Origin: an uncultured Phycisphaerales bacterium | GTDB lineage: Bacteria > Planctomycetota > Phycisphaerae > Phycisphaerales > UBA1924 | DNA: 64,000 bases | Assembly (NCBI GenBank): GCA_937871915.1 | Contig: CALMPG010000138.1 | Location: 1-64,000, forward strand | Direction: 5' to 3' | Shown here: piece after piece, positions 1-64,000 of the stretch | Numbering within the stretch: position 1 is the stretch's first letter | How the letters are laid out: every line of letters begins with the position of its first letter | Position numbers and translations under genes: made by a program | Notes under the pieces: generated by a model | Database searches by the model: none | Seen by the model: only the letters and a program-made list of their open reading frames with translations | Told to the model about the DNA's origin: nothing

Positions 1-43
1 GGTGGTCATCATCCCCGAACCACCGCAATCCCTGCGCCATCAT
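1..43 (-). CDS. 5' end of a minus-strand gene, cut by the window edge
   Basis: An ATG pair at 43 and 40 on the minus strand opens a frame that runs off the left edge after 14 codons (MMAQGLRWFGDDDH). The GLRWFG string resembles the N-terminus of mannonate dehydratase (UxuA), which typically begins with an xLRWFGxxDP motif, but 14 residues are too few to decide. There is no clear Shine-Dalgarno sequence. Treat this as a possible gene start only. Confidence 0.3.
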   Translation of the reverse strand, partial: MMAQGLRWFGDDDH

Positions 44-118
44 CGCGTCGTTCTTGCTCGATAATGCGATGGCCCTGGGGGAGGGCGAGGGGGGAGGGCG
101 AGGAGTTCCGGCGCGGTG

Positions 119-124
119 TATGCT
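119..124 (+). promoter_or_regulatory. -10 box, leaderless start of the zinc-ribbon gene
   Basis: TATGCT lies 6 nt before the ATG at 131. This spacing would put the transcription start on or next to the start codon, giving a leaderless mRNA. No Shine-Dalgarno sequence is present. The same arrangement recurs at several other genes in the window. Confidence 0.45.
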
Positions 125-130
125 GGCGCG

Positions 131-496
131 ATGGGCCGGATCGACTCGATTGCCGCATCGGGGTGGAGGGCGTGGGGGGTGTATCTGACCGCGCTCCTGA
201 TTGTTCCATTGGTGTTGTTCTGTTCGGGAAGTATGTTCGCATACACGGCGTGGTTGACGGCCACGCCGCAGCGGAGTGCGGCGGTGCAGCGATGGGCACA
301 GTTCTGGATGGGAACGACGTGCGTCGTGGTGGTTCTTGAGGGGGCGACGATCGTCCTGGCGATTGCGGTGCTCACGCGAAGAACGAGCGGACGAACGCGC
401 CGAGGGCCCGACGGCCGGTGTGTCGAGTGCGGGTACGACTTGGCGGGGCTGCGATCGGGCGTGTGCCCGGAGTGCGGGGCCTCGTATGGCAAATGA
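131..496 (+). CDS. Membrane protein with C-terminal zinc ribbon
   Basis: A 121-residue protein with two hydrophobic segments (around YLTALLIVPLVLFCSGSMFA and CVVVVLEGATIVLAIAVLT), then a basic linker and a C-terminal treble-cysteine motif CVECGYDLAGL...CPECG typical of a small rubredoxin-like zinc ribbon. The function is unknown. The same tail ends the two tandem genes at 26830-27749, so this looks like a lineage-specific family of small inner-membrane proteins with a cytoplasmic metal-binding tail. ATG 131 is preferred because a TATGCT box sits 6 nt upstream. An in-frame GTG at 116 would start inside that box. Confidence 0.75.
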   Translation: MGRIDSIAASGWRAWGVYLTALLIVPLVLFCSGSMFAYTAWLTATPQRSAAVQRWAQFWMGTTCVVVVLEGATIVLAIAVLTRRTSGRTRRGPDGRCVECGYDLAGLRSGVCPECGASYGK

Positions 497-505
497 TGGC
501 ATGTA

Positions 506-534
506 TTGGCATGGAGGGCGAGGGGTGATATCAT
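506..534 (+). promoter_or_regulatory. Promoter of parDE
   Basis: TTGGCA (506-511) and TATCAT (529-534) are separated by exactly 17 bp, a good sigma-70-type promoter. The predicted start near 541 leaves a short leader carrying the GGAGGT ribosome site at 544-549. ParD-type antitoxins usually repress their own promoter, so this is where autoregulation would act (inference). Confidence 0.6.
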
Positions 535-552
535 TGGAAATCGGAGGTACGG

Positions 553-852
553 ATGGCCAAGCGTGCGACCAAGAAGAAGCAGGTGACGACGAATATCTCG
601 ATGCCGGCGAGTTTGCGGGCGGAGGTCGAGTCGCAGATGCTCGAGGGCGGGTTCGAGAATGTGAGCGAGTACGTTCGCCATCTGGTCCGGGCGGAGCGGG
701 TGCGATCGGATGAGGCCCGAGCGAGGCTCAGATTTCAGCTTGATCAGGGCGATCGATCCGGACCCGGGGTTCCGGCGAGTGAGGCGTTCTGGTCGCGGGT
801 GCGGGCGACGGCACGGTCGTCGCATGCGCATGGGCGGCGGAGGGCCGGGTGA
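553..852 (+). CDS. parD: ParD-like ribbon-helix-helix antitoxin
   Basis: A 99-residue protein. Residues about 10-50 (TTNISMPASLRAEVE...FENVSEYVRHLVR) match the ribbon-helix-helix DNA-binding domain of ParD/CopG antitoxins. The C-terminal half is basic and less conserved, the part that in this family wraps the toxin. GGAGGT at 544-549 sits 3 nt before the ATG. The stop codon overlaps the ATG of the downstream parE in TGATG, so the two are translationally coupled. In the family the antitoxin neutralises ParE and represses the operon. The pairing and gene order make the assignment firm. Confidence 0.88.
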   Translation: MAKRATKKKQVTTNISMPASLRAEVESQMLEGGFENVSEYVRHLVRAERVRSDEARARLRFQLDQGDRSGPGVPASEAFWSRVRATARSSHAHGRRRAG

Positions 853-1172
853 TGCGCCGGATCGTGTTTCGCCCCGCGGCGGAAGCGGACCTGCACGAGA
901 TCGTTGCGTACATCGCGGATCGTTCGCCCGATTCGGCGGAGCGGTTTGGCGATGCGGCGAGGGCGACGGTTGAGTGGCTGGCGGCCAACCCCGGGGTTGG
1001 TCGGCGGGTGGACTTGGGGGCTCGCAGGCCTGACCCACGAAGGCAGTTCGCGGTGCGAGGGTTTCGCGCGTATCCCGTGTTCCATCGGCACACGCGGCGC
1101 GAGCTGATCGTGGTGCGGGTGCTGCACGGTGCTCGGAACTTCGGGCCGCTGCTCGGCCCGCCGCCGCGGTAG
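852..1172 (+). CDS. parE: ParE/RelE-family toxin
   Basis: A 106-residue protein with the ParE signature: an N-terminal FRPAAEADLHEIVAYIA helix, a central block after AERFGDA, and the C-terminal strands FRAYPVFHRHTRRELIVVRVLHGAR. ParE toxins poison DNA gyrase and related RelE toxins cleave mRNA on ribosomes. The LHEIVAYIADRSP start and the missing RelE catalytic pattern favour ParE. The ATG at 852 overlaps the parD stop; a GTG at 849 is an alternative start. The length is normal, and nothing suggests inactivation. Confidence 0.87.
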   Translation: MRRIVFRPAAEADLHEIVAYIADRSPDSAERFGDAARATVEWLAANPGVGRRVDLGARRPDPRRQFAVRGFRAYPVFHRHTRRELIVVRVLHGARNFGPLLGPPPR

Positions 1173-1559
1173 GAATCCGCCGGGAAGAGCCGTGATGCAG
1201 GCGGTGGATGCCCGAAGCGGCCGTCGATCAATGAGCTACGACTCGTCCGCAGGATGATCGAACTGGCGTGACTGTAACGCGAGCGCGGCCTTGACGCTGC
1301 CACCCGCGCGGTCGAGGAGTTCGAGCGCGGCGTCGCGATCGAGGCCGGTGATCGTGGAGATGATGCGGGCCGCGCGGTCGGTGAGTTTGTCGTTGGTGGC
1401 GCGCAGATCCACCATGAGATTCTCGTGGACGCGCCCGGAGCGGACCATGAGGGTGGTGGAGATGGTGTTGAGGGCGAGTTTGGTGGCGGTGCCGGCCTTG
1501 AGGCGGGTGGAGCCGGTGAGGAGCTCGGGGCCGGTGTCGATGACGATGAGGTGGTCGGC

Positions 1560-1640
1560 GGGGGGGGGGCGGGGGGGGGCGGGGGGGGGGTGGGGGGGGG
1601 GTGGGGGGGGGGGGGTGGGGGGGGGGGGGGGGTGGGGGGG
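1560..1640. repeat. 81-nt near-homopolymer G tract inside murQ
   Basis: Eighty-one bases contain only G on the plus strand except C at 1570 and 1580 and T at 1591, 1602, 1616 and 1633. Individual G runs are 7 to 16 long. On the coding (minus) strand this is a poly-C tract giving poly-proline in every frame. It can form G-quadruplexes, is slippage-prone, and is also a typical site of sequencing error. Confidence 0.9.
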
Positions 1641-1664
1641 CAGGTGAGGAGGGCGGTGAGCGGA

Positions 1665-1698
1665 GATGTGGGATGTGGGATGTGGGATGTGGGATGTG
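1665..1698. repeat. Heptamer tandem repeat (GATGTGG)n in murQ
   Basis: Almost five copies of GATGTGG lie within murQ, just upstream (in coding sense) of the G tract. They encode a SHPTSHIPHPTS-like stretch absent from usual MurQ proteins, so the repeat looks like an insertion in the gene. Confidence 0.85.
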
Positions 1699-2285
1699 AA
1701 GGCGTAGACGAACGCACGGACTTGGCGAAGGCGAGTGCGCCGAGGACGTACGGCGTGGTGCCTCCGGCGGCGATGCCGAGGATGGTGTCGTGTGGGGTGA
1801 GGTTGAGGGCGGCGAGTTCGGCGTAGGCGCCGGTGGGGTCGTCTTCCCTGCCCTCGCTGGATTTGCGGAGAGCGCCGTCGCCTCCGGCGATGAGGCCGAT
1901 GACGCGCTCGGGGGGTGTGTGGAAGGTGGGGGGGCACTCGCTGGCATCGAGGACGCCGAGGCGGCCGCTGGTACCTGCGCCGACGTAGATGAGGCGGCCG
2001 CCGGCGATGAAGCGGGGCTCGGTGGCTTCGAGGAAGGCGGTGAGGGCGGGGGCGGCCGCGGCCATGGCGTCGTTAATGAGTTTGTTCTCTTCGTTGAAGA
2101 GGTCGACGCACTGCTGGACGGAGAGGGTGTGGAGGTTGGTGGAGCGCGGGTTGCGCTGCTCGGTGAGGAGGTGGGAGCGGTCTTGGGGAGAGGGGGAAGC
2201 GGCCATTGGGCTGGGAGACGGTACGCAAACAGGGGCGCATCGATGATGTGCGTGGAGTGGGGCGGGGTTCGGGTGGTCTGCTGAT

Positions 2286-2314
2286 GTGGAGGAAGGGGCG
2301 GCCCCTTCCTCCAC
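2286..2314. repeat. Perfect 14-bp palindromic hairpin
   Basis: GTGGAGGAAGGGGC (2286-2299) and its exact reverse complement (2301-2314) flank a single G. It lies between the divergent murQ and the small membrane gene at 2400, so it is not placed as a terminator for either. It may be a copy of a dispersed palindrome or an operator. Confidence 0.7.
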
Positions 2315-2399
2315 ACCTCCAACCCCAGAGGGAGCATTCGGTACCATCTTGGGAAGCCGGGGTTGGTGTCGGAGCGAGGCCGTGCTTTTCATTCACCCG

Positions 2400-2747
2400 A
2401 TGTGGGATAGCGAGAGTGAGCGCATCGGCAAGCAGAAATGCACGCCAATGGGGTCGGTGTTGCATGGAATCGGCGAGTTGATTGGCTTCTTGGGCCTGCT
2501 TGCGCTGTTGGCGTTTGCTATCTGGCTTGGCTGGAGTTGGATGCGGGGGAGTTTCAGGGCCGCGCTGTGGTGGTGGGTTGCGCTTCCGCTTGGTATGGGC
2601 ATCCTCAGCGAAGTGGTCGTGCAGTACTCGTGGTGGCTCGCATTCAAGAAGGGCTTTCGCTATGACGGCGACAAGCGGGAATCGAGTTGGATGGATGGCG
2701 GCGAGCGACAGACGTATCGATGGACGCCACCTGCCGATCCGAAGTAG
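2400..2747 (+). CDS. Small membrane protein, unknown function
   Basis: A 115-residue protein from ATG 2400, with two clear transmembrane segments (LIGFLGLLALLAFAIWLGW and WWWVALPLGMGILSEVVV) and a polar C-terminal tail rich in Asp, Arg and Trp. I recognise no family. The frame stays open upstream into the hairpin at 2286-2314, but that stretch is low-complexity and probably not translated. No Shine-Dalgarno sequence is seen, so the start is uncertain. It lies alone between divergent murQ and a convergent dehydrogenase gene. Confidence 0.55.
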   Translation: MWDSESERIGKQKCTPMGSVLHGIGELIGFLGLLALLAFAIWLGWSWMRGSFRAALWWWVALPLGMGILSEVVVQYSWWLAFKKGFRYDGDKRESSWMDGGERQTYRWTPPADPK

Positions 2748-2761
2748 CCGCCGAACAACAC

Positions 2762-3829
2762 TTACCGGACAAAGCGCACGAGCGGGATCGTCGCCATGGT
2801 GTGCAGGCCCGGCGGGGCGGCGATGAGGGAGGGGATGGCGTTCAGGGAGATGGCGCTGGTGGCGATGTCGCCGTGGACGCCGCCCTTGAGGGTGAGGTCG
2901 ATGGGGGGTTCGCCGTCGATGACGATGCGGTCGTGGGGGTCGGACTGACCGATGGCGGCTTGGAAGGTGAGTTCGAGGATGGGGGAGGGGTCGGGTTTCG
3001 GGTTTCGGGTCTCGGGTTTCGGGTGTGTGCGGCCCCATGCGCGGGCGAATTGGCGGACTCCGGAGGCGGCGCCCTGCTTGATGGGGCCGATCGTTGCGTT
3101 GATGTCGCGATCGGCTTTGACGGGCTCGATGGATTCTTCCCAGCGGTCGATCTTGAAGCCGAGGTAGTGGGCGATGAAGTGGATGGACTCGCCGAGGCCG
3201 ACGTGGCGGAGGGAGCCGTCCTGGACCTGGGCGTTGAAGGCCGCGTCGTCGAGGCCGGCGCCGATCTTTTTCTGGAAGGGGATGCGACGGGTGGTGGCGT
3301 CCTGGATGCGCCAGACCTTGACGGAGCGGACGGCGCGGCAGACGGCGGTGGCGGCGACGGGAAGGGTGTCCATCAGGAAACCGGGATTGACGCCGGTGCC
3401 GAGGAGGCGGGCGCCGTGGCGCTTGGCGAGGGCGTCGAGTTCATCGGCGAGGGCTTTGTGGCGGAGCCAGGGGTAGAGAAGTTCCTCGCAGGTGGAGACG
3501 ATGGGGAGGCCGAGGGCGCAGAGTTCGCGGAGGGAGGGGGCGCAGGTGGCCAGGTCGCTGGAGGTGGTGAGGAGGGCGGCGTCGAAAGGGGTTGCACCCC
3601 CGCGTTGCGCACTACCTTGGCCCAGAGCGGCCAAGGTAGTGGCACGTTCGATGGAGGGGGAAATCGGGCAATCGAAGCCGCACTCGGGGACGACGTCGGA
3701 GAGTTTCTTGCCGCTCAGGGCGGGGTCGATGTCCACCGCGGCGGTGATGGTGGCGATGCCTCGGCGGGCGATGTCGGAGACCATGATGCGCCCGAGGGGG
3801 CCGAGGCCGACGTGGAGGAGGTTGAGCAT
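2762..3829 (-). CDS. DapB-like NAD(P)-dependent dehydrogenase
   Basis: A 355-residue protein. The N-terminus LNLLHVGLGPLGRIMVSDIA is a Rossmann nucleotide-binding motif of the dihydrodipicolinate-reductase fold. TGVNPGFLMDTLP and GFKIDRWEESIEPV fit the wider DapB-like family that includes 2,4-diaminopentanoate dehydrogenase rather than lysine-pathway DapB itself. The substrate is unknown. Two low-complexity inserts interrupt the fold: GQGSAQRGG, made by a palindrome at 3611-3640, and HPKPETRNPKPDPSP, made by a heptamer repeat at 2993-3024. Both keep the frame. ATG 3829 has a TATCCT box 5 nt upstream, which suggests a leaderless mRNA; upstream ATGs would lie in repeat sequence. Confidence 0.75.
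   Translation of the reverse strand: MLNLLHVGLGPLGRIMVSDIARRGIATITAAVDIDPALSGKKLSDVVPECGFDCPISPSIERATTLAALGQGSAQRGGATPFDAALLTTSSDLATCAPSLRELCALGLPIVSTCEELLYPWLRHKALADELDALAKRHGARLLGTGVNPGFLMDTLPVAATAVCRAVRSVKVWRIQDATTRRIPFQKKIGAGLDDAAFNAQVQDGSLRHVGLGESIHFIAHYLGFKIDRWEESIEPVKADRDINATIGPIKQGAASGVRQFARAWGRTHPKPETRNPKPDPSPILELTFQAAIGQSDPHDRIVIDGEPPIDLTLKGGVHGDIATSAISLNAIPSLIAAPPGLHTMATIPLVRFVR
2993..3024. repeat. Heptamer tandem repeat (GGGTTTC)n inside a coding gene
   Basis: About four and a half copies of GGGTTTC, one with a C substitution, lie inside the DapB-like gene. They are translated as a Pro/Lys-rich insert. It is the same kind of in-gene heptamer as in murQ, with a different unit. Confidence 0.85.
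3611..3640. repeat. 12-bp perfect inverted repeat inside a coding gene
   Basis: ACTACCTTGGCC (3611-3622) and its exact complement (3629-3640) flank a 6-nt loop inside the DapB-like gene. A second small palindrome, GGGGTTGCACCCC, lies just beside it. Together they encode an insert between otherwise conserved segments. Confidence 0.8.
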
Positions 3830-3834
3830 GGGCG

Positions 3835-3840
3835 AGGATA
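3835..3840 (-). promoter_or_regulatory. -10 box, leaderless start of the DapB-like gene
   Basis: TATCCT on the minus strand ends 5 nt before ATG 3829. About 17 bp further upstream is ACCTCA, which also occurs at the matching place before the divergent promoter at 3936. No ribosome-binding site is present. Confidence 0.5.
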
Positions 3841-3845
3841 GAAGA

Positions 3846-3929
3846 GGTGTCGGGGTGTGAGGTGTCGAGGTGTCGAGGTACCGAGGGGTGCGTTTCACTC
3901 GACACCTTGGCACCTCACACCTCGGCACC
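3846..3929. repeat. Inverted repeat, 30-nt arms, between divergent promoters
   Basis: Arms 3846-3875 and 3900-3929 are reverse complements at about 25 of 30 positions (unit like GGTGTCGAGG repeated) with a 24-nt spacer. The pair exactly fills the gap between the two divergent -10 boxes at 3835-3840 and 3936-3941. It therefore supplies the -35 region of both promoters. Confidence 0.8.
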
Positions 3930-3935
3930 TTGCTG

Positions 3936-3941
3936 TATGAT
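3936..3941 (+). promoter_or_regulatory. -10 box, leaderless start of the pseudokinase gene
   Basis: TATGAT ends 6 nt before the ATG at 3948, so transcription should start at the start codon. ACCTCA lies about 18 bp upstream, within the right arm of the inverted repeat. This is the likely promoter for the TssM-type cluster's first gene. Confidence 0.55.
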
Positions 3942-3947
3942 CGGGGC

Positions 3948-6900
3948 ATGCGCGAGATCGGCGGATTCACTGTTGGCCGGGAGTTGCACCGAACCGGCGT
4001 GGTGCGGGTGCTGCTGGCCGCGGCGGACCGGCGTGAGGCGTTCGTCGCCAAGGTGTGCGAGCCGGATGTCGAGGTGATGGGGGAGCGTGGCGCGGCGGGG
4101 GCGGTGCGCGAGTTTGTGGCTCGGGCGGAGGCGAACCGGGAGATCGGCGAGAATCGCGAGTGCGCCGATGGTGGGCGGTGGGCCCGGGTGTATCACGTTG
4201 GGCGGACTCCGGACGGGGCCGCGGCGGTCATGGACCTGGCGACGCTGGGCACGGCCGAGCGGCTGATCGCGGGGCGGGTGGCGCTCGACAGCGTGGCGCT
4301 GGCGCACGTGATTGGGGAGGTGGTGGAGGGGCTGCGCGATCTGGCGCGCGGGATGAAGCGGGGGCACGGGGCGCTGACGGCTGGGAACGTCCTGCTCGGC
4401 GGGGACGAGGAGAAGGGGATCGCCGGGGCGGGGGTGATGCTGGGGGATGCGGCTGTGGACCTCAAACCCGGGAGGGAGTGGCGGGGTACCCAAGGAAAAG
4501 AACCCGCCACGGAGTGTCGGGGTACCCCGGAGGATCTGCGCGGGATCGGGGAGTTGATCCATGGGCTGGTGCTGCACACGCCGTTCAAGGGTGGGTGGCC
4601 GATCGAGAACTCGCCGAAGTGGCGGGCGTTCGGGGCGGATGGGAGCACCTGGCGCGAACTGGTGAACGTGCTGCTGGACCCGAACCCGAAGGCCGCGCGC
4701 CCGACGCTGGATGAGCTCGCCGCGACGATCGCGCCGATGCGGGTGCCCAGGAAGTCGAGGCGAGGATTGTGGACCACGCTGGCCGCGGCGTTGATCCTGC
4801 TGGGCGTCGCGGGGGGCGTGGTGTGGCACTACACGCACCGCGAGAAGATCACCATCGTGAAGTGGCTGGAGGCTCCGGAGCAGCACGCGGCCGAGTGGCG
4901 GGAACTCTGCGAGGCGTACCGGGGCTGGTACAGCCTGTTCCAGGCGGGGCTGGGAAAGGCGCCCACGGGTGCGCTGCGGGGGATGGGGTTCGGCACGCGG
5001 CGCGAGGCGTACGCGGCGACGGACCCGCAGTTGAAGGAACTTCTGTCGCTGCCGGGCGTGGCGGATGGGTTCGATCCCTGGTCGATCGCGCGGGTGGGGC
5101 GGGATGTGGAGCTGGGCGTGCTCAGCGCCACGCCGACGGATTATGCGCGCAGCGATGAGGGGATCGAGAAGACGGAGAAAGCCCGGGCGGCGGTGGGGGC
5201 GCTCAAGAAGGGGTTGACCGAAGAGTGGGAAGCGCCCGGGAAGTTGAAGGAGGCGGGGGCGCGATATCGGGGGCACGGGTGGGCCCGCCCCGCCAGCGCT
5301 CTGGAGAGCGCGGCGGCGCAGGTGAATCCTGAGAAGGCGCCCGACCCGGCGGAGGCCGTGGACCTCGTGCTCGGGCTGGAGGCGGCGGTGGTCCGGGTGG
5401 ACGCGGCGTGGAAAACCATGGAAGAGGCGGGGGCGGAGTTGGCGAGAGCGGGCGACGAGGTGCTCGGGCGGTTTGGGGCGGCGAGCGAGTCGATGGTGGG
5501 GGCGGGGCTCGGGGATGCGACGAAGGAGGGGACGCGCGAAGACCTGGGGGCGCTCGAGAAGCAGGCGGGGGAAGTGGCGGACCTTGCGGGGCAACTGGCG
5601 GGATTTGTGAGGGCGAAGTCCGGGGGATGGGCCGCGACGGACACGGAGTCGTTCACGTCGAGCCCCGAGTACGGGAAACTCCGGACCAGCCCGCCGACGG
5701 CGGAGGTGTTCAAGGGGTGGCTGGCCCTGGTGAAGCAGCATCCCGCGCTGGATCCGGCGACGGATCCGCGGCGGGGGCTGGATGCCGGGGCGAGGATCGC
5801 GTCGATCGACGCCAGCGCGGCGGCGTTGACGGCGAAGCCGCTTCGCGGAGCGATGGATGCGGATGTGGCGCAGCGGCTGGCGAAGGCGAAGTTGGACGTT
5901 GCGGCGATTGCGCCGGAGAAGGTGCGGTGGAAGCGAACAACCCGCGACCGGCTGACGGCCGAAGCGGGCCGGCTGGATGCGGAGTTGACGGCGATCAAGG
6001 GGTCGGTCGAGGGTTTGATCACGGCCCGCCGGGCGGAGATCGCGACGAGGGCGGCGGAGGAAAAGGGCGCGCTGGGGGGGAAGAACGAGGTGGTCGCGGG
6101 CTCGGCGGCGATCAACGGGGCGTGGCGGGCGTGGCGGGATCGGACGCTGGCGGCGTTCGTTGACGCGGACTACGCGGAGACGACGGAGGCGGCGGGGCGG
6201 GTGGAGCGGGCCTTCGTCGATCTGGACGCGAGGGTGTTTCCGGGGGCGCTGGCGAGGGACGGGGCGGGCGTGCCGCAGGCCGACTGGGCCGTTGCGCTGG
6301 CGGACGTGAGCGCGGCGGAGCGGGAGAGGCGGCTGGCGGGGGTGCTTGCGGATGTGGGTGGGAAGCCCGTGGACCTCGAGAGCGCGGCGTTTGCAACGGC
6401 GGCGGGCGCGGCGGGACGGGAGTTCGGGGAGTGGGTGGCGAAGGTGGGGCGGATGCGGGCGGAGATCGGGGCGGCGGAGGGTGCGTTGGACGCGGGGCAG
6501 GACGTGACCGGCCCCGCGTCGATCGAGGCGGTGGTGGATCGGTGGATGGCGGACCCGGTGGGGAAACACGCCGGCGTGAGCGCGGCGATCTCCGGGATCC
6601 GCGAACGGGTCGCGGAGACGAGAGCGGTGCGGAAGGAGACGAGCACCGATGCGCTGGTGGGGATGATTGTCTCGCCGGTGGAGGGGAAGTGGGAGCGGGC
6701 CTTGGCGGCGTGGCGGCGGCTGGGGGATGCGGAGATCGGGTGGCCGAAGACGAAGGGAGAGTTCGAGAGGGCCAAGGCGGTGCGGGCGGGGTTGGAGACG
6801 GTGATCGGGAAACTGCCGGAGATGCGCCGGGGGCCGACGCGAGCGCGGGCGGATGGGGACATGCGGGCGCGATGGGTGCGGTATGCGGGCGGCGTGCGGG

Positions 6901-8273
6901 ACGCGGGCGCGCTGGATGGGGCGCTGGCGGCGATGGGGGACTTCGGCGTGAGCGAGGATGGGCTGGAGGGGGCGCTGAGGTACAACGCGATGGTGTGGCG
7001 GCTTCGCAAAGAGGTGACGCCCGACACGGGCGATGCGCGCGTGGCGGAGATGATCGCGGAGTTCGCGCAGAAGACGCGGGCGATCGGCGCGGGCGTGATG
7101 GATGCGCCGGTGGTGTCGCGGCTGATCCGGGACGCGGCGACGATCGCGCAGGGGGATGACCTGAAGAAGATCTGGGTGGACGCGCGGACGCTCGGGCCGG
7201 GGAAACTGGGCGGGAAGTGGGCGGCGACGATGAACGCGGAGGCGGGGGAACTCGCCTTCACGCGCGGGCAAACGACGCTGACGTTCGTACGGATGCAACT
7301 CAAGGATGGGGGCGAGGGGGAGGCGGCGTACATCTCGACGCGGGAACTCTCGATCGGGGACGCGGCGGAGATTCTCGACGCGGCGGGTGGGCAATCGGCG
7401 TTCAAGGCGACGCTCCCGGATGCGCGCGCATGGGCCGGGCCGCGCGGATGGGCGATCGATGGGCGCGGCAACCTCGCCACGCACGGGTGGATCCAGGTGG
7501 ACGCGAACATGACGGCCTCGCTCCCGGGGTATGCGCCGGGGATCCAGGTTCCGGGGGAGATCGCGAAGGTGCAGGACGCGGCGGGGGGTGAGCCGCGCCG
7601 GGAAAGCCCGCTGCAGAGCATGCCGCCCGAGTCGCTGGCGATGGTGGCGAGGTACGCGGGGTGCCGGTTCCTCACGAGTGCGGAGTGGAAGGCGGCGCAT
7701 GCGATGTTCGACGGCGGGTCAACGCCCGCGGGGGCGAACCTGCGCGACGCGACGTTCGCGAAGCAGCGGGACTATGTGGACAACGCGCGACGCACGCCCG
7801 GGCTGGCGCGCATGGACGCGTTCCAGTGGCCGGACGTGAACGTGTTTGTTCCGGCGGATGTGAAGAGCAAGCCGGTGACGGGGCGGGACGCGAAAGCGAG
7901 GCCGGAAAACGACGGCGTGTTGTGGTTCTTGCCGACCGAGAGCGGCGGCGGGACGCGGGTCCACCACCTGGTTGGAAACGTGGCCGAGCTGGTGGTGGAC
8001 GACTGGAAGAGGTTCGAGTCCACCCCGCCCACGGGCGTTTCGGACCTGTTCGCGAAGGTGAGCGTGCTTGCGATCGGGGGGTCGGCCCTGAGCGCTCCGG
8101 AGTTGCCGGTGGACCAGCCGCTGGCGGTGGACCTGTTCGACGCGGGGGAGGGGCTGGCGGACCTTGGGTGCCGGCTGGCGTTCGATGCGACGGGGACGCC
8201 GCCGCCGCGCCAGAGCTATGCGTCGCGGTTTTCGCGATTGCTGGGTGGGGAGGTGTATTTGATGGGGAGGTAG
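3948..8273 (+). CDS. Membrane pseudokinase with FGE/SUMF1-fold C-terminus
   Basis: A 1441-residue protein. Residues 1-260 align with a Hanks kinase (Lys35 in FVAKV), but the catalytic HRDLKPxN loop is HGALTAGN (140-147), with Ala for the catalytic Asp and Thr for Lys. It should therefore be inactive. One membrane helix follows (about 272-292, LWTTLAAALILLGVAGGVVW). About 900 residues of Ala/Glu-rich helical sequence come next, presumably periplasmic. The last 250 residues have the FGE/SUMF1 fold (CRFLTSAEWKAA, HHLVGNVAELV, IGGSALS, LGCRLAF) but lack its two catalytic cysteines. The same domain ends the last gene of the cluster (13135-15552). Type VI loci often carry membrane kinases such as PpkA; this may be an inactive counterpart. 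A palindromic repeat is inserted in frame at 4474-4527. Confidence 0.7.
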   Translation: MREIGGFTVGRELHRTGVVRVLLAAADRREAFVAKVCEPDVEVMGERGAAGAVREFVARAEANREIGENRECADGGRWARVYHVGRTPDGAAAVMDLATLGTAERLIAGRVALDSVALAHVIGEVVEGLRDLARGMKRGHGALTAGNVLLGGDEEKGIAGAGVMLGDAAVDLKPGREWRGTQGKEPATECRGTPEDLRGIGELIHGLVLHTPFKGGWPIENSPKWRAFGADGSTWRELVNVLLDPNPKAARPTLDELAATIAPMRVPRKSRRGLWTTLAAALILLGVAGGVVWHYTHREKITIVKWLEAPEQHAAEWRELCEAYRGWYSLFQAGLGKAPTGALRGMGFGTRREAYAATDPQLKELLSLPGVADGFDPWSIARVGRDVELGVLSATPTDYARSDEGIEKTEKARAAVGALKKGLTEEWEAPGKLKEAGARYRGHGWARPASALESAAAQVNPEKAPDPAEAVDLVLGLEAAVVRVDAAWKTMEEAGAELARAGDEVLGRFGAASESMVGAGLGDATKEGTREDLGALEKQAGEVADLAGQLAGFVRAKSGGWAATDTESFTSSPEYGKLRTSPPTAEVFKGWLALVKQHPALDPATDPRRGLDAGARIASIDASAAALTAKPLRGAMDADVAQRLAKAKLDVAAIAPEKVRWKRTTRDRLTAEAGRLDAELTAIKGSVEGLITARRAEIATRAAEEKGALGGKNEVVAGSAAINGAWRAWRDRTLAAFVDADYAETTEAAGRVERAFVDLDARVFPGALARDGAGVPQADWAVALADVSAAERERRLAGVLADVGGKPVDLESAAFATAAGAAGREFGEWVAKVGRMRAEIGAAEGALDAGQDVTGPASIEAVVDRWMADPVGKHAGVSAAISGIRERVAETRAVRKETSTDALVGMIVSPVEGKWERALAAWRRLGDAEIGWPKTKGEFERAKAVRAGLETVIGKLPEMRRGPTRARADGDMRARWVRYAGGVRDAGALDGALAAMGDFGVSEDGLEGALRYNAMVWRLRKEVTPDTGDARVAEMIAEFAQKTRAIGAGVMDAPVVSRLIRDAATIAQGDDLKKIWVDARTLGPGKLGGKWAATMNAEAGELAFTRGQTTLTFVRMQLKDGGEGEAAYISTRELSIGDAAEILDAAGGQSAFKATLPDARAWAGPRGWAIDGRGNLATHGWIQVDANMTASLPGYAPGIQVPGEIAKVQDAAGGEPRRESPLQSMPPESLAMVARYAGCRFLTSAEWKAAHAMFDGGSTPAGANLRDATFAKQRDYVDNARRTPGLARMDAFQWPDVNVFVPADVKSKPVTGRDAKARPENDGVLWFLPTESGGGTRVHHLVGNVAELVVDDWKRFESTPPTGVSDLFAKVSVLAIGGSALSAPELPVDQPLAVDLFDAGEGLADLGCRLAFDATGTPPPRQSYASRFSRLLGGEVYLMGR
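4474..4527 (+). repeat. In-gene palindromic repeat, family A, copy 1
   Basis: The core CCGCCACGGAGTGTCGGGG with flanks occupies 4503-4527. A related arm sits at 4474-4491, and GTGGCGGG (4479-4486) pairs with CCCGCCAC (4503-4510). The element is translated in frame as WRGTQGKEPATECRGTPE within the pseudokinase lobe. Related copies are at 15569, 29569-29644, 32536 and 32965. Confidence 0.85.
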
Positions 8274-8346
8274 GAAGGAGTCGTGCGCGGACGTCCCCCT
8301 CCGCCGTCGCTGCGCTCCAAAGCCGCGAGCGTCCTGCTCGCGACCT

Positions 8347-8364
8347 CCCCCGCTGGAGCGGGGG
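8347..8364. terminator. GC hairpin between convergent genes
   Basis: CCCCCGCT and AGCGGGGG form a perfect 8-bp stem around GG between the 3' ends of the pseudokinase gene and the convergent small lipoprotein gene. There is no T-run on either side, only further Gs, so it may be a dispersed palindrome rather than an intrinsic terminator. Confidence 0.45.
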
Positions 8365-8376
8365 GGGGGCAGGTGT

Positions 8377-8598
8377 TTACTCGGTTGGGACGTTGGCGAC
8401 GCGGATTCGTTCCTGGCGGTCGAGGAAGGCGGCGGATTCGACGGAGCGGCCGAGGCCGTCGCTGGCGGCCATGTAGTGGCCGGGTGTCGAGGCATCGCTC
8501 GAGCGACAAGCGGAGGAGAACGAGGAGGTGCAGCCCGTGCCGAGAACGAGGGCGGCAAAGGCGAGGGCGGCGAGGGCGAGGCGGCGGGAACGGGGCAT
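8377..8598 (-). CDS. Small exported lipoprotein
   Basis: A 73-residue protein with a basic N-terminus, a hydrophobic stretch and a lipobox LVLGTGC, so a signal-peptidase II lipoprotein is predicted. The mature part is about 50 polar residues with no recognised domain. GGAG lies at normal spacing before ATG 8598. It is on the opposite strand within the TssL/TssM-type cluster, and at this size it is too small to be TssJ, the usual type VI outer-membrane lipoprotein (about 150 residues or more). A role in the cluster is possible but unsupported. Confidence 0.6.
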   Translation of the reverse strand: MPRSRRLALAALAFAALVLGTGCTSSFSSACRSSDASTPGHYMAASDGLGRSVESAAFLDRQERIRVANVPTE

Positions 8599-8715
8599 TG
8601 GTGGGCTCCGGGAGGGACCGCCTTGAGTAGGCGGGATACCCGGAAAATCGATCGGATCGGGGGTCGAGTGAAGCGAAGGGTCGGAGCGGGTGTTGAGTGG
8701 TATCGGGTGGGGCGT

Positions 8716-8745
8716 TTGCGGTTGTCGGGTCGAGGCCGATAAACT
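8716..8745 (+). promoter_or_regulatory. Promoter of the tssL-tssM gene group
   Basis: TTGCGG (8716-8721) and TAAACT (8740-8745) are separated by 18 bp. The predicted start near 8752 leaves a short leader with GGGAG (8766-8770) before the GTG at 8777. Genes from here to 15552 are on one strand. Confidence 0.5.
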
Positions 8746-8776
8746 CTGGTTCAGGCACGACAGATGGGAGCACACC

Positions 8777-9316
8777 GTGGCCACAGGCGAGACATCGGGA
8801 AGCGGCGAGGCGCCTCGGACGCTTGGGCAGGCGCTGGGTCCGCCGGCGACGGAGCGGCTGGACCCGGGGAGCGTGGCCGAACTGGCCGCGTTGCTGGTGG
8901 ACTTCGCGGCCAGCCTCGACCAGGTGGTGTGGAGCACGTGGAGGGTGGTGAACCCAAACTCGGCGCTCAAGCGCGGCACGCCGGCAAGGGTGTCGATGGC
9001 CCGGTTCGCGGCCGGAGAGCCGGGGGCGACGCGCGAGCAGGTGAAACAGGACTTGGAGAAACTCCGGCAGTTGACGGCCGCGCTGACGGCGGCGGCGGGT
9101 CAGGCGGGGCGCGTGTACGGGCAGAAGCACGTGGCGACGTTCGCGCCGGCGGAGATCGAGAAGATCGCGAAGTTGACGGGTGGGAGCGGGGTGATGGTGG
9201 GGCAGGAGGTGAAGTGCTGGCGGAAGTACGAGGAACTGGCGGGGGGGATGGACGCGGAGGCGATCGAGCGGGAGGTGGTGGGGGCGATGAGCGCGTATGC
9301 GGAGAGTTTGCTCTAG
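8777..9316 (+). CDS. TagH C-terminal-domain-like protein
   Basis: A 179-residue soluble, helical protein. The pattern of a VVWxxWRxVNPNS segment, a central helical block (REQVKQDLEKLRQLTAALTAAA) and a final CWRKYEELAGGMDAEAIEREVVGAMSAYAESL resembles the C-terminal domain of type VI FHA-protein TagH, here without any FHA domain. The position directly before tssL supports this, but the resemblance is weak and judged by eye. GTG 8777 follows GGGAG by 6 nt; the frame is open upstream without a good start. The gene is 118 bp from tssL, separated by an octamer repeat. Confidence 0.45.
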   Translation: MATGETSGSGEAPRTLGQALGPPATERLDPGSVAELAALLVDFAASLDQVVWSTWRVVNPNSALKRGTPARVSMARFAAGEPGATREQVKQDLEKLRQLTAALTAAAGQAGRVYGQKHVATFAPAEIEKIAKLTGGSGVMVGQEVKCWRKYEELAGGMDAEAIEREVVGAMSAYAESLL

Positions 9317-9335
9317 GGGTTGGGGAGATAGAACA

Positions 9336-9375
9336 GGTGAGCAGGTGAGCAGGTGAGCAGGTGAAGAGGTGAGCA
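9336..9375. repeat. Octamer tandem repeat (GGTGAGCA)n
   Basis: Five copies of GGTGAGCA, one degenerate, are followed by GGGGAGCA-type units to about 9412. They lie in the gap between the TagH-like gene and tssL. The many purine-rich units resemble repeated Shine-Dalgarno-like sequence, but the true site for tssL is GGAGG at 9425. Confidence 0.85.
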
Positions 9376-9434
9376 GGTGATCGGGCAGGGGAGCAGGGGA
9401 GCAGTGGGAGCGGGGGAGCGATTTGGAGGCCTGG

Positions 9435-10163
9435 TTGACTACTTCGACGGTCGGCAGTCAGACGTTGGTGGAGGTGTGCGAGCCGCTGTTTCAGTGCGTG
9501 TGCCGGCTCAACCGGAGTGCGCGCAAGGGGTGCGGGCCGGACGCGTCGGCGACGCGGGCGGAGGTGAAGAGCGCGCTGGAAGAGTGCCGGGCCCGGGCGG
9601 GGAGCGCGGGGAAACTCGAGGCCTATGAGGGCGTGGAGATCGTGCTGGTGTACTTCGCGGACTCGATGATCCGGCGGAGTTCGCTGCCGTTTGCGGCGAC
9701 GTGGATGGACATCGCGGCCGAGCGCGGGCAACTCGCGGGGGACGAGGACTTCTTCGACAAGCTCGACACGACGCTGCGGGACACGACCGACGAGGCGACG
9801 GAGAGGCTCGGGGTGTTCTACACGTGCGTGGGGCTGGGCTTCGTGGGGTGGTACGCGGGGCAGCCGGAGGTGCTGCGCAAGAAGATGCTGGAGATGTCCA
9901 GCCGCCTGCGCGGCCAGACGGACGCGGATCGTTCGGCGAGGATCTGCCCGGAGGCGTACGAGCACGTGAACACGGCGGACCTCGTGGAGCCGCCGGCCAA
10001 GCGGATGGTGGGCGTGGCGATCGTGCTCGTCGGGCTGGCCCTGACGATGCTGGGGGCGAACATCGCCCTGTACGTGGACAAGCACGCGCGCCTGAAGGCG
10101 TCTGTGAATGAGATCGTGAAGAAGTCGGGCTCCACGGCGAGCGCTTCGGGAGGTGGGAAGTGA
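9435..10163 (+). CDS. tssL: TssL / DotU-IcmH family inner-membrane protein
   Basis: A 242-residue protein of the DotU family. It has a conserved N-terminal QTLVEVCEPLFQCVCRLNR, a central EDFFDKLDTTL, and FYTCVGLGFVGWYAG, which correspond to the hook-like cytoplasmic domain. A single C-terminal membrane helix follows (MVGVAIVLVGLALTMLGANI) with a short periplasmic tail. TssL pairs with TssM in the type VI membrane complex, or with IcmF in Dot/Icm systems. The start chosen is TTG 9435 with GGAGG at 9425-9429; TTG 9423 is an alternative. The 3' end overlaps tssM by 4 nt (GTGA), so the pair is translationally coupled. Confidence 0.88.
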   Translation: MTTSTVGSQTLVEVCEPLFQCVCRLNRSARKGCGPDASATRAEVKSALEECRARAGSAGKLEAYEGVEIVLVYFADSMIRRSSLPFAATWMDIAAERGQLAGDEDFFDKLDTTLRDTTDEATERLGVFYTCVGLGFVGWYAGQPEVLRKKMLEMSSRLRGQTDADRSARICPEAYEHVNTADLVEPPAKRMVGVAIVLVGLALTMLGANIALYVDKHARLKASVNEIVKKSGSTASASGGGK

Positions 10164-12973
10164 GCACGCTGCTGAAACTCTTCGCGAACATGCCGCCGAT
10201 CACCAAGGTGGTCGTGCTGCTGCTGGGGCTGGCCGGGATCGGGGGGATGATCTGGCTCTTCGGCGGAACCGCGGCGATCTTCGTGGTCATCGGTGGGCTG
10301 GTGCTGATCGTCGCGCTGATGTGGGCGTACGAGGGCGTGCTGGGGATGATGGCCAGGAAGAAGGCCGCGCCCATGCTGCGGTCGATCTCGGCCAACGCCG
10401 CGGCGACGCCGTCGAGCATCACGGCGCCGGCGCGCCGGGCCCGGCTGGACGACCTGCGGAAGAACTTCGACACGGGGATCGACAAGTTCCGCGCGGCGGG
10501 AAAGAACCTGTACGCGCTGCCGTGGTACGTGCTCGTGGGCGAGCCGGGCTCGGGAAAGACGGAGGCGATCCGGCATTGCAACGTGGGTTTCCCGCCGGGC
10601 CTGCAGGACCAGTTGCAGGGCGCGGGCGGCACGCTGAACATGAACTGGTGGTTCACCAACCACGCGGTGATCCTCGACACGGCGGGGCGGCTGCTCTTCG
10701 ACGAGGTGGAGCCGGGGACGACCGACGAGTGGCAGGAGTTCCTGAAACTGCTCAAGCGGAACCGGCCGCACTGCCCGATCAACGGGATGCTGCTGGCGAT
10801 CCCGGCCGAGAGCCTGATCAAAGACACGGCGGATGTGCTCGAGAAGAAGGCGGGGCGGATCGCGGAGCAACTCGACTCGATCCAGCGGGCCCTGGGCGTG
10901 CGGTTCCCGGTCTTCGTGCTCATCACCAAGAGCGACCTGATCAACGGGTTCCGTGAGTTCTTCGACGAGATCACCGACCCCGCGCTCCAGCACCAGATGA
11001 TGGGGTGGACGAATCCCGCGCCGCTGGATGCCCCGTTCAATCCGGAACTCATCGGCGAGCACCTGCGGACGGTGCAGCGCCGGCTGGCCAAGCGCCGGGC
11101 GGGGCTCCTGCAGGACCCGATCAACACCGAGAACGCGGGCAGGTCCCGGGCCGATCAGGTGGACGCGCTGTACGCGTTCCCGGACGCGATGGTGCGGATC
11201 GGGCCGCGGCTTCAGCGGTATCTGGGGATGATCTTCACGGCGGGAGAGTGGGCCCAGGCGCCGCTGTTCCTGCGCGGGATCTATTTCACGAGCTCGATGC
11301 GGGAAGGGGCGGCGCTGGATCAGGAACTGGCGGAGGCGTTCGGGGTCTCGCTCGAGAGCCTGCCGGAGGGGAAGGTGTGGGAGCGCGACCGCGCGTACTT
11401 CCTGCGCGACCTGTTCGTGAGCAAGGTGTTCAAGGAGAAGGGGCTGGTGACGCGGGCGGAGAGCACCAAGGCGCAGCTCCGCGCGCGCAACACGCTCGTG
11501 TACGGGCTGGGCGGGGTGGGGCTCGTGCTGCTGGCCGCGCTGACGTGGTACGGGGCCACGGGCCTTGGGAAGACCGTGGCGGGTCCGACGGAGTTCTGGG
11601 GCGCGGCGAGCCAGGCGTATCTGAACGAGGCAACGATGGTGAAGGCCAACCCGGCCTTGGGTCTGAGCGAGCACTGGCTGCCCATCGTGTCGCGCCCGAC
11701 GGCGGCGTCGGACGAGTGGTACTACCGGGGCGGGCTGGTGACGGACCCGAACGTGCCCGACCCGCTGCGCGCCGTGCCGATGGACCCGCAGCACCGGTCT
11801 CGTGCGGGGATGGCGGCGGAGCTGGCCAGGCGGGCCCGGGAGGAGATCCGCACGCCGGCGGTCTTCCGGCCGGTGGCGGCGATCGTCGGGGGAAGCGGAA
11901 CGAATCTGGTGGGGGAGAAGCGGCTGGCGGCGGCCCGCGCGATCTTCGAGGCGGGAGTTCTGCGACCGCTGGTTGACGCGTGCAAGATCAATCTGAAGAA
12001 GGACGCGGAGGCCAGGGCCAAATGGCCGGAGGCGGCGGCCGCCGAAGCGCAGGTACGGGCGATCGGCGAGTCGATGAACGGTCCGACGCCCCCCGCGATC
12101 GACTTCGGTGCGCTGCTGCGATACGCGCTGCGCGGGACCAACGACTTCGCGGACAAGAAGGTGGTGGGAGACCTGCCGGGGATCGAGGAGGGGTATCGCG
12201 CGCTGTACGTGGAGCCGGGCGTGTGGCCCCCGGCGTCGATGAAGGATTCCTACAGGGTCGTCGTGCCGGGGGGCGCCATGCCCGCGCCGCCCGTGGGCGC
12301 GCCGACGCCCGTGCCGGCTCCGGCCCCGGCGCCGACGCCCACGACGACTCCGACCCCGCCCGTGGCGACGCCGGCTGGCGCGCCGATGAAGTTTCCCTTG
12401 GCTCCGTTCACGAGCGCGGCGGCGGAGATGACCCTCGACGACGTGAACGCTCTGCGCGATCGCGTGGAGCAAGCCAAAGCGGGCGGGGCCGTTCCGGCGG
12501 AGCTCAGGAAAGCGGAGGCGATGCTGCGGGCCCTGCCGCGCCCCCCGACGCGGGCGAGGCAGATGTGCACGCTGACGGTGCTGCCGGAGGAGCCGGCGAG
12601 CCTCGGGAAGACGGGGCTCGCGGGGGACGCGTCGTTTGTGGGCATCGCGCCCGTCGGGGCCAAGAGCGGCAGGCCGATGGCGATGGCGGGCAAGCCAGAC
12701 GTGAAACTGGCGAGGCTGCCCGGGCCGGGCGAGCCCTTCGAGATTCGGTTCTTCGAGACGGAAGCGGGAGGCGAGCCGAGGGCGACGATCAGGGTGCCGA
12801 GCGTCTGGGGGGCGATGTGGCTGGTGGACAAGTTCGGCGGTCAGCCGGCACGGGCCGGGGATCGAACGATTTGGGATGTGGAGGCGGAGGTCGCGACCAG
12901 GGACGGGCCGCGCTCGGTGTGGGTGCGCCTGGAGTTCGATGCGGAGTTGCCGGAGTTGCCCTGGTATCCGTGA
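10160..12973 (+). CDS. tssM: TssM / IcmF family membrane ATPase-like protein
   Basis: A 937-residue protein. Two N-terminal membrane helices (about 17-34 and 39-57) flank no loop of note. A cytoplasmic P-loop domain carries Walker A GEPGSGKT (127-134), DTAGR (173-177) and a TKSD motif (VLITKSD), as in IcmF. A third helix lies near 445-465 (GLGGVGLVLLAALTWYGATG). The remainder is periplasmic, with a Pro/Ala/Thr linker around 710-740 and a beta-rich C-terminus. Typical TssM proteins are about 1100-1300 residues, so this is a short form. TssM spans the envelope with TssL and normally TssJ. No TssJ, sheath, tube, baseplate or ClpV gene is present in the window. Confidence 0.88.
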   Translation: MSTLLKLFANMPPITKVVVLLLGLAGIGGMIWLFGGTAAIFVVIGGLVLIVALMWAYEGVLGMMARKKAAPMLRSISANAAATPSSITAPARRARLDDLRKNFDTGIDKFRAAGKNLYALPWYVLVGEPGSGKTEAIRHCNVGFPPGLQDQLQGAGGTLNMNWWFTNHAVILDTAGRLLFDEVEPGTTDEWQEFLKLLKRNRPHCPINGMLLAIPAESLIKDTADVLEKKAGRIAEQLDSIQRALGVRFPVFVLITKSDLINGFREFFDEITDPALQHQMMGWTNPAPLDAPFNPELIGEHLRTVQRRLAKRRAGLLQDPINTENAGRSRADQVDALYAFPDAMVRIGPRLQRYLGMIFTAGEWAQAPLFLRGIYFTSSMREGAALDQELAEAFGVSLESLPEGKVWERDRAYFLRDLFVSKVFKEKGLVTRAESTKAQLRARNTLVYGLGGVGLVLLAALTWYGATGLGKTVAGPTEFWGAASQAYLNEATMVKANPALGLSEHWLPIVSRPTAASDEWYYRGGLVTDPNVPDPLRAVPMDPQHRSRAGMAAELARRAREEIRTPAVFRPVAAIVGGSGTNLVGEKRLAAARAIFEAGVLRPLVDACKINLKKDAEARAKWPEAAAAEAQVRAIGESMNGPTPPAIDFGALLRYALRGTNDFADKKVVGDLPGIEEGYRALYVEPGVWPPASMKDSYRVVVPGGAMPAPPVGAPTPVPAPAPAPTPTTTPTPPVATPAGAPMKFPLAPFTSAAAEMTLDDVNALRDRVEQAKAGGAVPAELRKAEAMLRALPRPPTRARQMCTLTVLPEEPASLGKTGLAGDASFVGIAPVGAKSGRPMAMAGKPDVKLARLPGPGEPFEIRFFETEAGGEPRATIRVPSVWGAMWLVDKFGGQPARAGDRTIWDVEAEVATRDGPRSVWVRLEFDAELPELPWYP

Positions 12974-13134
12974 GGAGGGCGGCGGCCGTGCGCTCTGGGA
13001 GTGCCGGGACGCGGTCGTCGCTCCGGGGCTTAGGATCAATGCAAGGCCGCGGCCGTGGGCCTGCGCCCCCCCGGGGCGATGGCCCGATCGGGGAATGTGC
13101 GTCGCGATCGAACAGAGGAGTGCCGGCGATTTCA

Positions 13135-15552
13135 ATGATCTCGAAGATGCTGGGCTTGCGTGGGGCTTCCGGGAAGGCGGAGGTGCATGTCGGCGCATTC
13201 GGAAAACACCCCGGATGGGACGACCACATGGACGATCCGGGGATGGAGACGCAGCGGCTGCTGGACTTCAAGACGCTGGTGTATGTGGAAGGCGTCGCGG
13301 CCGCGGTGGAATCGGGGCGGTGGGAGGCCCTCGACCCGGCGTCGCGGCTGGCGGGGTTCGATCATGCGATCGTGGTCCGCTCGCGCGGCGACCTGATCGT
13401 GGCGAGGATGTGGACCAGCCGGGACGGGAAGGGGCGGTCGAAGTATCCGATGGTGGTGGCGGCGTCGATCTCGGGAGCACGCGGCGTCGGGACGCAGGCC
13501 GCGCTGCGGAAGGTGCTCCCCGAGCTCGAGGTGGCCAAGGAGCGGTGCGAGGCGGCGACCACGGCGGATGAGGTTCGGGGGATTCTCGAGTCGTCGAGGG
13601 GGTCGCTGCGGGCGTGGGCGGAGAGTGTCGCGTCGGATGGGATGGGGGGTGGAGAGGGAGCGGACATCGAAGTCCCGGCGGGGTTCATCGCGGGAATCGC
13701 GGATCGGGCGGAGTTTGGGCCGTCGCGCCGGGGGCTGTGCCGCGTGATGTACCAGTTGGATCGGGACGTATGGGCGATGCAGCGGGAGCCGGAGCGGCTT
13801 CGGGGACGTATGAATGAGGCCGGGGGAAAGGGCGATCGGGGATTGCCCGTGAGTGCGTTGCGGGTTCCGATCGGGGCCGGGGGTTCGGGGATGACGATGG
13901 AGGCTTGCGTGCTGGATTGCCTGAGGTTGTTGCTCTCGCGGCTGGAGGCGTGGGCGCCGGTGATGGTGACTGCGCCGCGCGAGGGCGGGTATGTGGACGC
14001 GGTGGTGGGGGAGCCTCGCGGGTCGGACCTGTTCTGCCTGCTCGCCGGGCCGGGGGCCGTGCCGCCGACTACGGAGATTCCCTACACCATCGACGATGCG
14101 TTCCACGCCGGGGTGGATGCCTGGGTGGATCGGCAGCTGAGCGGACGGCTGGTGGGCGTCTCCACGGAGAGCGCGGCCAAGCGGCTGGGCGTGAAGGCGG
14201 GGCGGTTCCTGTGCGTGGTGGGGGCGTGCGCCGGGATGTGGGGCGTCGGCGCCGGCGCGGCACGGGCCGATGCGCAGCCGGCCACGAGTTCCGGCCTGGA
14301 GCCGAAGCAGCAGTACAACAACGCGCTGGCGGATTTTCAGCTGGCCGTGATCGATCCGGCGACGAGCGATGAAAAGGCGGAGGCCGCGGCGAAGGACTTT
14401 CTTGCCCGGGCCCGATCGGTACCGGGGGGTGTGGCGTTTCTGGGCGAGGTGCAGCGGACGCTGGCGGCCGTGGAAGGGGCGCTCGACAACAAGGTGGGCG
14501 GGATCGCGGCGGAAGCGGCGAAGATGGGGCCGGCGGGGTCGCGTGTGTACGTGGGGAAGGTGGATGGGGCGCTGGTGAAGTTCGCCGCGCCGATCGCCGA
14601 GGGGCTTCCGGACCTGGCGTTCGCTCGGGTGAACCTGCCCGACGGATCGGTGACGTACATCCAGACAACGGAGATATCGGTTGGGGAGTTCGGGGCGATT
14701 CTGGGCTCTCGGTCGAGCACGACGGAGCTCGAGAAACTCGCGTTCCCATGGTTCGAGCGCCGCAACGACCCGCGCGTTGGGGCCCGGGCGTGGGAGTGGG
14801 CCTCGACCGGGACCGCCCGTCCGGGCGTGGTGCCGGCCCGCGCGTGGCTCTCGCGCATGGGGCTGGGCGCGGTGGTGGACTACCCGGCGGGCGCGGAGCC
14901 CCCGCCACCCGCGCCGGACTCTCCCATGCAGTATGTGCCGCTGACGATGGCGGTCTACACGGCGAGGCTCGTGGGGTGCCGGCTGCCGACCGTCGCCGAG
15001 TGGCGGGCCGCCCGCGCGCAGCACGCGGCGGAGGTGAAGGAGACCGACTGCAACCTGCGCGACCGGGCCTGGGCCCGGCAGTACCAGCACGCCAAGGACA
15101 CGATCGCGTCGGGAAAGCGGACGCAGTTCCCGTTCGCCGGGTCGTATGCGCCGGGGAAGCGCGGCGAGGGACGCGAGTCGGTCCGGGAGTGGGACGACGC
15201 GACGGTGTGGTTCACCGGCGTCAATCAGGGCGGTGGAGACGTGGTGCACAACCTTGTGGGAAACGTGGCCGAGTATGTGTTCGAGGGCGCGGGCGTGACG
15301 CCCGAGGCGCGGGCGACGGGGGCGGAGGAGTTCGTGGCCTCGCGCGGGGGTGATTTGCGGGTGATCGGCGGGTCGGCGCTGAGCGAGCCCGGGTTGGCGG
15401 TGGACGTGCCGAAGGCGATCTCCCCGCTCGACGCATCCGAGGGGTACGCGGATGTGGGATTCCGGCTGGCGTTCGGCGTGGATGTGGACACGCGCAGCTC
15501 GCTCGCGGCGAGGCTCCGGCGGATTCTGGACCCGCTTCCCACGATTCGGTGA
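13135..15552 (+). CDS. TagF-like protein fused to an FGE-fold domain
   Basis: An 805-residue protein. Residues 15-90 (VGAFGKHPGWDDH, then TSRDGKGRSKYPMVVAA) fit the pattern of TagF, a type VI post-translational regulator (GKxPxxxDF...GRxxPxxxA). About residues 358-378 form one hydrophobic segment (FLCVVGACAGMWGVGAG). The last 330 residues are an FGE/SUMF1-fold domain: YIQTTEISVGEF, CRLPTVAEWRAA, HNLVGNVAEYVFEG, VIGGSALS, VGFRLAF. The catalytic cysteines are missing. The domain is homologous to the C-terminus of the pseudokinase at 3948-8273, so the cluster begins and ends with it. ATG 13135 is used; GTG 13120 in frame is an alternative, with GAGGAG at 13115. Confidence 0.68.
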   Translation: MISKMLGLRGASGKAEVHVGAFGKHPGWDDHMDDPGMETQRLLDFKTLVYVEGVAAAVESGRWEALDPASRLAGFDHAIVVRSRGDLIVARMWTSRDGKGRSKYPMVVAASISGARGVGTQAALRKVLPELEVAKERCEAATTADEVRGILESSRGSLRAWAESVASDGMGGGEGADIEVPAGFIAGIADRAEFGPSRRGLCRVMYQLDRDVWAMQREPERLRGRMNEAGGKGDRGLPVSALRVPIGAGGSGMTMEACVLDCLRLLLSRLEAWAPVMVTAPREGGYVDAVVGEPRGSDLFCLLAGPGAVPPTTEIPYTIDDAFHAGVDAWVDRQLSGRLVGVSTESAAKRLGVKAGRFLCVVGACAGMWGVGAGAARADAQPATSSGLEPKQQYNNALADFQLAVIDPATSDEKAEAAAKDFLARARSVPGGVAFLGEVQRTLAAVEGALDNKVGGIAAEAAKMGPAGSRVYVGKVDGALVKFAAPIAEGLPDLAFARVNLPDGSVTYIQTTEISVGEFGAILGSRSSTTELEKLAFPWFERRNDPRVGARAWEWASTGTARPGVVPARAWLSRMGLGAVVDYPAGAEPPPPAPDSPMQYVPLTMAVYTARLVGCRLPTVAEWRAARAQHAAEVKETDCNLRDRAWARQYQHAKDTIASGKRTQFPFAGSYAPGKRGEGRESVREWDDATVWFTGVNQGGGDVVHNLVGNVAEYVFEGAGVTPEARATGAEEFVASRGGDLRVIGGSALSEPGLAVDVPKAISPLDASEGYADVGFRLAFGVDVDTRSSLAARLRRILDPLPTIR

Positions 15553-15568
15553 GATCGGGGATGAGGAG

Positions 15569-15593
15569 CCCGCCCCGGAGTATCGGGGCACCC
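15569..15593 (+). repeat. Degenerate intergenic copy of family A repeat
   Basis: The sequence matches the family A core at about 22 of 25 positions (CGCCCCGGAGTATCGGGGC). It lies just after the stop of the TagF-like gene, outside coding sequence. Confidence 0.65.
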
Positions 15594-15642
15594 GAGGCGT
15601 GCCACCCATAGCCGACAGGTTGTCCTTGGGCGATCGACCAAC

Positions 15643-15672
15643 TTGACGATTTGCGACGCTACCCGGTAGGGT
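15643..15672 (+). promoter_or_regulatory. Promoter of the two-partner secretion genes
   Basis: TTGACG (15643-15648) and TAGGGT (15667-15672) have an 18-bp spacer. The predicted leader is about 120 nt and ends with AAGGAG (15788-15793) before the TpsB start. Confidence 0.55.
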
Positions 15673-15797
15673 GGAGCGCGCCAATGCTTCACCCCCCGTG
15701 GGTCCATCCGCCGGACGGGCCCGGGGTTGATGCTCGACTTCGCCGCGGGCCCGAGGGTCCGTTGCTCGCCTTCCTCTTCACCCCGCAAGGAGTTTGC

Positions 15798-17870
15798 ATG
15801 GGCTACGTGTGCAAGAAAGTGTTGATCCCGAGCCGATACACCCGGACCGCCGGTGTGTTTTTTTCAACGGCCGCGGTTGGCATGGGCGCGATGAGTGCGC
15901 TGGCGCAGGAGGGGGACAAGGACCAGCAGCCCGGGTTCGTGATGCCCACGCCCAATCGCGGGCAGACGCCGAGCACCCAGACGCCGGCGCCGCCGGCGGC
16001 GACGGAGGGCCGGGAGGCCTCGTCGGCGAGCGCGCCCGCGGACCCCGAGAAGCCGACGTACCTGGTCGGGGCGATCGTGATCCGCTACGCGCTGGACCAT
16101 CCGTCGCTGCCGTCGATCGATGATCTGCTCAAGCGCGAGGTGGTGCTGGGCAAGACCGACGACGGGTATGTGGCGCCGGGAGGGGGCGTGCGCGAGGAAG
16201 TCATCACCATCGAGGACGTGTCCCTGCAGGGGCCGCAGCGGTGGACGAGCCGGGCGCTCTACGCGGTGTCGAAGGCGATTCTCGACGAGATGAACCAGGG
16301 CGGGGTGATCGGCGTGACGGTGACGCCCATCGACACCGAGTTCGCGCCCCCGGGCCCCGGCGATCCGCAGTGGGGCAAGGACCTGCGCAAGCCCGGGCAG
16401 AGCGCGGTGACCCTGCTGGTCAAGGTGGGCCTGGTGCGGGAGATGCGGACGATCGCCTTCGGCGAGCGCATCCCCTTCGAGCGCCGCATCAACGCCGTCG
16501 AGCACCGGCGGATCCTCGACGGCGCCCCGGTGCACGTCTTCCAGCCCGACGATCCCGAGCGAGAGGACGTGCTGCGCAAGGACGAGCTGGACGACTACGT
16601 GTTCCGGCTGAATCGGCACCCGGGCCGGCGCGTGGACCTCGCGGTGGCCGCGGCCCAGGAGCAGGGCGGCATCGCGCTGGACCTGCTCATCAACGAGAAC
16701 AAGCCGTGGCTGGCCTACTTCCAGGTGTCGAACACGGGCACCGAGAGCACGTCCAAATGGCGTGAGCGGTTCGGGTACGTCAACAACCAGTTGACCGGCG
16801 CCGACGACATCCTGAGCCTGGACTACACCACCGCGGGCTTCGAGCAGTCGCACGCCCTCATCGCGTCGTACGAGCGCCCGGTCTGGACCGACGCCGTCCG
16901 CGGGCGGGTGTTCGCGTCCTGGAACGAGTTCACGGCGTCGGACGTCGGCCTCGGGAGCATCCAGGAGTTCACCGGCGACGGGTACTCCTTCGGCGCGGAG
17001 CTCATCGCGACCGTGTTCCAGCGGCGTGAGCTGTTCGTCGATCTGGTCGGCGGCGTGCGGTACCAGAGCGTGAGCGTCTCGAACAACACGCCCGGCGTTG
17101 AGACCAGCGGGCGGAGTTCCTACTTCCTGCCCTCCATCGGCGCCCGCATCGAGCGCAACACCGACACGACCAGCACCAATATCCGGGCGACGGTGGAGTT
17201 CAACCTCTCCGACGTGGCCGGGACCGACGACGACACCGTCAACAACCTCGGCCGCCTCGGGGCCGACAAGGACTGGAGCACCTTCCAGTGGGACATCTCC
17301 CACTCGTTCTACCTCGACCCGCTGATCTTCGGGGCCCGCTGGCACGACACGAGCACCGAGGGGATGCCCACGCTCGCCCACGAGATCGCGCTATCCTTCC
17401 GCGGCCAGGCGGCGTTCGGGAATCGGCTGATCCCGACGTTCCAGCAGGTCGTCGGCGGCCTCTACACGGTCCGTGGATACCCCGAATCGGTGGTCTCCGG
17501 CGATACCGTGGTTGTCGGGAGCGCGGAATACCGCCTGCACATCCCGCAGGCCTTCGGATATGACCCGAATCCGGGGACGCTCTTCGGGGAGTCGTTCCGA
17601 TGGCAGCCGCAGCAGCCGTATGGGCGGGCGGATTGGGACCTGATCGCCCGGACGTTCGTGGACGCCGGGAAGACGATCAACTCGAACAAGGAGTCCTACG
17701 AGCGGGACGAGTCGCTCGTCGGGGCCGGGTTCGGCTTCGAGTTCCTCTACAAGCGAAACCTGAGCCTCCGGGCCGACTTCGGGTGGGCCCTCAAGGACGT
17801 GGAGGTGGGCGATAAGGCGGTGACCAGCGGGTCGAGCCGCGTGCATTTCGTTGCAACCCTCCTGTTCTAG
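15798..17870 (+). CDS. TpsB: ShlB/FhaC-family outer-membrane transporter
   Basis: A 690-residue protein. It has a signal peptide (about 1-36, ending ALAQE), a Pro/Ala/Thr-rich linker, POTRA-like periplasmic sequence, and from about residue 300 an Omp85-type beta barrel. The conserved LYTVRGYPE motif (VRGY near 557) is the loop-6 tip that plugs the barrel in FhaC. The C-terminus ends in a strand with terminal Phe (VHFVATLLF), as expected for outer-membrane insertion. It would export the exoprotein encoded next (18094). AAGGAG precedes ATG 15798 by 4 nt. The length is somewhat above the usual 550-600 residues because of the N-terminal linker. Confidence 0.87.
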   Translation: MGYVCKKVLIPSRYTRTAGVFFSTAAVGMGAMSALAQEGDKDQQPGFVMPTPNRGQTPSTQTPAPPAATEGREASSASAPADPEKPTYLVGAIVIRYALDHPSLPSIDDLLKREVVLGKTDDGYVAPGGGVREEVITIEDVSLQGPQRWTSRALYAVSKAILDEMNQGGVIGVTVTPIDTEFAPPGPGDPQWGKDLRKPGQSAVTLLVKVGLVREMRTIAFGERIPFERRINAVEHRRILDGAPVHVFQPDDPEREDVLRKDELDDYVFRLNRHPGRRVDLAVAAAQEQGGIALDLLINENKPWLAYFQVSNTGTESTSKWRERFGYVNNQLTGADDILSLDYTTAGFEQSHALIASYERPVWTDAVRGRVFASWNEFTASDVGLGSIQEFTGDGYSFGAELIATVFQRRELFVDLVGGVRYQSVSVSNNTPGVETSGRSSYFLPSIGARIERNTDTTSTNIRATVEFNLSDVAGTDDDTVNNLGRLGADKDWSTFQWDISHSFYLDPLIFGARWHDTSTEGMPTLAHEIALSFRGQAAFGNRLIPTFQQVVGGLYTVRGYPESVVSGDTVVVGSAEYRLHIPQAFGYDPNPGTLFGESFRWQPQQPYGRADWDLIARTFVDAGKTINSNKESYERDESLVGAGFGFEFLYKRNLSLRADFGWALKDVEVGDKAVTSGSSRVHFVATLLF

Positions 17871-18014
17871 TCAACCCCCCACGGCGGGCTTGCGTAACTG
17901 GTTGGCGGGGCGGGGATTGCCGCGCCATACTGTTTGATGCACTACGGCCCGAACACGGCCCGATAATGCTGAGGCAAGGCGTAGGCTTGCGCCGCTGATG
18001 CGCGGGCAGGAAAC

Positions 18015-18035
18015 CCACGGGCAGGAGGCCCGTGG
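18015..18035. repeat. Palindromic hairpin upstream of tpsA
   Basis: CCACGGGC (18015-18022) pairs with GCCCGTGG (18028-18035), within a 223-bp gap between tpsB and tpsA. A related ACCACGGGCGCC unit follows 18 nt later. It could pause or process a tpsB-tpsA transcript. Confidence 0.55.
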
Positions 18036-18093
18036 TACGAACACCGGACCACGGGCGCCAGGCCCGGGCCACGTTTCCCCATTGGGAGTCCCT

Positions 18094-21000
18094 ATGACGA
18101 AGGTGCAAGCGGTTCGCCCGACGACTCGTGGCAGCGTGATCGGCGTGGGGCTTGGGCGGTTCCGGTTCGTCGGGTCCGGTGTGGCGCTGCTCGCGGCGGT
18201 GCTCTGCGCGCCGAGCGTTCTGGCCGGTCCGACCGGGGCCAACGTGGTGGCGGGGCAGGCGAGCGTGACCCAGCACGGCAACCGCACGGTGATCCGGGCC
18301 AGCAACGGCGCGATCATCAACTACAACTCGTTCAACGTCAACGCCAACGAGAGCGTGAAGTTCATCCAGCCCGGCTCCACCGCGAGGGTGCTCAACCGCA
18401 TCACCAGCGCCGACCCGTCGATGATCAACGGGCGGATCACCTCCAACGGCATCGTGTACTTCGCCAACCCGGCGGGGGTGATCTTCGGGCCCAACTCGGT
18501 GCTGAATGTTGGCGGGATCTACGCCGCGGCGGGCAACATCTCCAACTCGGACTTCATGCGCGGGCTCAACCGCTTCACGGACGTGCACGGCGTTGTGGAG
18601 AACCACGGGCGGATCGACGCGGGGGCGACGGCGGTGCTCATCGGCGAGCGCGTGCTCAACAGCGGGACGATCTCGGCCCCCGCGGGCGTGGTGGCGATGG
18701 TGGCGGGCAACGAGGTGACCCTCAGCGAGCGCGGCGGGACCATCAGCGTCCGCATCGACGCGGGCGCCATGACGGGCCAGGCCGGCGCGGCGATCGAGAA
18801 CACGGGGGCGGTCCAGGCCGAGCGCGGCAGCGCCCTCATGGTCGCGGGGGACATGTACTCGCTGGCGGTGAACACCACCGGCACGGTGCGGGCCAAGAGC
18901 ATCACCGTCGAGGGGCGCGGCAACGCGGGCGTGCAGGTCTCGGGAACGCTCGACGCCTCGAACCAGCGCGGCAACGGCAAGGGCGGATCGATCTCGGTGA
19001 CGGGCCGGACCGTGGACCTCGTCGGGGCCACCCTCGACGCCTCCGGCCGTCGCGAGGGCGGGAGCGTTCGCGTCGGTGGGGACTACCAGGGCACAGGCGA
19101 CATGGCCCGGGCCACGAGCACGAGCGTTGACGCCGCCTCGCGGATCAGCGCGGACGCGACCGAGAGCGGCAACGGCGGGAGCGTGGTGGTGTGGTCGGAC
19201 CACACAACGACCTTCTACGGCGCCGCGTCGGCCTCGGGCGGCCTGGCCGGCGGCGACGGCGGGTTCATCGAGACCTCGGGCAAGATCAACCTCGACATCC
19301 GCGGCGCCAGCGTGCAGGCCCACGCCGGGGCCGGCGGGGGCAAGGGCGGCCTGTGGCTCATGGACCCGGTGAACGTGAACATCGACGACCCGACGGCGGG
19401 CGACGACACGGTGGGCGGGACCTTCGGCGGCGGGGTCTTCGATCCGGACAACTCGGCAAGCCCGGCGATCGTGGATGTGAACACGATCAACGCCGCGCTG
19501 GACGCGGGGACGAACGTGACGATCCTCACGGGGAGCGTGGGGACCGACGACGGGAACATCACCGTCAGCGCGGCGGTGAGCAAGACGATGGGGACCGACG
19601 CGACGCTGACGCTGCGCGCCGCCAACAACATCGACGTGAACGCGACGATCGGGTCCACCTCCGGCGCGCTCAACGTTGACCTGCAGGCCAACTCGTCGGG
19701 CTTGGGCAACGACGACCTGAACGTGGCGAGTGGAAACGTCACGCTCAACGCGGCGATCACGACCAACGGCGGGACCTTCGATTCCAGCGGCGTGGGCTAC
19801 ACGCAGACGGGCTCCGGCGCGATCACCACGGCGGGCGGGAACGTGACGCTGACGCACACCGGAAACGTCGGGCTGGATGGGACGATCGACGCGGGGACGG
19901 GGTCGTTCGCGTCGAGCGGCGTGGGCTTCACGCAGGCGTCCACGGGCTCGATCACGGCTGTCGGCGCGACGATCACCCACACCGGCAATGTGGCCGCCGA
20001 CGGCTCGATCGACGCGGGGACGGGGTCGTTCGCGTCGAGCGGCGTGGGCTTCACGCAGGCGTCCACGGGCTCGATCACGGCGGTGGGGGCGACGCTGACG
20101 CACACGGGCAACGTGGCGGTGGATGGAACGGTCAACGCCGGCACGGGTGCGTTCGCGTCGAGCGGCGTGGGCTTCTCGCAGGCGTCCACGGGCTCGGTGA
20201 CGGCTGTCGGCGCGACGATCACCCACACCGGCAATGTGGCCGCCGACGGCTCGATCGACGCGGGGACGGGTGCGTTCGCGTCGAGCGGCGTGGACTTCGC
20301 CGAGGGTTCGACCGGGTCGATCACGTCCGTCGGTGCGACGATCACCCACACCGGCGATGTGGCCATCAACGGCGCGATCAACGCCGGGGCCGCGGCCTTC
20401 ACGTCCACCGGCGACGGCTTCACCATCGGCGGCACCGGCTCGGTGACCTGCGACGGGGCGACGATCACCCACACGGGAACGGTGGCGCTCAACGGCACCC
20501 TCGACGCGGGCACGGGCGTGCTGGATGTCACGGGCGGCGCGGGCGGGATCGCGGGCACGGGCCCGGTGACCTCCGGCGCGGCGACGATGAACTCCGGCGG
20601 CGGGGTGACGCTCTCGGACCTGAGGGCCTCTGGCCCGCTGACGCTGACCACCGTCGGCGCCGTGGACATCATCAACGATCAGGCGATCACGATCGCAAAC
20701 TCGTCTTCGATCGGCGGGAACCTGACGCTCCGGGCCCTCGCGGGCAACATCGACGTTCAGGCGACGAGCGTCGCCGGAACGGACGTTCGCCTGCGGACCG
20801 ACGGGACCGACGCGACCATCGCCACGGCCGCGCTGGCGGGCATCAAGAACTTCAACCTGACCACGACGGGCACGATGGGCGACGCGACGATCGCGTCCAC
20901 CGGGCTCATGGGCGTGGCCGCCAACGTGGGCGGGACGCTGCGCTTCACGGGCGGGGCGGGCGTGACGATCGCCAGCGTGCCCACGCTCCGGCTGGGGGAC

Positions 21001-24000
21001 TCCAGCGCGGTCGGGTTCGTGACCATCACCGCGCCGGACCTGGACATCACCGGCAACGTCTTCGCGGGCGCGGCGGGGTTCATCCTGCAGCCCGCCGCCG
21101 ACGCGGCCACGATCGGGCTCAACTCCTCGGGCTCGAGCTTCACGCTCACCACGGCCGAGCTGCTGATGCTGCACACGACCGGGACGGTGACGATCGGGCG
21201 TGCCACGGGGACGGCGGGCATCTCGATCGGCGGCAACGGCGCGGTGGACCTCTCCACGGCCGGGTACAACCTGTCGCTGCGCGGCGGGCCCGCCCTCTTC
21301 GGGGACACCCTCACGCTCGCCGACGACACGCTGCTGAGCCTGCTGACCGCGGGCGTGGCGGGGCAGGGGACGGGGACGGACGTGGTCATCGGCGGGACCA
21401 ACGGTCGATTGCTGATCGACTCGGCCGACACGGCGGACCTCGCCAGCCAGGTGCGGAATGTGGCCGCGCGGACGAGCGCCGGAACGATCTCGGTGGCGAA
21501 CACGGGCGACCTGAACGTCACGACGATCGGGGCGATCGCGGGCGTGACGGGCGCGTCGGGGATGGACGTCACGATCGGCGCGACGGGCGACCTGACGATC
21601 ACGGACGCGGTGGCCTCGACGGGCGCCGGGCATGTCACGCTCAACTCGACGGGCGGGAGCGTGCTGTTCGCGTCGGGGTCGTCGGCCTCGACGGGCCTGG
21701 CGGGGGTCGTGACGGTCTCGGCGGCCAACGACATCGCGGCCCCGGCGGACCTCACGCCGACGATCACGGCGGGCGCGGTGGGCCTGACGGCGACGACGGG
21801 AAACATCGGCGGGGCGAGCACGCTGCGGATCGACACGCAGACGCTCGTGGCCTTGTCGGGCGGAAACGTGGACGTGACCAATGTCGGGACGGGCACGCTC
21901 GACGCGACGATCGCCGGATCGGGCACGTCGCTGGTCTCCCTGACGCACGCGGGTCTGCTCTCGATCGCCAGCGGCCACTCGGTCACGGGCGCCTCGATCC
22001 GGCTGGCCGCGCAGGACCTGGACTTGCAGGGAACGATCAACTCCGGCAACTTCGTCACGCTCACGCGTGACACCGACGGCACCATCGGGGTCGGCAGCGC
22101 GACGGGCGACCTGACGATCGACAGCGCGGAACTGGCCCGGATCACGGCGGCGACGCTGATCATCGGCGGCTCGACCGCGACGGAGATCACCTCCACGAAC
22201 GTCTCGGCCACCGACCTGGCGACGGTATCGTCGGTGCGGCTCGAAGCGCTGGCCGACGGGGGCGACATCACCTTCACCGGCTCCCCCAACGTCTACAAGG
22301 GCCTCACCGCCCGTGCCGACGACAGCATCCGCGTGGTGAGCGACCTGACGGTGGCCTCGGGCGGCCTGACGCTCCTGGCCGACGCCGACGGCATGGCCGA
22401 CGCGGACGGGGACAAGATCACGATCGCCGACGCGGCCGTGCTCTCGACCTCGTCGCCCTCGGGCGGTGATATCACCCTCACGGCCAGCGGCGGCATCGAG
22501 GGCGTCGGGGCGGTGCTCATCGACTCCAACGCCGGGCTGCGGGTGAACAACACCATCACCGCGGGAACGACGCTGACCCTCCGGGCCACGGGCGGGATCA
22601 CGCTCAACGGTGCCGGGAGCGGCGCGGGCGTGATGCTCACGGCCAACGACGGGATCACGATCAACAACGACCTGTCCAGCGGCACCAACCCGCTGATCAT
22701 CAACGCCGACGCCGACGCGAACGGCACGGGCCTCTTCGCCGTCGGCTCGTCGGGGCAGATCCACACCACCAACGTCAACGTCACCATCACCGCCGCCGAC
22801 GCCCAGATCGACGGGATCATCGACGCGGGCACCGGGACGGTGGCGATCTCGCGGGCCACCAGCGGCACGATCGGCCTCGGCTCGGCGGCGGGCGACCTGC
22901 AACTCTCCGGGGCGGAGATCGCCAACATCCACGCGATCTCGCTCGCCCTGGGCAACGCGCTGACGACCTCGATCAACGTGGACGGCGTGTCGGCCAGCGA
23001 CACCTCGCACATCACCGGCCTGATCACCTTCCTCGCCGACGACGTGGACATCGCCGGCGCGTTCAACACGGGCAACGCCGACCTGGCCATCGGGCGAGGC
23101 ACGGTGGGCGACATCAGCCTCGGCGACGCCATCAACGGGCTGAACCTGACCAAGGCCGAGCTGGCGCTCATCACCTCGCGGAACGTGCAGTTCGGCGGGG
23201 GCGTGACCCGCAACGTCTTCGTGAACAACGTCGAGTCGGCCGACACGGCCAACATGTCGGGGACGATCACGATGCTGGCGGACAACTCCGTGCAGTTCAT
23301 CGCCGCGCCGAGCACGTTCAAGGCCCTCACGGTGCGGGCCCGGAACGGGATCCGCGTGAACACGAACCTGACGACCACCGTCGGCAACATGGACCTCGAC
23401 GCGGACACCAACAACGCGTCGGACGGGACCGACGACGTCAGCGACGCGATCGTGATCGCCTCGGGAAGGACGCTCGACTCGGCGGGCTCGCTGCTCATGC
23501 GGGCCGCGGGCGGCGGCATCACGGGCAACGGCTCGCTGACCCTGCTGGCGAACAGCGGCGTGAGCCTCTTCCACAACCTGACAACCTCCGGCGGCACGAC
23601 CATCGACGCGGACCGCAACGCCGACGGGGCGGGCGACCTGCTGCTCTCCTCGGGGCGGACGATCTCCACGAGCGGGAACAACCTGTCGATCTCGACGGCC
23701 GACCTGACCCTCGACGGCTCGATCAACGCGGCCCAGGGGGCCGTGACGATCACCCGCAGCGGCGCGGGCACCATCGGCATGGGCCTGGCGACGGGCGACA
23801 TGACGATCACCGGCTCGGAACTCGGCCGGATCTTCGCCCAGGGCCTGACCATCGGCGGCGCGGCCGTCACGGGGATGACCATCGACGGCATCACGACCAC
23901 GAACTCCAACGGCATCGCGGGGACCACCTCGCTGGTGGCCGGCTCGGGCGGGATCACCTTCTCCGGCGTGGGCTCGACGTTCAACGCCCTCGACGCGCGG

Positions 24001-25857
24001 GCCAGCGGGGCCGTGCTCGTCGCGGCCGTGCTGGCCACCGACGCGGGCAGGCTCCGGCTCGAGAGCGATACGGACCACACCGGCGACGAGCGGATCACGC
24101 TCTCGGTGAACGTCACGGCGGATATCCCGCCCTCGTCCGGGAACCCGACGGTCGCGTTCAACATCGAGTTCGCCTCGGACGTCTTCCTGGGCGGGAACGT
24201 CGTCATCACCGGGCGCGACGTCATGTTCCGCGGGAAGATCGACTCGGCCGACTCGACGGCCCGCCAGCTCACCGTCAACACGTTCCAGAACGCCGTCACG
24301 ACCTTCCGCGGCGACATCGGCACGGTCAACCGGCTCTTCCAGCTGGCCACCAACAACGACGGCATCACGCAGCTGGGCTCGACGATCAAGACCAGCGGGG
24401 CCATCGGATTCTCCAACGCCGTCCGGCTCATCGGCGACACGACCATCGACGTCGAGGCCGGCCAGGGCGTGCTCTTCAACTCGACCGTGGACACCGCGCT
24501 GCAGGCCTCGGGGCCCCACAGCCTGACGATCCTCATGGCCCGCGGCACGGCCCCCGCGGCCGTGAACTTCCCGCTCATCAGCTTCTCGGGCAACGTCGGT
24601 TCGCTTCGACCGCTCAACAACCTGTGGCTGAACTACGACGGCACGACGATGGGCAACGGGCGAGAGAACGTGCCGGCGATCGCCACGATCTTCGCCCGCC
24701 CGCGCGACAACACCGGCGCGATCCAGACCAACCCGACCACGCCGTACTCGGTGGCGTTCACCACGGCGGGCGAGTTCCGCATGGGCCAGAACGAGAAGTT
24801 CACCTCGGGCGGCGCGCTGACGATCAACGCGGGATCGGCGATCCTGGGCGACGTGAACGCGGTGGAGAACCTGCGGGTAAACTCGCCGAGCATCACGATC
24901 CTGCGCCGCGAGGCCGGGAAGATCTCGGGCCAGACCGGGATCAACGCCCTCGACCAGGGCGTGGACATCGTCTCGGGCGGCACGCTGGACTTCACCTCCA
25001 CGCCCACGGTGGCGGGATCGGGCGGGGAGCCCCGCTTCGCCACGCCCGGCGGCGGCGGTGATGTCGCGGGGACGCTCTCGGGCTTCATCTTCCAGGCCTT
25101 CGGCGCCCTCGATCCGGATCTGATCAATGGGTCCGGTGGGAGCGTCTTCCGCACGCTCGACCTGCGGGCCCAGGGCCCGACGAACACGAACATCGCCAGC
25201 ACCATCGCCGGGGCCATCCCGCGAGAGACCCGCCAGAACGACGTGGGCCAGTCCACCACGCTGGCCCAGGCCCAGTTCGAGCAGGTCAAGCAGCTCGGCA
25301 TCGTGCCGCGCAACGCCACGGCGGGCGAGCTCGTCGAGCTGCTCACCGGCTCGGCGACGTACGACGACTACCCCCGTGCGCTCCTGCCCGCGGCGGAGGA
25401 CTACACCACGGTCGTGAACCGCCTCCCCAGCGACCGCGTCGAGGCCCTGCTGGCCTCCTACGACGCCGTGTTCAACACCGTGCAGGTCGGCGACGACGGC
25501 AAGCCGGTGCTCGACGAGCAGGGCAAGACGCGCCGCGTGAGCCGGACCCAGGAGATCCAGGAGTCGCTCCTGGCCTCCGTCAAACGCTTCCGCGAGGCCA
25601 GCAGCGTCAAGACGCCCGAGGTGGACCCGACGGCGTTCCGGGCCTTCCTCGAGCAGAGCCCCGAGGAGGCCGCGTCGCTGGGCTACATCCGCCAGCTCGG
25701 CGAGTTCCTCGACCAGCTCGAACTCGTGGGCCTGACCGCCCGCGAGCTCCAGCAGTCCAAGGCGATCATCCTCAACCCCGTCCGGCCGCGCGGCATCCGC
25801 AACGTCCAGCAGTTCGAGGCGGTCATCCGGGCCAACCCGACTCGGGTGATGAAGTAG
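18094..25857 (+). CDS. TpsA: filamentous haemagglutinin-type exoprotein
   Basis: A 2587-residue protein. A long signal peptide ends near ALLAAVLCAPSVLAG. It is followed by a TPS secretion domain (GANVVAGQASVTQHGN...NYNSFNV, SNGIVYFANPAGVIFGP, where NPAG replaces the usual NPNG). The rest is a Gly/Ala/Thr-rich beta-helix passenger with many TITHTGNVA and GTIGLGSATGDL-type repeats, ending in a charged non-repetitive tail of about 230 residues. Six 41-residue tandem repeats are encoded at 19768-20505. TpsB immediately upstream is the partner transporter. The product should be a surface or released adhesin-like fibre; the target is unknown. GGGAG lies before ATG 18094. Confidence 0.87.
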   Translation: MTKVQAVRPTTRGSVIGVGLGRFRFVGSGVALLAAVLCAPSVLAGPTGANVVAGQASVTQHGNRTVIRASNGAIINYNSFNVNANESVKFIQPGSTARVLNRITSADPSMINGRITSNGIVYFANPAGVIFGPNSVLNVGGIYAAAGNISNSDFMRGLNRFTDVHGVVENHGRIDAGATAVLIGERVLNSGTISAPAGVVAMVAGNEVTLSERGGTISVRIDAGAMTGQAGAAIENTGAVQAERGSALMVAGDMYSLAVNTTGTVRAKSITVEGRGNAGVQVSGTLDASNQRGNGKGGSISVTGRTVDLVGATLDASGRREGGSVRVGGDYQGTGDMARATSTSVDAASRISADATESGNGGSVVVWSDHTTTFYGAASASGGLAGGDGGFIETSGKINLDIRGASVQAHAGAGGGKGGLWLMDPVNVNIDDPTAGDDTVGGTFGGGVFDPDNSASPAIVDVNTINAALDAGTNVTILTGSVGTDDGNITVSAAVSKTMGTDATLTLRAANNIDVNATIGSTSGALNVDLQANSSGLGNDDLNVASGNVTLNAAITTNGGTFDSSGVGYTQTGSGAITTAGGNVTLTHTGNVGLDGTIDAGTGSFASSGVGFTQASTGSITAVGATITHTGNVAADGSIDAGTGSFASSGVGFTQASTGSITAVGATLTHTGNVAVDGTVNAGTGAFASSGVGFSQASTGSVTAVGATITHTGNVAADGSIDAGTGAFASSGVDFAEGSTGSITSVGATITHTGDVAINGAINAGAAAFTSTGDGFTIGGTGSVTCDGATITHTGTVALNGTLDAGTGVLDVTGGAGGIAGTGPVTSGAATMNSGGGVTLSDLRASGPLTLTTVGAVDIINDQAITIANSSSIGGNLTLRALAGNIDVQATSVAGTDVRLRTDGTDATIATAALAGIKNFNLTTTGTMGDATIASTGLMGVAANVGGTLRFTGGAGVTIASVPTLRLGDSSAVGFVTITAPDLDITGNVFAGAAGFILQPAADAATIGLNSSGSSFTLTTAELLMLHTTGTVTIGRATGTAGISIGGNGAVDLSTAGYNLSLRGGPALFGDTLTLADDTLLSLLTAGVAGQGTGTDVVIGGTNGRLLIDSADTADLASQVRNVAARTSAGTISVANTGDLNVTTIGAIAGVTGASGMDVTIGATGDLTITDAVASTGAGHVTLNSTGGSVLFASGSSASTGLAGVVTVSAANDIAAPADLTPTITAGAVGLTATTGNIGGASTLRIDTQTLVALSGGNVDVTNVGTGTLDATIAGSGTSLVSLTHAGLLSIASGHSVTGASIRLAAQDLDLQGTINSGNFVTLTRDTDGTIGVGSATGDLTIDSAELARITAATLIIGGSTATEITSTNVSATDLATVSSVRLEALADGGDITFTGSPNVYKGLTARADDSIRVVSDLTVASGGLTLLADADGMADADGDKITIADAAVLSTSSPSGGDITLTASGGIEGVGAVLIDSNAGLRVNNTITAGTTLTLRATGGITLNGAGSGAGVMLTANDGITINNDLSSGTNPLIINADADANGTGLFAVGSSGQIHTTNVNVTITAADAQIDGIIDAGTGTVAISRATSGTIGLGSAAGDLQLSGAEIANIHAISLALGNALTTSINVDGVSASDTSHITGLITFLADDVDIAGAFNTGNADLAIGRGTVGDISLGDAINGLNLTKAELALITSRNVQFGGGVTRNVFVNNVESADTANMSGTITMLADNSVQFIAAPSTFKALTVRARNGIRVNTNLTTTVGNMDLDADTNNASDGTDDVSDAIVIASGRTLDSAGSLLMRAAGGGITGNGSLTLLANSGVSLFHNLTTSGGTTIDADRNADGAGDLLLSSGRTISTSGNNLSISTADLTLDGSINAAQGAVTITRSGAGTIGMGLATGDMTITGSELGRIFAQGLTIGGAAVTGMTIDGITTTNSNGIAGTTSLVAGSGGITFSGVGSTFNALDARASGAVLVAAVLATDAGRLRLESDTDHTGDERITLSVNVTADIPPSSGNPTVAFNIEFASDVFLGGNVVITGRDVMFRGKIDSADSTARQLTVNTFQNAVTTFRGDIGTVNRLFQLATNNDGITQLGSTIKTSGAIGFSNAVRLIGDTTIDVEAGQGVLFNSTVDTALQASGPHSLTILMARGTAPAAVNFPLISFSGNVGSLRPLNNLWLNYDGTTMGNGRENVPAIATIFARPRDNTGAIQTNPTTPYSVAFTTAGEFRMGQNEKFTSGGALTINAGSAILGDVNAVENLRVNSPSITILRREAGKISGQTGINALDQGVDIVSGGTLDFTSTPTVAGSGGEPRFATPGGGGDVAGTLSGFIFQAFGALDPDLINGSGGSVFRTLDLRAQGPTNTNIASTIAGAIPRETRQNDVGQSTTLAQAQFEQVKQLGIVPRNATAGELVELLTGSATYDDYPRALLPAAEDYTTVVNRLPSDRVEALLASYDAVFNTVQVGDDGKPVLDEQGKTRRVSRTQEIQESLLASVKRFREASSVKTPEVDPTAFRAFLEQSPEEAASLGYIRQLGEFLDQLELVGLTARELQQSKAIILNPVRPRGIRNVQQFEAVIRANPTRVMK
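19768..20505 (+). repeat. Six 123-bp tandem repeats in tpsA
   Basis: A period of exactly 123 bp (41 codons) can be followed at 19768, 19891, 20014, 20137, 20260 and 20383, with the frame of the pattern continuing to 20506. The units starting at 19891 and 20014 are nearly identical in DNA; the outer ones are degenerate. Each unit reads like GTGSFASSGVGFTQASTGS followed by ITAVGATITHTGNVA. Confidence 0.9.
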
Positions 25858-25928
25858 AGCCGCGGGCGCCGTCGGAGGCATGGGGGCATCCCCATGCACG
25901 GGAACCGGCCGAGGGTTCGATGCACGCT

Positions 25929-25957
25929 CGTGCCCGGGCTCGCGCCCGGGGCCTCTG
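25929..25957 (+). repeat. Family B GC palindrome, single copy
   Basis: CGTGCCCGGGCTCGCGCCC with its continuation GGGGCCTCTG matches, with one change and one extra G, the arm of the long inverted repeat at 48989-49070. Here it sits directly before the -10 box of the cytochrome gene. Confidence 0.75.
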
Positions 25958-25958
25958 T

Positions 25959-25964
25959 TATACT
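25959..25964 (+). promoter_or_regulatory. -10 box, leaderless start of the cytochrome gene
   Basis: TATACT ends 5 nt before ATG 25970. The family B repeat lies immediately upstream and would form the spacer and -35 region. Confidence 0.55.
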
Positions 25965-25969
25965 CGGCG

Positions 25970-26797
25970 ATGCTCGACTCGCCGCTGGTCGCCGTGCTCG
26001 GACGATTGCACCCGGTGGTGTTGCACCTGCCCATCGGGATTCTTGTTGCGCTGGCGCTGCTCGAGGTCGTGGCGCTCGTGCGCGGGCGCCCGCCGGCGCG
26101 CGAGGCGCGGGTAGGGCTGGCGTGGATGGGGGCGGTGTTCGCGGTGGTGAGCGTGGCGACGGGGCTGACGCTCAGCCGGGAGTCGTCGTACACGCACGAT
26201 GGGGTGTGGTGGCACCAGTGGCTGGGGATCGCCACGGGCGTGATGGCCCTGGGGTGTGCGCTGCTCGCCAGCGCGGGACGCGTGCCGCGCTGGGCGTATC
26301 CGGGGGCGCTGCTGGCCACGGTGGGGCTGCTGGTGCCGGCGGGGCACCTTGGGGCGGAGCTGACCCACGGGCAGGGGTACGTGCTCGGGCCGCTGGTCTC
26401 GCGGGCGGGCCCGGTGGAGGTTGCCGCGCCGCCGGCGCGCGGGGGTGGGGATGGGGCGGGCGTGCCGATGGGGGGGGACGATCCGTACGCGGGAATCGAT
26501 CCTGCGGTGGCGGGGATCTTCAAGACCAGCTGCGTCAAGTGCCACAACGAGGTGAAGCTCAAGGGCGGTCTCGCGCTCGACAGCGCGGCCGGACTTCGCA
26601 ACGGGGGCGATGATGGAGCGGTGGTGGTGCCCGGCAACCCTGGGCGGAGCGAGATGATGATCCGCCTGCTGCTCACGCCGGGGGACAAGGAGCACATGCC
26701 GCCGCCGGGGAAGAAGGCGCTGAGTGCGGAGGAGGTGGAGGTGATCCGCAGGTGGATCGAATCGGGTGCGGCGGGGATGGAGGCGGGGCGGCCGTAG
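25970..26797 (+). CDS. DUF2231-type membrane protein with cytochrome c domain
   Basis: A 275-residue protein. The N-terminal half has four hydrophobic helices (HPVVLHLPIGILVALALLEV, the DUF2231 signature, and three more up to about residue 135). The C-terminal part is a planctomycete-type cytochrome domain with haem-binding CVKCH, the NEVKLKGGLALDS segment that follows it in this family, and HMPPPGKKALS as the likely axial Met region. It ends with IRRWIESGA. It would be an inner-membrane electron carrier facing the periplasm. It stands alone between tpsA and a convergent gene pair. The start is supported by the adjacent -10 box; there is no Shine-Dalgarno sequence. Confidence 0.82.
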   Translation: MLDSPLVAVLGRLHPVVLHLPIGILVALALLEVVALVRGRPPAREARVGLAWMGAVFAVVSVATGLTLSRESSYTHDGVWWHQWLGIATGVMALGCALLASAGRVPRWAYPGALLATVGLLVPAGHLGAELTHGQGYVLGPLVSRAGPVEVAAPPARGGGDGAGVPMGGDDPYAGIDPAVAGIFKTSCVKCHNEVKLKGGLALDSAAGLRNGGDDGAVVVPGNPGRSEMMIRLLLTPGDKEHMPPPGKKALSAEEVEVIRRWIESGAAGMEAGRP

Positions 26798-26829
26798 AAG
26801 GGCCGTGCCGGTCCGCGGAGGGACGGAGG

Positions 26830-27300
26830 CTACACGGAGTGCGCGGAAGCGGGAGCGGGGGTGTTGCACTCGGGGCAGGGGGCGTGTGGGGGGAGGCCGG
26901 TGCGCTCGTAGCCGCATCCGCGGCAGACCCCTGCTCGGCGCCGTCGGCGATCGATGATGTCGGTGCGCCACGCGAGGATGGTGAGCGCGAAAATGGGAGG
27001 GGGAAACAACCAAAGCGGCACCGCGATCTTCCACATGTACCGCGGGTTTCTCACCCAGAGATCCCATTGCAACGTGAAGCGACGAGTCCGCCCAAATCGA
27101 ACGCCGCGATAGGTCTCGGGCATGGGAATCTGCAGGTGGTTGAACGTGAGCCGCCCTTCGGAGAGTTCCCAGCGCGCGCCCCCGGATCCTGTCCACGAGA
27201 CGGCGTGCCATCCGCTCCCGATCCATGCGGCAAGCAGCAGCACCGATGCCGGCGCGCCGGTCCACTTGATCGCCCTGCGGACGCCCGGGTGGGGCTTCAT
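26830..27300 (-). CDS. Membrane protein with C-terminal zinc ribbon (copy 1)
   Basis: A 156-residue protein with an N-terminal membrane helix (APASVLLLAAWIGSGW), an extracytoplasmic segment of about 70 residues, a second helix (VPLWLFPPPIFALTILAW), and a tail with CRGCGYERTGL...CPEC. It is a paralogue of the preceding gene (27297-27749), with the same layout and the MKPHPGVRRAIKW / MRPHPRIRKTVKW start. The two overlap by 4 nt (ATGA), so they form a coupled pair. The function is unknown; the metal-binding tail is also found on the protein at 131-496. Confidence 0.72.
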   Translation of the reverse strand: MKPHPGVRRAIKWTGAPASVLLLAAWIGSGWHAVSWTGSGGARWELSEGRLTFNHLQIPMPETYRGVRFGRTRRFTLQWDLWVRNPRYMWKIAVPLWLFPPPIFALTILAWRTDIIDRRRRRAGVCRGCGYERTGLPPHAPCPECNTPAPASAHSV

Positions 27301-27749
27301 GCGGGCTGGCTCCCACACTCGGGACATGCCACGCCCATGGCGAGCCCCGCGCGGTCGTAGCGGCACTTCGGGCAGAGGTGGGCGCGGACGCGCCGGCGGG
27401 CGAGGGTGTCGAGGCGCCAGGCGATGGCCGTGATGAACAGAATTCCGACTGCGGGCGCCCACAGCGGCATGGTCAGCATGGAGCTCCCTCGCAGCCCGGT
27501 CACATACTTGGGTTCCCACCAGAAGCGGCCGCTGGTTGGACCTACCGCTTGGATTCCTTCTCCCATGTGGAAGTAGCCACCCCGAGACAGGAGTACTCGG
27601 CCGCTTTGTACGACGACGGAACTCTGCCCATCGGAGCTCCCCCAGTACGCGCCGTACCACCCGCTCGCGAGCCACACCACTGCCAACAGCAGCGTCGCCG
27701 CCGCGCCGGCCCACTTCACCGTTTTTCTGATTCGCGGGTGCGGGCGCAT
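27297..27749 (-). CDS. Membrane protein with C-terminal zinc ribbon (copy 2)
   Basis: A 150-residue paralogue of the gene at 26830-27300. It has an N-terminal helix (AAATLLLAVVWLASGWYGAY), a periplasmic segment with MGEGIQAVGPTSGRFWWEPK, a second helix (LWAPAVGILFITAIAWRL) and a zinc-ribbon tail CPKCRYDRAGL...CPECG. It is the first gene of the two-gene unit. No recognised function; tandem duplication is the simplest origin. Confidence 0.72.
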   Translation of the reverse strand: MRPHPRIRKTVKWAGAAATLLLAVVWLASGWYGAYWGSSDGQSSVVVQSGRVLLSRGGYFHMGEGIQAVGPTSGRFWWEPKYVTGLRGSSMLTMPLWAPAVGILFITAIAWRLDTLARRRVRAHLCPKCRYDRAGLAMGVACPECGSQPA

Positions 27750-27832
27750 GCGGCGGGTTCACCTGTGGGTTCGACTTCGGGCTCTCGGTGGCGGCTGTGT
27801 GTGCTGAATCGCGGGTGTGGCCGGGCTTTGCT

Positions 27833-27872
27833 GGTGGCACCACTGGCGGGCGAGCCGCCAGTGCCACCCCTG
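27833..27872. repeat. Family C palindrome (GGTGGCAC..CCGCCAGTGCCACC)
   Basis: GGTGGCACCACTGGCGG and CCGCCAGTGCCACC form a near-perfect hairpin 8 nt after the end of the 1366-residue protein gene (minus strand). A second copy lies at 63747-63781, also just after gene ends. The position suggests it may serve as a transcription end, although no T-run follows. Confidence 0.75.
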
Positions 27873-27879
27873 CTGCGGC

Positions 27880-30800
27880 TCATCCCTGGCGCGTGCGGGC
27901 GATCCAGAGTTCGAGGAGGTTGCGGAGTTCGGCCGATCCGCCGCCGGCGTTGTTGTCGCCGCCCGCGCCGGCGGGGGCGAAGTAGCGTTTCTCGAGGGTC
28001 TCGATGTCGCCCGCGAGGCGGGTCTGGTCGCTCGCGGGAAGGAGCGTGCCGTTCATGTCGTGCATCTTCCGCAAGAGGCCGATGGCGTTCACGGGCGTGA
28101 CATGGGCGGGGATGACAAAGAGCGGCGGCGGCGCGCCGTCGCCACGGGAGCGCTTGCGGAGCCGGAGGGCGACGAGGACCGCGACCACGGCGGCGAGGAG
28201 CACGCCGAGGCCGACGGCCCAGAGCGTGAGGCTCGGAGGGGGCGGGGTGATGGCGACGGTGGTGGGGCTGTCGGTGATGTCGGCGTCGGTGTAGCGCTTC
28301 GTGGCGGTCTTGGCCGGTGTGCCCGCGACTTGTGGGAAGGTGAACGAGGTCGGGCGTGCGTCCCCGGCGGGTTTGAACTCGAGCGACCAGGACTCTTCGG
28401 AAACGGGGATGACGTCGGCGCCGGAGGCGTCGAGTTCGGCGATGGCCGCGCCGTGGTCGTCGATCTTCGGGGCGCCGAAGCCCGCGGGGGCGGCGAGGGA
28501 GATCAGCGACGCGAGCGGGGGAAGGAGGCCCTTGGCCCTGGCGTGGACTTCGAGGCTCAGGACGCCGTCGGTGGCGAGGCGGCGGTCGTCGAGGGTCTGC
28601 TCGATCTCAAGATCGACGGGCGCCGGGCGGGCCGAGGCGGTCGAGGCGCTGATGAGCGTGACGGGGGACGACACGGGGAGGATGACGGTCCCCTGTCCGT
28701 CGGCGAAGTCCATGTCGAGAGAGAGCTGGGGCAGGCGATCGACGCTGGCGTCCCTGGCCTTGAGCAGGAGGTAGGCGAGGGGGAACTGCTCCCAGTCCTC
28801 GCGCCTCAGGCCCATGGGCTGGACCTCGGGCTTGTGGAAGGTGATGGAGACGACGTCGAACTTGTCGGAGAGCTTCTCTCGCAGGCTCTTATCGAGGTCG
28901 TCCTTGTAGTTCACGGGCTGGCCGGTCTGCGGGTGCCACTGCTCATTGCGGAGATACTTGGAGAAACCGCCCCCCTCGCGCGAGACGTTCCGGGTGGCGT
29001 AGATGGCCAGTTGCGCGCCGAAGACACTCGTGCCCACGTCGGTGGGGCCGTCGATGGTGAGGGCGAGCTCGATCTCCTTGACGAGGTCGTCGTAGTAGGC
29101 GACGGTGCGCCGCAGGTCGGCCCCGTCGGGGTGGTCGCCGATGATCTCCATGGCGTGGCGGGCGAAGCGCGGCTTGAGCTCGGGGTTCATCTCGCGCATG
29201 GCGGCGGTGGCCGCGGCGGCGAAGAGGCCGACGTGCTTGCGCTGCATCGCCTCGGGAAGCGCGTGGATGGCGGCCAGAACCTGCTGGGCCTGGTTGAGGT
29301 CCGGCCGGTCCTGTCGGGTCAGGTAGCCAAGGTCCGAGGCGCCCAGGGACGAGGAAAACCACTGCACGTACACACGGGCCGAGGGTTGGATGGTCCCGGC
29401 GGCGAGGGTCTGGGCGTACAGGGCCGCGGCGTGCTTGTACCCGGCGAAGGCCTGGTCGCGCATGGCGGTGTACGTCGGCATGTCCACGCTGCCGGGGGTC
29501 TGGCCGTAGAAGAACTCGGCGTAATCGAAGGCAAGGTCGGCGGCGAGGCACGCGGCGGACCAGGCGTCGGGTACCCCGCCACTCCGTGCCGGGTCTTGGG
29601 TTTGGGAAGACTCACCCGACCCGCCACGGAGTGTCGGGGTGCCCAGACCCGACAGCAGCGACGCGGCCAGTTCGTAGCCGCGCGTGACCTCGGCGGTGAG
29701 TTCCTTGTCCGTCCGTTTGGTGCCCGCCTGCTGCTGCACCTGCGGGCGACGCCAGAGCGTGCCCAGGCGCTGGCGCATGATCTCGGCGAGCTTGATGCGG
29801 GCCTCGGGAGCCATCTTCTCCACGGGGCCGAGCACGGTCTCGATGTCGTCGGGGCGGAAGACCTCGGCGTCGGAGTGGCTGATAGCGAAGGCGTCCACGA
29901 GGGCCTTGGGCGGGATCGGGCCGACTTTGAGCGTCTTCAGATCGGTGAGCACAAGGCCGAGGGTCTGGAGGTTGCGCTGCTGGCGGGCACGCGTGAGCGG
30001 GATGGCCCCGGCGCCGCCGGGCATGTAGCCGTAGGGGTTGTACCCGCCGTACATGCTGTAGCGCCGGGCGTAGGCGTAGGAGCCGTCCTCGGTCGAGCCG
30101 CCGGGCTTGACAAAGTTGGCCCAGCCCGAAAGGAGGGCCTCGGCGAGTTTGACGGCCCGCTTGGGGTCCGTGGCGGCGATGGGGCGGATCATTTCCAGCA
30201 CGGCCGCGGCGTCGCCCGAGCCGCCGGAGGTGGCGGCCACCATGACCTCGAGTTTCGCGGCCAGGCCCGGATCGATGACGGCCAGCCACGGGGCGTCGGG
30301 AAGGACGGTGGAGAGTCGCTCGGCGGGGATGGGCTGGAAGCGCTGCTCACCATATGGGTTGTAGCCGTAGGGGTTGTACTCGTTGCCGCCGGTGTTGCCG
30401 CCGGAGTTGCGGGTGTACTCCGCCTCGTCGATGAGGGTGAGGGTGAGCATGTCCAGGCCCGAGCGCCACTCCTGCACGTGCTCCTTGCCCGCGCCGGCGA
30501 TGATGGCCTTGCCGAGCCGCTGGATCATGGTGAGGGCCTTGAGGCGGTCGTCGGGCTGGGCCTGGCGGGCCCGCAGGTTCAGGGCGCGGCTGTTCACCTT
30601 GTCGATGACCTTCCAGCCCACGTCCGGGTCGCCCGTGAAGAGGGTGGCGAGCCACGCGTCGGCGTCGTCGCCGGGAACCTCGGAGAGGACCCCCAGCGCG
30701 GTGGAGAGGGCCTTGGCCCGCTGCTCGGGCGTGGCGTAGTTGAACGCGAGGAGTTCGCGGCAGAGTTGCCAGCCGGTGCGGGAGGACTCCTGGCGCTCCG

Positions 30801-31980
30801 TGCCCTTCTGCGTGCGGGCCAGGGCCCGGTAGTACGTGGCGTGCAGGTTCATCAGGTCCGCGTCCTCCTCGCGCCGGGCCTGATCCAGCGGGGCGAGGTA
30901 TTCGACGGCCTCGATGGTGAGGCCCGCGGCCACGAGAAGGCTCGCGGCACGCTTGCGGTTGTCCGGGTCTGCGCCGCCGAAGAACGTCGTGCCGCGCCGG
31001 ATCCTGGCCGCGACGGCCCCGGCCTCGGTGCCGCGCCGGTGCACGGCCTTGAGGATCGCCCCCAGGCGCGTGACGAGCTTGTCGTCGAGCGGCCCGGGAG
31101 AGGCCTCGGAAATGGCGAGAACTTCGTCGGGAACGAGGGCGGAGTCGGAGGAGCCCAGGGCCGAGAGAACGAAGGCGTAGATGGGGACGGCGTCGGACTT
31201 GGCCTCGGTCTTCAGGAACTCGCCCATGCCGTGCCAGTCGCCGGAGACGACCAGAAGGCGGAACCGCTCGGCCAGTTCGTTCGTGCGCAGCGCGGCCATG
31301 GCCTTGGCACGGGCGGCCTCGGCGGCCTTGGCCTTGGCCGTTGCGCCGGTCTCGGCCGGTTTCTCGTCGGCGGGCGCGCCGTCCGGAGACTCGGGGTCGC
31401 CGCCGCCGAACATGGCCCCGGCCGGGAGGGACATGCCCATGCCGGCCATGCGTTCGGCGAGCATGGCGCGCAGGCTGTCGGGCATCCCGGCGGGAAGCGC
31501 GGGCATGTCGCCGCCGGGGCCGTCCTCGCCGCCGGGCACGAGCTCGCCGCCGCCCTCGCCGGGCCCGCCGTCGGGAAGGCCGAGGGACTCGGGCTTGGGC
31601 GGGCCGGCGGGCCGGATGGCGTTTGCGCGGGCCTTGGCGGCGATGGAGGCACGGGCGGCAAGGACGCTCTGCGGTGAGCGCGTGTAGTCCTGCTGCATGA
31701 TCTTCTTGCCCAGATCGGTCTTCGGGCGGAGGGCCGGATCGGACTCCTGCTGGCCGGCGCGCATTCCGCGGTAGCCCATCATCCCTTCGTCCATCGCGTC
31801 GGCCGAGTCGTCGTCGTCCTCATCGTCGGCCGCGCGGGCGGGGCGCTGGCCGGGGTAGGGGCGCCGGCCGATGGAGGGCTGGAACGACATGCCGCCGAAC
31901 TGGGCCAGGGAGTCGGGCGCGCCGGAGAGGGCGAGGAGGAGGGCGGCGGTGAGGAGGAGCGCGGTGGTTGGGCGGGGCAT
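27880..31980 (-). CDS. Large exported protein, last gene of the Bat-like operon
   Basis: A 1366-residue protein. It has a signal peptide (LLLTAALLLALSGAPDSLAQ), then an acidic and Gly/Pro-rich region, and a very long helical region with repeated Ala/Leu-rich helices that suggest TPR-like solenoids. Near residue 1250 there is a membrane helix (LWAVGLGVLLAAVVAVLVAL), followed by a basic stop and a cytoplasmic tail of about 90 residues. I recognise no family over most of its length. Its place at the end of the MoxR/VWA operon suggests a periplasmic scaffold for that complex (inference). A family A palindromic repeat is inserted in frame at 29569-29644, read as GTPTLRGGS...DPARSGGVPD. ATG 31980 is chosen for the signal peptide. 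Confidence 0.7.
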   Translation of the reverse strand: MPRPTTALLLTAALLLALSGAPDSLAQFGGMSFQPSIGRRPYPGQRPARAADDEDDDDSADAMDEGMMGYRGMRAGQQESDPALRPKTDLGKKIMQQDYTRSPQSVLAARASIAAKARANAIRPAGPPKPESLGLPDGGPGEGGGELVPGGEDGPGGDMPALPAGMPDSLRAMLAERMAGMGMSLPAGAMFGGGDPESPDGAPADEKPAETGATAKAKAAEAARAKAMAALRTNELAERFRLLVVSGDWHGMGEFLKTEAKSDAVPIYAFVLSALGSSDSALVPDEVLAISEASPGPLDDKLVTRLGAILKAVHRRGTEAGAVAARIRRGTTFFGGADPDNRKRAASLLVAAGLTIEAVEYLAPLDQARREEDADLMNLHATYYRALARTQKGTERQESSRTGWQLCRELLAFNYATPEQRAKALSTALGVLSEVPGDDADAWLATLFTGDPDVGWKVIDKVNSRALNLRARQAQPDDRLKALTMIQRLGKAIIAGAGKEHVQEWRSGLDMLTLTLIDEAEYTRNSGGNTGGNEYNPYGYNPYGEQRFQPIPAERLSTVLPDAPWLAVIDPGLAAKLEVMVAATSGGSGDAAAVLEMIRPIAATDPKRAVKLAEALLSGWANFVKPGGSTEDGSYAYARRYSMYGGYNPYGYMPGGAGAIPLTRARQQRNLQTLGLVLTDLKTLKVGPIPPKALVDAFAISHSDAEVFRPDDIETVLGPVEKMAPEARIKLAEIMRQRLGTLWRRPQVQQQAGTKRTDKELTAEVTRGYELAASLLSGLGTPTLRGGSGESSQTQDPARSGGVPDAWSAACLAADLAFDYAEFFYGQTPGSVDMPTYTAMRDQAFAGYKHAAALYAQTLAAGTIQPSARVYVQWFSSSLGASDLGYLTRQDRPDLNQAQQVLAAIHALPEAMQRKHVGLFAAAATAAMREMNPELKPRFARHAMEIIGDHPDGADLRRTVAYYDDLVKEIELALTIDGPTDVGTSVFGAQLAIYATRNVSREGGGFSKYLRNEQWHPQTGQPVNYKDDLDKSLREKLSDKFDVVSITFHKPEVQPMGLRREDWEQFPLAYLLLKARDASVDRLPQLSLDMDFADGQGTVILPVSSPVTLISASTASARPAPVDLEIEQTLDDRRLATDGVLSLEVHARAKGLLPPLASLISLAAPAGFGAPKIDDHGAAIAELDASGADVIPVSEESWSLEFKPAGDARPTSFTFPQVAGTPAKTATKRYTDADITDSPTTVAITPPPPSLTLWAVGLGVLLAAVVAVLVALRLRKRSRGDGAPPPLFVIPAHVTPVNAIGLLRKMHDMNGTLLPASDQTRLAGDIETLEKRYFAPAGAGGDNNAGGGSAELRNLLELWIARTRQG
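29569..29644. repeat. Family A repeat as an inverted pair inside a gene
   Basis: Arms 29569-29594 and 29619-29644 are reverse complements at 23 of 26 positions with a 24-nt loop. Both are copies of the CCGCCACGGAGTGTCGGGG core. The whole element is translated within the large exported protein without a stop, the two arms in different frames of the element. Confidence 0.88.
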
Positions 31981-32008
31981 GGGAAGTCCTGTGGGCGTGA
32001 GGCGGGGA

Positions 32009-32098
32009 TTCACCACCGAGGGCACCGAGAGAGGCGGGGGAAGAGTGTGCGAGCTTGGTGCGGTTGGTTCTGGCTCTCTCGGTGCTCTCTGTGGTGAA
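32009..32098. repeat. Family F inverted repeat, 25-nt arms
   Basis: TTCACCACCGAGGGCACC... (32009-32033) pairs with 32074-32098 at 23 of 25 positions across a 40-nt loop. It lies in the gap between two operon genes (32110 and 31980). In the mRNA it would form a long hairpin able to attenuate, protect or process the transcript before the 1366-residue protein gene. Confidence 0.85.
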
Positions 32099-32109
32099 GG
32101 TCTGGTTTC

Positions 32110-32868
32110 TTACGAGCCCTTCTCGCGGTTCTGGGCCTGGCCGGCGGAGTTCTTCTTGATCTGGTCGCGGGCGTCGGAGGGCTTCTTGCCCTGGCACTTG
32201 CTCATGCGCTGGGCCCGCTTCTTCTGGCAGCAGCTGCCGTTGCACTTGCACTTCTTGGGCAGCGGGAGGCCGGCGAGCTCAGAAATGTCCATGCGCTCGA
32301 GGCGGATGACCTGCTCGTCGTTCTTGGTGGCCGCGTCGGCGAGTTGCTTGTCGCCGCTCGCGATGGCGGTCTCGGCGAGCAGGCGGAACTGCTGGCGGGC
32401 GAGCTCGGTCTCGGGCTTCCACTCGTCGGCGGCCGCGCCCTCGAGGCGCATGGTCCAGGCGGTGAAATACGCGGCGGTGCCGAGAGCGTCGCGGGTTTCG
32501 TCCAGGAGTGTGGCGGACTCCGACTCGGACAGAGACCCGCCACGGAGTGTCGGGGTGCCAAGTTCGGTGATGAGGGACTCGAGCTGGGCCGCGCCCTCGA
32601 TGAGGTTTCCGGCGAAGACGTTGGCCTTGGCCTCTCGCAGGGAGAGCCGGGCCCGCTCGGCGGTGCGGTCTTCGGGGAGGTCGGCCTTGGCCGCGGCGTA
32701 CTCGGTGGCGGCGGTGGCGTAGTCCTCGGCGGCCTCGGCGGCGAGGGCGCGCGAGAGGTGGTCGCCGGCGCGGTCGCTGGCAAGCAGACGCTGCCCGGGG
32801 CCCATGTGCAGGGCGATGGCGGCGACGGGAACGATGGCCCAGATGGCCCAGAGAACGCGGTGTTTCAT
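32110..32868 (-). CDS. TPR-like exported or anchored protein of the Bat-like operon
   Basis: A 252-residue protein with a single N-terminal hydrophobic segment (LWAIWAIVPVAAIALHMG) acting as signal or anchor. A helical region follows (SRALAAEAAEDYATAATEYAAAK...AGNLIEGAAQLESLI) like the TPR repeats of BatC/BatE proteins. The C-terminus is unusual, Lys- and Cys-rich (KKCKCNGSCCQKK), perhaps metal-binding. ATG 32868 overlaps the stop of the VWA gene before it by 4 nt, with GGAG upstream. A family A repeat at 32536-32559 is read through as GTPTLRGGS. Partner genes: the VWA proteins upstream and the large exported protein downstream. Confidence 0.68.
   Translation of the reverse strand: MKHRVLWAIWAIVPVAAIALHMGPGQRLLASDRAGDHLSRALAAEAAEDYATAATEYAAAKADLPEDRTAERARLSLREAKANVFAGNLIEGAAQLESLITELGTPTLRGGSLSESESATLLDETRDALGTAAYFTAWTMRLEGAAADEWKPETELARQQFRLLAETAIASGDKQLADAATKNDEQVIRLERMDISELAGLPLPKKCKCNGSCCQKKRAQRMSKCQGKKPSDARDQIKKNSAGQAQNREKGS
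32536..32559 (-). repeat. Family A repeat, in-gene copy
   Basis: The core CCGCCACGGAGTGTCGGGG (plus-strand sequence) lies inside the TPR-like gene and is translated on the minus strand as GTPTLRGGS, the same reading as one arm of the copy at 29619-29644. Confidence 0.85.
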
Positions 32869-33941
32869 GGGGTGGCTCCTGCGGGGATGGCGGGATTGCT
32901 GTGGGTGGTCCGCCGCTCCGCGGCGGGATTCGGGGATGTGTGCGATGAAAGGGACTCGGAAGAGCCCGCCACGGAGTGTCGGGGCGCCCGGTCACGGGGC
33001 ACCCGGCGCGGGGCGCCGAACGCGGCCAGCAGCGGGGCGATCGAGGCGAGCGTGGCTGCCCCCGCGCCGGCGGCGATGAGGGCCAGCGTCTTGGTGCTCG
33101 GACCGTCGCCGTCCGGGTTGCGGAGCATGGACAGGCCGGCGAGAACCGTGGTGGGGAGGTGCTTGGTGTTCCCGTCGTGGTACACGCCCCGCAGCCGGGC
33201 CGCAAGGCCGCGCAGCGAGGAGATGTCCTGGCGCGAGGAGTGCCCGGCGATGGAGGTGCCGCGGTAGGGGTTGCCCACGCCGAGGATGAGGGCATCGGTG
33301 ATGGAGGCGGGGAGGCGCGGCGGGATGGCGTCGGGGAGGGTGTCGCCGTCGGAGACGACGATGAGCGTGGCGGAGTTGGGCGGCCACTTCCCGGCGAGCG
33401 CGACGGCCTCGCGGACGCCCGCGTACATGTTGGTCTGGCCCTCCTTGAAGGCGTACTCGAGGGGGAGGTCGGCGAGGATGTTGTGCACGACGTTGAGGTC
33501 GGAGGTGTCCACGACGACGGTCTTGGCCGTGGTGTAGAAGGCGACGATGCTCACCCTCGTGCGGGCCATGTCGAGGCGCTGGAAGACCGAGCGCAGGACC
33601 TCGGCGGCCCGCTCGCGCCGGAGCTGCTTGCCCTGCGGCCCGGCGTCGCGGATGAACATGCTCGGCGAGGCGTCGAGGGCGATGAGGAGGTGCCGGTCGG
33701 CGGTGGACTTGCCGGGATCGGTTCGGGCGGGCGTGCCGTCGATGCTCAGGAGGGTGAGCAACCCCCACACGCACAGGCCCAGGGCGAGGGGGCGGACGAC
33801 GGGCACGGCGCGGGTCCACGCGGCGGGGCGGCCGGTGGGGACGAACGCGAGGCGGGCGATGCGGGAGATGCGGCGCGCGTGGAGGGCCTCCGCGAGGGCG
33901 GCGAGGAGGACGGCGGAGATGGCGATGAGCAGGATCACCAT
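32865..33941 (-). CDS. VWA-domain membrane protein (BatB-like)
   Basis: A 358-residue protein. It has an N-terminal membrane helix (VILLIAISAVLLAALAEAL), a second helix near 50-66, then a von Willebrand A domain with metal-site motif DASPS (Asp90, Ser92, Ser94), and further MIDAS segments at EGQTNMYAG and VVSDGD. A C-terminal helix (LALIAAGAGAATLASIAPLL) follows. BatA/BatB proteins work with MoxR ATPases in envelope stress functions. The last 40 residues are low-complexity and begin in a family A repeat (32965-32989), read in yet another frame (APRHSVAGS). ATG 33941 overlaps the preceding gene by 7 nt. Confidence 0.82.
   Translation of the reverse strand: MVILLIAISAVLLAALAEALHARRISRIARLAFVPTGRPAAWTRAVPVVRPLALGLCVWGLLTLLSIDGTPARTDPGKSTADRHLLIALDASPSMFIRDAGPQGKQLRRERAAEVLRSVFQRLDMARTRVSIVAFYTTAKTVVVDTSDLNVVHNILADLPLEYAFKEGQTNMYAGVREAVALAGKWPPNSATLIVVSDGDTLPDAIPPRLPASITDALILGVGNPYRGTSIAGHSSRQDISSLRGLAARLRGVYHDGNTKHLPTTVLAGLSMLRNPDGDGPSTKTLALIAAGAGAATLASIAPLLAAFGAPRRVPRDRAPRHSVAGSSESLSSHTSPNPAAERRTTHSNPAIPAGATP
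32965..32989 (-). repeat. Family A repeat forming a protein tail
   Basis: The core CCGCCACGGAGTGTCGGGG lies near the 3' end of the BatB-like gene and is read as APRHSVAGS. This is a different frame from the copies at 29619 and 32536, which shows that the repeat is maintained as DNA and not as a peptide motif. Confidence 0.85.
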
Positions 33942-34894
33942 GGTGTGACGCGAAGGCCAAAGAGACAGAGGGCGTGCAGGGCGAGCGCGGCGAGGGCCGA
34001 GGCGATGAACGGGAAGAAATCGTCCACCGGCTCGGGCTCGGTGGGCCTGGAGCGGGTCGGGTGCATCTTGTCGATGTGGTCGAAGATGCCCTTGAGGGAG
34101 GTCGGGTCGGCCGCGTCGAAGACGCGCCCGCCGGTGGGAGAGACCACGTCGGCGAGCTGGATGGGTGCGGGCGGCTCGCCGACGTTGATGGCGTGGACGA
34201 CGATGCTCGAATCGCGGAGCTCGCCCCCGATCTGCTGGGCGATGGGCCCGTCGAGATCGGAGGAGAATCCGTCGGTGATGATGATGACGAGCCTGTCCCC
34301 CGTCTCCGCGTCGGGGTTGCTGGTGAGGACATCGCGGGCGTAGCGCAGGGCGTGGCCGACGCGGGTGGATTGCAGCAGCGCGGGCATCGTCGAGGGGTCG
34401 AGGAAGGGCGTGGCGTTCTTGATCGCCGAGAGGTCCTTGGTCAGCGGGACCCAGCGGACGACCTCGCCGCCGAAGATGGTCAGGCCGAACGCATCCCCCT
34501 TGCGGCGCGAGGTGAACGCGGTGATCGCGTCCATCGCGGCGGTGTAGCGACTGGCCGATCCGGTGCCGGAGTTGCGTCCGCCGCCGTAGCCGATCGGGCT
34601 GGACATGGAGCCCGAGACATCGAGCAGGAGCTCGATGCTCGTGAGCACGCGGGCCTGTCCCGGCGGGCCCAGACGCTGCGGACCGGCGAGGATGAGGACG
34701 ACCGCGGCGAGTATCAGCGCGGGCAGGATCGCGGCGACGCGGAGGAAGCGGCCGAGCCAGCGACGCCGCGCGTGCGTGCCGTGATCGAGGGGGAGGCGCG
34801 TGCGGTGGCCGTGGTCGCGTCGGAAGAGTTCCCACGCCGCGATGGCCGCGGGAAGGAGGAGAGCGATGAGGATGAGGGGGTGGGCGAAGGTCAT
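33935..34894 (-). CDS. VWA-domain membrane protein (BatA-like)
   Basis: A 319-residue protein with the usual BatA layout. Two N-terminal membrane helices (PLILIALLLPAAIAAW and VAAILPALILAAVVLILAG) precede a von Willebrand A domain with DVSGS (Asp92, Ser94, Ser96), a conserved Thr segment and IIITDG. A C-terminal helix follows (FFPFIASALAALALHALCLF). It overlaps the gene before it by 4 nt and the one after by 7 nt. In the family, BatA binds metal-dependent ligands in the periplasm and acts with BatB and MoxR. Confidence 0.85.
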   Translation of the reverse strand: MTFAHPLILIALLLPAAIAAWELFRRDHGHRTRLPLDHGTHARRRWLGRFLRVAAILPALILAAVVLILAGPQRLGPPGQARVLTSIELLLDVSGSMSSPIGYGGGRNSGTGSASRYTAAMDAITAFTSRRKGDAFGLTIFGGEVVRWVPLTKDLSAIKNATPFLDPSTMPALLQSTRVGHALRYARDVLTSNPDAETGDRLVIIITDGFSSDLDGPIAQQIGGELRDSSIVVHAINVGEPPAPIQLADVVSPTGGRVFDAADPTSLKGIFDHIDKMHPTRSRPTEPEPVDDFFPFIASALAALALHALCLFGLRVTPW

Positions 34895-35805
34895 GGGCGT
34901 GCCCCTCCGGAGATGGAGGACGCCGCTCCGTTGCTCTGGGCCAGGTCGATGGGCGCGGCGGTGCGGTAGGGGGCGAGGAGGGTGTTGAGGTCGATGGGCT
35001 CCGACGTCGCCCTCGTGGTGGACGCGGGCCGGTGGAGCCACCCCTCGAGGTGGGCCAGCAGTGGGCCGGCCTGATCATGGTGGCGAAGGGCGTGCAGAGA
35101 CTCGCCGTGGGAGCGGGCGAGAAGGTGGAGGCGGCCGCGCCAGTGCGTGACCAGCAGCCGTTCGAGGCGGGCCTGGTCCTGCGGGCCGAGCGCGCCGGAC
35201 ATCGCGGCCTCGACGAGCGGACGGAGCTGGTCGGCCAGCGTGGGCGGGGCGGGGGGCGGGGCGGCGACCTCCGCGCGCCGGCGGAGCCTGTTGACGAGGG
35301 CCCACGCGAGGGGGATGAGCCAGAGCACGCCCAGCGCGATGAGGGCGAGGCGGTAGCCGCCGATGCGAGGGGGCGCGGCGCCGCCGATCGGGAAGAGATC
35401 GCCGCTCGCGTCGAGCGGGAGCGAGGGGACCGAGCGGACCATCACGGCCTGCCCGTCGGTGACGGGGCTTCCCTCGGCGTGCCGGAGGAAGGCGCGCAGG
35501 TCGAAGTCGCCCGGAACCGCCGCGATGTAGCGGAGGTCGTAGAGCGTCGCGGGGCCGTCGGGAGCCGTGCCGGCGATGCGGAGGGTGAGCTCGGACTTGT
35601 CGCCCACGGGGAGGGGGCGCAGGGCCGGGTCCGTCGAGCGGAAAAGCACCTTGCCCTCAAGGCCGACCGGGGTTTGGTTGATCGGCTCTGGTGGGGCGGC
35701 GAAAGCGAACGCGGTCAACGCGACGCAGAGAATGAGAGAGAGCCACACAACGCGAGGCAGACCCCTCACTGCGTTCGGGGCTCGTCGAAGCCGGGTGGAG
35801 TTCAT
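34891..35805 (-). CDS. Membrane protein of the MoxR/VWA operon (DUF4381-like)
   Basis: A 304-residue protein. It has a signal peptide or helix (VVWLSLILCVALTAFAFAAPP), a periplasmic beta-rich segment (DKSELTLRIAGTAPDGPATLYDL), a membrane helix (YRLALIALGVLWLIPLAWAL), and a cytoplasmic domain with LRPLVEAAMSGALGPQDQARLERLL. The layout and its place between DUF58 and BatA match the DUF4381/BatD-like member of these operons. It overlaps both neighbours by 4 nt. The function is unknown beyond its operon. Confidence 0.7.
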   Translation of the reverse strand: MNSTRLRRAPNAVRGLPRVVWLSLILCVALTAFAFAAPPEPINQTPVGLEGKVLFRSTDPALRPLPVGDKSELTLRIAGTAPDGPATLYDLRYIAAVPGDFDLRAFLRHAEGSPVTDGQAVMVRSVPSLPLDASGDLFPIGGAAPPRIGGYRLALIALGVLWLIPLAWALVNRLRRRAEVAAPPPAPPTLADQLRPLVEAAMSGALGPQDQARLERLLVTHWRGRLHLLARSHGESLHALRHHDQAGPLLAHLEGWLHRPASTTRATSEPIDLNTLLAPYRTAAPIDLAQSNGAASSISGGARP

Positions 35806-36713
35806 CGCGACCTCCCGAGCGTGCCCGCGTGGGCGTTGAGGGCGTGGCGCACGGTGGCGATGACGGGGCCGTCGGTGCGGACCTCGGTGAGCTGGACCCG
35901 GGCGCGCCCGAGGTCCTCGGCGTCGGACGCGGCCCTCGCCGCGGCGGAGGGGATGCGGCGCGAGGAGGTGAGAAACGATGTGCCGGTCTCGGCCTCGCCC
36001 GCGTGCAGGAACCCGGCGCGGAGCGGCGTGCACTCGGCAGGGTCGGTCAGGCGCAGGACGATGACGTCGTGGATCGCGCCGAGCCGGCGGAGGATGCCGA
36101 TCGCGCCGGGGTCGTGCAGGTCGCTGAGAACGATGACAACGCTGGTGTGCTTGGCGATGGTCTCGACCTGCGTGAGTCGCTCGGAGAGGCGGGTGCGCTC
36201 GTGGTGGGCGGGGGCGCGGAGGTGCCGGATCCAGGTCCAGACGCGCCCGCGCGAGAGGGTGGGGGTGGTGGGGACGCCGCGGTCGCCCGCGCCGAGGATG
36301 CAGACGGGGGAACGCCGGCGGAGGCCGACGAGGGCGAGCGCGCCGGCGAGCCAGACGGCCGCGTCGTGCTTGGAGAGGGGGACGCTGGAGACGTTCATCG
36401 ACCCGGAGGTGTCCACCACGAGGTAGAGCCCGGCCCGCTTGGGGGCCTCGAACTCCTTGACGTGGACGGTGCCCGAGCGAGCGGTGACGCGCCAGTCGAT
36501 GCGCCGGACGGAGTCGCCGTGGGCCCAGGGACGGGACTGGGCGAAGTCCACGCCGGGGCCGACAAAGCGGGAGGGATCGGCCCCGCCGGTGAGGTCGTCG
36601 GCGAGGCGCCGGAGGATGAGATCGAAGCGGGCAGCGCCGATCTCGTGGGGGATGGCCGGGAGGCTGGCGCCCTCGGCGTGCGGGTGGTGAGGATTGGTGG
36701 CGGTGGTCGGCAC
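35802..36713 (-). CDS. DUF58 protein
   Basis: About 303 residues with the DUF58 core. It includes FVGPGVDFAQSRPWAHGDSV, then RRIDWRVTARSG and VKEFEAPKRAGLYLVVDTSG, i.e. a VWA-like fold with DTSGS. DUF58 proteins accompany MoxR ATPases and VWA proteins; this is the second gene of the operon. Only GTG starts are available. GTG 36713 is chosen because the next one (36752) lies inside an inverted repeat (36738-36843). Neither has a good ribosome site, so the start is uncertain. The 3' end overlaps the next gene by 4 nt. Confidence 0.8.
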   Translation of the reverse strand: MPTTATNPHHPHAEGASLPAIPHEIGAARFDLILRRLADDLTGGADPSRFVGPGVDFAQSRPWAHGDSVRRIDWRVTARSGTVHVKEFEAPKRAGLYLVVDTSGSMNVSSVPLSKHDAAVWLAGALALVGLRRRSPVCILGAGDRGVPTTPTLSRGRVWTWIRHLRAPAHHERTRLSERLTQVETIAKHTSVVIVLSDLHDPGAIGILRRLGAIHDVIVLRLTDPAECTPLRAGFLHAGEAETGTSFLTSSRRIPSAAARAASDAEDLGRARVQLTEVRTDGPVIATVRHALNAHAGTLGRSR

Positions 36714-36737
36714 GCGTTGGAGTTCGTGGAGTTTCAG

Positions 36738-36843
36738 GGACACGAGGGGCACGGTGGGGGAACGGAGTTCACGAAGGGAGATGCTGGCGAGAACTCAAAG
36801 TTATTCCTCGTGCCCGCGCTCATGCTCCGTGGCCCTCGTGTCC
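36738..36843. repeat. Family G inverted repeat, 17-nt arms
   Basis: GGACACGAGGGGCACGG (36738-36754) pairs with 36827-36843 at 15 of 17 positions, with a 72-nt loop. It fills the gap between moxR and the DUF58 gene, the only sizeable gap early in an otherwise overlapping operon. Confidence 0.8.
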
Positions 36844-36877
36844 TTGGAGCCCATCGGAGCAGGTCGAAGGCCGGGTG

Positions 36878-37948
<1,071 letters not shown>

Positions 37949-37951
37949 GCG

Positions 37952-38019
37952 GACCCCTTGTGCAATCGAAGATGGCCGATCTGGTCCACCAATATACAGA
38001 CATCGACGCGCAAGGGGTC
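37952..38019 (-). promoter_or_regulatory. moxR promoter region with inverted repeat
   Basis: On the minus strand TATATT (37996 to 37991) is the likely -10 box, leaving a leader of about 35 nt. GACCCCTTGTGC (37952-37963) and GCGCAAGGGGTC (38008-38019) are complementary at 11 of 12 positions and flank it. One copy includes the ribosome-binding site. A paired regulator site is possible but unproven. Confidence 0.4.
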
Positions 38020-38188
38020 GGAAAGTTCGGGAAATCCTTGGGTGAAGGCCGGCTTTGAGGGGAATGGCGGGGTTTTGGGCTGGCATGGATACAGGCGGGA
38101 ACCTCTCCCGGTCGGCCAGCCTCCAAGTCCTGGCGGAAACGTCCCCCGCCCACCAAGCTCGAGGACGGGGCCTTTCCAGGAGCATCCC

Positions 38189-38809
38189 ATGACCACGGTC
38201 GTGACTCAGGAAAACCCGGCGACAAACGCGCCGGGAGGGGGCGCGCGGGAGGCCTCGGCGCTCCAGATCCGGGATTGGCTGCGCAATGGCGAGTGCGTGC
38301 TCGTGGACGTCCGCGAGCCCGACGAGCACGCGCGGGAGCACATCGGCCAGGCCCGGATCGTGCCGCTCTCTCGATTCGACGCGGCGGAGGCGGCGCGTGG
38401 TGTGAATCCCGGCCAGCGGCTGGTCCTGCATTGCAAGAGCGGGAAGCGCTCCGCCGATGCGGCACGCCTGGCCGTCGGCCGCCTCGGCCCCGGCACGCCC
38501 GTGGTGAGCATGAGCGGGGGAATCGAGGCGTGGAAGGGAGCGGGGCTGCCGGTGGTGACCAACGCGAGCGTGTCGGGCATCAGCGTGATGCGGCAGGTCC
38601 AGCTCGTCATCGGGGTGGGCGTGCTGGTCGGGTGTGCCCTCGCGTGGCTGGTCCACCCGGGGTTCCTGGCGATCCCGGCCTTCTTCGGGGCCGGGCTGGT
38701 CTTCGCTGGGGCGTCGGGAACCTGCGGTCTGGCGGCGATCCTGGGCAAGATGCCATGGAATCGCGCCGGGAAGGCCGGAGCCTCGTGCTCGACGGGCGGA
38801 TGTGGATGA
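38189..38809 (+). CDS. Rhodanese with C-terminal membrane domain (YgaP-like)
   Basis: A 206-residue protein. Residues 20-125 are a rhodanese domain with the active loop HCKSGKRS (Cys82), which carries persulfide sulfur. Residues 130-195 form a DUF2892-type two-helix membrane domain (VQLVIGVGVLVGCALAWLV, FLAIPAFFGAGLVFAG), followed by a Cys-rich end (SCSTGGCG). This is the architecture of E. coli YgaP, a membrane sulfurtransferase. AGGAG lies before ATG 38189. The AhpD-like gene follows after 67 bp, which suggests a shared thiol or sulfur role. Confidence 0.83.
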   Translation: MTTVVTQENPATNAPGGGAREASALQIRDWLRNGECVLVDVREPDEHAREHIGQARIVPLSRFDAAEAARGVNPGQRLVLHCKSGKRSADAARLAVGRLGPGTPVVSMSGGIEAWKGAGLPVVTNASVSGISVMRQVQLVIGVGVLVGCALAWLVHPGFLAIPAFFGAGLVFAGASGTCGLAAILGKMPWNRAGKAGASCSTGGCG

Positions 38810-38876
38810 GGGTGAACGGCTCGAACCGATCACACACCAGCACCGGGCGATGGCCCGGCGCAACAGGAGATTCAAC

Positions 38877-39245
38877 ATGTTGCACAATGCGACGAAGTTC
38901 TACGAGGCTTGGCCGGCGACGATGAACGCGATGAAGGCCAGGGGGGCCGACATCGCCAAGGCCTTCGGGCCGTTCTTTCAGGGACTGATGAAGGACGGCA
39001 CCGCCGAGGGCGGGCTGTCGGTGAAACACAAGGAACTCGTCGCCCTGGGCATCGGCGTGGCGATGCGCTGCGAGCCGTGCATCTATGCCCACGTGGAGAA
39101 GTGCCTCAAGGCCGGGTCCACGCCCCGCGAGGTGATGGACGCGGCGGGCGTGGCGGTAATGATGGGGGGCGGCCCGGCGTACACCTACACACCGATCGTC
39201 GCCGCCGCGCTGGAACACTTTGAGAAGCACCCGATCGCCCATTGA
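38877..39245 (+). CDS. AhpD-like carboxymuconolactone decarboxylase-family protein
   Basis: A 122-residue protein with the CMD core KHKELVALGIGVAMRCEPCIYAH. This contains Glu53, Cys65, Cys68 and His72, the residues used for peroxidase or disulfide reductase activity in AhpD. It is a single-domain form of normal length. CAGGAGA precedes ATG 38877. It lies downstream of the rhodanese gene and probably in the same transcript. The substrate is not deducible. Confidence 0.85.
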   Translation: MLHNATKFYEAWPATMNAMKARGADIAKAFGPFFQGLMKDGTAEGGLSVKHKELVALGIGVAMRCEPCIYAHVEKCLKAGSTPREVMDAAGVAVMMGGGPAYTYTPIVAAALEHFEKHPIAH

Positions 39246-39371
39246 TCGACGCAACCGTTCGGAAGAACCCCATCCACCGAGGTTGATGCCTCCGCGTGAT
39301 CGACCTGGGGCACTTCCCGGGCACCCGGGGTCATTTCAAGTCTTGAATTGCGCCACTCCAGAATCGACCAA

Positions 39372-39389
39372 CCCCTGCGATTGCAGGGG
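39372..39389 (-). terminator. Hairpin downstream of tRNA-Ser
   Basis: CCCCTGC (39372-39378) and GCAGGGG (39383-39389) form a perfect 7-bp stem with a 4-nt loop, 11 nt beyond the tRNA 3' end on the minus strand. The T-run is weak. Confidence 0.55.
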
Positions 39390-39400
39390 CTGTCGTAAGC

Positions 39401-39487
39401 GGAGAGGGGGGGATTCGAACCCCCGACACGGACGAGCCGTGTACTGGTTTTCGAGACCAGCGCGTTCAACCACTCTGCCACCTCTCC
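39401..39487 (-). tRNA. tRNA-Ser (anticodon CGA)
   Basis: An 87-nt tRNA on the minus strand. It has acceptor GGAGAGG paired with CCTCTCC, an anticodon stem CTGGT/ACCAG with loop CTCGAAA (anticodon CGA, reading UCG), a long class II variable arm (ACACGG..CCGTGT), and T-arm GGGGGTTCGAATCCCCC. CCA is not encoded. The long variable arm is diagnostic for serine here. Confidence 0.95.
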
Positions 39488-39885
39488 GGGGACTGTGGGC
39501 TCAAGGATAAGGCGAGTTGGCCGGGCATTCCAGCCGCGCCGTGGCAGTCCATATTTTTTGGCCTTGCAGAGTTGGCGCGTGGATACTTCCGCAGGCGTTC
39601 GAGGCGGCGATTCTCTCGACGGGCACACCATCACGCCGTACGCCAACGAGCCGGTGAATCGGTGAACCCCGGGGTGATCCGCAGGGACATCGCAATACCC
39701 ACGAGCGGCGGTTGAGCACGAGAAGGCGGTCGCGCGATGGCAACTCTCGAAGGCTCTCGATTGACCGTGCGGGATGCGCGTCGGTCGATACCGTGGATTC
39801 CTCGAGAATCGGAGGATGCGATTGCCCCGGGGTGCCCCGCCGCCCGCGGCGAGGGGTGCCGGGGCCAGGGTTACACTCCCTGCGA
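39488..39885. other. 398-bp region without a recognised gene
   Basis: The region holds the tRNA-Ser upstream sequence, with an AT-rich spot around 39550-39560, and the promoter of the glycosyltransferase gene at its right end. Frames are open but without protein-like composition. A GC-rich stretch at 39826-39870 resembles the local palindromic repeats. Confidence 0.5.
39872..39877 (+). promoter_or_regulatory. -10 box before the glycosyltransferase gene
   Basis: TACACT ends 8 nt before the GTG at 39886, so the mRNA would be leaderless or nearly so. No Shine-Dalgarno sequence is present. Confidence 0.4.
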
Positions 39886-41361
39886 GTGAGTCCGACTGGT
39901 CCCAAGAGAACGCACGACGGCGGCCACGGCGCGGGCGGCTCGGACGCCGCGCATCATGGGGGCGCTCCGGACCATCCCGGCGTGGGCGTGCGCCCGACGT
40001 GGGAGCCGTGGCTGGCGTGGGCGCTGCTTCTTGTGGCCATCGGCTTTGGCGTGCTCGTCGAGTATCGCTCCGTGTACTCCGATCGCCGGCGCACCGACGC
40101 GGGGGTGTTCTTTCGGGCCGGATACGCGGCCCGGGTGGGGGCGAATCCCTACACCATTCCCGACGAGAACTTCTGGTATTTCCTCTATCCCCCGAGCGTG
40201 GCGATCGGCTTTGTGCCGCTCGCGGACCCGCCGCCGATCGCGCCCGCGGGGGAGCCCGCGCCCGCGCCGGATACCAAGACCGACCAGCGGTCGTACGTCC
40301 CGTATCCGGTCTCGGTGGCCATCTGGTACGCGATCGGCATCGCGACGCTGGTCGTGTGCGTGGAGTGTCTGAGCCGTGCCCTCATCGGCGGCGCCGCCGA
40401 TCCCCGCGTGCGGGCCCTGCGACCCAGCCAGGGCGGGTGGTGGAACATCCGGCTCTGGCCGCTGCTCATGGCCCTGCCCGATGTGCTCAGCACGCTCTCG
40501 CGCGGGCAGATCAACCTTCTCGTGCTCGCGTGCATCAGCGCTGGGGTGCTGCTCATGAGCCGGGCCAGGTGGTTCTGGGCGGGCTTCCTGCTCTCGGCGG
40601 CGGCGTGCATCAAGGTGATCCCGGGGATTCTGCTCTTCGATGTGCTGACGCGCCGGGGCTGGAAGACGGTGGTGGGGTATGGTGCGTGCGGTGTGGTGAT
40701 GCTCATCGCGGTGCCGGCGGTGTACTACGGCCCGGAGCGGGCGTGGGCCTTGTCCTCCGAGTGGCTCGATCGCGTCGTCCTCGCGGGCCTGATGGGGCGC
40801 GAGGATCGCCTGCAGGCCGGCGCCGGTTTCAACGACACGGACAATCTGTCCATCCAGGGCACGCTGCACAACCTGGTGAATCTCTCCTTGCCGCGCGGCG
40901 AGCGCCCGCCGGCGGCGGAGACATGGGTGAAGATTGTTCACGTTGGAATGTCGGTCGGGCTGCTGGCGGTTACGGTCGCGATCGGAGGGTGGCGACGAAA
41001 CTCGAGGCCGATCGCGATCGAGATCATGCTGCGGACCGGCATGCTCTGCTGCGTGATGCTCATGGCCGCCCCGATGGTCCACCGGCACTACTACGCGATG
41101 CTCATGCCCGCGCTGGCGGGGCTCACGTTTGTGAACCTGATGAGGTCGAGGCTCGCGGTGCCCAATGGGTGGGGGGCGTGGCTGATCCCGCTGTATCCGG
41201 TGGTGATGTCGATCCCGCGGATGGCGCCAAACGGCGAGGGGATCTTGCGGGACCTGCCGATTCCGCTGGCGGTGAACCTGGTGGTGTGGGGGTTGTGTGC
41301 GCGGGAGTTGATGGCGGTTGGTCGCGTTGACGAGGCAAACGAAGAAGCCCCCGGCGAATGA
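39886..41361 (+). CDS. GT87 (DUF2029)-like membrane glycosyltransferase
   Basis: About 491 residues with many hydrophobic helices and the layout of polyprenyl-phosphate-dependent mannosyltransferases of the DUF2029/GT87 family. RRTDAGVFFRAGYAARVGANPYT contains the conserved acidic residue near the first loop. It is followed by FWYFLYPPSVAIGF, LSRGQINLLVLACISAGV, AGFLLSAAACIKVIPGI and NDTDNLSIQGTLHNLV. It would transfer a sugar from a lipid carrier on the outer face of the inner membrane. The N-terminus is uncertain: GTG 39886 is chosen for the nearby -10 box, and the frame is open further upstream. A terminator hairpin overlaps the stop codon. Confidence 0.72.
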   Translation: MSPTGPKRTHDGGHGAGGSDAAHHGGAPDHPGVGVRPTWEPWLAWALLLVAIGFGVLVEYRSVYSDRRRTDAGVFFRAGYAARVGANPYTIPDENFWYFLYPPSVAIGFVPLADPPPIAPAGEPAPAPDTKTDQRSYVPYPVSVAIWYAIGIATLVVCVECLSRALIGGAADPRVRALRPSQGGWWNIRLWPLLMALPDVLSTLSRGQINLLVLACISAGVLLMSRARWFWAGFLLSAAACIKVIPGILLFDVLTRRGWKTVVGYGACGVVMLIAVPAVYYGPERAWALSSEWLDRVVLAGLMGREDRLQAGAGFNDTDNLSIQGTLHNLVNLSLPRGERPPAAETWVKIVHVGMSVGLLAVTVAIGGWRRNSRPIAIEIMLRTGMLCCVMLMAAPMVHRHYYAMLMPALAGLTFVNLMRSRLAVPNGWGAWLIPLYPVVMSIPRMAPNGEGILRDLPIPLAVNLVVWGLCARELMAVGRVDEANEEAPGE

Positions 41362-41370
41362 CCGGGGGCT
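41346..41370. terminator. Hairpin between convergent glycosyltransferase and dnaK
   Basis: AGCCCCCGG and CCGGGGGCT form a perfect 9-bp stem with a 7-nt loop. The loop contains the stop codon of the glycosyltransferase gene. It lies between convergent genes and could end both transcripts, though T-runs are poor. Confidence 0.6.
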
Positions 41371-41422
41371 CTGGACATGCTCGAGTTGCACGACCTCTGG
41401 CTGACGCGAGAAGCACGCCGGC

Positions 41423-43525
<2,103 letters not shown>

Positions 43526-43590
43526 TTATCGAAACGAACGGTCGTGGGCGAGGCACTTGGATCGGGTTGTCTGCCGATCTGGCAGATGGC

Positions 43591-46062
43591 CTAGAACGGC
43601 TCGGGAATCACCTCGACCGCCTCCTCGAACTCGTCTACCCCGGGCTTGATCACCTGGGTAGGGAGTCCCTCCGGCAGCGCGGCCAGAAACATCCGGCCGT
43701 ATCGGGCCGTGGCGATCCGGGGATCCAGCACCACCACCCGGCCCCGGTCGGCCTTGCTCCGGATCAGACGGCCAAACCCCTGCTTGAATCGGATGATGGC
43801 GCGCGGAAGTGAATCCTGCATGAACGGGTTCGCCCCCGTGAGTTCGATCCGCTCGTTGCGGGCCTGCACGAGCGGGCGGTCCGGCGGCTCGAAGGGAAGG
43901 CGGGTGATGATGACGTTGCGGAGCCGGTCGCCCCGAACGTCCACGCCCTGCCAGAAACTCGCCGCCCCGAAGAGCACGCCGTCGTCCTCCTGCACGAAGC
44001 GTTTGAGAATGGCCTGTCGCGAGCCGTCGCGCCCCTGAACGAAGAGTGGCCACCCCTCGCGGGCGAATGCCGCGCGGAGCCGATCGGCGCAGGCGTACAT
44101 GGTGGCGAAGGACGTGAACAGGACGAACGCCCCGCCGTGCGTGGAGCGGAGGTGGTGGTGGATGCGATCGGAAAGAGCGTCGTTGAACGACGGCCCGCCG
44201 CGCGCCTGGGTGCGGAGGTGCTTGGGATCGGGAACGGTCAGGTCGATGATGATCTTGGCCTGTCGGCGGTAGTCGAAGGGCGAGCCGAGTTGCAGTGTGG
44301 TAGCGGTGGAGATGCCGAGGTTGGTCGAGATGTGGGCGAACGCGCCGTCGGGTCGGGCGCCGGGCCCGGGGGAGTCGTCGGCGGTCTTGGCCGCGCGGGT
44401 GGCAAGCGTCGCGCTCGTGAGGACGATGCCGGTCCGCTTGGGCGCCGCGGGCTTGTGTGCACCCGCCGTTGCCCGCGCCTGGTCGTCGGCCGAACCGCCC
44501 TCGCGGCCATCCGCGGCCGGCACGCTCTCGCCGGGGCCCGGCTCGAAGAGGTACTTCTTGAGGATGTGCGCGATCTCGATGGGCGCACACGCGAGCGTGA
44601 CGCGCGGCCCGAAGCGACGCTGCCGGACGGGCCCGCCGGTGCCGGCGTCGTCGTGGTCATCGTCGTCGCCCCCGGCGTGCACCGCCGCGCCCGCCGCCGG
44701 ACGATCCCCCTCGACCTCCACCCAATAGGCGTACAGCGGATCGCCGCGCTCGGTGAATCCGAGCGATTGCCCGATCATGGCCGCGGCACACTCGCCGATC
44801 TCGGAGGCCCGCTTGGCCAGGGCACCCAGTTCCAGCCGCTCGTTGGGATCCTCAAGCCCATCGCGGATGCGCCGGAGCGCAAGGGCGAGTTCGGCCATCG
44901 TCGGCGAGAGGGGATTGTCGATCAGGTCGGGCCGGCGCAGGCGACCGCCCCCCGCGCCGGACTGCCGCCAGAAATGCAGCAGGTCCTCGAAGAACGCCGT
45001 GCACGCGTGCTCGGCCTGCTGCACCAGCGTGAGCGCCCGATCGACCGCCCCCGCGTTGCCGATCGAGAGCGATTTCTCGAGCAGGTACCCCCGCCGACGC
45101 TTGGGCGAGTAGAGCGTGCGGAGCAGCCGCATCACGCGCGGCATGGAGAGCCCCAGCCCGAAGTGCTCGCACGCGGCATCTTCGAGGCCGTGGGCCTCGT
45201 CAAAGATCACATGGTCGTAGTTCGGGAGAATGGCCTTGATCTGGACCGTCGCGCCCCCGGGTGGCACGGACGGCTTGCCGCCCGTGTCGGGCTCGTCCTG
45301 CGCGGCGCTCGCGGTCGTGGCCGCGTGTCGCGTGCGAAGCGCAAGGTCGGAGAAGAACAGCGCGTGATTGCAGACGATGAGGTTGGCCTTCTCGAGTTCC
45401 TTCCGCGCGGCCTGATAGAAGCACTGGTCGTACTTGGGGCACTTGCGTCCCATGCAGTTGTCCGAGTCCGATCGGACATGCTCCCACACCTCGGGCCGCC
45501 GCAGCACCGGGAGCGAACTCAGCGTGCCGTCCGCCGTCGCGTAGGCCCACTCCTCGACCGCATGCAGCGAGGCCCGGGCCTCCGCGTCGGACATGATCAG
45601 ATCGGCCCGCCTCGACGCCAGGCCGAGCCGGCGGATGGAGAGGTAGTTGCCCCGCCCCTTGGCCAGCACCGGCAGCAGCGCGGGCGGAGCGACCGGTTTT
45701 CCCGGCGAGTCCGGGCCCGGCGGCGGGGACCGATTGCCCCACTCCGCCAGCGTCTCCATCAGCAGCGGGATGTCCTTGAACATCAACTGCTCCTGCAGCG
45801 CGATCGTCGAGGTGGCGATCACGACCTTCTCCCCCCGCTGGATGCACCGCAGGATGGCCGGAACCAGGTACGCGAAACTCTTTCCCACCCCCGTCCCCGC
45901 CTCGACCAGCAGCCGCTGGCGCGACTCGAACGCCGCCGCAACGGCCTCCCCCATCCGCACCTGCTCCGGGCGCGGCTCATACCCCGCGCTGCCCAGCATC
46001 GCCCGCATCAGGGCCGCGACGGGTCCGGCGGGACCAAGGATTTCGGGAACGGTCAGGGGCAC
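43591..46062 (-). CDS. DinG-like superfamily 2 DNA helicase
   Basis: An 823-residue protein. Walker A EAGTGVGKS lies near residue 55 and the DEAH box (VIFDEAHGLED) follows. A cysteine cluster CMGRKCPKYDQC precedes LIVCNHALF, typical of the iron-sulfur helicases DinG/YoaA/XPD. The C-terminal motor has VLFTSFATMYACADRL, GAASFWQGVDVRG and the QGFGRLIRSKADRG motif VI. It unwinds DNA or R-loop structures 5' to 3'. Two Asp/Gly/Pro-rich inserts (around 470-485 and 505-540) are longer than in E. coli. GTG 46062 is preferred because a TACCAT box lies 5 nt upstream. Confidence 0.87.
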   Translation of the reverse strand: MPLTVPEILGPAGPVAALMRAMLGSAGYEPRPEQVRMGEAVAAAFESRQRLLVEAGTGVGKSFAYLVPAILRCIQRGEKVVIATSTIALQEQLMFKDIPLLMETLAEWGNRSPPPGPDSPGKPVAPPALLPVLAKGRGNYLSIRRLGLASRRADLIMSDAEARASLHAVEEWAYATADGTLSSLPVLRRPEVWEHVRSDSDNCMGRKCPKYDQCFYQAARKELEKANLIVCNHALFFSDLALRTRHAATTASAAQDEPDTGGKPSVPPGGATVQIKAILPNYDHVIFDEAHGLEDAACEHFGLGLSMPRVMRLLRTLYSPKRRRGYLLEKSLSIGNAGAVDRALTLVQQAEHACTAFFEDLLHFWRQSGAGGGRLRRPDLIDNPLSPTMAELALALRRIRDGLEDPNERLELGALAKRASEIGECAAAMIGQSLGFTERGDPLYAYWVEVEGDRPAAGAAVHAGGDDDDHDDAGTGGPVRQRRFGPRVTLACAPIEIAHILKKYLFEPGPGESVPAADGREGGSADDQARATAGAHKPAAPKRTGIVLTSATLATRAAKTADDSPGPGARPDGAFAHISTNLGISTATTLQLGSPFDYRRQAKIIIDLTVPDPKHLRTQARGGPSFNDALSDRIHHHLRSTHGGAFVLFTSFATMYACADRLRAAFAREGWPLFVQGRDGSRQAILKRFVQEDDGVLFGAASFWQGVDVRGDRLRNVIITRLPFEPPDRPLVQARNERIELTGANPFMQDSLPRAIIRFKQGFGRLIRSKADRGRVVVLDPRIATARYGRMFLAALPEGLPTQVIKPGVDEFEEAVEVIPEPF

Positions 46063-46067
46063 GGCGG

Positions 46068-46073
46068 ATGGTA
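46068..46073 (-). promoter_or_regulatory. -10 box, leaderless start of the helicase gene
   Basis: TACCAT (minus strand, 46073 to 46068) ends 5 nt before GTG 46062. No ribosome-binding site is present. The same CGTACCAT string precedes the UvrD/PcrA gene. Confidence 0.5.
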
Positions 46074-46166
46074 CGAGAAGGCGGACGGGTGGGCGGCGGC
46101 CCGGCGCCGCAACAAACTCGGAATTCCCGCAACCCGTCCCCGGGAATGCCAGTACGCCCGAGTGCC

Positions 46167-46481
46167 ATGTCCATCTTCTTCACCACGGAAGATCGCGCTG
46201 TGTGCAAGTATTGTCGGCACCAGTTGCCGAGGTACTCGATGAGCGGCCATTGCCCGCATTGCCGCCACTGGTACGCCGTTGAGCGGGCGACGGTCGCGCC
46301 GGGCCGACTGCGGGCCATCGCCCTGGTGCGGAAGTCCAGGCCCATCTCCCTCGGGCGGGTCTCGGGTGTCTGGTCGCCGATCGCGGCCGTCGGATTCGTG
46401 CTCGGCAACGCCGCCATCCTCATCATCGTCGGACGCATGGCCCTCCGATCGCTCTGGCACGCGTGTGGAATGACGTGGTAG
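46167..46481 (+). CDS. Small zinc-ribbon membrane protein
   Basis: A 104-residue protein. The N-terminal CKYCRHQLPRYSMSGHCPHC forms a CxxC...CxxC zinc ribbon, and a membrane helix follows (WSPIAAVGFVLGNAAILIIVG). It resembles the other zinc-ribbon membrane proteins in the window, but with the ribbon at the N-terminus. An in-frame ATG at 46146 would add seven residues. The function is unknown. Confidence 0.6.
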   Translation: MSIFFTTEDRAVCKYCRHQLPRYSMSGHCPHCRHWYAVERATVAPGRLRAIALVRKSRPISLGRVSGVWSPIAAVGFVLGNAAILIIVGRMALRSLWHACGMTW

Positions 46482-46511
46482 CGGTGGGGGGGAAATGGTG
46501 GGAGTTGGGGG

Positions 46512-47360
46512 TCATCGTTCGCGCGCCACGCCCAGCGGCACCCGCGCCGGCTCCCCGTCCTTGCGCGGATACAGGCGCGGCGTGCGCGTCGTCTTCTCCA
46601 GAATCACCAGCCGCCCCGTCGGCGTCTCGCTCGTCTGCACGTGCCGAAGGCCGATCAGGCCCAGCGCCCTGGCCGTCTCGGCGAGTTCCGCCTCCGCCTT
46701 GGCGCCCTTCACCGCGATGACGATACCGTGGGGGCGGACGAGCGGGCCGCAGAGTTCGGCCACAATCGCCAAATGCCCGAGAGCCCGGGCGATGGCCGCG
46801 TCGTAGCGCTCGCGATGGACCTTGTGCTCCTGCCCGATCACTTCGGCCCGGGTCTGCAGCACGCGGGCGTTGCCCAGCCCAAGATCGCGAATCGCCCGCC
46901 TCAGGAACGCCACCTTCTTGCCGGTGGACTCCACCATCGTGAACCGAACGTCGGGCATGACGATGGCCAGCGGAATCGCCGGGACGCCCCCGCCCGAGCC
47001 GATATCCACCACGGAAAGGGGATGGGCGACGGCTGGTGCGCCGGCCGCCGTCGGCGCGGCCGTCCGCTCGTCCGCGTCGTTGCGGGCCTTGGCCGACGCT
47101 TCGCCTTGCAGCGATGCCAGCACCGGCACCAGCGACAACGCATCGAGGATGTGCTTGGTCCACGCCTGTGTCGGGTCGGTGATGGCCGTGAGATTCGTGG
47201 TCTCGTTGGCGTGCAGCAGCAGGGCCAGAAACCGCCCAAGGCGCTCGGTGTCGCCCGGGTCGAACTCCACCCCCAGCGCGCCGGCGGCCCCCGCAAACCC
47301 CTCCGGCGGGACCAAGGGCTCAATCGGGGCCGGGGGTTGAACTGGCTCATCTGGCGGCAT
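46512..47360 (-). CDS. rsmG: 16S rRNA (guanine-527-N7) methyltransferase RsmG
   Basis: A 282-residue protein. The SAM-binding motif VVDIGSGGGVPAIPLAI is followed by VESTGKKVAFLRRAIRDLG, the RsmG-specific segment, and YDAAIARALG. The N-terminal NETTNLTAITDPTQAWTKHILDALSLVP is also characteristic. It methylates G527 of 16S rRNA using S-adenosylmethionine. An Ala-rich insert (ARNDADERTAAPTAAGAPAV) separates the two parts. ATG 47360 has a TACCCT box 5 nt upstream. It is not next to gidA/parAB genes as it is in many bacteria. Confidence 0.93.
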   Translation of the reverse strand: MPPDEPVQPPAPIEPLVPPEGFAGAAGALGVEFDPGDTERLGRFLALLLHANETTNLTAITDPTQAWTKHILDALSLVPVLASLQGEASAKARNDADERTAAPTAAGAPAVAHPLSVVDIGSGGGVPAIPLAIVMPDVRFTMVESTGKKVAFLRRAIRDLGLGNARVLQTRAEVIGQEHKVHRERYDAAIARALGHLAIVAELCGPLVRPHGIVIAVKGAKAEAELAETARALGLIGLRHVQTSETPTGRLVILEKTTRTPRLYPRKDGEPARVPLGVARER

Positions 47361-47365
47361 GTGCG

Positions 47366-47371
47366 AGGGTA
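47366..47371 (-). promoter_or_regulatory. -10 box, leaderless start of rsmG
   Basis: TACCCT (minus strand, 47371 to 47366) ends 5 nt before ATG 47360, and no Shine-Dalgarno sequence is seen. Confidence 0.45.
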
Positions 47372-47529
47372 CGAGCCGGGGGTCGCGGGACTCTGATTTG
47401 TCACAGAATCCCCAGAAATGGGCCGCAAACAAATACCTATCATTTCTGAAATCCGGAGACTGTCACCCTAAGGTTCGCCCTTGCCCCGCACCCCGCGGGG
47501 CTGTCCGGGGTGCAACGGCGGAGTTTTCC

Positions 47530-48987
47530 ATGCTCGGGAAGGTCTTCAAGGCGTACGACATCCGCGGCACCTACCCGGACCCGCTGGACGAGAAGATGGC
47601 GTGGCAGATCGGCTTCGGAGTGAGCAAGTTCCTCCTCGCCGACGCCGCGCAGGTGGGGGAGACCAGCCCCATGATGCACAACATCGTCGTCGGGCGCGAC
47701 ATGCGCAAGAGTTCCCCGAGCCTCACCAAGTCGCTCATCCAGGGGATCAACGACCAGGGCGGGCACGTGGTGGACGTCGGGCTGGTGGACACGAGTTTCA
47801 TCTACTTCGCCGTCAACCACCTCGACTGCGCCGGCGGGGTCATGTGCACCGCCAGCCACAACCCCCCCCAGTACAACGGCTTCAAGGTCTCCAAACGCAA
47901 GGCCAAGCCCGTCGGCGAGGCCACGGGGCTCGCGGAGGTCCGCAAGCACGCGGCCATGACCGACAAGCAGACGGTCCAGTCCGCCGGCGGACGTACCGAG
48001 CAGCGCAACCTCTGGGAGGCCTACGCCCAGCACGTGCGCGCCTTCCTGGACCTCTCCCCCGACTGGGAGAAGAAGGGCAAACTGAAAATCGTCATCGACG
48101 CCTCCAACGGCATGGCCGGGACGATGATCCCGCTGGTCTTCGGCAAGAAGTCCCCCCTCGGACCCGTGCCGGGGCTGGAGATCGTCGAACTCAACTTCGA
48201 CAACTCCAAGGGCGAGTTCGTGCACGAGCCCAACCCCCTCGTGGCCTCGAATCTCCGGCAGTTGCAGGAGAAGGTCGTCTCCGTCGGGGCCGACTGCGGC
48301 TTCTGCTACGACGGCGACGCCGATCGCTGCGTCGTCGTAGACGAGCACGGCGCGGTTGTGGGGTGCGACCACCTCACGGCGGCCCTCGCGCCGTTCTTCA
48401 TCAAGAAGGCCGGCAAGGGCGCGCCGGTGGTCTACGACCTGCGCTCCACCAAGGCCGTCCCCGAGGACATCGCCAAGGCCGGCGGCGTCCCCATCCGTAG
48501 CCGCGTCGGCCACGTGTTCATGAAGGCCGTGATGGCGGAGAAGGGGGCGATCTTCGGCGGGGAGGTCTCCGGCCACTTCTACTTCCGCGACAACTTCAAC
48601 GCCGACTCGGGCGCCATCGCCATGTGCACGGTGCTCACCATGCTCAAGGCCACCGGCAAGAGGATGAGCCAGCTCGTCGCGCCCGCCAAGCGCTACGCCC
48701 AGTCCGGCGAGATCAACTACACCATCGAGGACAAGGACGGCGCGCTGGCGAACCTGCACAAGACGCTCCTGGCCTGGTGCCCCGCCGCCCACGTCGACGA
48801 GCTCGACGGCGTCACCATCGACGCCTTCGAGAAGTCCGCCTCCCACCACGGCGGCTGGTGGTGCAACGTCCGCAAGAGCAACACCGAGCCGTTGCTCCGC
48901 CTGAACCTCGAGGCCAAGGACAAGAAAACGCTCGATACCATGCTCGGCAAGATCTCCCCGCTCCTGGGCATCCGCGTCGATCACTGA
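47530..48987 (+). CDS. Phosphomannomutase/phosphoglucomutase
   Basis: A 485-residue alpha-D-phosphohexomutase. The N-terminal KAYDIRGTYPD is followed by the active-site CTASHNPPQYNGFK with phosphoserine Ser109, metal loop YDGDADRC, sugar-binding GGEVSGHFYF, and phosphate loop KSNTEPLLRLNLEA. It interconverts hexose-1- and hexose-6-phosphates for glycan and nucleotide-sugar synthesis. GGAG lies 6 nt before ATG 47530. A GC hairpin (47488-47514) sits just upstream of the ribosome site. Substrate preference between mannose and glucose cannot be told from sequence. Confidence 0.93.
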   Translation: MLGKVFKAYDIRGTYPDPLDEKMAWQIGFGVSKFLLADAAQVGETSPMMHNIVVGRDMRKSSPSLTKSLIQGINDQGGHVVDVGLVDTSFIYFAVNHLDCAGGVMCTASHNPPQYNGFKVSKRKAKPVGEATGLAEVRKHAAMTDKQTVQSAGGRTEQRNLWEAYAQHVRAFLDLSPDWEKKGKLKIVIDASNGMAGTMIPLVFGKKSPLGPVPGLEIVELNFDNSKGEFVHEPNPLVASNLRQLQEKVVSVGADCGFCYDGDADRCVVVDEHGAVVGCDHLTAALAPFFIKKAGKGAPVVYDLRSTKAVPEDIAKAGGVPIRSRVGHVFMKAVMAEKGAIFGGEVSGHFYFRDNFNADSGAIAMCTVLTMLKATGKRMSQLVAPAKRYAQSGEINYTIEDKDGALANLHKTLLAWCPAAHVDELDGVTIDAFEKSASHHGGWWCNVRKSNTEPLLRLNLEAKDKKTLDTMLGKISPLLGIRVDH

Positions 48988-48988
48988 A

Positions 48989-49070
48989 CAGAGGCCCGGG
49001 CGCAAGCCCGGGCACGGTCTCGCGTTCAGCACACGCCGTTCACGTGCCCGGGCTTGCGCCCGGGCCTCTG
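48989..49070. repeat. Family B: perfect 28-bp inverted repeat
   Basis: Arms 48989-49016 and 49043-49070 are exact reverse complements (GAGGCCCGGGCGCAAGCCC... in the left arm) with a 26-nt loop. It lies between the phosphomutase stop and the ATPase start. Each arm is itself a GC palindrome, and a single copy of the arm is at 25929-25957. Confidence 0.92.
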
Positions 49071-49077
49071 AAGAGCC

Positions 49078-50712
49078 ATGAACCTCAACCAGTTCCTCGA
49101 CCACTGGAAGATCGCCGAAAACCCCTTCCGGGGCGAGGAGGCCCGTCAGGACCCCGTGTTCCTCCGGCTTGAGGCCGCCAGCCAGGCCGGCACCGGCGGC
49201 GTCGCCGCCGCGGCGGACATCCCCGCCCCCGTCTCGACGGGCATGATCTCGCACTCCGACTTCGAGAAAATCGCCGGCGACATCTCACGCCCCTCCACGG
49301 CCATCGTCTTCGGCGAAAAAGGAAGCGGCAAGACCGCCATCCGCCTGCAACTCGCCGACCGCCTCGCCGCCTACAACGCCCAGCACCCCACGGCCCGCTG
49401 CCTCTGGATCGGCTACGACGACCTCAACCCCATCCTCGGGCGCTATTGCGAACGGGCCAAGGTCGAGAAGAAGCCCAATCTCACCGACACGCTCGCCAAA
49501 CTCCGGCTGGTGGACCACATCGACGCGATCCTCACGCTGGCCGTCCCCGCGCTGGTGGACGCGATGCTCAGGGAGAACACGGTGCGCACCGGCGCGCCGC
49601 CGGTCTCCATCTCGCTCCCCGAGGAGCCGAAGAAGATCGTCAAGAAGATGGACGCCCCCACGCGCCGCGACCTGCTCGTCCTGCAGACGGCCTACGACCG
49701 CCCCGACGCCCCCGTCGGCGCCGAGGTGCGCACGCACCGCCTCCGCCGCATGCTCCGCATCGTCCCCCCCTTCGGCTCCATGGTCTGGACGACCCTCGTG
49801 CTCGTCGGGTGGATCCCCGCCGCGGTCTACGGCTACGTCGAGTGGAGCGCCGGCAGGATCAGCCTCGATCCCGCGATGATGACCCACATGGAGAACCCCC
49901 TCTGGTGGATCGCGGGCCTGCTCTTCCTCTACCTGCTCATCCTGCTCAAGCGGGCCGTCTACGACCGCCTCAAGTACATCACCCTCGGCCACCGCCTGCG
50001 CAAGCAGATCCGCGTGAGCGTGCGCAGCGACTCCAGCTACGGACGCTCCCTGCGCGTCATCCCCCGCGCCCTGGTGGACTCGAGCGTCCTGCCCATGACC
50101 GGTTCCGACGAGACCCGCTACGCCATGCTCGAGCGCCTCCGTCGGGTGCTCCGCCACGCCGGCTACGAGAGCGCGGTCGTCGTCATGGACCGCGTGGACG
50201 AGCCCACGCTCATCGCCGGCGACCCGGACCGCATGAAGGCCGTCGTCTGGCCCATCCTCCACAACAAGTTCCTGCAACTCCCCGGCCTGGGCATCAAGAT
50301 GCTCCTGCCCATCGAACTCCGCCACGCCCTCTTCCGCGAATCGGCCGCCTTCTTCCAGGAGGCCCGCCTGGACAAGCAGAACCTCGTCGAGCGCCTCGGC
50401 TGGACCGGCTCCATGCTCTACGACATGTGCAACCAGCGCCTCCAGGCCTGCCGCGCCCAGGGGGCCCCGCCCCTGGGCCTCATCGACCTCTTCGGCGACG
50501 ACGTCACCAAGCAGGACGTCATCGACGCCCTCGACCAGATGCACCAGCCCCGCGACGCCTTCAAGCTCCTCTACCAGTGCTTCGTGGACCACTGCGCCAG
50601 CGTCACCAGCGACCAGGCCCAGTGGCGCATCCCCCGCGCCACGCTCGAGACCGTCAAGAAAGCCCAGGTCGAGCGCGTCAAGCAACTCCACCGCGGCATC
50701 CGCCCGGCCTGA
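49078..50712 (+). CDS. Membrane-anchored P-loop ATPase
   Basis: A 544-residue protein. It begins with WKIAENPFRGEEA, like ExeA/KAP-type ATPases. Walker A GEKGSGKT lies at 79-86, two membrane helices near 236-257 and 272-294, and a Walker B-like VVVMDRVDE near 367-375. The helices interrupt the nucleotide-binding domain as in KAP NTPases. The function is unknown; this class often organises membrane-bound complexes. The start codon lies 8 nt after the family B inverted repeat, and no strong Shine-Dalgarno sequence is seen, so mRNA folding could affect its translation. Confidence 0.7.
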   Translation: MNLNQFLDHWKIAENPFRGEEARQDPVFLRLEAASQAGTGGVAAAADIPAPVSTGMISHSDFEKIAGDISRPSTAIVFGEKGSGKTAIRLQLADRLAAYNAQHPTARCLWIGYDDLNPILGRYCERAKVEKKPNLTDTLAKLRLVDHIDAILTLAVPALVDAMLRENTVRTGAPPVSISLPEEPKKIVKKMDAPTRRDLLVLQTAYDRPDAPVGAEVRTHRLRRMLRIVPPFGSMVWTTLVLVGWIPAAVYGYVEWSAGRISLDPAMMTHMENPLWWIAGLLFLYLLILLKRAVYDRLKYITLGHRLRKQIRVSVRSDSSYGRSLRVIPRALVDSSVLPMTGSDETRYAMLERLRRVLRHAGYESAVVVMDRVDEPTLIAGDPDRMKAVVWPILHNKFLQLPGLGIKMLLPIELRHALFRESAAFFQEARLDKQNLVERLGWTGSMLYDMCNQRLQACRAQGAPPLGLIDLFGDDVTKQDVIDALDQMHQPRDAFKLLYQCFVDHCASVTSDQAQWRIPRATLETVKKAQVERVKQLHRGIRPA

Positions 50713-50889
50713 CAGGCCCCGGGGTCCGCTCCGGGATTGGTCCGATAGGCCCGGCCGCGCAACCCTCACAGGCTCCCCCGGCGCTGCCGTGACGCAACGT
50801 CCGACCCCGCCCCGTCGGGCCGGCCCAAGCCCCGCCCGCGGAGTGCCGAACTCAGTGGACCAGCCGACCCGACTCGGCCGGGTCCACCC

Positions 50890-51723
50890 ATGGCCACCCG
50901 CTCCTCAGTCCTCGTTCGAATCGCCGTCGGCGCGGCCGCCCTCGCCGCCTGTCTGGCCTACGCCCCCAGGGCCTCGGGCGTGGTCGTTGCCGATCCCATC
51001 CCCCTCCCCCTCAACGGCTATGTGGGGGCCTACGGCGGCTCGACCTGCGTCGCCGTCGGTTCCTTCTGGGTCGTCACGGCCCGCCACGTCGGCGGGAGCA
51101 TCGGCTCGTACGTCTGGATGCGCGGCACATCCTATCGCGTCGTCGAAATCGTCCCGCACCCGATCTACGACGTGCAACTCGTGCGCGTCGCCGAGGAACT
51201 CCCCGGCTACCACCGGCTCGCCGGCTCGGTCCGCCTCAACGACCCCTGCGTCCTCGGCGGCTGGGGCGCGACGGCCGGATCGTCGCTCCCCAACAACACC
51301 GGCTTCGACTGGTCCGGCCCCCACATCGAGACCTGGGGCGAGAACGCCATCGAGGGCGAGGGCAACCTGCTCGCCGTCCGCTACGACGCCCCGAACTCCA
51401 CCCTCTCCGTTCCCCACGAGGCCGTCTTCGCCGTCAACGACTCGGGCGCGGGCCTGTTCGTCTGGGGCGGCGACGGCTCCATGGAACTCGCCGGCATCGC
51501 CATCAGCGTCACCGGATGGGGCAACTCCACCTACGGCAGCGCGGCCTTCGCCCTGAGCGTCGAACTCTTCCGCAACTGGATGGCCCCCATCGTGGACCCC
51601 TCCACGCCGATCTCCTCCGCACTGCAGGCCCCGCGCTCGATGGTTGCCATCCCCGGCCTGCCCGCATGGATGGGAGGCGCGATGGTGTGCGCCGCCCTCG
51701 CGGGCGTGCGCCGCCGCCGGTGA
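50890..51723 (+). CDS. Exported trypsin-like serine protease with C-terminal anchor
   Basis: A 277-residue protein. A signal peptide (VLVRIAVGAAALAACLAYAPRAS) precedes a chymotrypsin-fold domain with the triad His66 (VVTARHV), Asp94 (YDVQLVRV) and Ser185 (NDSGAGLF, where Asn replaces the Gly of GDSG). The C-terminus is a short hydrophobic segment then RRRR (GGAMVCAALAGVRRRR), like planctomycete sorting signals of the PEP-CTERM type but without a clear PEP motif. The enzyme should act at the cell surface or outside. Substrate unknown. No Shine-Dalgarno sequence is evident. Confidence 0.8.
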   Translation: MATRSSVLVRIAVGAAALAACLAYAPRASGVVVADPIPLPLNGYVGAYGGSTCVAVGSFWVVTARHVGGSIGSYVWMRGTSYRVVEIVPHPIYDVQLVRVAEELPGYHRLAGSVRLNDPCVLGGWGATAGSSLPNNTGFDWSGPHIETWGENAIEGEGNLLAVRYDAPNSTLSVPHEAVFAVNDSGAGLFVWGGDGSMELAGIAISVTGWGNSTYGSAAFALSVELFRNWMAPIVDPSTPISSALQAPRSMVAIPGLPAWMGGAMVCAALAGVRRRR

Positions 51724-54144
51724 TCATCCCTCGACCCGCTCCAGCCGCGCGTACTGCAGCACCAGCGTCTTGGGCCCGACCTGCCGGAACTCGATCCGCG
51801 CCCGGGCGTCCTGCCCCGACGTGATGCTCGCGATCCGCCCGAGCCCGAACTGCGGGTGGCGGACCATCACGCCCACCGCCAGCGGCTGCCCGCGGCTGTC
51901 CTTCGGGCCGGAGACCTTGCCGCGGGATGAACGGGAGCTCTCATCGGGCACAAACCGCGGCCCCGACTCCCGGCTTCTCTGCACCCGATCCTCAAGATTG
52001 TCCCACCCCGGCTCGTTGAAGCCAGACTGGTCCGACATCGTGATGTGCGCCCTGGGAAGCTCGTGCAGGAACCGGCTCTCGATGGTCCGCTCGGTGATGC
52101 CGCGAATCGTGCGGTAGCGTGCCGACGTGATGAGCAGCCGCTTCATGGCCCGCGTGACGCCCACGAAGCACAGCCGCCGCTCCTCCTCGAGTTCCTTCGG
52201 GCTCTCCGCCACGCGCGAGTGGGGGAGCAGTCCCTCCTCAAGCCCGACCATCGCCACGCCGGCGAACTCCAGCCCCTTGGCCGCGTGCAGCGTCATGAGC
52301 GTGATCGCGCCCTGGGCCGGATCGACGGTGTCCGCGTCGGCCACCAGCGTGACGCGCTCCAGATACGCCCGCAGCAGGTCCAGCAGCGACGGCTCGGGCT
52401 GAACGTCGTCGGCCGGGTTCAGCGACCCCGACGCCGGGTCCGACGCCGGGTCGTAGGTCTCCTCGAACTCGCGGGCCGAGGAGACCAGCTCGGCGAGGTT
52501 CTCCACCCGCTCGGTCTCCTCCTCGCCCATCTTCTTGTACATCTCCTCCAGCCCGCTCTCGCGGATCACCCGCTCGACGAGTTCCGCCAGCGACCCCTCC
52601 GCCGCCGGGGCGTGGAGCATCCCCTCGTCGTGGATCCCCGCCCACCCATCGACCATTTTCACGAACTTGCCGATCGCCGTCGCGGCCCGCGTGGTCAGGC
52701 CGAGAGATTCCGGCGCCGTGCGGAGCGTGTCGAGCACCCGCGCGCCCCGCTCGGCCGAGAGCGTCTCCACGCGGTCCATCGTCGTGCTGCCGATGCCGCG
52801 CGAGGGCGTGTTCACGATCCGCAGCAGGCTCACATCGTCCGCCGGATTGGCGACCACGCGCAGGTACGCGATGGCGTGCTTCACCTCCTCGCGCTGATAG
52901 AACGCCGTCCCCCGCGCGATGATGTACGGGATCGCCTCGTTGCGGAGCACATCCTCCACTACGCGAGACAGCGCGTTGGTGCGGTAGAACACCGCGAAGT
53001 CCTTCCACGCCAGCGGGTTCCCCGCGTTGAACGACTCGTCCCGCAGGCTCTTGCACCAGTCCACCACCAGACGCGCCTCGTGGTGCTCGTCCCGGCAGAT
53101 GACGACCTCCGCCTTCTCCCCCTGCTCGTTGGCCGTGAACAGATCCTTGTGCTTGCGCTGCGTGTTGTTGCGGATGAGCGTGTCCGCCGCCCCGATGATG
53201 TGCTTGGTCGAGCGGAAGTTCTCACCGAGTGCGATCGTCGTCGTTTTGGGGAACTGCTTCTCGAACTGCAGGATGTTCGAGATGTCCGCCCCGCGCCAGC
53301 CATAGATCGACTGATCGGGGTCTCCGACCACGCAGATGTTCGGGCTCGGCCTGCCCGTCTCCACCGATCCCGAGAGCAGCGCGGCGATCTGGAACTGGGC
53401 TTTGTTGGTGTCCTGATACTCGTCCACCAGCAGATACTGCCACCGATCGCGGCACGCCTCCCGCACCCGCTGGTTCTCCTTGAGCATCTTCGCCGTCAGC
53501 AGCAGCAGATCGTCGAAGTCCACCGCGTTGGCCGCCCGGAGCGCCCTCTGATACGCCGCGTAGATCTTCGCGATCGTCCGCCCGTTGAAGTCCAGGGCCT
53601 GCTGGGCAAACTCGTCCGGGCCGACCAGATCGTTCTTGGCCGCGCTGATGCGGGAGAGCACGTTGCGGGCCGGCCAGTTGCTCGTGGCCAGCCCGAGGTC
53701 CTCGATGGCCCGCTTCACCAGCGTCGTCTGGTCGTCCGAGTCGTAGATCGCGAACGTCCCCGTGATCCCCGCAAGCCCCGCGATGTCCGCGTACTTGCGG
53801 ATGAGCCTCGCGCACAACGCATGGAACGTCGTCACCGTCAGCCCGCGGGCCACCACGCCCTCCCCGAGCATGTGCGTCACGCGCTCCCGCATCTCCGCCG
53901 CGGCCTTGTTCGTGAACGTCAGGGCCAGAATCTGCCACGCCGGAATCCCGCACGCGATCAGGTACGCGATCCGGCGCGTGATCACCCGGGTCTTCCCCGA
54001 TCCCGGCCCGGCCAGCACCAGCAGCGGCCCCTCCGTGTGCCTCACGGCCTCGGCCTGCGGTTTCGTCAACCCCGCGAGGATCTCCTCGACCTCGAGCGGG
54101 CCATTCTGCCGGGTCTGCGGGGTGTGCGAGACGTCCGTGTCCAT
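51724..54144 (-). CDS. UvrD/PcrA-type superfamily 1 DNA helicase
   Basis: An 806-residue protein. It begins GLTKPQAEAVRHTEGPLLVLAGPGSGKT (Q-motif and Walker A), then TFTNKAAAEMRERV, VDEYQDTN (motif II), GDPDQSIYGWRGA, LGENFRS, and TLHAAKGLEFAGVAMVGLEEGLLPH, with VGVTRAMKRLLIT as motif VI. The C-terminal Tudor-like end (VRHPQFGLGRIASI) matches PcrA. It unwinds DNA in repair and removes RecA or RNA polymerase. ATG 54144 has a TACCAT box 6 nt upstream. Confidence 0.95.
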   Translation of the reverse strand: MDTDVSHTPQTRQNGPLEVEEILAGLTKPQAEAVRHTEGPLLVLAGPGSGKTRVITRRIAYLIACGIPAWQILALTFTNKAAAEMRERVTHMLGEGVVARGLTVTTFHALCARLIRKYADIAGLAGITGTFAIYDSDDQTTLVKRAIEDLGLATSNWPARNVLSRISAAKNDLVGPDEFAQQALDFNGRTIAKIYAAYQRALRAANAVDFDDLLLLTAKMLKENQRVREACRDRWQYLLVDEYQDTNKAQFQIAALLSGSVETGRPSPNICVVGDPDQSIYGWRGADISNILQFEKQFPKTTTIALGENFRSTKHIIGAADTLIRNNTQRKHKDLFTANEQGEKAEVVICRDEHHEARLVVDWCKSLRDESFNAGNPLAWKDFAVFYRTNALSRVVEDVLRNEAIPYIIARGTAFYQREEVKHAIAYLRVVANPADDVSLLRIVNTPSRGIGSTTMDRVETLSAERGARVLDTLRTAPESLGLTTRAATAIGKFVKMVDGWAGIHDEGMLHAPAAEGSLAELVERVIRESGLEEMYKKMGEEETERVENLAELVSSAREFEETYDPASDPASGSLNPADDVQPEPSLLDLLRAYLERVTLVADADTVDPAQGAITLMTLHAAKGLEFAGVAMVGLEEGLLPHSRVAESPKELEEERRLCFVGVTRAMKRLLITSARYRTIRGITERTIESRFLHELPRAHITMSDQSGFNEPGWDNLEDRVQRSRESGPRFVPDESSRSSRGKVSGPKDSRGQPLAVGVMVRHPQFGLGRIASITSGQDARARIEFRQVGPKTLVLQYARLERVEG

Positions 54145-54150
54145 CGGCTC

Positions 54151-54156
54151 ATGGTA
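54151..54156 (-). promoter_or_regulatory. -10 box, leaderless start of the UvrD/PcrA helicase gene
   Basis: TACCAT (minus strand, 54156 to 54151) ends 6 nt before ATG 54144; no ribosome site is seen. The CGTACCAT context is identical to that of the DinG-like gene. Confidence 0.5.
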
Positions 54157-54247
54157 CGAGCGGCGGACCCGACAATCAGGCGCCGCGCCACGTTCGCACG
54201 CCCACTTTCCCCACAACCCCCTCGGTCGGTCGGTGTCGGATGGCCGA

Positions 54248-56209
54248 CTAGTCGTTCCCGCCGTCGGCGTCCGGCACATCTTTGAGCGACTCGCCCGGAG
54301 CGCCGGCCCGCCCCGCCACCTCCGCCGCCGGCTCCGGCCCCATCGGGTGCGGGCTGGGGTCCCGCGTGATCAGCGCCACCTCGCTGGGCAGGTGCTGGAC
54401 GATCCGCGTGAGCACATCGCCCTCCAAAGCGCGTGCGAACGCACGCCGGCGCGTCTTGCCCATGATCAGCGTGTCGCACCCGAACGTCACCGTGTAGTCG
54501 AGAATCTCGGAGACCACGTCCGTGGCGCAGACATAGATCGGCTGCACCGGCACGCGATACCGGCGCGCCAGCGCCGCCACCGAGCCGAGCGCCTCCACCG
54601 CCTGCGGGTCGTCCTCCACCTGCGGGACCGTGCCGGGCGCAAGGTCCATCACCCGCAGCGTCCGCACGTAGATCACAAACAGCGTCGCCCCGCGCCGACG
54701 CGCCAGGTCCACCGCGAACTCCGCCTGGCCGTGGCCTCGGGCCGCGAGCATGATGCGCGGCCGGCTCGGATCCACCGGCAGCGGCTCTCGCTGGATCTCG
54801 GCAAGCCACCCCTCCTCGGGCACCGGAATGCGCAGCGCCCCGGCCTTGTACCGGGCGTAGGCCATCATGCCGAAGCGAACGGTGAGCACCACGGCGATCA
54901 TCGTCGCGGCGAACACCAGCGCGTGCGGCTTGGCCCAGCAGATCGTCGCCTCGATCACGGCCATGAACAGGCCGAGAGCCCAGAGTCCCGCGCGTTCCCA
55001 CCGGGCCATGGGAATGGCCCGGTTGGAGGCGCAGCAGAGAAAGTTGATGGTGATCGCGCCCACCACCCCGATGGCGTACAGCTCGCCCAGTGCCTTCGCG
55101 TCGGCCTCGAAGAGCAGCACGACCAGCGGAAGCCCGCACGCCACCAGCAGCCCGACCCACGGAACCCCGGAGTAGTTCAGCCGCGACAGCGGGCGCGGCA
55201 GCTCCCGGTCGTGGGCCATGGAGTACATCACCGACACCTTCGCCATGATCGCCGTGTTCACCGCGCTGAGCAGCAGCAGCGCGAAGATCCCCGCGGCCAG
55301 AAGCCCGAAAATCCTCCCGATCCCCGGCCCGAACCAGTGCGACCCGACGTGGATGCCCAGCATCTTCACGGCCGTGTCGCGATACGCCCGCACCGCCGCG
55401 GGCACGCTCTCCGGTTGCAGGTGCCCCACGATCTCGTGCGTGATGTAGTCGGGCGTCGCCACCTGCGCCGGGCCGGGCAGCGCGTTGAGCGCGATCCCGA
55501 AGATCATGTTCAGGACGATCACCTCCAGCAGCACCGGCCAGATCGTGCGCCGGCTGGTCCTGCCCACCGGCTCCTTCATCAGCCCCGTCATGTTCGCCAC
55601 CGCCTCCACCCCGGACAGCGCCAGCACGATGCGGACGAGGCTCTCCCATCGATCCAGCCACGAGTGCGAGTGGTCGGCCGAGAGCTCCACCGTGCGCAAC
55701 CCCGCCGGGATCAGGTACAGCGACATCAGCCCGATCAGCGCGCTGGCCACGATCGCCGCGATCGCCACCAGCAGCGCAAACCGGGCCGCGCTCCGCGCCC
55801 CAAGCCAGTTGATCACCCCGATCCCCAGGATCGTCACCGTGCAGCACACCACCGTCAGGTGGTGCGGCACGCCGAAATAGTGGAACGCCTCCACCGCCGA
55901 GAGCGCGGCCGTCACGATGTAGTCGCACAGCAGCAGCGTCGCCCCGATCACCGAGAGCGTCGGGGAGATCTGCCGCGCCGCCGTGTACACCCCGCCGCCC
56001 TCGGGGAACGACCGGCACACGATCGTGTACGCCCACGCGACGGCCGCCATGATCAGCGCCATCACCGCCATGTACACCACCGAGGCGTGCCCGGTGTAGT
56101 AGAACGCCAGCCCCAGCACGTACAGGCGACTGGTCCCCCAATCCCCAAACAGCAGCGGCCCCGCGTGATACCAGTGGAGGTCCCGCGGCCGCTTTTGCGT
56201 GACAAGCAT
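54248..56209 (-). CDS. APC-family permease fused to a UspA domain (copy 1)
   Basis: A 653-residue protein. The first 450 residues are an amino acid-polyamine-organocation transporter with about 12 helices. It begins with a GPLLFGDWGTSRLYVLGLAF motif and carries SFPEGGGVYTAARQISP and SGVEAVANMTGLMKEP. After a linker, the last 180 residues form a universal stress protein domain (RPRIMLAARGHGQAEFAVDLARRRG, MGKTRRR). The substrate is unknown. The next gene upstream (56357-58303) is a paralogue; the UspA parts are almost identical, the permease parts less so. ATG 56209 is shared in context with its twin. Confidence 0.87.
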   Translation of the reverse strand: MLVTQKRPRDLHWYHAGPLLFGDWGTSRLYVLGLAFYYTGHASVVYMAVMALIMAAVAWAYTIVCRSFPEGGGVYTAARQISPTLSVIGATLLLCDYIVTAALSAVEAFHYFGVPHHLTVVCCTVTILGIGVINWLGARSAARFALLVAIAAIVASALIGLMSLYLIPAGLRTVELSADHSHSWLDRWESLVRIVLALSGVEAVANMTGLMKEPVGRTSRRTIWPVLLEVIVLNMIFGIALNALPGPAQVATPDYITHEIVGHLQPESVPAAVRAYRDTAVKMLGIHVGSHWFGPGIGRIFGLLAAGIFALLLLSAVNTAIMAKVSVMYSMAHDRELPRPLSRLNYSGVPWVGLLVACGLPLVVLLFEADAKALGELYAIGVVGAITINFLCCASNRAIPMARWERAGLWALGLFMAVIEATICWAKPHALVFAATMIAVVLTVRFGMMAYARYKAGALRIPVPEEGWLAEIQREPLPVDPSRPRIMLAARGHGQAEFAVDLARRRGATLFVIYVRTLRVMDLAPGTVPQVEDDPQAVEALGSVAALARRYRVPVQPIYVCATDVVSEILDYTVTFGCDTLIMGKTRRRAFARALEGDVLTRIVQHLPSEVALITRDPSPHPMGPEPAAEVAGRAGAPGESLKDVPDADGGND

Positions 56210-56356
56210 GGATCGAGCAGTCCCGAACCCGCCCGGCGGCCAGAAGTCGTGCCATTCGGTCGCCCTGTTGCCGAATCGGTCCGAGCCACCCGCGACGAGT
56301 CGGGGCGATGCTATCCCATGTCCGGACAGGCCCCCGCCGGCCGATGATGCCCCGGC

Positions 56357-58303
56357 TCAGTCGTTCCCGCCCTCGGCACCCGGCCCATCGCCCGGCGGGG
56401 CGCCCTCCACGCCCGCGGGCTTCACCACCTCCGCCGCCGGCTCCGGCCCCATCGGGTGCGGGCTCGAGTCCCGCGTGATCAGCGCCACCTCGCTGGGCAG
56501 GTGCTGGGCGATCTGCGTGACCACGTCGCCCTCCAGGGCGCGGGCAAACGCCCGCCGGCGCGTCTTGCCCATGATCAGCGTGTCGCACCCGAAAGTCACC
56601 GTGTAATCCAGAATCTCGGCCACCACGTCCGTGGCGCACACATAGATCGGCTGCACCGGCACCCGATACCGGCGCGCCAGCGCCACCACCGAGCCGAGCG
56701 CCTCCAGCGCCTGCGGATCGTCCTCAACCCGCGGCACCGACCCCGGCGCAAGGTCCATCACCCGCAGCGTCCGCACGTAGATCACAAACAGCGTCGCCCC
56801 GCGCCGACGCGCCAGGTCCACCGCAAACTCCGCCTGCCCACGCCCTCGGGCCGCCAGCATGATGCGCGGCCTGCTCGGGTCCACCGGCCTCGGCTCGCGT
56901 TTGAGCTCGGCCAGCCATCCCTGCTCCGGCACCGGCACGGGCAGTTCCCGGGCCTTGGCCCGCGCGTGCATGCGCAGCACGCCCCGCGTGAGCAGCACCG
57001 TCGCGATCGTCGCCCCCGCGAACGCCGTCGCCTGCGGCTTGGTCACGGCGATCGTCAGCGCGATCGCCAGCAGAAACAGCCCCAGCGCCCACAGACCCGC
57101 CCGCTCGGGCCGCGTCACCCCCAGCGAACGGTTCGCCGCGCAACTCAGGATGTTCGTCGTCACCGCCCCGCTCACCCCGATCACGTACATGTCCGCCAGG
57201 CGAGCCACGTCCCGCTCCAGCAGCAGCACCAGGGCGCACGCCACGCACGACACGATCAGCGCGATCCACGGAACGCCGGGGTAGTTCAACCGCGTCAGGG
57301 CCCGCGGCAGCTCCCGGTCGTGCCCGAGCGAGTACAGCACCGACACCATCGCCATGACCGCCGTGTTCGCCGCCGAGATCAGCAGCAGCCCGAACGCGAT
57401 GGCGACGCCGACCCCGACCAAGTGTCCGCCGCGCTCCCCGAACCAGTGCTGGGCCGACTCCACCGCGAGGACCTTCATCCCCGTGTCGCGGTACGCCCGG
57501 ACGTGCTCGGGGATCGCCCGCCCCGCCGCCTCGAAGGTCACATAGTCCGGCTGGTGCAGGCTGGCGAACCCCGCCAGCCCGGCCAGCGCCAGCGCAAAGA
57601 GAATGTTCAGCGTCGCGACCTCGAACGCCACCGGCCAGATCGTCCGCTTGGCCGTTCGGGCCACCGGCTCCTTCATCAGCCCCGCCATGTTCGCCACGGC
57701 CTCCACGCCCGCCATCGCCAGGCACAGGCGGGTGAACATGATCCACGAGTCCGCCGTGCTCAGCCCCGTGTGCCACGTCACCGTTCGCAGCCCCGCCGGC
57801 ACATACGGCAGGCAGAGCACCCCGAGAATCAGGGTGGCCCCAAGGGCCAGGAACGCCGTGATCGCCGCGAACGTCCCCGCGCTCCGCGAGCCCAGCCAGT
57901 TGACAACGCCCAGCCCCCCCAGCGCCAAGAGCGAAAGCCCAAGCACCAGCGACGCCCCCCCGAATCCGATGTAGTGGAACGCCTCCACCAGCGAGATCAC
58001 CACCGTGATGATGTACCCGCACATGAGCAGCGTGGACCCGATCACCGCCAGCGCGGGATTCACCTGCTTCGCCGCCGCGTACACCCCGCCCCCGTCCGGA
58101 AAGCACCGGCACACCACCGTGTACGCCCACGCGACGGCCATCATCAGCACGCCGATCGCCGCCATGTAGAACACCGACGCGTGCCCCGAGTAGTAGAACG
58201 CCAGCCCCAGCACGTACAGCCGGCTGGTCCCCCAATCGCCGAACAGAAGCGGCCCGGCGTGGTACCAGTGCAGGTCGCGCGGGCGTTTCTGGGTGACAAG
58301 CAT
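56357..58303 (-). CDS. APC-family permease fused to a UspA domain (copy 2)
   Basis: A 648-residue paralogue of 54248-56209 with the same N-terminus (MLVTQKRPRDLHWYHAGPLL), APC transporter domain (CFPDGGGVYAAAKQVNPA, AGVEAVANMAGLMKEP) and C-terminal UspA domain. The permease halves differ at many positions, while the UspA halves are nearly the same in DNA and protein. Fused UspA domains are thought to sense ATP or stress and tune transport. It is the first gene of the tandem pair, 147 bp upstream of copy 1. Confidence 0.87.
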   Translation of the reverse strand: MLVTQKRPRDLHWYHAGPLLFGDWGTSRLYVLGLAFYYSGHASVFYMAAIGVLMMAVAWAYTVVCRCFPDGGGVYAAAKQVNPALAVIGSTLLMCGYIITVVISLVEAFHYIGFGGASLVLGLSLLALGGLGVVNWLGSRSAGTFAAITAFLALGATLILGVLCLPYVPAGLRTVTWHTGLSTADSWIMFTRLCLAMAGVEAVANMAGLMKEPVARTAKRTIWPVAFEVATLNILFALALAGLAGFASLHQPDYVTFEAAGRAIPEHVRAYRDTGMKVLAVESAQHWFGERGGHLVGVGVAIAFGLLLISAANTAVMAMVSVLYSLGHDRELPRALTRLNYPGVPWIALIVSCVACALVLLLERDVARLADMYVIGVSGAVTTNILSCAANRSLGVTRPERAGLWALGLFLLAIALTIAVTKPQATAFAGATIATVLLTRGVLRMHARAKARELPVPVPEQGWLAELKREPRPVDPSRPRIMLAARGRGQAEFAVDLARRRGATLFVIYVRTLRVMDLAPGSVPRVEDDPQALEALGSVVALARRYRVPVQPIYVCATDVVAEILDYTVTFGCDTLIMGKTRRRAFARALEGDVVTQIAQHLPSEVALITRDSSPHPMGPEPAAEVVKPAGVEGAPPGDGPGAEGGND

Positions 58304-58424
58304 TCGGGGAAGTGCGGGTTGGCGCCGCTGCACCGCGGCGAGTGTTGTGCGAGGGCGTCGTCCGCCGCGCGAACGACCGGCATCGAACGCTCGACTGGCC
58401 GTGCGATACTACCCATCCAAAAAG

Positions 58425-58459
58425 CCAAACCGGGCCACGAGGCCCGGTTTGGAAAAAAA
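58425..58459. terminator. Strong intrinsic terminator
   Basis: CCAAACCGGGCC (58425-58436) and its exact complement (58441-58452) form a 12-bp stem with loop ACGA. On the plus strand A7 follows it; on the minus strand TTTTT follows (from AAAAA at 58419-58423). It therefore terminates the prepilin gene transcript on the minus strand. Confidence 0.85.
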
Positions 58460-58500
58460 CCTTCTTGATCGGAGGCGTCCGCCCGAAACGCACCGCGGCC

Positions 58501-59454
58501 TCAGTTGAACCGCAGGTCCTCGAAGACAAACGTGTAGTCCTTGTTCGTGTACGAGTTGTTCGGGTCGTTGAGGGTGGTGTTGTTGCCCGGGCGGACCTTG
58601 TAGTACGCCGCGTGCCCGTCCAGGAAGCCCATGATCGACTTGTTGATGTCGTCGTACCCGTTCTTGAGGCGGAAGCCGGTGTTGATGTTGTTGGCGACCA
58701 CATCCGAGTACTGGTCGTGCATCCAGGCGAAGCGCGACGGCGCGAACGCGTCCGCGGATTTCATCCGCTCGCACCCGAACTTGAAGGCCTTGATGAAGCC
58801 GGCGGTACCGCCGCCGAAACGATTCTTCACCTGGTCCCACCACTTGACGTTGAACTGGTACGTGGTGCCGACGTCGTCGTAGCACGACGTCGCCACCGCC
58901 GTGGGGTTCACCGAGAAGCTCGCGCTGCGCTGGTACGAAAACTTGTCCGAGGGGTCCTTGAAGACCGGCAACTCGAGCGTCTTCCGCACCGGGTCCGCCG
59001 CCGGCAGGCGCGCCGGCGGGTTGGGCGCATAGAAGGTCGAGGTCGCGTAGATGTACGGATTGAGGGGGCGGTCCGCGGCCTCAACGTCGAAGTCGCCGCC
59101 GGCGCCGGCCCAGTACGGGTCGCAGTTCTTCCCGCCGTACTGCCACGTGCACCACCCCTCGATGGTGCCCCCGTACGAGTTCGTCCCCGACAGCGAGTTC
59201 GCGTCCGCCGAGCCGCGGCTGTACGTCAGCGTCAGCGGCATGTACCCCTTCTGCTCCTGCTGGTACGTGTACCCCGCCGCGGTGATCTGCCGGACGTTGC
59301 TCAGCGACACCGCCAGCCACCCCGCCTTCCGGGCCTTGCCCAGCGCGGGAAGCAGGATCCCCACCAGCAGCGCGATGATCGCGATGACCACCAGCAACTC
59401 GATGAGTGTGAAGCCTGCGCGAAGGGCTCGTTCACGCGACGGAGTGCAAGGCAT
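58501..59454 (-). CDS. Type IV prepilin-like protein (H-X9-DG type)
   Basis: A 317-residue protein. The class III signal ALRAGFTLIELLVVIAIIAL is cut after Gly so that the mature protein begins with Phe and has Glu at position 5. A pilin-type helix continues to LPALGKARKAGW. The C-terminal globular part has IMGFLDGHAAYY, the DG-containing end found in planctomycete prepilin-like proteins. Such proteins are abundant in planctomycetes and may be pseudopilins of a type II system rather than pili. AGGAGG lies 6 nt before ATG 59454. It has its own promoter and a strong terminator, and there is no pilus machinery nearby. Confidence 0.9.
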   Translation of the reverse strand: MPCTPSRERALRAGFTLIELLVVIAIIALLVGILLPALGKARKAGWLAVSLSNVRQITAAGYTYQQEQKGYMPLTLTYSRGSADANSLSGTNSYGGTIEGWCTWQYGGKNCDPYWAGAGGDFDVEAADRPLNPYIYATSTFYAPNPPARLPAADPVRKTLELPVFKDPSDKFSYQRSASFSVNPTAVATSCYDDVGTTYQFNVKWWDQVKNRFGGGTAGFIKAFKFGCERMKSADAFAPSRFAWMHDQYSDVVANNINTGFRLKNGYDDINKSIMGFLDGHAAYYKVRPGNNTTLNDPNNSYTNKDYTFVFEDLRFN

Positions 59455-59573
59455 GGCAAACCTCCTGACCAACGGGATTCACTGCGCGGCTGGGCAGGGC
59501 GTGATCGCACAGAACGTGCATGCCCTGCTTCGAGTGTCGGGGCGAGGCCCGGCCAGCCGGGCGGAACCCTTCC

Positions 59574-59602
59574 AGTATGCAATGGTTCGCAGGTTTACGC
59601 AA
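59574..59602 (-). promoter_or_regulatory. Promoter of the prepilin-like gene
   Basis: On the minus strand TTGCGT (59602 to 59597) and CATACT (59579 to 59574) have a 17-bp spacer. The leader is about 115 nt and contains a GC hairpin (around 59545-59565) before the AGGAGG site. Confidence 0.6.
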
Positions 59603-59678
59603 CCCGGATGCCGCTGGATGGTGTTGGGTATCGAAATAGAGCATCTGGACGGGGTTGAAGGACTCTCAGGCTCCGCCG

Positions 59679-59909
59679 CTACCGATCCCTCGGCGCTGAC
59701 ATACGGCCGCCCGCACGCGGCTCCACGACGGATCCCTCCGCTCCGGCCTTTGCATCGTCTGCGCGGGCATTCGCGGCCGCCGCGGCAGACTTGGCGGGGT
59801 CCGTCACGCCGCTACTGAACAAGTCGTCGGAGTACAGCCAGAGCATGAGCCCGGCCAGCACGACGAGAATCACCCCGCCCAGAATAAGACGACCTCGTTG
59901 GCTGTCCAT
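59679..59909 (-). CDS. Small single-helix membrane protein
   Basis: A 76-residue protein. MDSQRGR is followed by one membrane helix (LILGGVILVVLAGLMLWLY), then a short polar segment and an Ala/Arg-rich end. AGGAG lies at normal distance before ATG 59909. No family is recognised. It is upstream of the prepilin gene on the same strand, but separated by that gene's own promoter. Confidence 0.6.
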   Translation of the reverse strand: MDSQRGRLILGGVILVVLAGLMLWLYSDDLFSSGVTDPAKSAAAAANARADDAKAGAEGSVVEPRAGGRMSAPRDR

Positions 59910-60384
59910 GGGTGCTCCTGAAAGTCCGCCCGCGCGCCCACTCTAATCTACCGCGTCATCGGTTCGGCAACAAGTTTGTAGTCTGTTCGGACAGTACGAT
60001 AACCCGGACCAATGCCACCGCAAATCTTTCAGCGATTCTCCGTAGAAAGTCTACGCTCCCCGACCCCGCAGAGTTGTGGCTTTGTCAAGAACGCGCTCCC
60101 GAGTCCACCTCTGTCAGGCTCTCGCTCGGACTGCCTCGCTCGACCTCTCCCGGTTCGTGGGGCCGCGAGCATCGGCATTCAGGAGCACGCCCCATAACCA
60201 TCGCCCGCGACGGAAACAGGTGTGGGTGCTGGCACGTAACCACAAGTGGCCCACACTCTTGGGAGGCCCGCACGATGAGGTGACCGAGGGGGGCTGGTTT
60301 GACTGTTCGGGGGCGATGCCTTAGGTTCAGCGGCCCGCCCCCGGATGAACATCCGGGCCCGGTTGTCGGATTGTCAGGAGGTTG
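59910..60384. other. 475-bp region without a recognised gene
   Basis: The left part (about 59970-60080) is less GC-rich and contains the small palindrome CTGTTCGGACAG. The right part holds the kinase promoter (60299-60327) and a CCCGGATG/CATCCGGG hairpin (60340-60357) in its leader. Open frames here lack protein-like composition. Confidence 0.5.
60299..60327 (+). promoter_or_regulatory. Promoter of the Ser/Thr kinase gene
   Basis: TTGACT (60299-60304), a 17-bp spacer and TAGGTT (60322-60327) make one of the best sigma-70 promoters in the window. The leader of about 50 nt contains a perfect 8-bp hairpin and ends with AGGAGG just before ATG 60385. Confidence 0.7.
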
Positions 60385-61860
60385 ATGAGCCAGTCGCCGC
60401 GCAAGCCGGATCTCAGCGAGACCTCCCCGATGGACTCCAAGGCGAGGGCGGATGCGGAGCGCGAAGCCCGCCAGGACATCGGTCTCGAAGGCGAGCCGAG
60501 GCCTCCTGCCCCGGGTAGCAACGGATCCGGCAAGGGTGGGGGGGGTGGGAGCAGCAAGCCGGTCGCCGGCGGTCTGGACGACGAAAGCGGCTCGGAGGGC
60601 GGTCCTCCCAGAGGCAAGGCCAAGGGCGGCACCAACATCGACACGATCATCGGCAAGATCGTCGTCGACCAGGGCCTCGCCACGCCCGAGGAAGTGCAGG
60701 CCTGTCTCGAGCAGGCCCGTGCAAGCTCCACCGACGGCAACTCCAAGAGCCTCCCGCTCCTCCTCGTCGAGAACGACTTCATCACCCGCCGCCAGCTCGA
60801 GCGCATCAAGGCCCAGGCCGAGGCCGAGCGCAGCGGCCAGCAGATCCCCGGATACAAGGTCCTCGGCCAGCTCGGCAAGGGCGCCATGGCCACCGTCTTC
60901 AAGGCCAGGCAACTCAGCCTCGACCGCGAGGTCGCCATCAAGGTCCTGCCCCGAAAGTTCACCAACAACCCGCAGTTCATCGAGCGTTTCTACGCCGAGG
61001 GCCGCGCCGCCGCCGCGCTCAACCACCCCAACATCGTCCAGGCCTTCGACGTCGGCCAGGCCGGCGACTACCACTACTTCGTCATGGAGTACGTTGAGGG
61101 CCGAACGGTCTACGACGACATCGTCAAGCACAAGCGCTACGCCGAGACCGACGCCATCGACATCATCACGCAGGTCGCCGAGGCCCTCCAGCACGCCCAC
61201 GCCAAGGGCCTTATCCACCGCGACGTCAAGCCCAAGAACATCATGCTCTCCAAGGAGGGCGTCGCCAAGCTCGCCGACATGGGCCTCGCCCGCGCCATGT
61301 CCGACAAGGAGGCCGCCGAGGCCGAGCAGGGCAAGGCGTTCGGCACGCCCTACTACATCTCCCCCGAGCAGATCCGCGGCGAGAAGGACATCGGCCCCCC
61401 CAGCGACATCTACTCCCTCGGCGCCACGCTCTACCACATGGTCACCGGCGCCGTCCCCTTCGACGGCAAGAACCCGTCGGCGGTCATGCACAAGCATCTC
61501 AAGGCCGAACTCGTCCCGCCGGATCACGCCAACCCGAAACTCAGCCCCGGCGTCTCCGAGGTCATCGAGATGATGATGGCCAAGTCGCCGCGCGAGCGGT
61601 ACCAGTCCTGCGAAGACCTGCTGGTAGACCTGCGCGCCGTCCGCGAAAACAAGACACCGCCGATCGCGCACAAAGACTTGGGCGGACTGGACTTGGAGAG
61701 CCTCGCCAAGGCCGAGGCCGCCGCCCCGGGGGCCACGGTGGACAGAACGTCGCCGACCAAGACGGTCATGGTGCGCCCGATTTTCCTCAAAGTGCTCATC
61801 GGGGCCCTCGCCGTCAGCCTCCTCGGCAACCTGATCTTGGCGATTCTCAACATCCGCTAA
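60385..61860 (+). CDS. Hanks-type Ser/Thr protein kinase with C-terminal membrane anchor
   Basis: A 491-residue protein. Residues 1-85 are Gly/Ser-rich and disordered, and 85-150 form a small helical domain. The kinase domain (155-420) has Gly loop GQLGKGAMATV (161-171), Lys186, catalytic HRDVKPKN (Asp280, Asn285), DMG instead of DFG (298-300), and YYISPEQ. All catalytic residues are present, so it should be active, unlike the pseudokinase at 3948. One membrane helix at the C-terminus (FLKVLIGALAVSLLGNLILAIL) leaves the kinase in the cytoplasm. No PASTA or other sensor domain is present. AGGAGG precedes the ATG. Confidence 0.93.
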   Translation: MSQSPRKPDLSETSPMDSKARADAEREARQDIGLEGEPRPPAPGSNGSGKGGGGGSSKPVAGGLDDESGSEGGPPRGKAKGGTNIDTIIGKIVVDQGLATPEEVQACLEQARASSTDGNSKSLPLLLVENDFITRRQLERIKAQAEAERSGQQIPGYKVLGQLGKGAMATVFKARQLSLDREVAIKVLPRKFTNNPQFIERFYAEGRAAAALNHPNIVQAFDVGQAGDYHYFVMEYVEGRTVYDDIVKHKRYAETDAIDIITQVAEALQHAHAKGLIHRDVKPKNIMLSKEGVAKLADMGLARAMSDKEAAEAEQGKAFGTPYYISPEQIRGEKDIGPPSDIYSLGATLYHMVTGAVPFDGKNPSAVMHKHLKAELVPPDHANPKLSPGVSEVIEMMMAKSPRERYQSCEDLLVDLRAVRENKTPPIAHKDLGGLDLESLAKAEAAAPGATVDRTSPTKTVMVRPIFLKVLIGALAVSLLGNLILAILNIR

Positions 61861-62193
61861 GACCGGAAGCCCCAAACTGGTCCATCCCGGCTGCACGGGA
61901 ATTCCGCCCGAAGGGGTTGCCCGACCGCTGTTCATGGTTTAGTGTTTTGCATCGGTTCGGGAATCGTTCCCGGCCGGCCTGTCCTTCTGGAGCCGTGCAC
62001 CCGTGATCCGTCACTTGCATCGAATCGGTCGCGGCGCTGCGAACTCGCGGCGCTCATGACCGGTCTCCCGAAGGGACATCCCCGCACCAGCCAGACCCGC
62101 CCCGCGCGAGCGTGGAGAGGCCGTCGAGTCGTCGATGCGACCCGCCGTCGCTTCCCACGCTTCACTTCTCACTCTTTCCAAGGAGCCTGAACC
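61861..62193 (+). other. 333-bp intergenic region, infC leader
   Basis: No gene is seen. A promoter (61917-61945) would give an infC leader of about 240 nt, with GC-rich inverted segments (for example GGGAATCGTTCCC near 61970) able to fold. Long leaders are common sites of translational control for infC. Confidence 0.5.
61917..61945 (+). promoter_or_regulatory. Promoter of infC
   Basis: TTGCCC (61917-61922) and TAGTGT (61940-61945) have a 17-bp spacer. Transcription should start near 61952. Confidence 0.5.
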
Positions 62194-62196
62194 ATC
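62180..62196 (+). promoter_or_regulatory. Ribosome site and AUC start codon of infC
   Basis: AAGGAG (62180-62185) lies 8 nt before ATC at 62194-62196. A TGA at 62188-62190 is in frame just upstream, so translation of the conserved N-terminus must begin between 62191 and the first ATG (62257). ATC is the only codon there with a good ribosome site. Confidence 0.8.
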
Positions 62197-62919
62197 CCCC
62201 CTCCCCGTCCATCCTTTTCGCGAGACAACACGGTCCGCCGCACGCGCATCAACCACATGATCCGCATCACGCCCGTCCGCCTCATCGGCGCGGCCGACGA
62301 GATGATCGGCGTGGTCGAAACCCACGAGGCCCTCAAGATGGCCGACGAGGCCGGGCTCGACCTCGTGGAGATTTCCCCCGACGCCCGCCCGCCCGTGTGC
62401 AAGATCATGGACTACGGGAAGTTCAAGTACGAGGAATCCAAGAAGGCCCAGAAGAGCCGCGCCGCCAGCAAGGTCACCGAGATGAAGGAGGTCCGCCTCG
62501 GACGCTCGGTCAAGATCGATCCGCACGATGTGCAGATCCGCATCGACCAGTCGCGCCGCTTCCTCATGCACGGCCACAAGGTCCTGGTGACCCAGAAGTT
62601 CCGCGGGCGCGAGATCGCCCACCGCGACATCGGCCTGGAGAACCTCGCCAAGGTCCGCGACCAGCTCGCCGACATCTCCAAGGTCGAGCAGACCCCCCGC
62701 TGGATGGGCAAGCAGGCCAGCATCATCCTCGCCCCCGACAAGATCAAGGTCGAGGCCATCAAGCGCAAGATCGCCAAGGAAAAGGCGGCCAAGGAGGGCA
62801 TCTCCGAAGAGGCCGCCATGAAGGCCCAGGAAGATGAAGCCAAAAAGGCCCTCGCCGCCGCCGAGGCCGACGCGGCCGCCGCCGCCGAGGCCGACGACGA
62901 GGACGACGACGAGGAATAG
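62194..62919 (+). CDS. infC: Translation initiation factor IF-3
   Basis: A 241-residue protein if started at AUC 62194. The N-terminus RDNTVRRTRINHMIRITPVRLIG is the family's conserved start and lies mostly before the first ATG (62257), so that ATG cannot be the true start. Further hallmarks are LDLVEISPDARPPVCKIMDYGKFKYE, KEVRLGRSVKIDPHDVQIRI and FRGREIAHRDIG. A C-terminal Ala/Glu/Asp-rich tail of about 50 residues is longer than in E. coli. IF-3 discriminates start codons; its non-AUG start allows feedback control. The genes for L35 and L20, usual neighbours, are absent. A terminator follows at 62954. Confidence 0.96.
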   Translation: MPPPRPSFSRDNTVRRTRINHMIRITPVRLIGAADEMIGVVETHEALKMADEAGLDLVEISPDARPPVCKIMDYGKFKYEESKKAQKSRAASKVTEMKEVRLGRSVKIDPHDVQIRIDQSRRFLMHGHKVLVTQKFRGREIAHRDIGLENLAKVRDQLADISKVEQTPRWMGKQASIILAPDKIKVEAIKRKIAKEKAAKEGISEEAAMKAQEDEAKKALAAAEADAAAAAEADDEDDDEE

Positions 62920-62953
62920 CCCTCGCACCGCCCTCGAATCCGATGTATCTTCC

Positions 62954-62981
62954 ACACGGGCCCGCATTCGCGGGCCCGTGT
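62954..62981 (+). terminator. Terminator after infC
   Basis: ACACGGGCCCGC and its exact complement form a 12-bp stem with loop ATTC, 35 nt after the infC stop. A short T-containing tail (TTCTCGTT) follows. Confidence 0.7.
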
Positions 62982-63010
62982 TCTCGTTCGGCCGATGGAC
63001 ACTCTGGCGA

Positions 63011-63355
63011 ATGGTCATGCGCTCGGTCATCCAGGAGTGGATCGCCCAATGGCTGGGCCTGCGCGATCGCCTCCGCCACCCGCAGGCCGAACCGGATGGG
63101 TGGTGGCTGGGCATCCGCGAGCGGATCCTCCGGTTCCTGGTCTCGCGATATGTGCACGACGACCACCTTGCCGATGGCGTTGCGTCGGACGCGTCGAGAC
63201 GGACACCCCCGCCGATCCCCATCGAGCATCGGCGGACCTACTGCCGCGTCAGCCCCGAGTATCGCCCGCCGCGCACCTGCTGCGATATGCAGGGAAAACT
63301 CCGCAGCGTCTCGAGAATCAACGCGACCAAGCGCCGGCGGTGGCGGCTCCTCTGA
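63011..63355 (+). CDS. Hypothetical protein, basic
   Basis: A 114-residue protein from ATG 63011 with the sequence pattern RSVIQEWIAQWLGLRDRLRHP, several His/Arg and a Cys pair (RTCCDM). No family is recognised. The composition is plausible for a real small protein, but codon support is not decisive and there is no clear ribosome site. Confidence 0.4.
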   Translation: MVMRSVIQEWIAQWLGLRDRLRHPQAEPDGWWLGIRERILRFLVSRYVHDDHLADGVASDASRRTPPPIPIEHRRTYCRVSPEYRPPRTCCDMQGKLRSVSRINATKRRRWRLL

Positions 63356-63397
63356 CTTTGCTCACACCGGGTTCACGTCGGGCATTCACAACGCCGA

Positions 63398-63403
63398 TAG
63401 ACT
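63398..63403 (+). promoter_or_regulatory. -10 box, leaderless start of the 106-residue protein
   Basis: TAGACT ends 6 nt before GTG 63410. No Shine-Dalgarno sequence is present. Confidence 0.45.
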
Positions 63404-63409
63404 GCCGTT

Positions 63410-63730
63410 GTGACCCCCAACGAGCGATCCAACACCGGCGACCACGGCGTGTCCACGCTCTCCGAGCGTGAGGGCGCCGTCGGCTGGCGCTTCGATCTCT
63501 CCCTCCCATGCGAGGACGGCGAGGAGCCCCGAACCGTCACCCTGGTCCTCTCCTGGGTTGACTACGAGTACTGGTCCCACGGCATCGCCAGCCCCTGCCG
63601 CGTCGCCGAGGCCGTCGTGCGCGCCCTGCTCGCGGCCGACCCCAAGCGCGAACTCCCCGACGAGTTCGACGCCTCAACCGCCCGCCGCTGGGTCCGCGAC
63701 CTCGACCAGCGCGTCCGCGAGATGCTCTGA
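63410..63730 (+). CDS. Hypothetical 106-residue protein
   Basis: A 106-residue acidic soluble protein. It has a beta-type core (GWRFDLSLPCEDGEEPRTVTLVLSWVDYEYWSHG) and a helical C-terminus (PCRVAEAVVRALLAAD...TARRWVRDLDQRVREML). It looks like a folded domain, but I recognise no family. GTG 63410 is supported by the -10 box 6 nt upstream. A family C palindrome follows its stop codon. Confidence 0.6.
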   Translation: MTPNERSNTGDHGVSTLSEREGAVGWRFDLSLPCEDGEEPRTVTLVLSWVDYEYWSHGIASPCRVAEAVVRALLAADPKRELPDEFDASTARRWVRDLDQRVREML

Positions 63731-63746
63731 CGAGCAGCCTTGGCTG

Positions 63747-63781
63747 GGTGGCACCGGCGGCTCGCCCGCCAGTGATGGTGC
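63747..63781. repeat. Family C palindrome, second copy
   Basis: GGTGGCACCGGCGGCTCGCC and its continuation match, in inverted orientation and at about 30 of 36 positions, the palindrome at 27833-27872. It sits between the ends of two convergent genes. Confidence 0.7.
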
Positions 63782-63784
63782 AAC

Positions 63785-64000
63785 TTAGCGCACCGACTTC
63801 GGTGGTCCCACCACACTCGTCGCCCGCACGCGCTGATCCCGATCCATGATCGCCTCGGCCGTGAACTCCCACACCAGCGTGTTCCCCTCCACCCGATCCG
63901 CGTCGTGCGCGAGAATCGTCCCCGGCATCGTCACCCGAACCACCCAGCGCTCATCGGCCAGGTCCTCCGTCGCCCGCCGCCTCGATCGCTCCGCTAGCGC
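63785..64000 (-). CDS. 3' end of a minus-strand gene, cut by the window edge
   Basis: The last 71 codons of a frame that runs in from beyond 64000 and stops at TAA (63785-63787). The sequence reads DERWVVRVTMPGTILAHDAD, then RVEGNTLVWEFTAEAIMDRD. The MPGxIxxxxAxxVEGNTLxW pattern resembles the C-terminal part of LppM/DUF3153-type lipoproteins, so an envelope protein is likely. The identification is tentative because the N-terminus is missing. Confidence 0.6.
   Translation of the reverse strand, partial: ALAERSRRRATEDLADERWVVRVTMPGTILAHDADRVEGNTLVWEFTAEAIMDRDQRVRATSVVGPPKSVR

Follow-up and report, generated by a model that had tools for sequence, protein, structure and literature searches.

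TssL–TssM and switch-like proteins of the type VI secretion system retained beside a two-partner secretion pair in bacteria lacking TssK and VipB

Results

Genes of the locus

The window, by which we mean the whole stretch of 64,000 nucleotides analysed (contig CALMPG010000138.1 of an uncultured Phycisphaerales bacterium), carries at 3948–15552 five genes in one direction, PK–Fha-C–TssL–TssM–TagF, followed by a two-partner secretion (TPS) pair (Table 1). All five reading frames are open and lie in the order given in a preliminary description of this DNA, and the end of tssL overlaps the start of tssM. There is no tssK at the locus. That description had also named a DotU/TssL protein, which matches PF09850 at 1e-17, and a short IcmF/TssM protein with intact Walker A (GEPGSGKT) and DTAG motifs, which we confirmed. 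TssM matches IcmF-related_N (PF14331; 5e-56, 190 bits, above cut-off) and TIGR03348 (1e-82, model positions 3–450 only). Compared with a congener, about 550 residues of its periplasmic region have been lost internally, while the C-terminal beta domain is kept.

Table 1. Features of the locus and their positions in the window
Feature	Position	Strand	Evidence
PK, membrane protein, 1441 aa	3948..8273	+	pseudokinase motifs, profile matches
Small putative lipoprotein, 73 aa, not TssJ, between PK and Fha-C	8377..8598	-	homologues in congeners
Fha-C, like C-terminal domain of T6SS Fha proteins	8777..9316	+	PF20232 E 0.0076, below cut-off
8-bp tandem repeat CAGGTGAG, ~6 copies then degenerate array	9334..9419	no strand	
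TssL/DotU-family inner-membrane protein	9423..10163	+	PF09850 9.9e-18, 64.9 bits, above cut-off
TssM/IcmF-family NTPase, 937 aa	10160..12973	+	IcmF-related_N and TIGR03348 matches
TagF-like protein fused via TM segment to periplasmic FGE-like domain	13135..15552	+	PF03781; relatives
TpsB, two-partner secretion outer-membrane transporter, ShlB/FhaC family	15798..17870	+	PF03865 38.4 bits (cut-off 22.7)
TpsA exoprotein, 2619 aa	17998..25857	+	TPS secretion domain PF05860 9e-23, 81.9 bits (cut-off 33.5)

DotU and IcmF proteins are not confined to the type VI secretion system (T6SS) but also serve Dot/Icm systems (PMC2660368), and the pair in the window could in principle be an accessory pair of that type IVB (T4BSS) kind. 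We regard this as extremely improbable, since TssM scores 279 bits with the T6SS model TIGR03348 against 26 with the T4BSS IcmF model, and since TssLM of the window falls within a clade of T6SS-linked loci. T4BSS-specific models stayed below cut-off on the window proteins (NF038226 25.7 bits, cut-off 1000; NF038228 15.9 bits, cut-off 50). A search with PADLOC gave no match that would make the locus a defence system.

PK consists of an N-terminal pseudokinase, one transmembrane helix, a long periplasmic helical region and a C-terminal FGE-like domain. Its catalytic motifs are degenerate, as the preliminary description had noticed, with HGALTAGN in place of HRD.K..N and GDA in place of DFG. Most PK relatives, including those from T6SS-bearing loci, have HGN and DP at these motifs, and the pseudokinase state is a trait of the family. 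Since it is found with an injector as well, signalling is probably conformational.

The C-terminus of the TagF-like protein matches the FGE-sulfatase family PF03781 above threshold (32.9 bits, cut-off 23.3); that of PK falls below cut-off on its own, and profile A3 confirms it as FGE. A profile of the periplasmic domain shared by both proteins matches formylglycine-generating enzymes at 1.5e-8, and a single-sequence search of the PDB gave no match for the domain. TagR is also FGE-like. The names of two further proteins stand less firmly than first described. TagF is a weak assignment that comes from relatives, one of which (L036) scores 19.2 bits with TagF_N PF09867, under the cut-off of 27, and the window protein itself is unmatched by that model. 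The TagH-C-like protein, here Fha-C, does match the Fha C-terminal domain, below cut-off, and this assignment is likewise weak; no FHA domain was matched in it or in its T6SS-bearing relative L001. Fha-C of the window lacks an N-terminal part of about 130 aa found in injector-bearing relatives, as do several other loci without an injector, suggesting that this part faces the baseplate.

In the T6SS, Fha binds phospho-TssL (PMC3953482), TagF binds Fha (PMC5995506), Fha is the target of PpkA action (PMC12607579), and periplasmic TagR with TagQ senses the envelope upstream of PpkA (PMC6657622). The genes kept without the injector encode relatives of these interacting proteins, which form the decision point of the T6SS.

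Two smaller elements lie among these genes. The small putative lipoprotein is 38–40% identical to homologues at the same place in the T6SS-bearing congeners (L001/G052 and G051). The tandem repeat CAGGTGAG occupies the exact spot at which relatives carry tssK, and may be the scar of a tssK deletion. Upstream of the locus we noticed a MurQ/GKRP-like SIS-domain gene (728–2392, minus strand), which is broken into two frames at an 81-base G-rich tract (1560–1640, C-rich on the strand of the gene), with the N-terminal SIS domain in one ORF and the C-terminal lid in another; the split may be mutation, slippage or assembly error. Opposite the end of this gene lies a ParE-type toxin gene (849–1172, plus strand; PF05016 6e-14).

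The full locus of relatives

We scanned 85,000 species genomes and obtained 64 relatives of the window TssM, nearly all from Planctomycetota and Verrucomicrobiota. In most of them TssK lies between Fha-C and TssL. The order of the full planctomycete locus is c15–TssJ–PK–FhaC–TssK–TssL–TssM–TagF–TpsB–TpsA–TssA-like–TssB–TssC–Hcp, which places the TPS pair inside the T6SS locus of these relatives. The lipoprotein encoded before PK in T6SS-bearing loci is predicted by its fold to be TssJ: the model (pLDDT 88) aligns with SciN at Z 12.5 and with TssJ1 at Z 10.3, compared with 6.3 for transthyretins. PK, TssJ and c15 are missing at their usual place in the locus of the congeners. Many T6SS-bearing relatives (G004, G005, G022, G024, G025 and others) have an additional, divergent VipB/TssC (E 1e-33 to 1e-70), a hint that they may possess two contractile systems.

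Loci without an injector

The preliminary description had reported that sheath, tube and baseplate adaptor are missing from the window and had left open that they lie elsewhere in the genome. A profile search of the whole genome (G000; 4.24 Mb, 208 contigs, 93.6% complete) found no VipB/TssC (PF05943), TssK (PF05936) or Hcp (PF05638), bearing out the absence and rejecting the second suggestion for these three. The same searches of the congeners G051 and G052 detected all three, with E ~1e-137; VipB there shares a contig with TssM, at a distance of about 20 kb.

TssK is missing in 13 of the 77 TssM-bearing genomes tested, not all of which have a locus of the window's type. In all, 16 genomes combine a locus without TssK (PF05936) and a lack of VipB genome-wide: that of the window and 15 others, where G numbers denote genomes and L numbers loci (G082=L002, G111=L003, G071=L004, G009=L010, G112=L016, G027=L030, G029=L032, G032=L035, G038=L044, G058, G077, G331, G363, G376 and G135). 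Hcp (PF05638) is absent from all 12 of these that were tested, a set that excludes G331, G363, G376 and G135. Left out of the 16 were the TssM-bearing, TssK-less genomes G144, which has TssM–TagF only, and G274 and G177, with short contigs; G234 was excluded for a contig break and the presence of VipB. In G144, which belongs to another family, TagF (PF09867 2e-8) directly follows TssM (L136:9781-15171, contig C7); the genome has no TssK or VipB, no TssL was recognised near TssM–TagF, and this may be a further reduction of the module.

Without the injector the order PK–FhaC–TssL–TssM–TagF–TpsB–TpsA is kept, and a six-frame search of these loci found no TssA-like, TssB, TssC or Hcp gene. The same search showed TssJ to be missing from 15 of the 16 loci, the window's included; the Opitutales locus L032 alone has it. 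PK adjoins the module in 10 of the 12 loci with enough upstream sequence, and L004/G071 and L044 have no PK there. Walker A and DTAG of TssM are preserved throughout, and the shortening of TssM seen in the window is absent from most of these relatives. Each of the 14 planctomycete loci open to a check has kept the TPS pair; in G071 the check was made across a contig break, the contig of L003 stops before the pair, and in G135 TpsB is followed by the contig end. L032 has no TPS pair nearby; its module lies between a giant repetitive protein (L032:3-2345) and a DUF748 protein (14660-18022).

It might be argued that a T6SS is present but unseen, because contigs are missing, the genes are divergent or another contractile injector (e.g. 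eCIS) uses the anchor. Most of the genomes compared are MAGs, and the genome-wide search covered VipB, Hcp and TssK. We nevertheless consider this very unlikely. In every case the operon runs on unbroken across the place from which TssK has been removed, and the searches succeed in congeners. In G135, an 87-residue ORF joins TssK residues 3–49 to 428–453 and is a TssK fossil left by an in-frame deletion. In G331, a four-contig assembly without TssK or VipB, the locus lies on a single contig of 3.79 Mb. The contiguous operon, the fossil and this near-complete assembly rule out an assembly or binning gap.

Number of losses and selection

In a TssL+TssM tree of 47 rows, at least eight changes between the injector-bearing and the injector-less state are forced by well-supported branches (six in an earlier tree of 61 rows). 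A single loss, with all injector-less rows in one clade, was rejected (p-AU 7e-36). A loss common to the window and L002–L004 was not rejected (p-AU 0.057), and left-flank genes are common to the window and L002, so that the injector appears to have been lost about 7–8 separate times. Had the T6SS been gained repeatedly, TssK, TssJ and the TssA–Hcp block would have had to enter the same three sites on every occasion. It is possible that the T6SS was regained in the congeners, which the TssK tree does not place.

We compared three close injector-less pairs (L010/L016, G331/G376 and G058/G363). In each gene compared, those of the TPS pair among them, dN/dS was 0.09–0.25 (for PK in two of the three pairs), values that point to purifying selection on the retained genes in three species pairs. 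For TssL the ratio is 0.09–0.13, versus 0.02–0.05 in two close T6SS-bearing pairs; loss of a partner, for instance TssK, would be expected to relax the constraint on TssL. Frames are full-length despite long divergence, with branches of 0.6–0.8 changes per site (G058/L044/G077).

Could the locus be a decaying relic, the vanishing leftover of a recently lost T6SS? The shortened TssM and Fha-C of the window, the higher ratio of TssL and the existence of TPS-only loci, suggestive of a further step of loss, are all in keeping with decay. Against it, the three pairs are independent and every gene compared in them is constrained, the P-loop is intact throughout, the frames have stayed full-length, and the same gene set has been retained 7–8 times, so that we think a relic very unlikely. 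Together, recurrent retention, purifying selection and the intact Walker A argue against both a gap in the assembly and a relic, and they lend support to the earlier proposal of an envelope complex of the IcmF/DotU type without a contractile injector.

The same proposal had taken homologous clusters with sheath and tube genes as evidence against a separate system. The closest clusters, from the same genus, carry both, which indicates a module derived by loss rather than a separate ancient system; alongside them stand the 16 genomes without. Judged from sequence comparison, the module would thus be derived from a T6SS and have a role independent of the injector.

The two-partner secretion pair

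The preliminary description had treated the TPS pair as an unrelated neighbour. We found instead that TpsB–TpsA directly after TagF is part of the conserved locus, in T6SS-bearing and injector-less relatives alike, and the pair is the most constant partner of the injector-less module. The TpsB tree groups the injector-less loci as the TssLM tree does. TpsA has a TPS secretion domain, a repetitive beta region and a C-terminal helical domain, which is conserved across both kinds of loci and occurs in 22 of the 22 TssM-bearing genomes of the family; the structure model of this C-terminus is weak (pLDDT 68). A CDI-like toxin tip on TpsA is ruled out, the C-terminus being conserved and non-polymorphic.

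Stand-alone TpsB–TpsA pairs whose TpsA has the same C-terminal domain were also observed (L178-L186, L188 and L189, in G067, G081, G056, G064, G083, G053 and G072). They have no TssLM nearby and are scattered in the TpsB tree. Their occurrence without TssLM in G053, G056, G064, G067, G081 and G083 implies that TpsA can be exported without the module, and their presence in TssM-less genomes implies that any control of TpsA by the module would be modulatory and not essential. In order of retention the TPS pair comes first, the TssLM module second and the injector last. Such an uneven pattern suggests dependence of the module on the TPS pair, not of the pair on the module, and makes control of how TpsA is handled the leading candidate mechanism.

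Discussion

We put at about even the chance that the locus is a T6SS without an injector that is still in use, with PK, TagF, Fha-C and TssLM sensing and controlling the TPS surface protein TpsA. The parts kept would be the inner-membrane complex TssL–TssM, a post-translational switch of pseudokinase, Fha-C and TagF, and the TPS pair. PK and TagF would cross the inner membrane and sense the envelope with their periplasmic FGE-like domains, for example TpsA in passage through TpsB or held at it, and would signal via Fha-C to TssL. The P-loop NTPase TssM would then change state and hold, release or stabilise TpsA, possibly through the conserved TpsA C-terminal domain. Where relatives have a complete T6SS, docking of the baseplate and firing would be licensed by this contact signal as well; in the window the half that controls the surface protein would alone remain. 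Somewhat more tentatively, we propose that a T6SS membrane complex and switch have been repurposed as an NTPase-driven controller of a giant TPS surface protein, following recurrent injector loss, as a new kind of envelope system.

Several observations speak against control of TpsA. TPS pairs stand alone in TssM-less genomes, the module of L032 has none nearby, L004/G071 and L044 are without PK upstream, the kinase is degenerate in T6SS-bearing relatives too, and the window's own TagF and Fha-C are weakly assigned. Since TssJ has been lost and TssM is shortened in some loci, there is no obvious link that would tie TssM to the outer membrane. The module may instead be kept for a T6SS-independent job unrelated to TpsA, such as sensing envelope stress or supporting some other machine of the envelope, with the TPS pair staying as a neighbour useful in its own right. 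The stand-alone pairs of TssM-less genomes and the pairless L032 fit such a job, and DotU/IcmF also support the T4BSS (PMC2660368); on the other side, the planctomycete injector-less module always comes with the pair where this can be checked, the TssM–TagF of G144 being an exception of another type. We consider this alternative plausible but rather doubtful.

Repeated retention of base and switch without the tail offers natural evidence for a second function of TssL–TssM, whose likely partner is a TPS surface protein inside the T6SS locus of this planctomycete group. Whether the T6SS base includes contact sensing and adhesion now becomes testable. If control of TpsA holds true, surface protein and injector would share one contact-sensing base in ordinary planctomycete T6SSs. 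Annotation is affected as well: rules that need many T6SS genes, or that take TssM alone as a sign of a T6SS, misjudge the injector-less genomes. Boyer 2009 required five T6SS genes, a threshold meant to exclude loci with icmF/dotU only. Our literature search found no description of an injector-less TssLM–TagF–TPS arrangement, which is no proof that none exists.

Comparison with known systems

In the usual view, TssL–TssM serves as the base on which the T6SS tail docks. With the T6SS membrane complex TssJ–TssL–TssM the locus shares the TssL and TssM families, their order and the P-loop, and its nearest relatives lie in full T6SS loci; here, however, the genome has no VipB, Hcp or TssK, TssJ is missing from the locus and TssM is shortened. 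The T6SS switch of PpkA/Fha/TagF and TagQR is resembled in the PpkA-like membrane kinase fold, the adaptor like the Fha C-terminus, the TagF-like protein and the periplasmic FGE-like domains, whereas in the window the kinase residues are lost, no FHA domain is matched, both PK and TagF carry an FGE-like domain, and an injector is lacking. IcmF and DotU (IcmH) of the Dot/Icm T4BSS likewise work without a contractile tube, but the proteins described here match T6SS models far better, are linked to TPS, TagF and Fha-C, and no Dot/Icm neighbours were seen in the locus. Finally, as in two-partner secretion of the FhaC/FhaB type, a ShlB/FhaC-family TpsB adjoins a TpsA with a TPS domain; in contrast to that type, the pair is tied genetically to TssLM–TagF, and TpsA has a conserved C-terminal domain of its own and shows no sign of a polymorphic CDI toxin tip.
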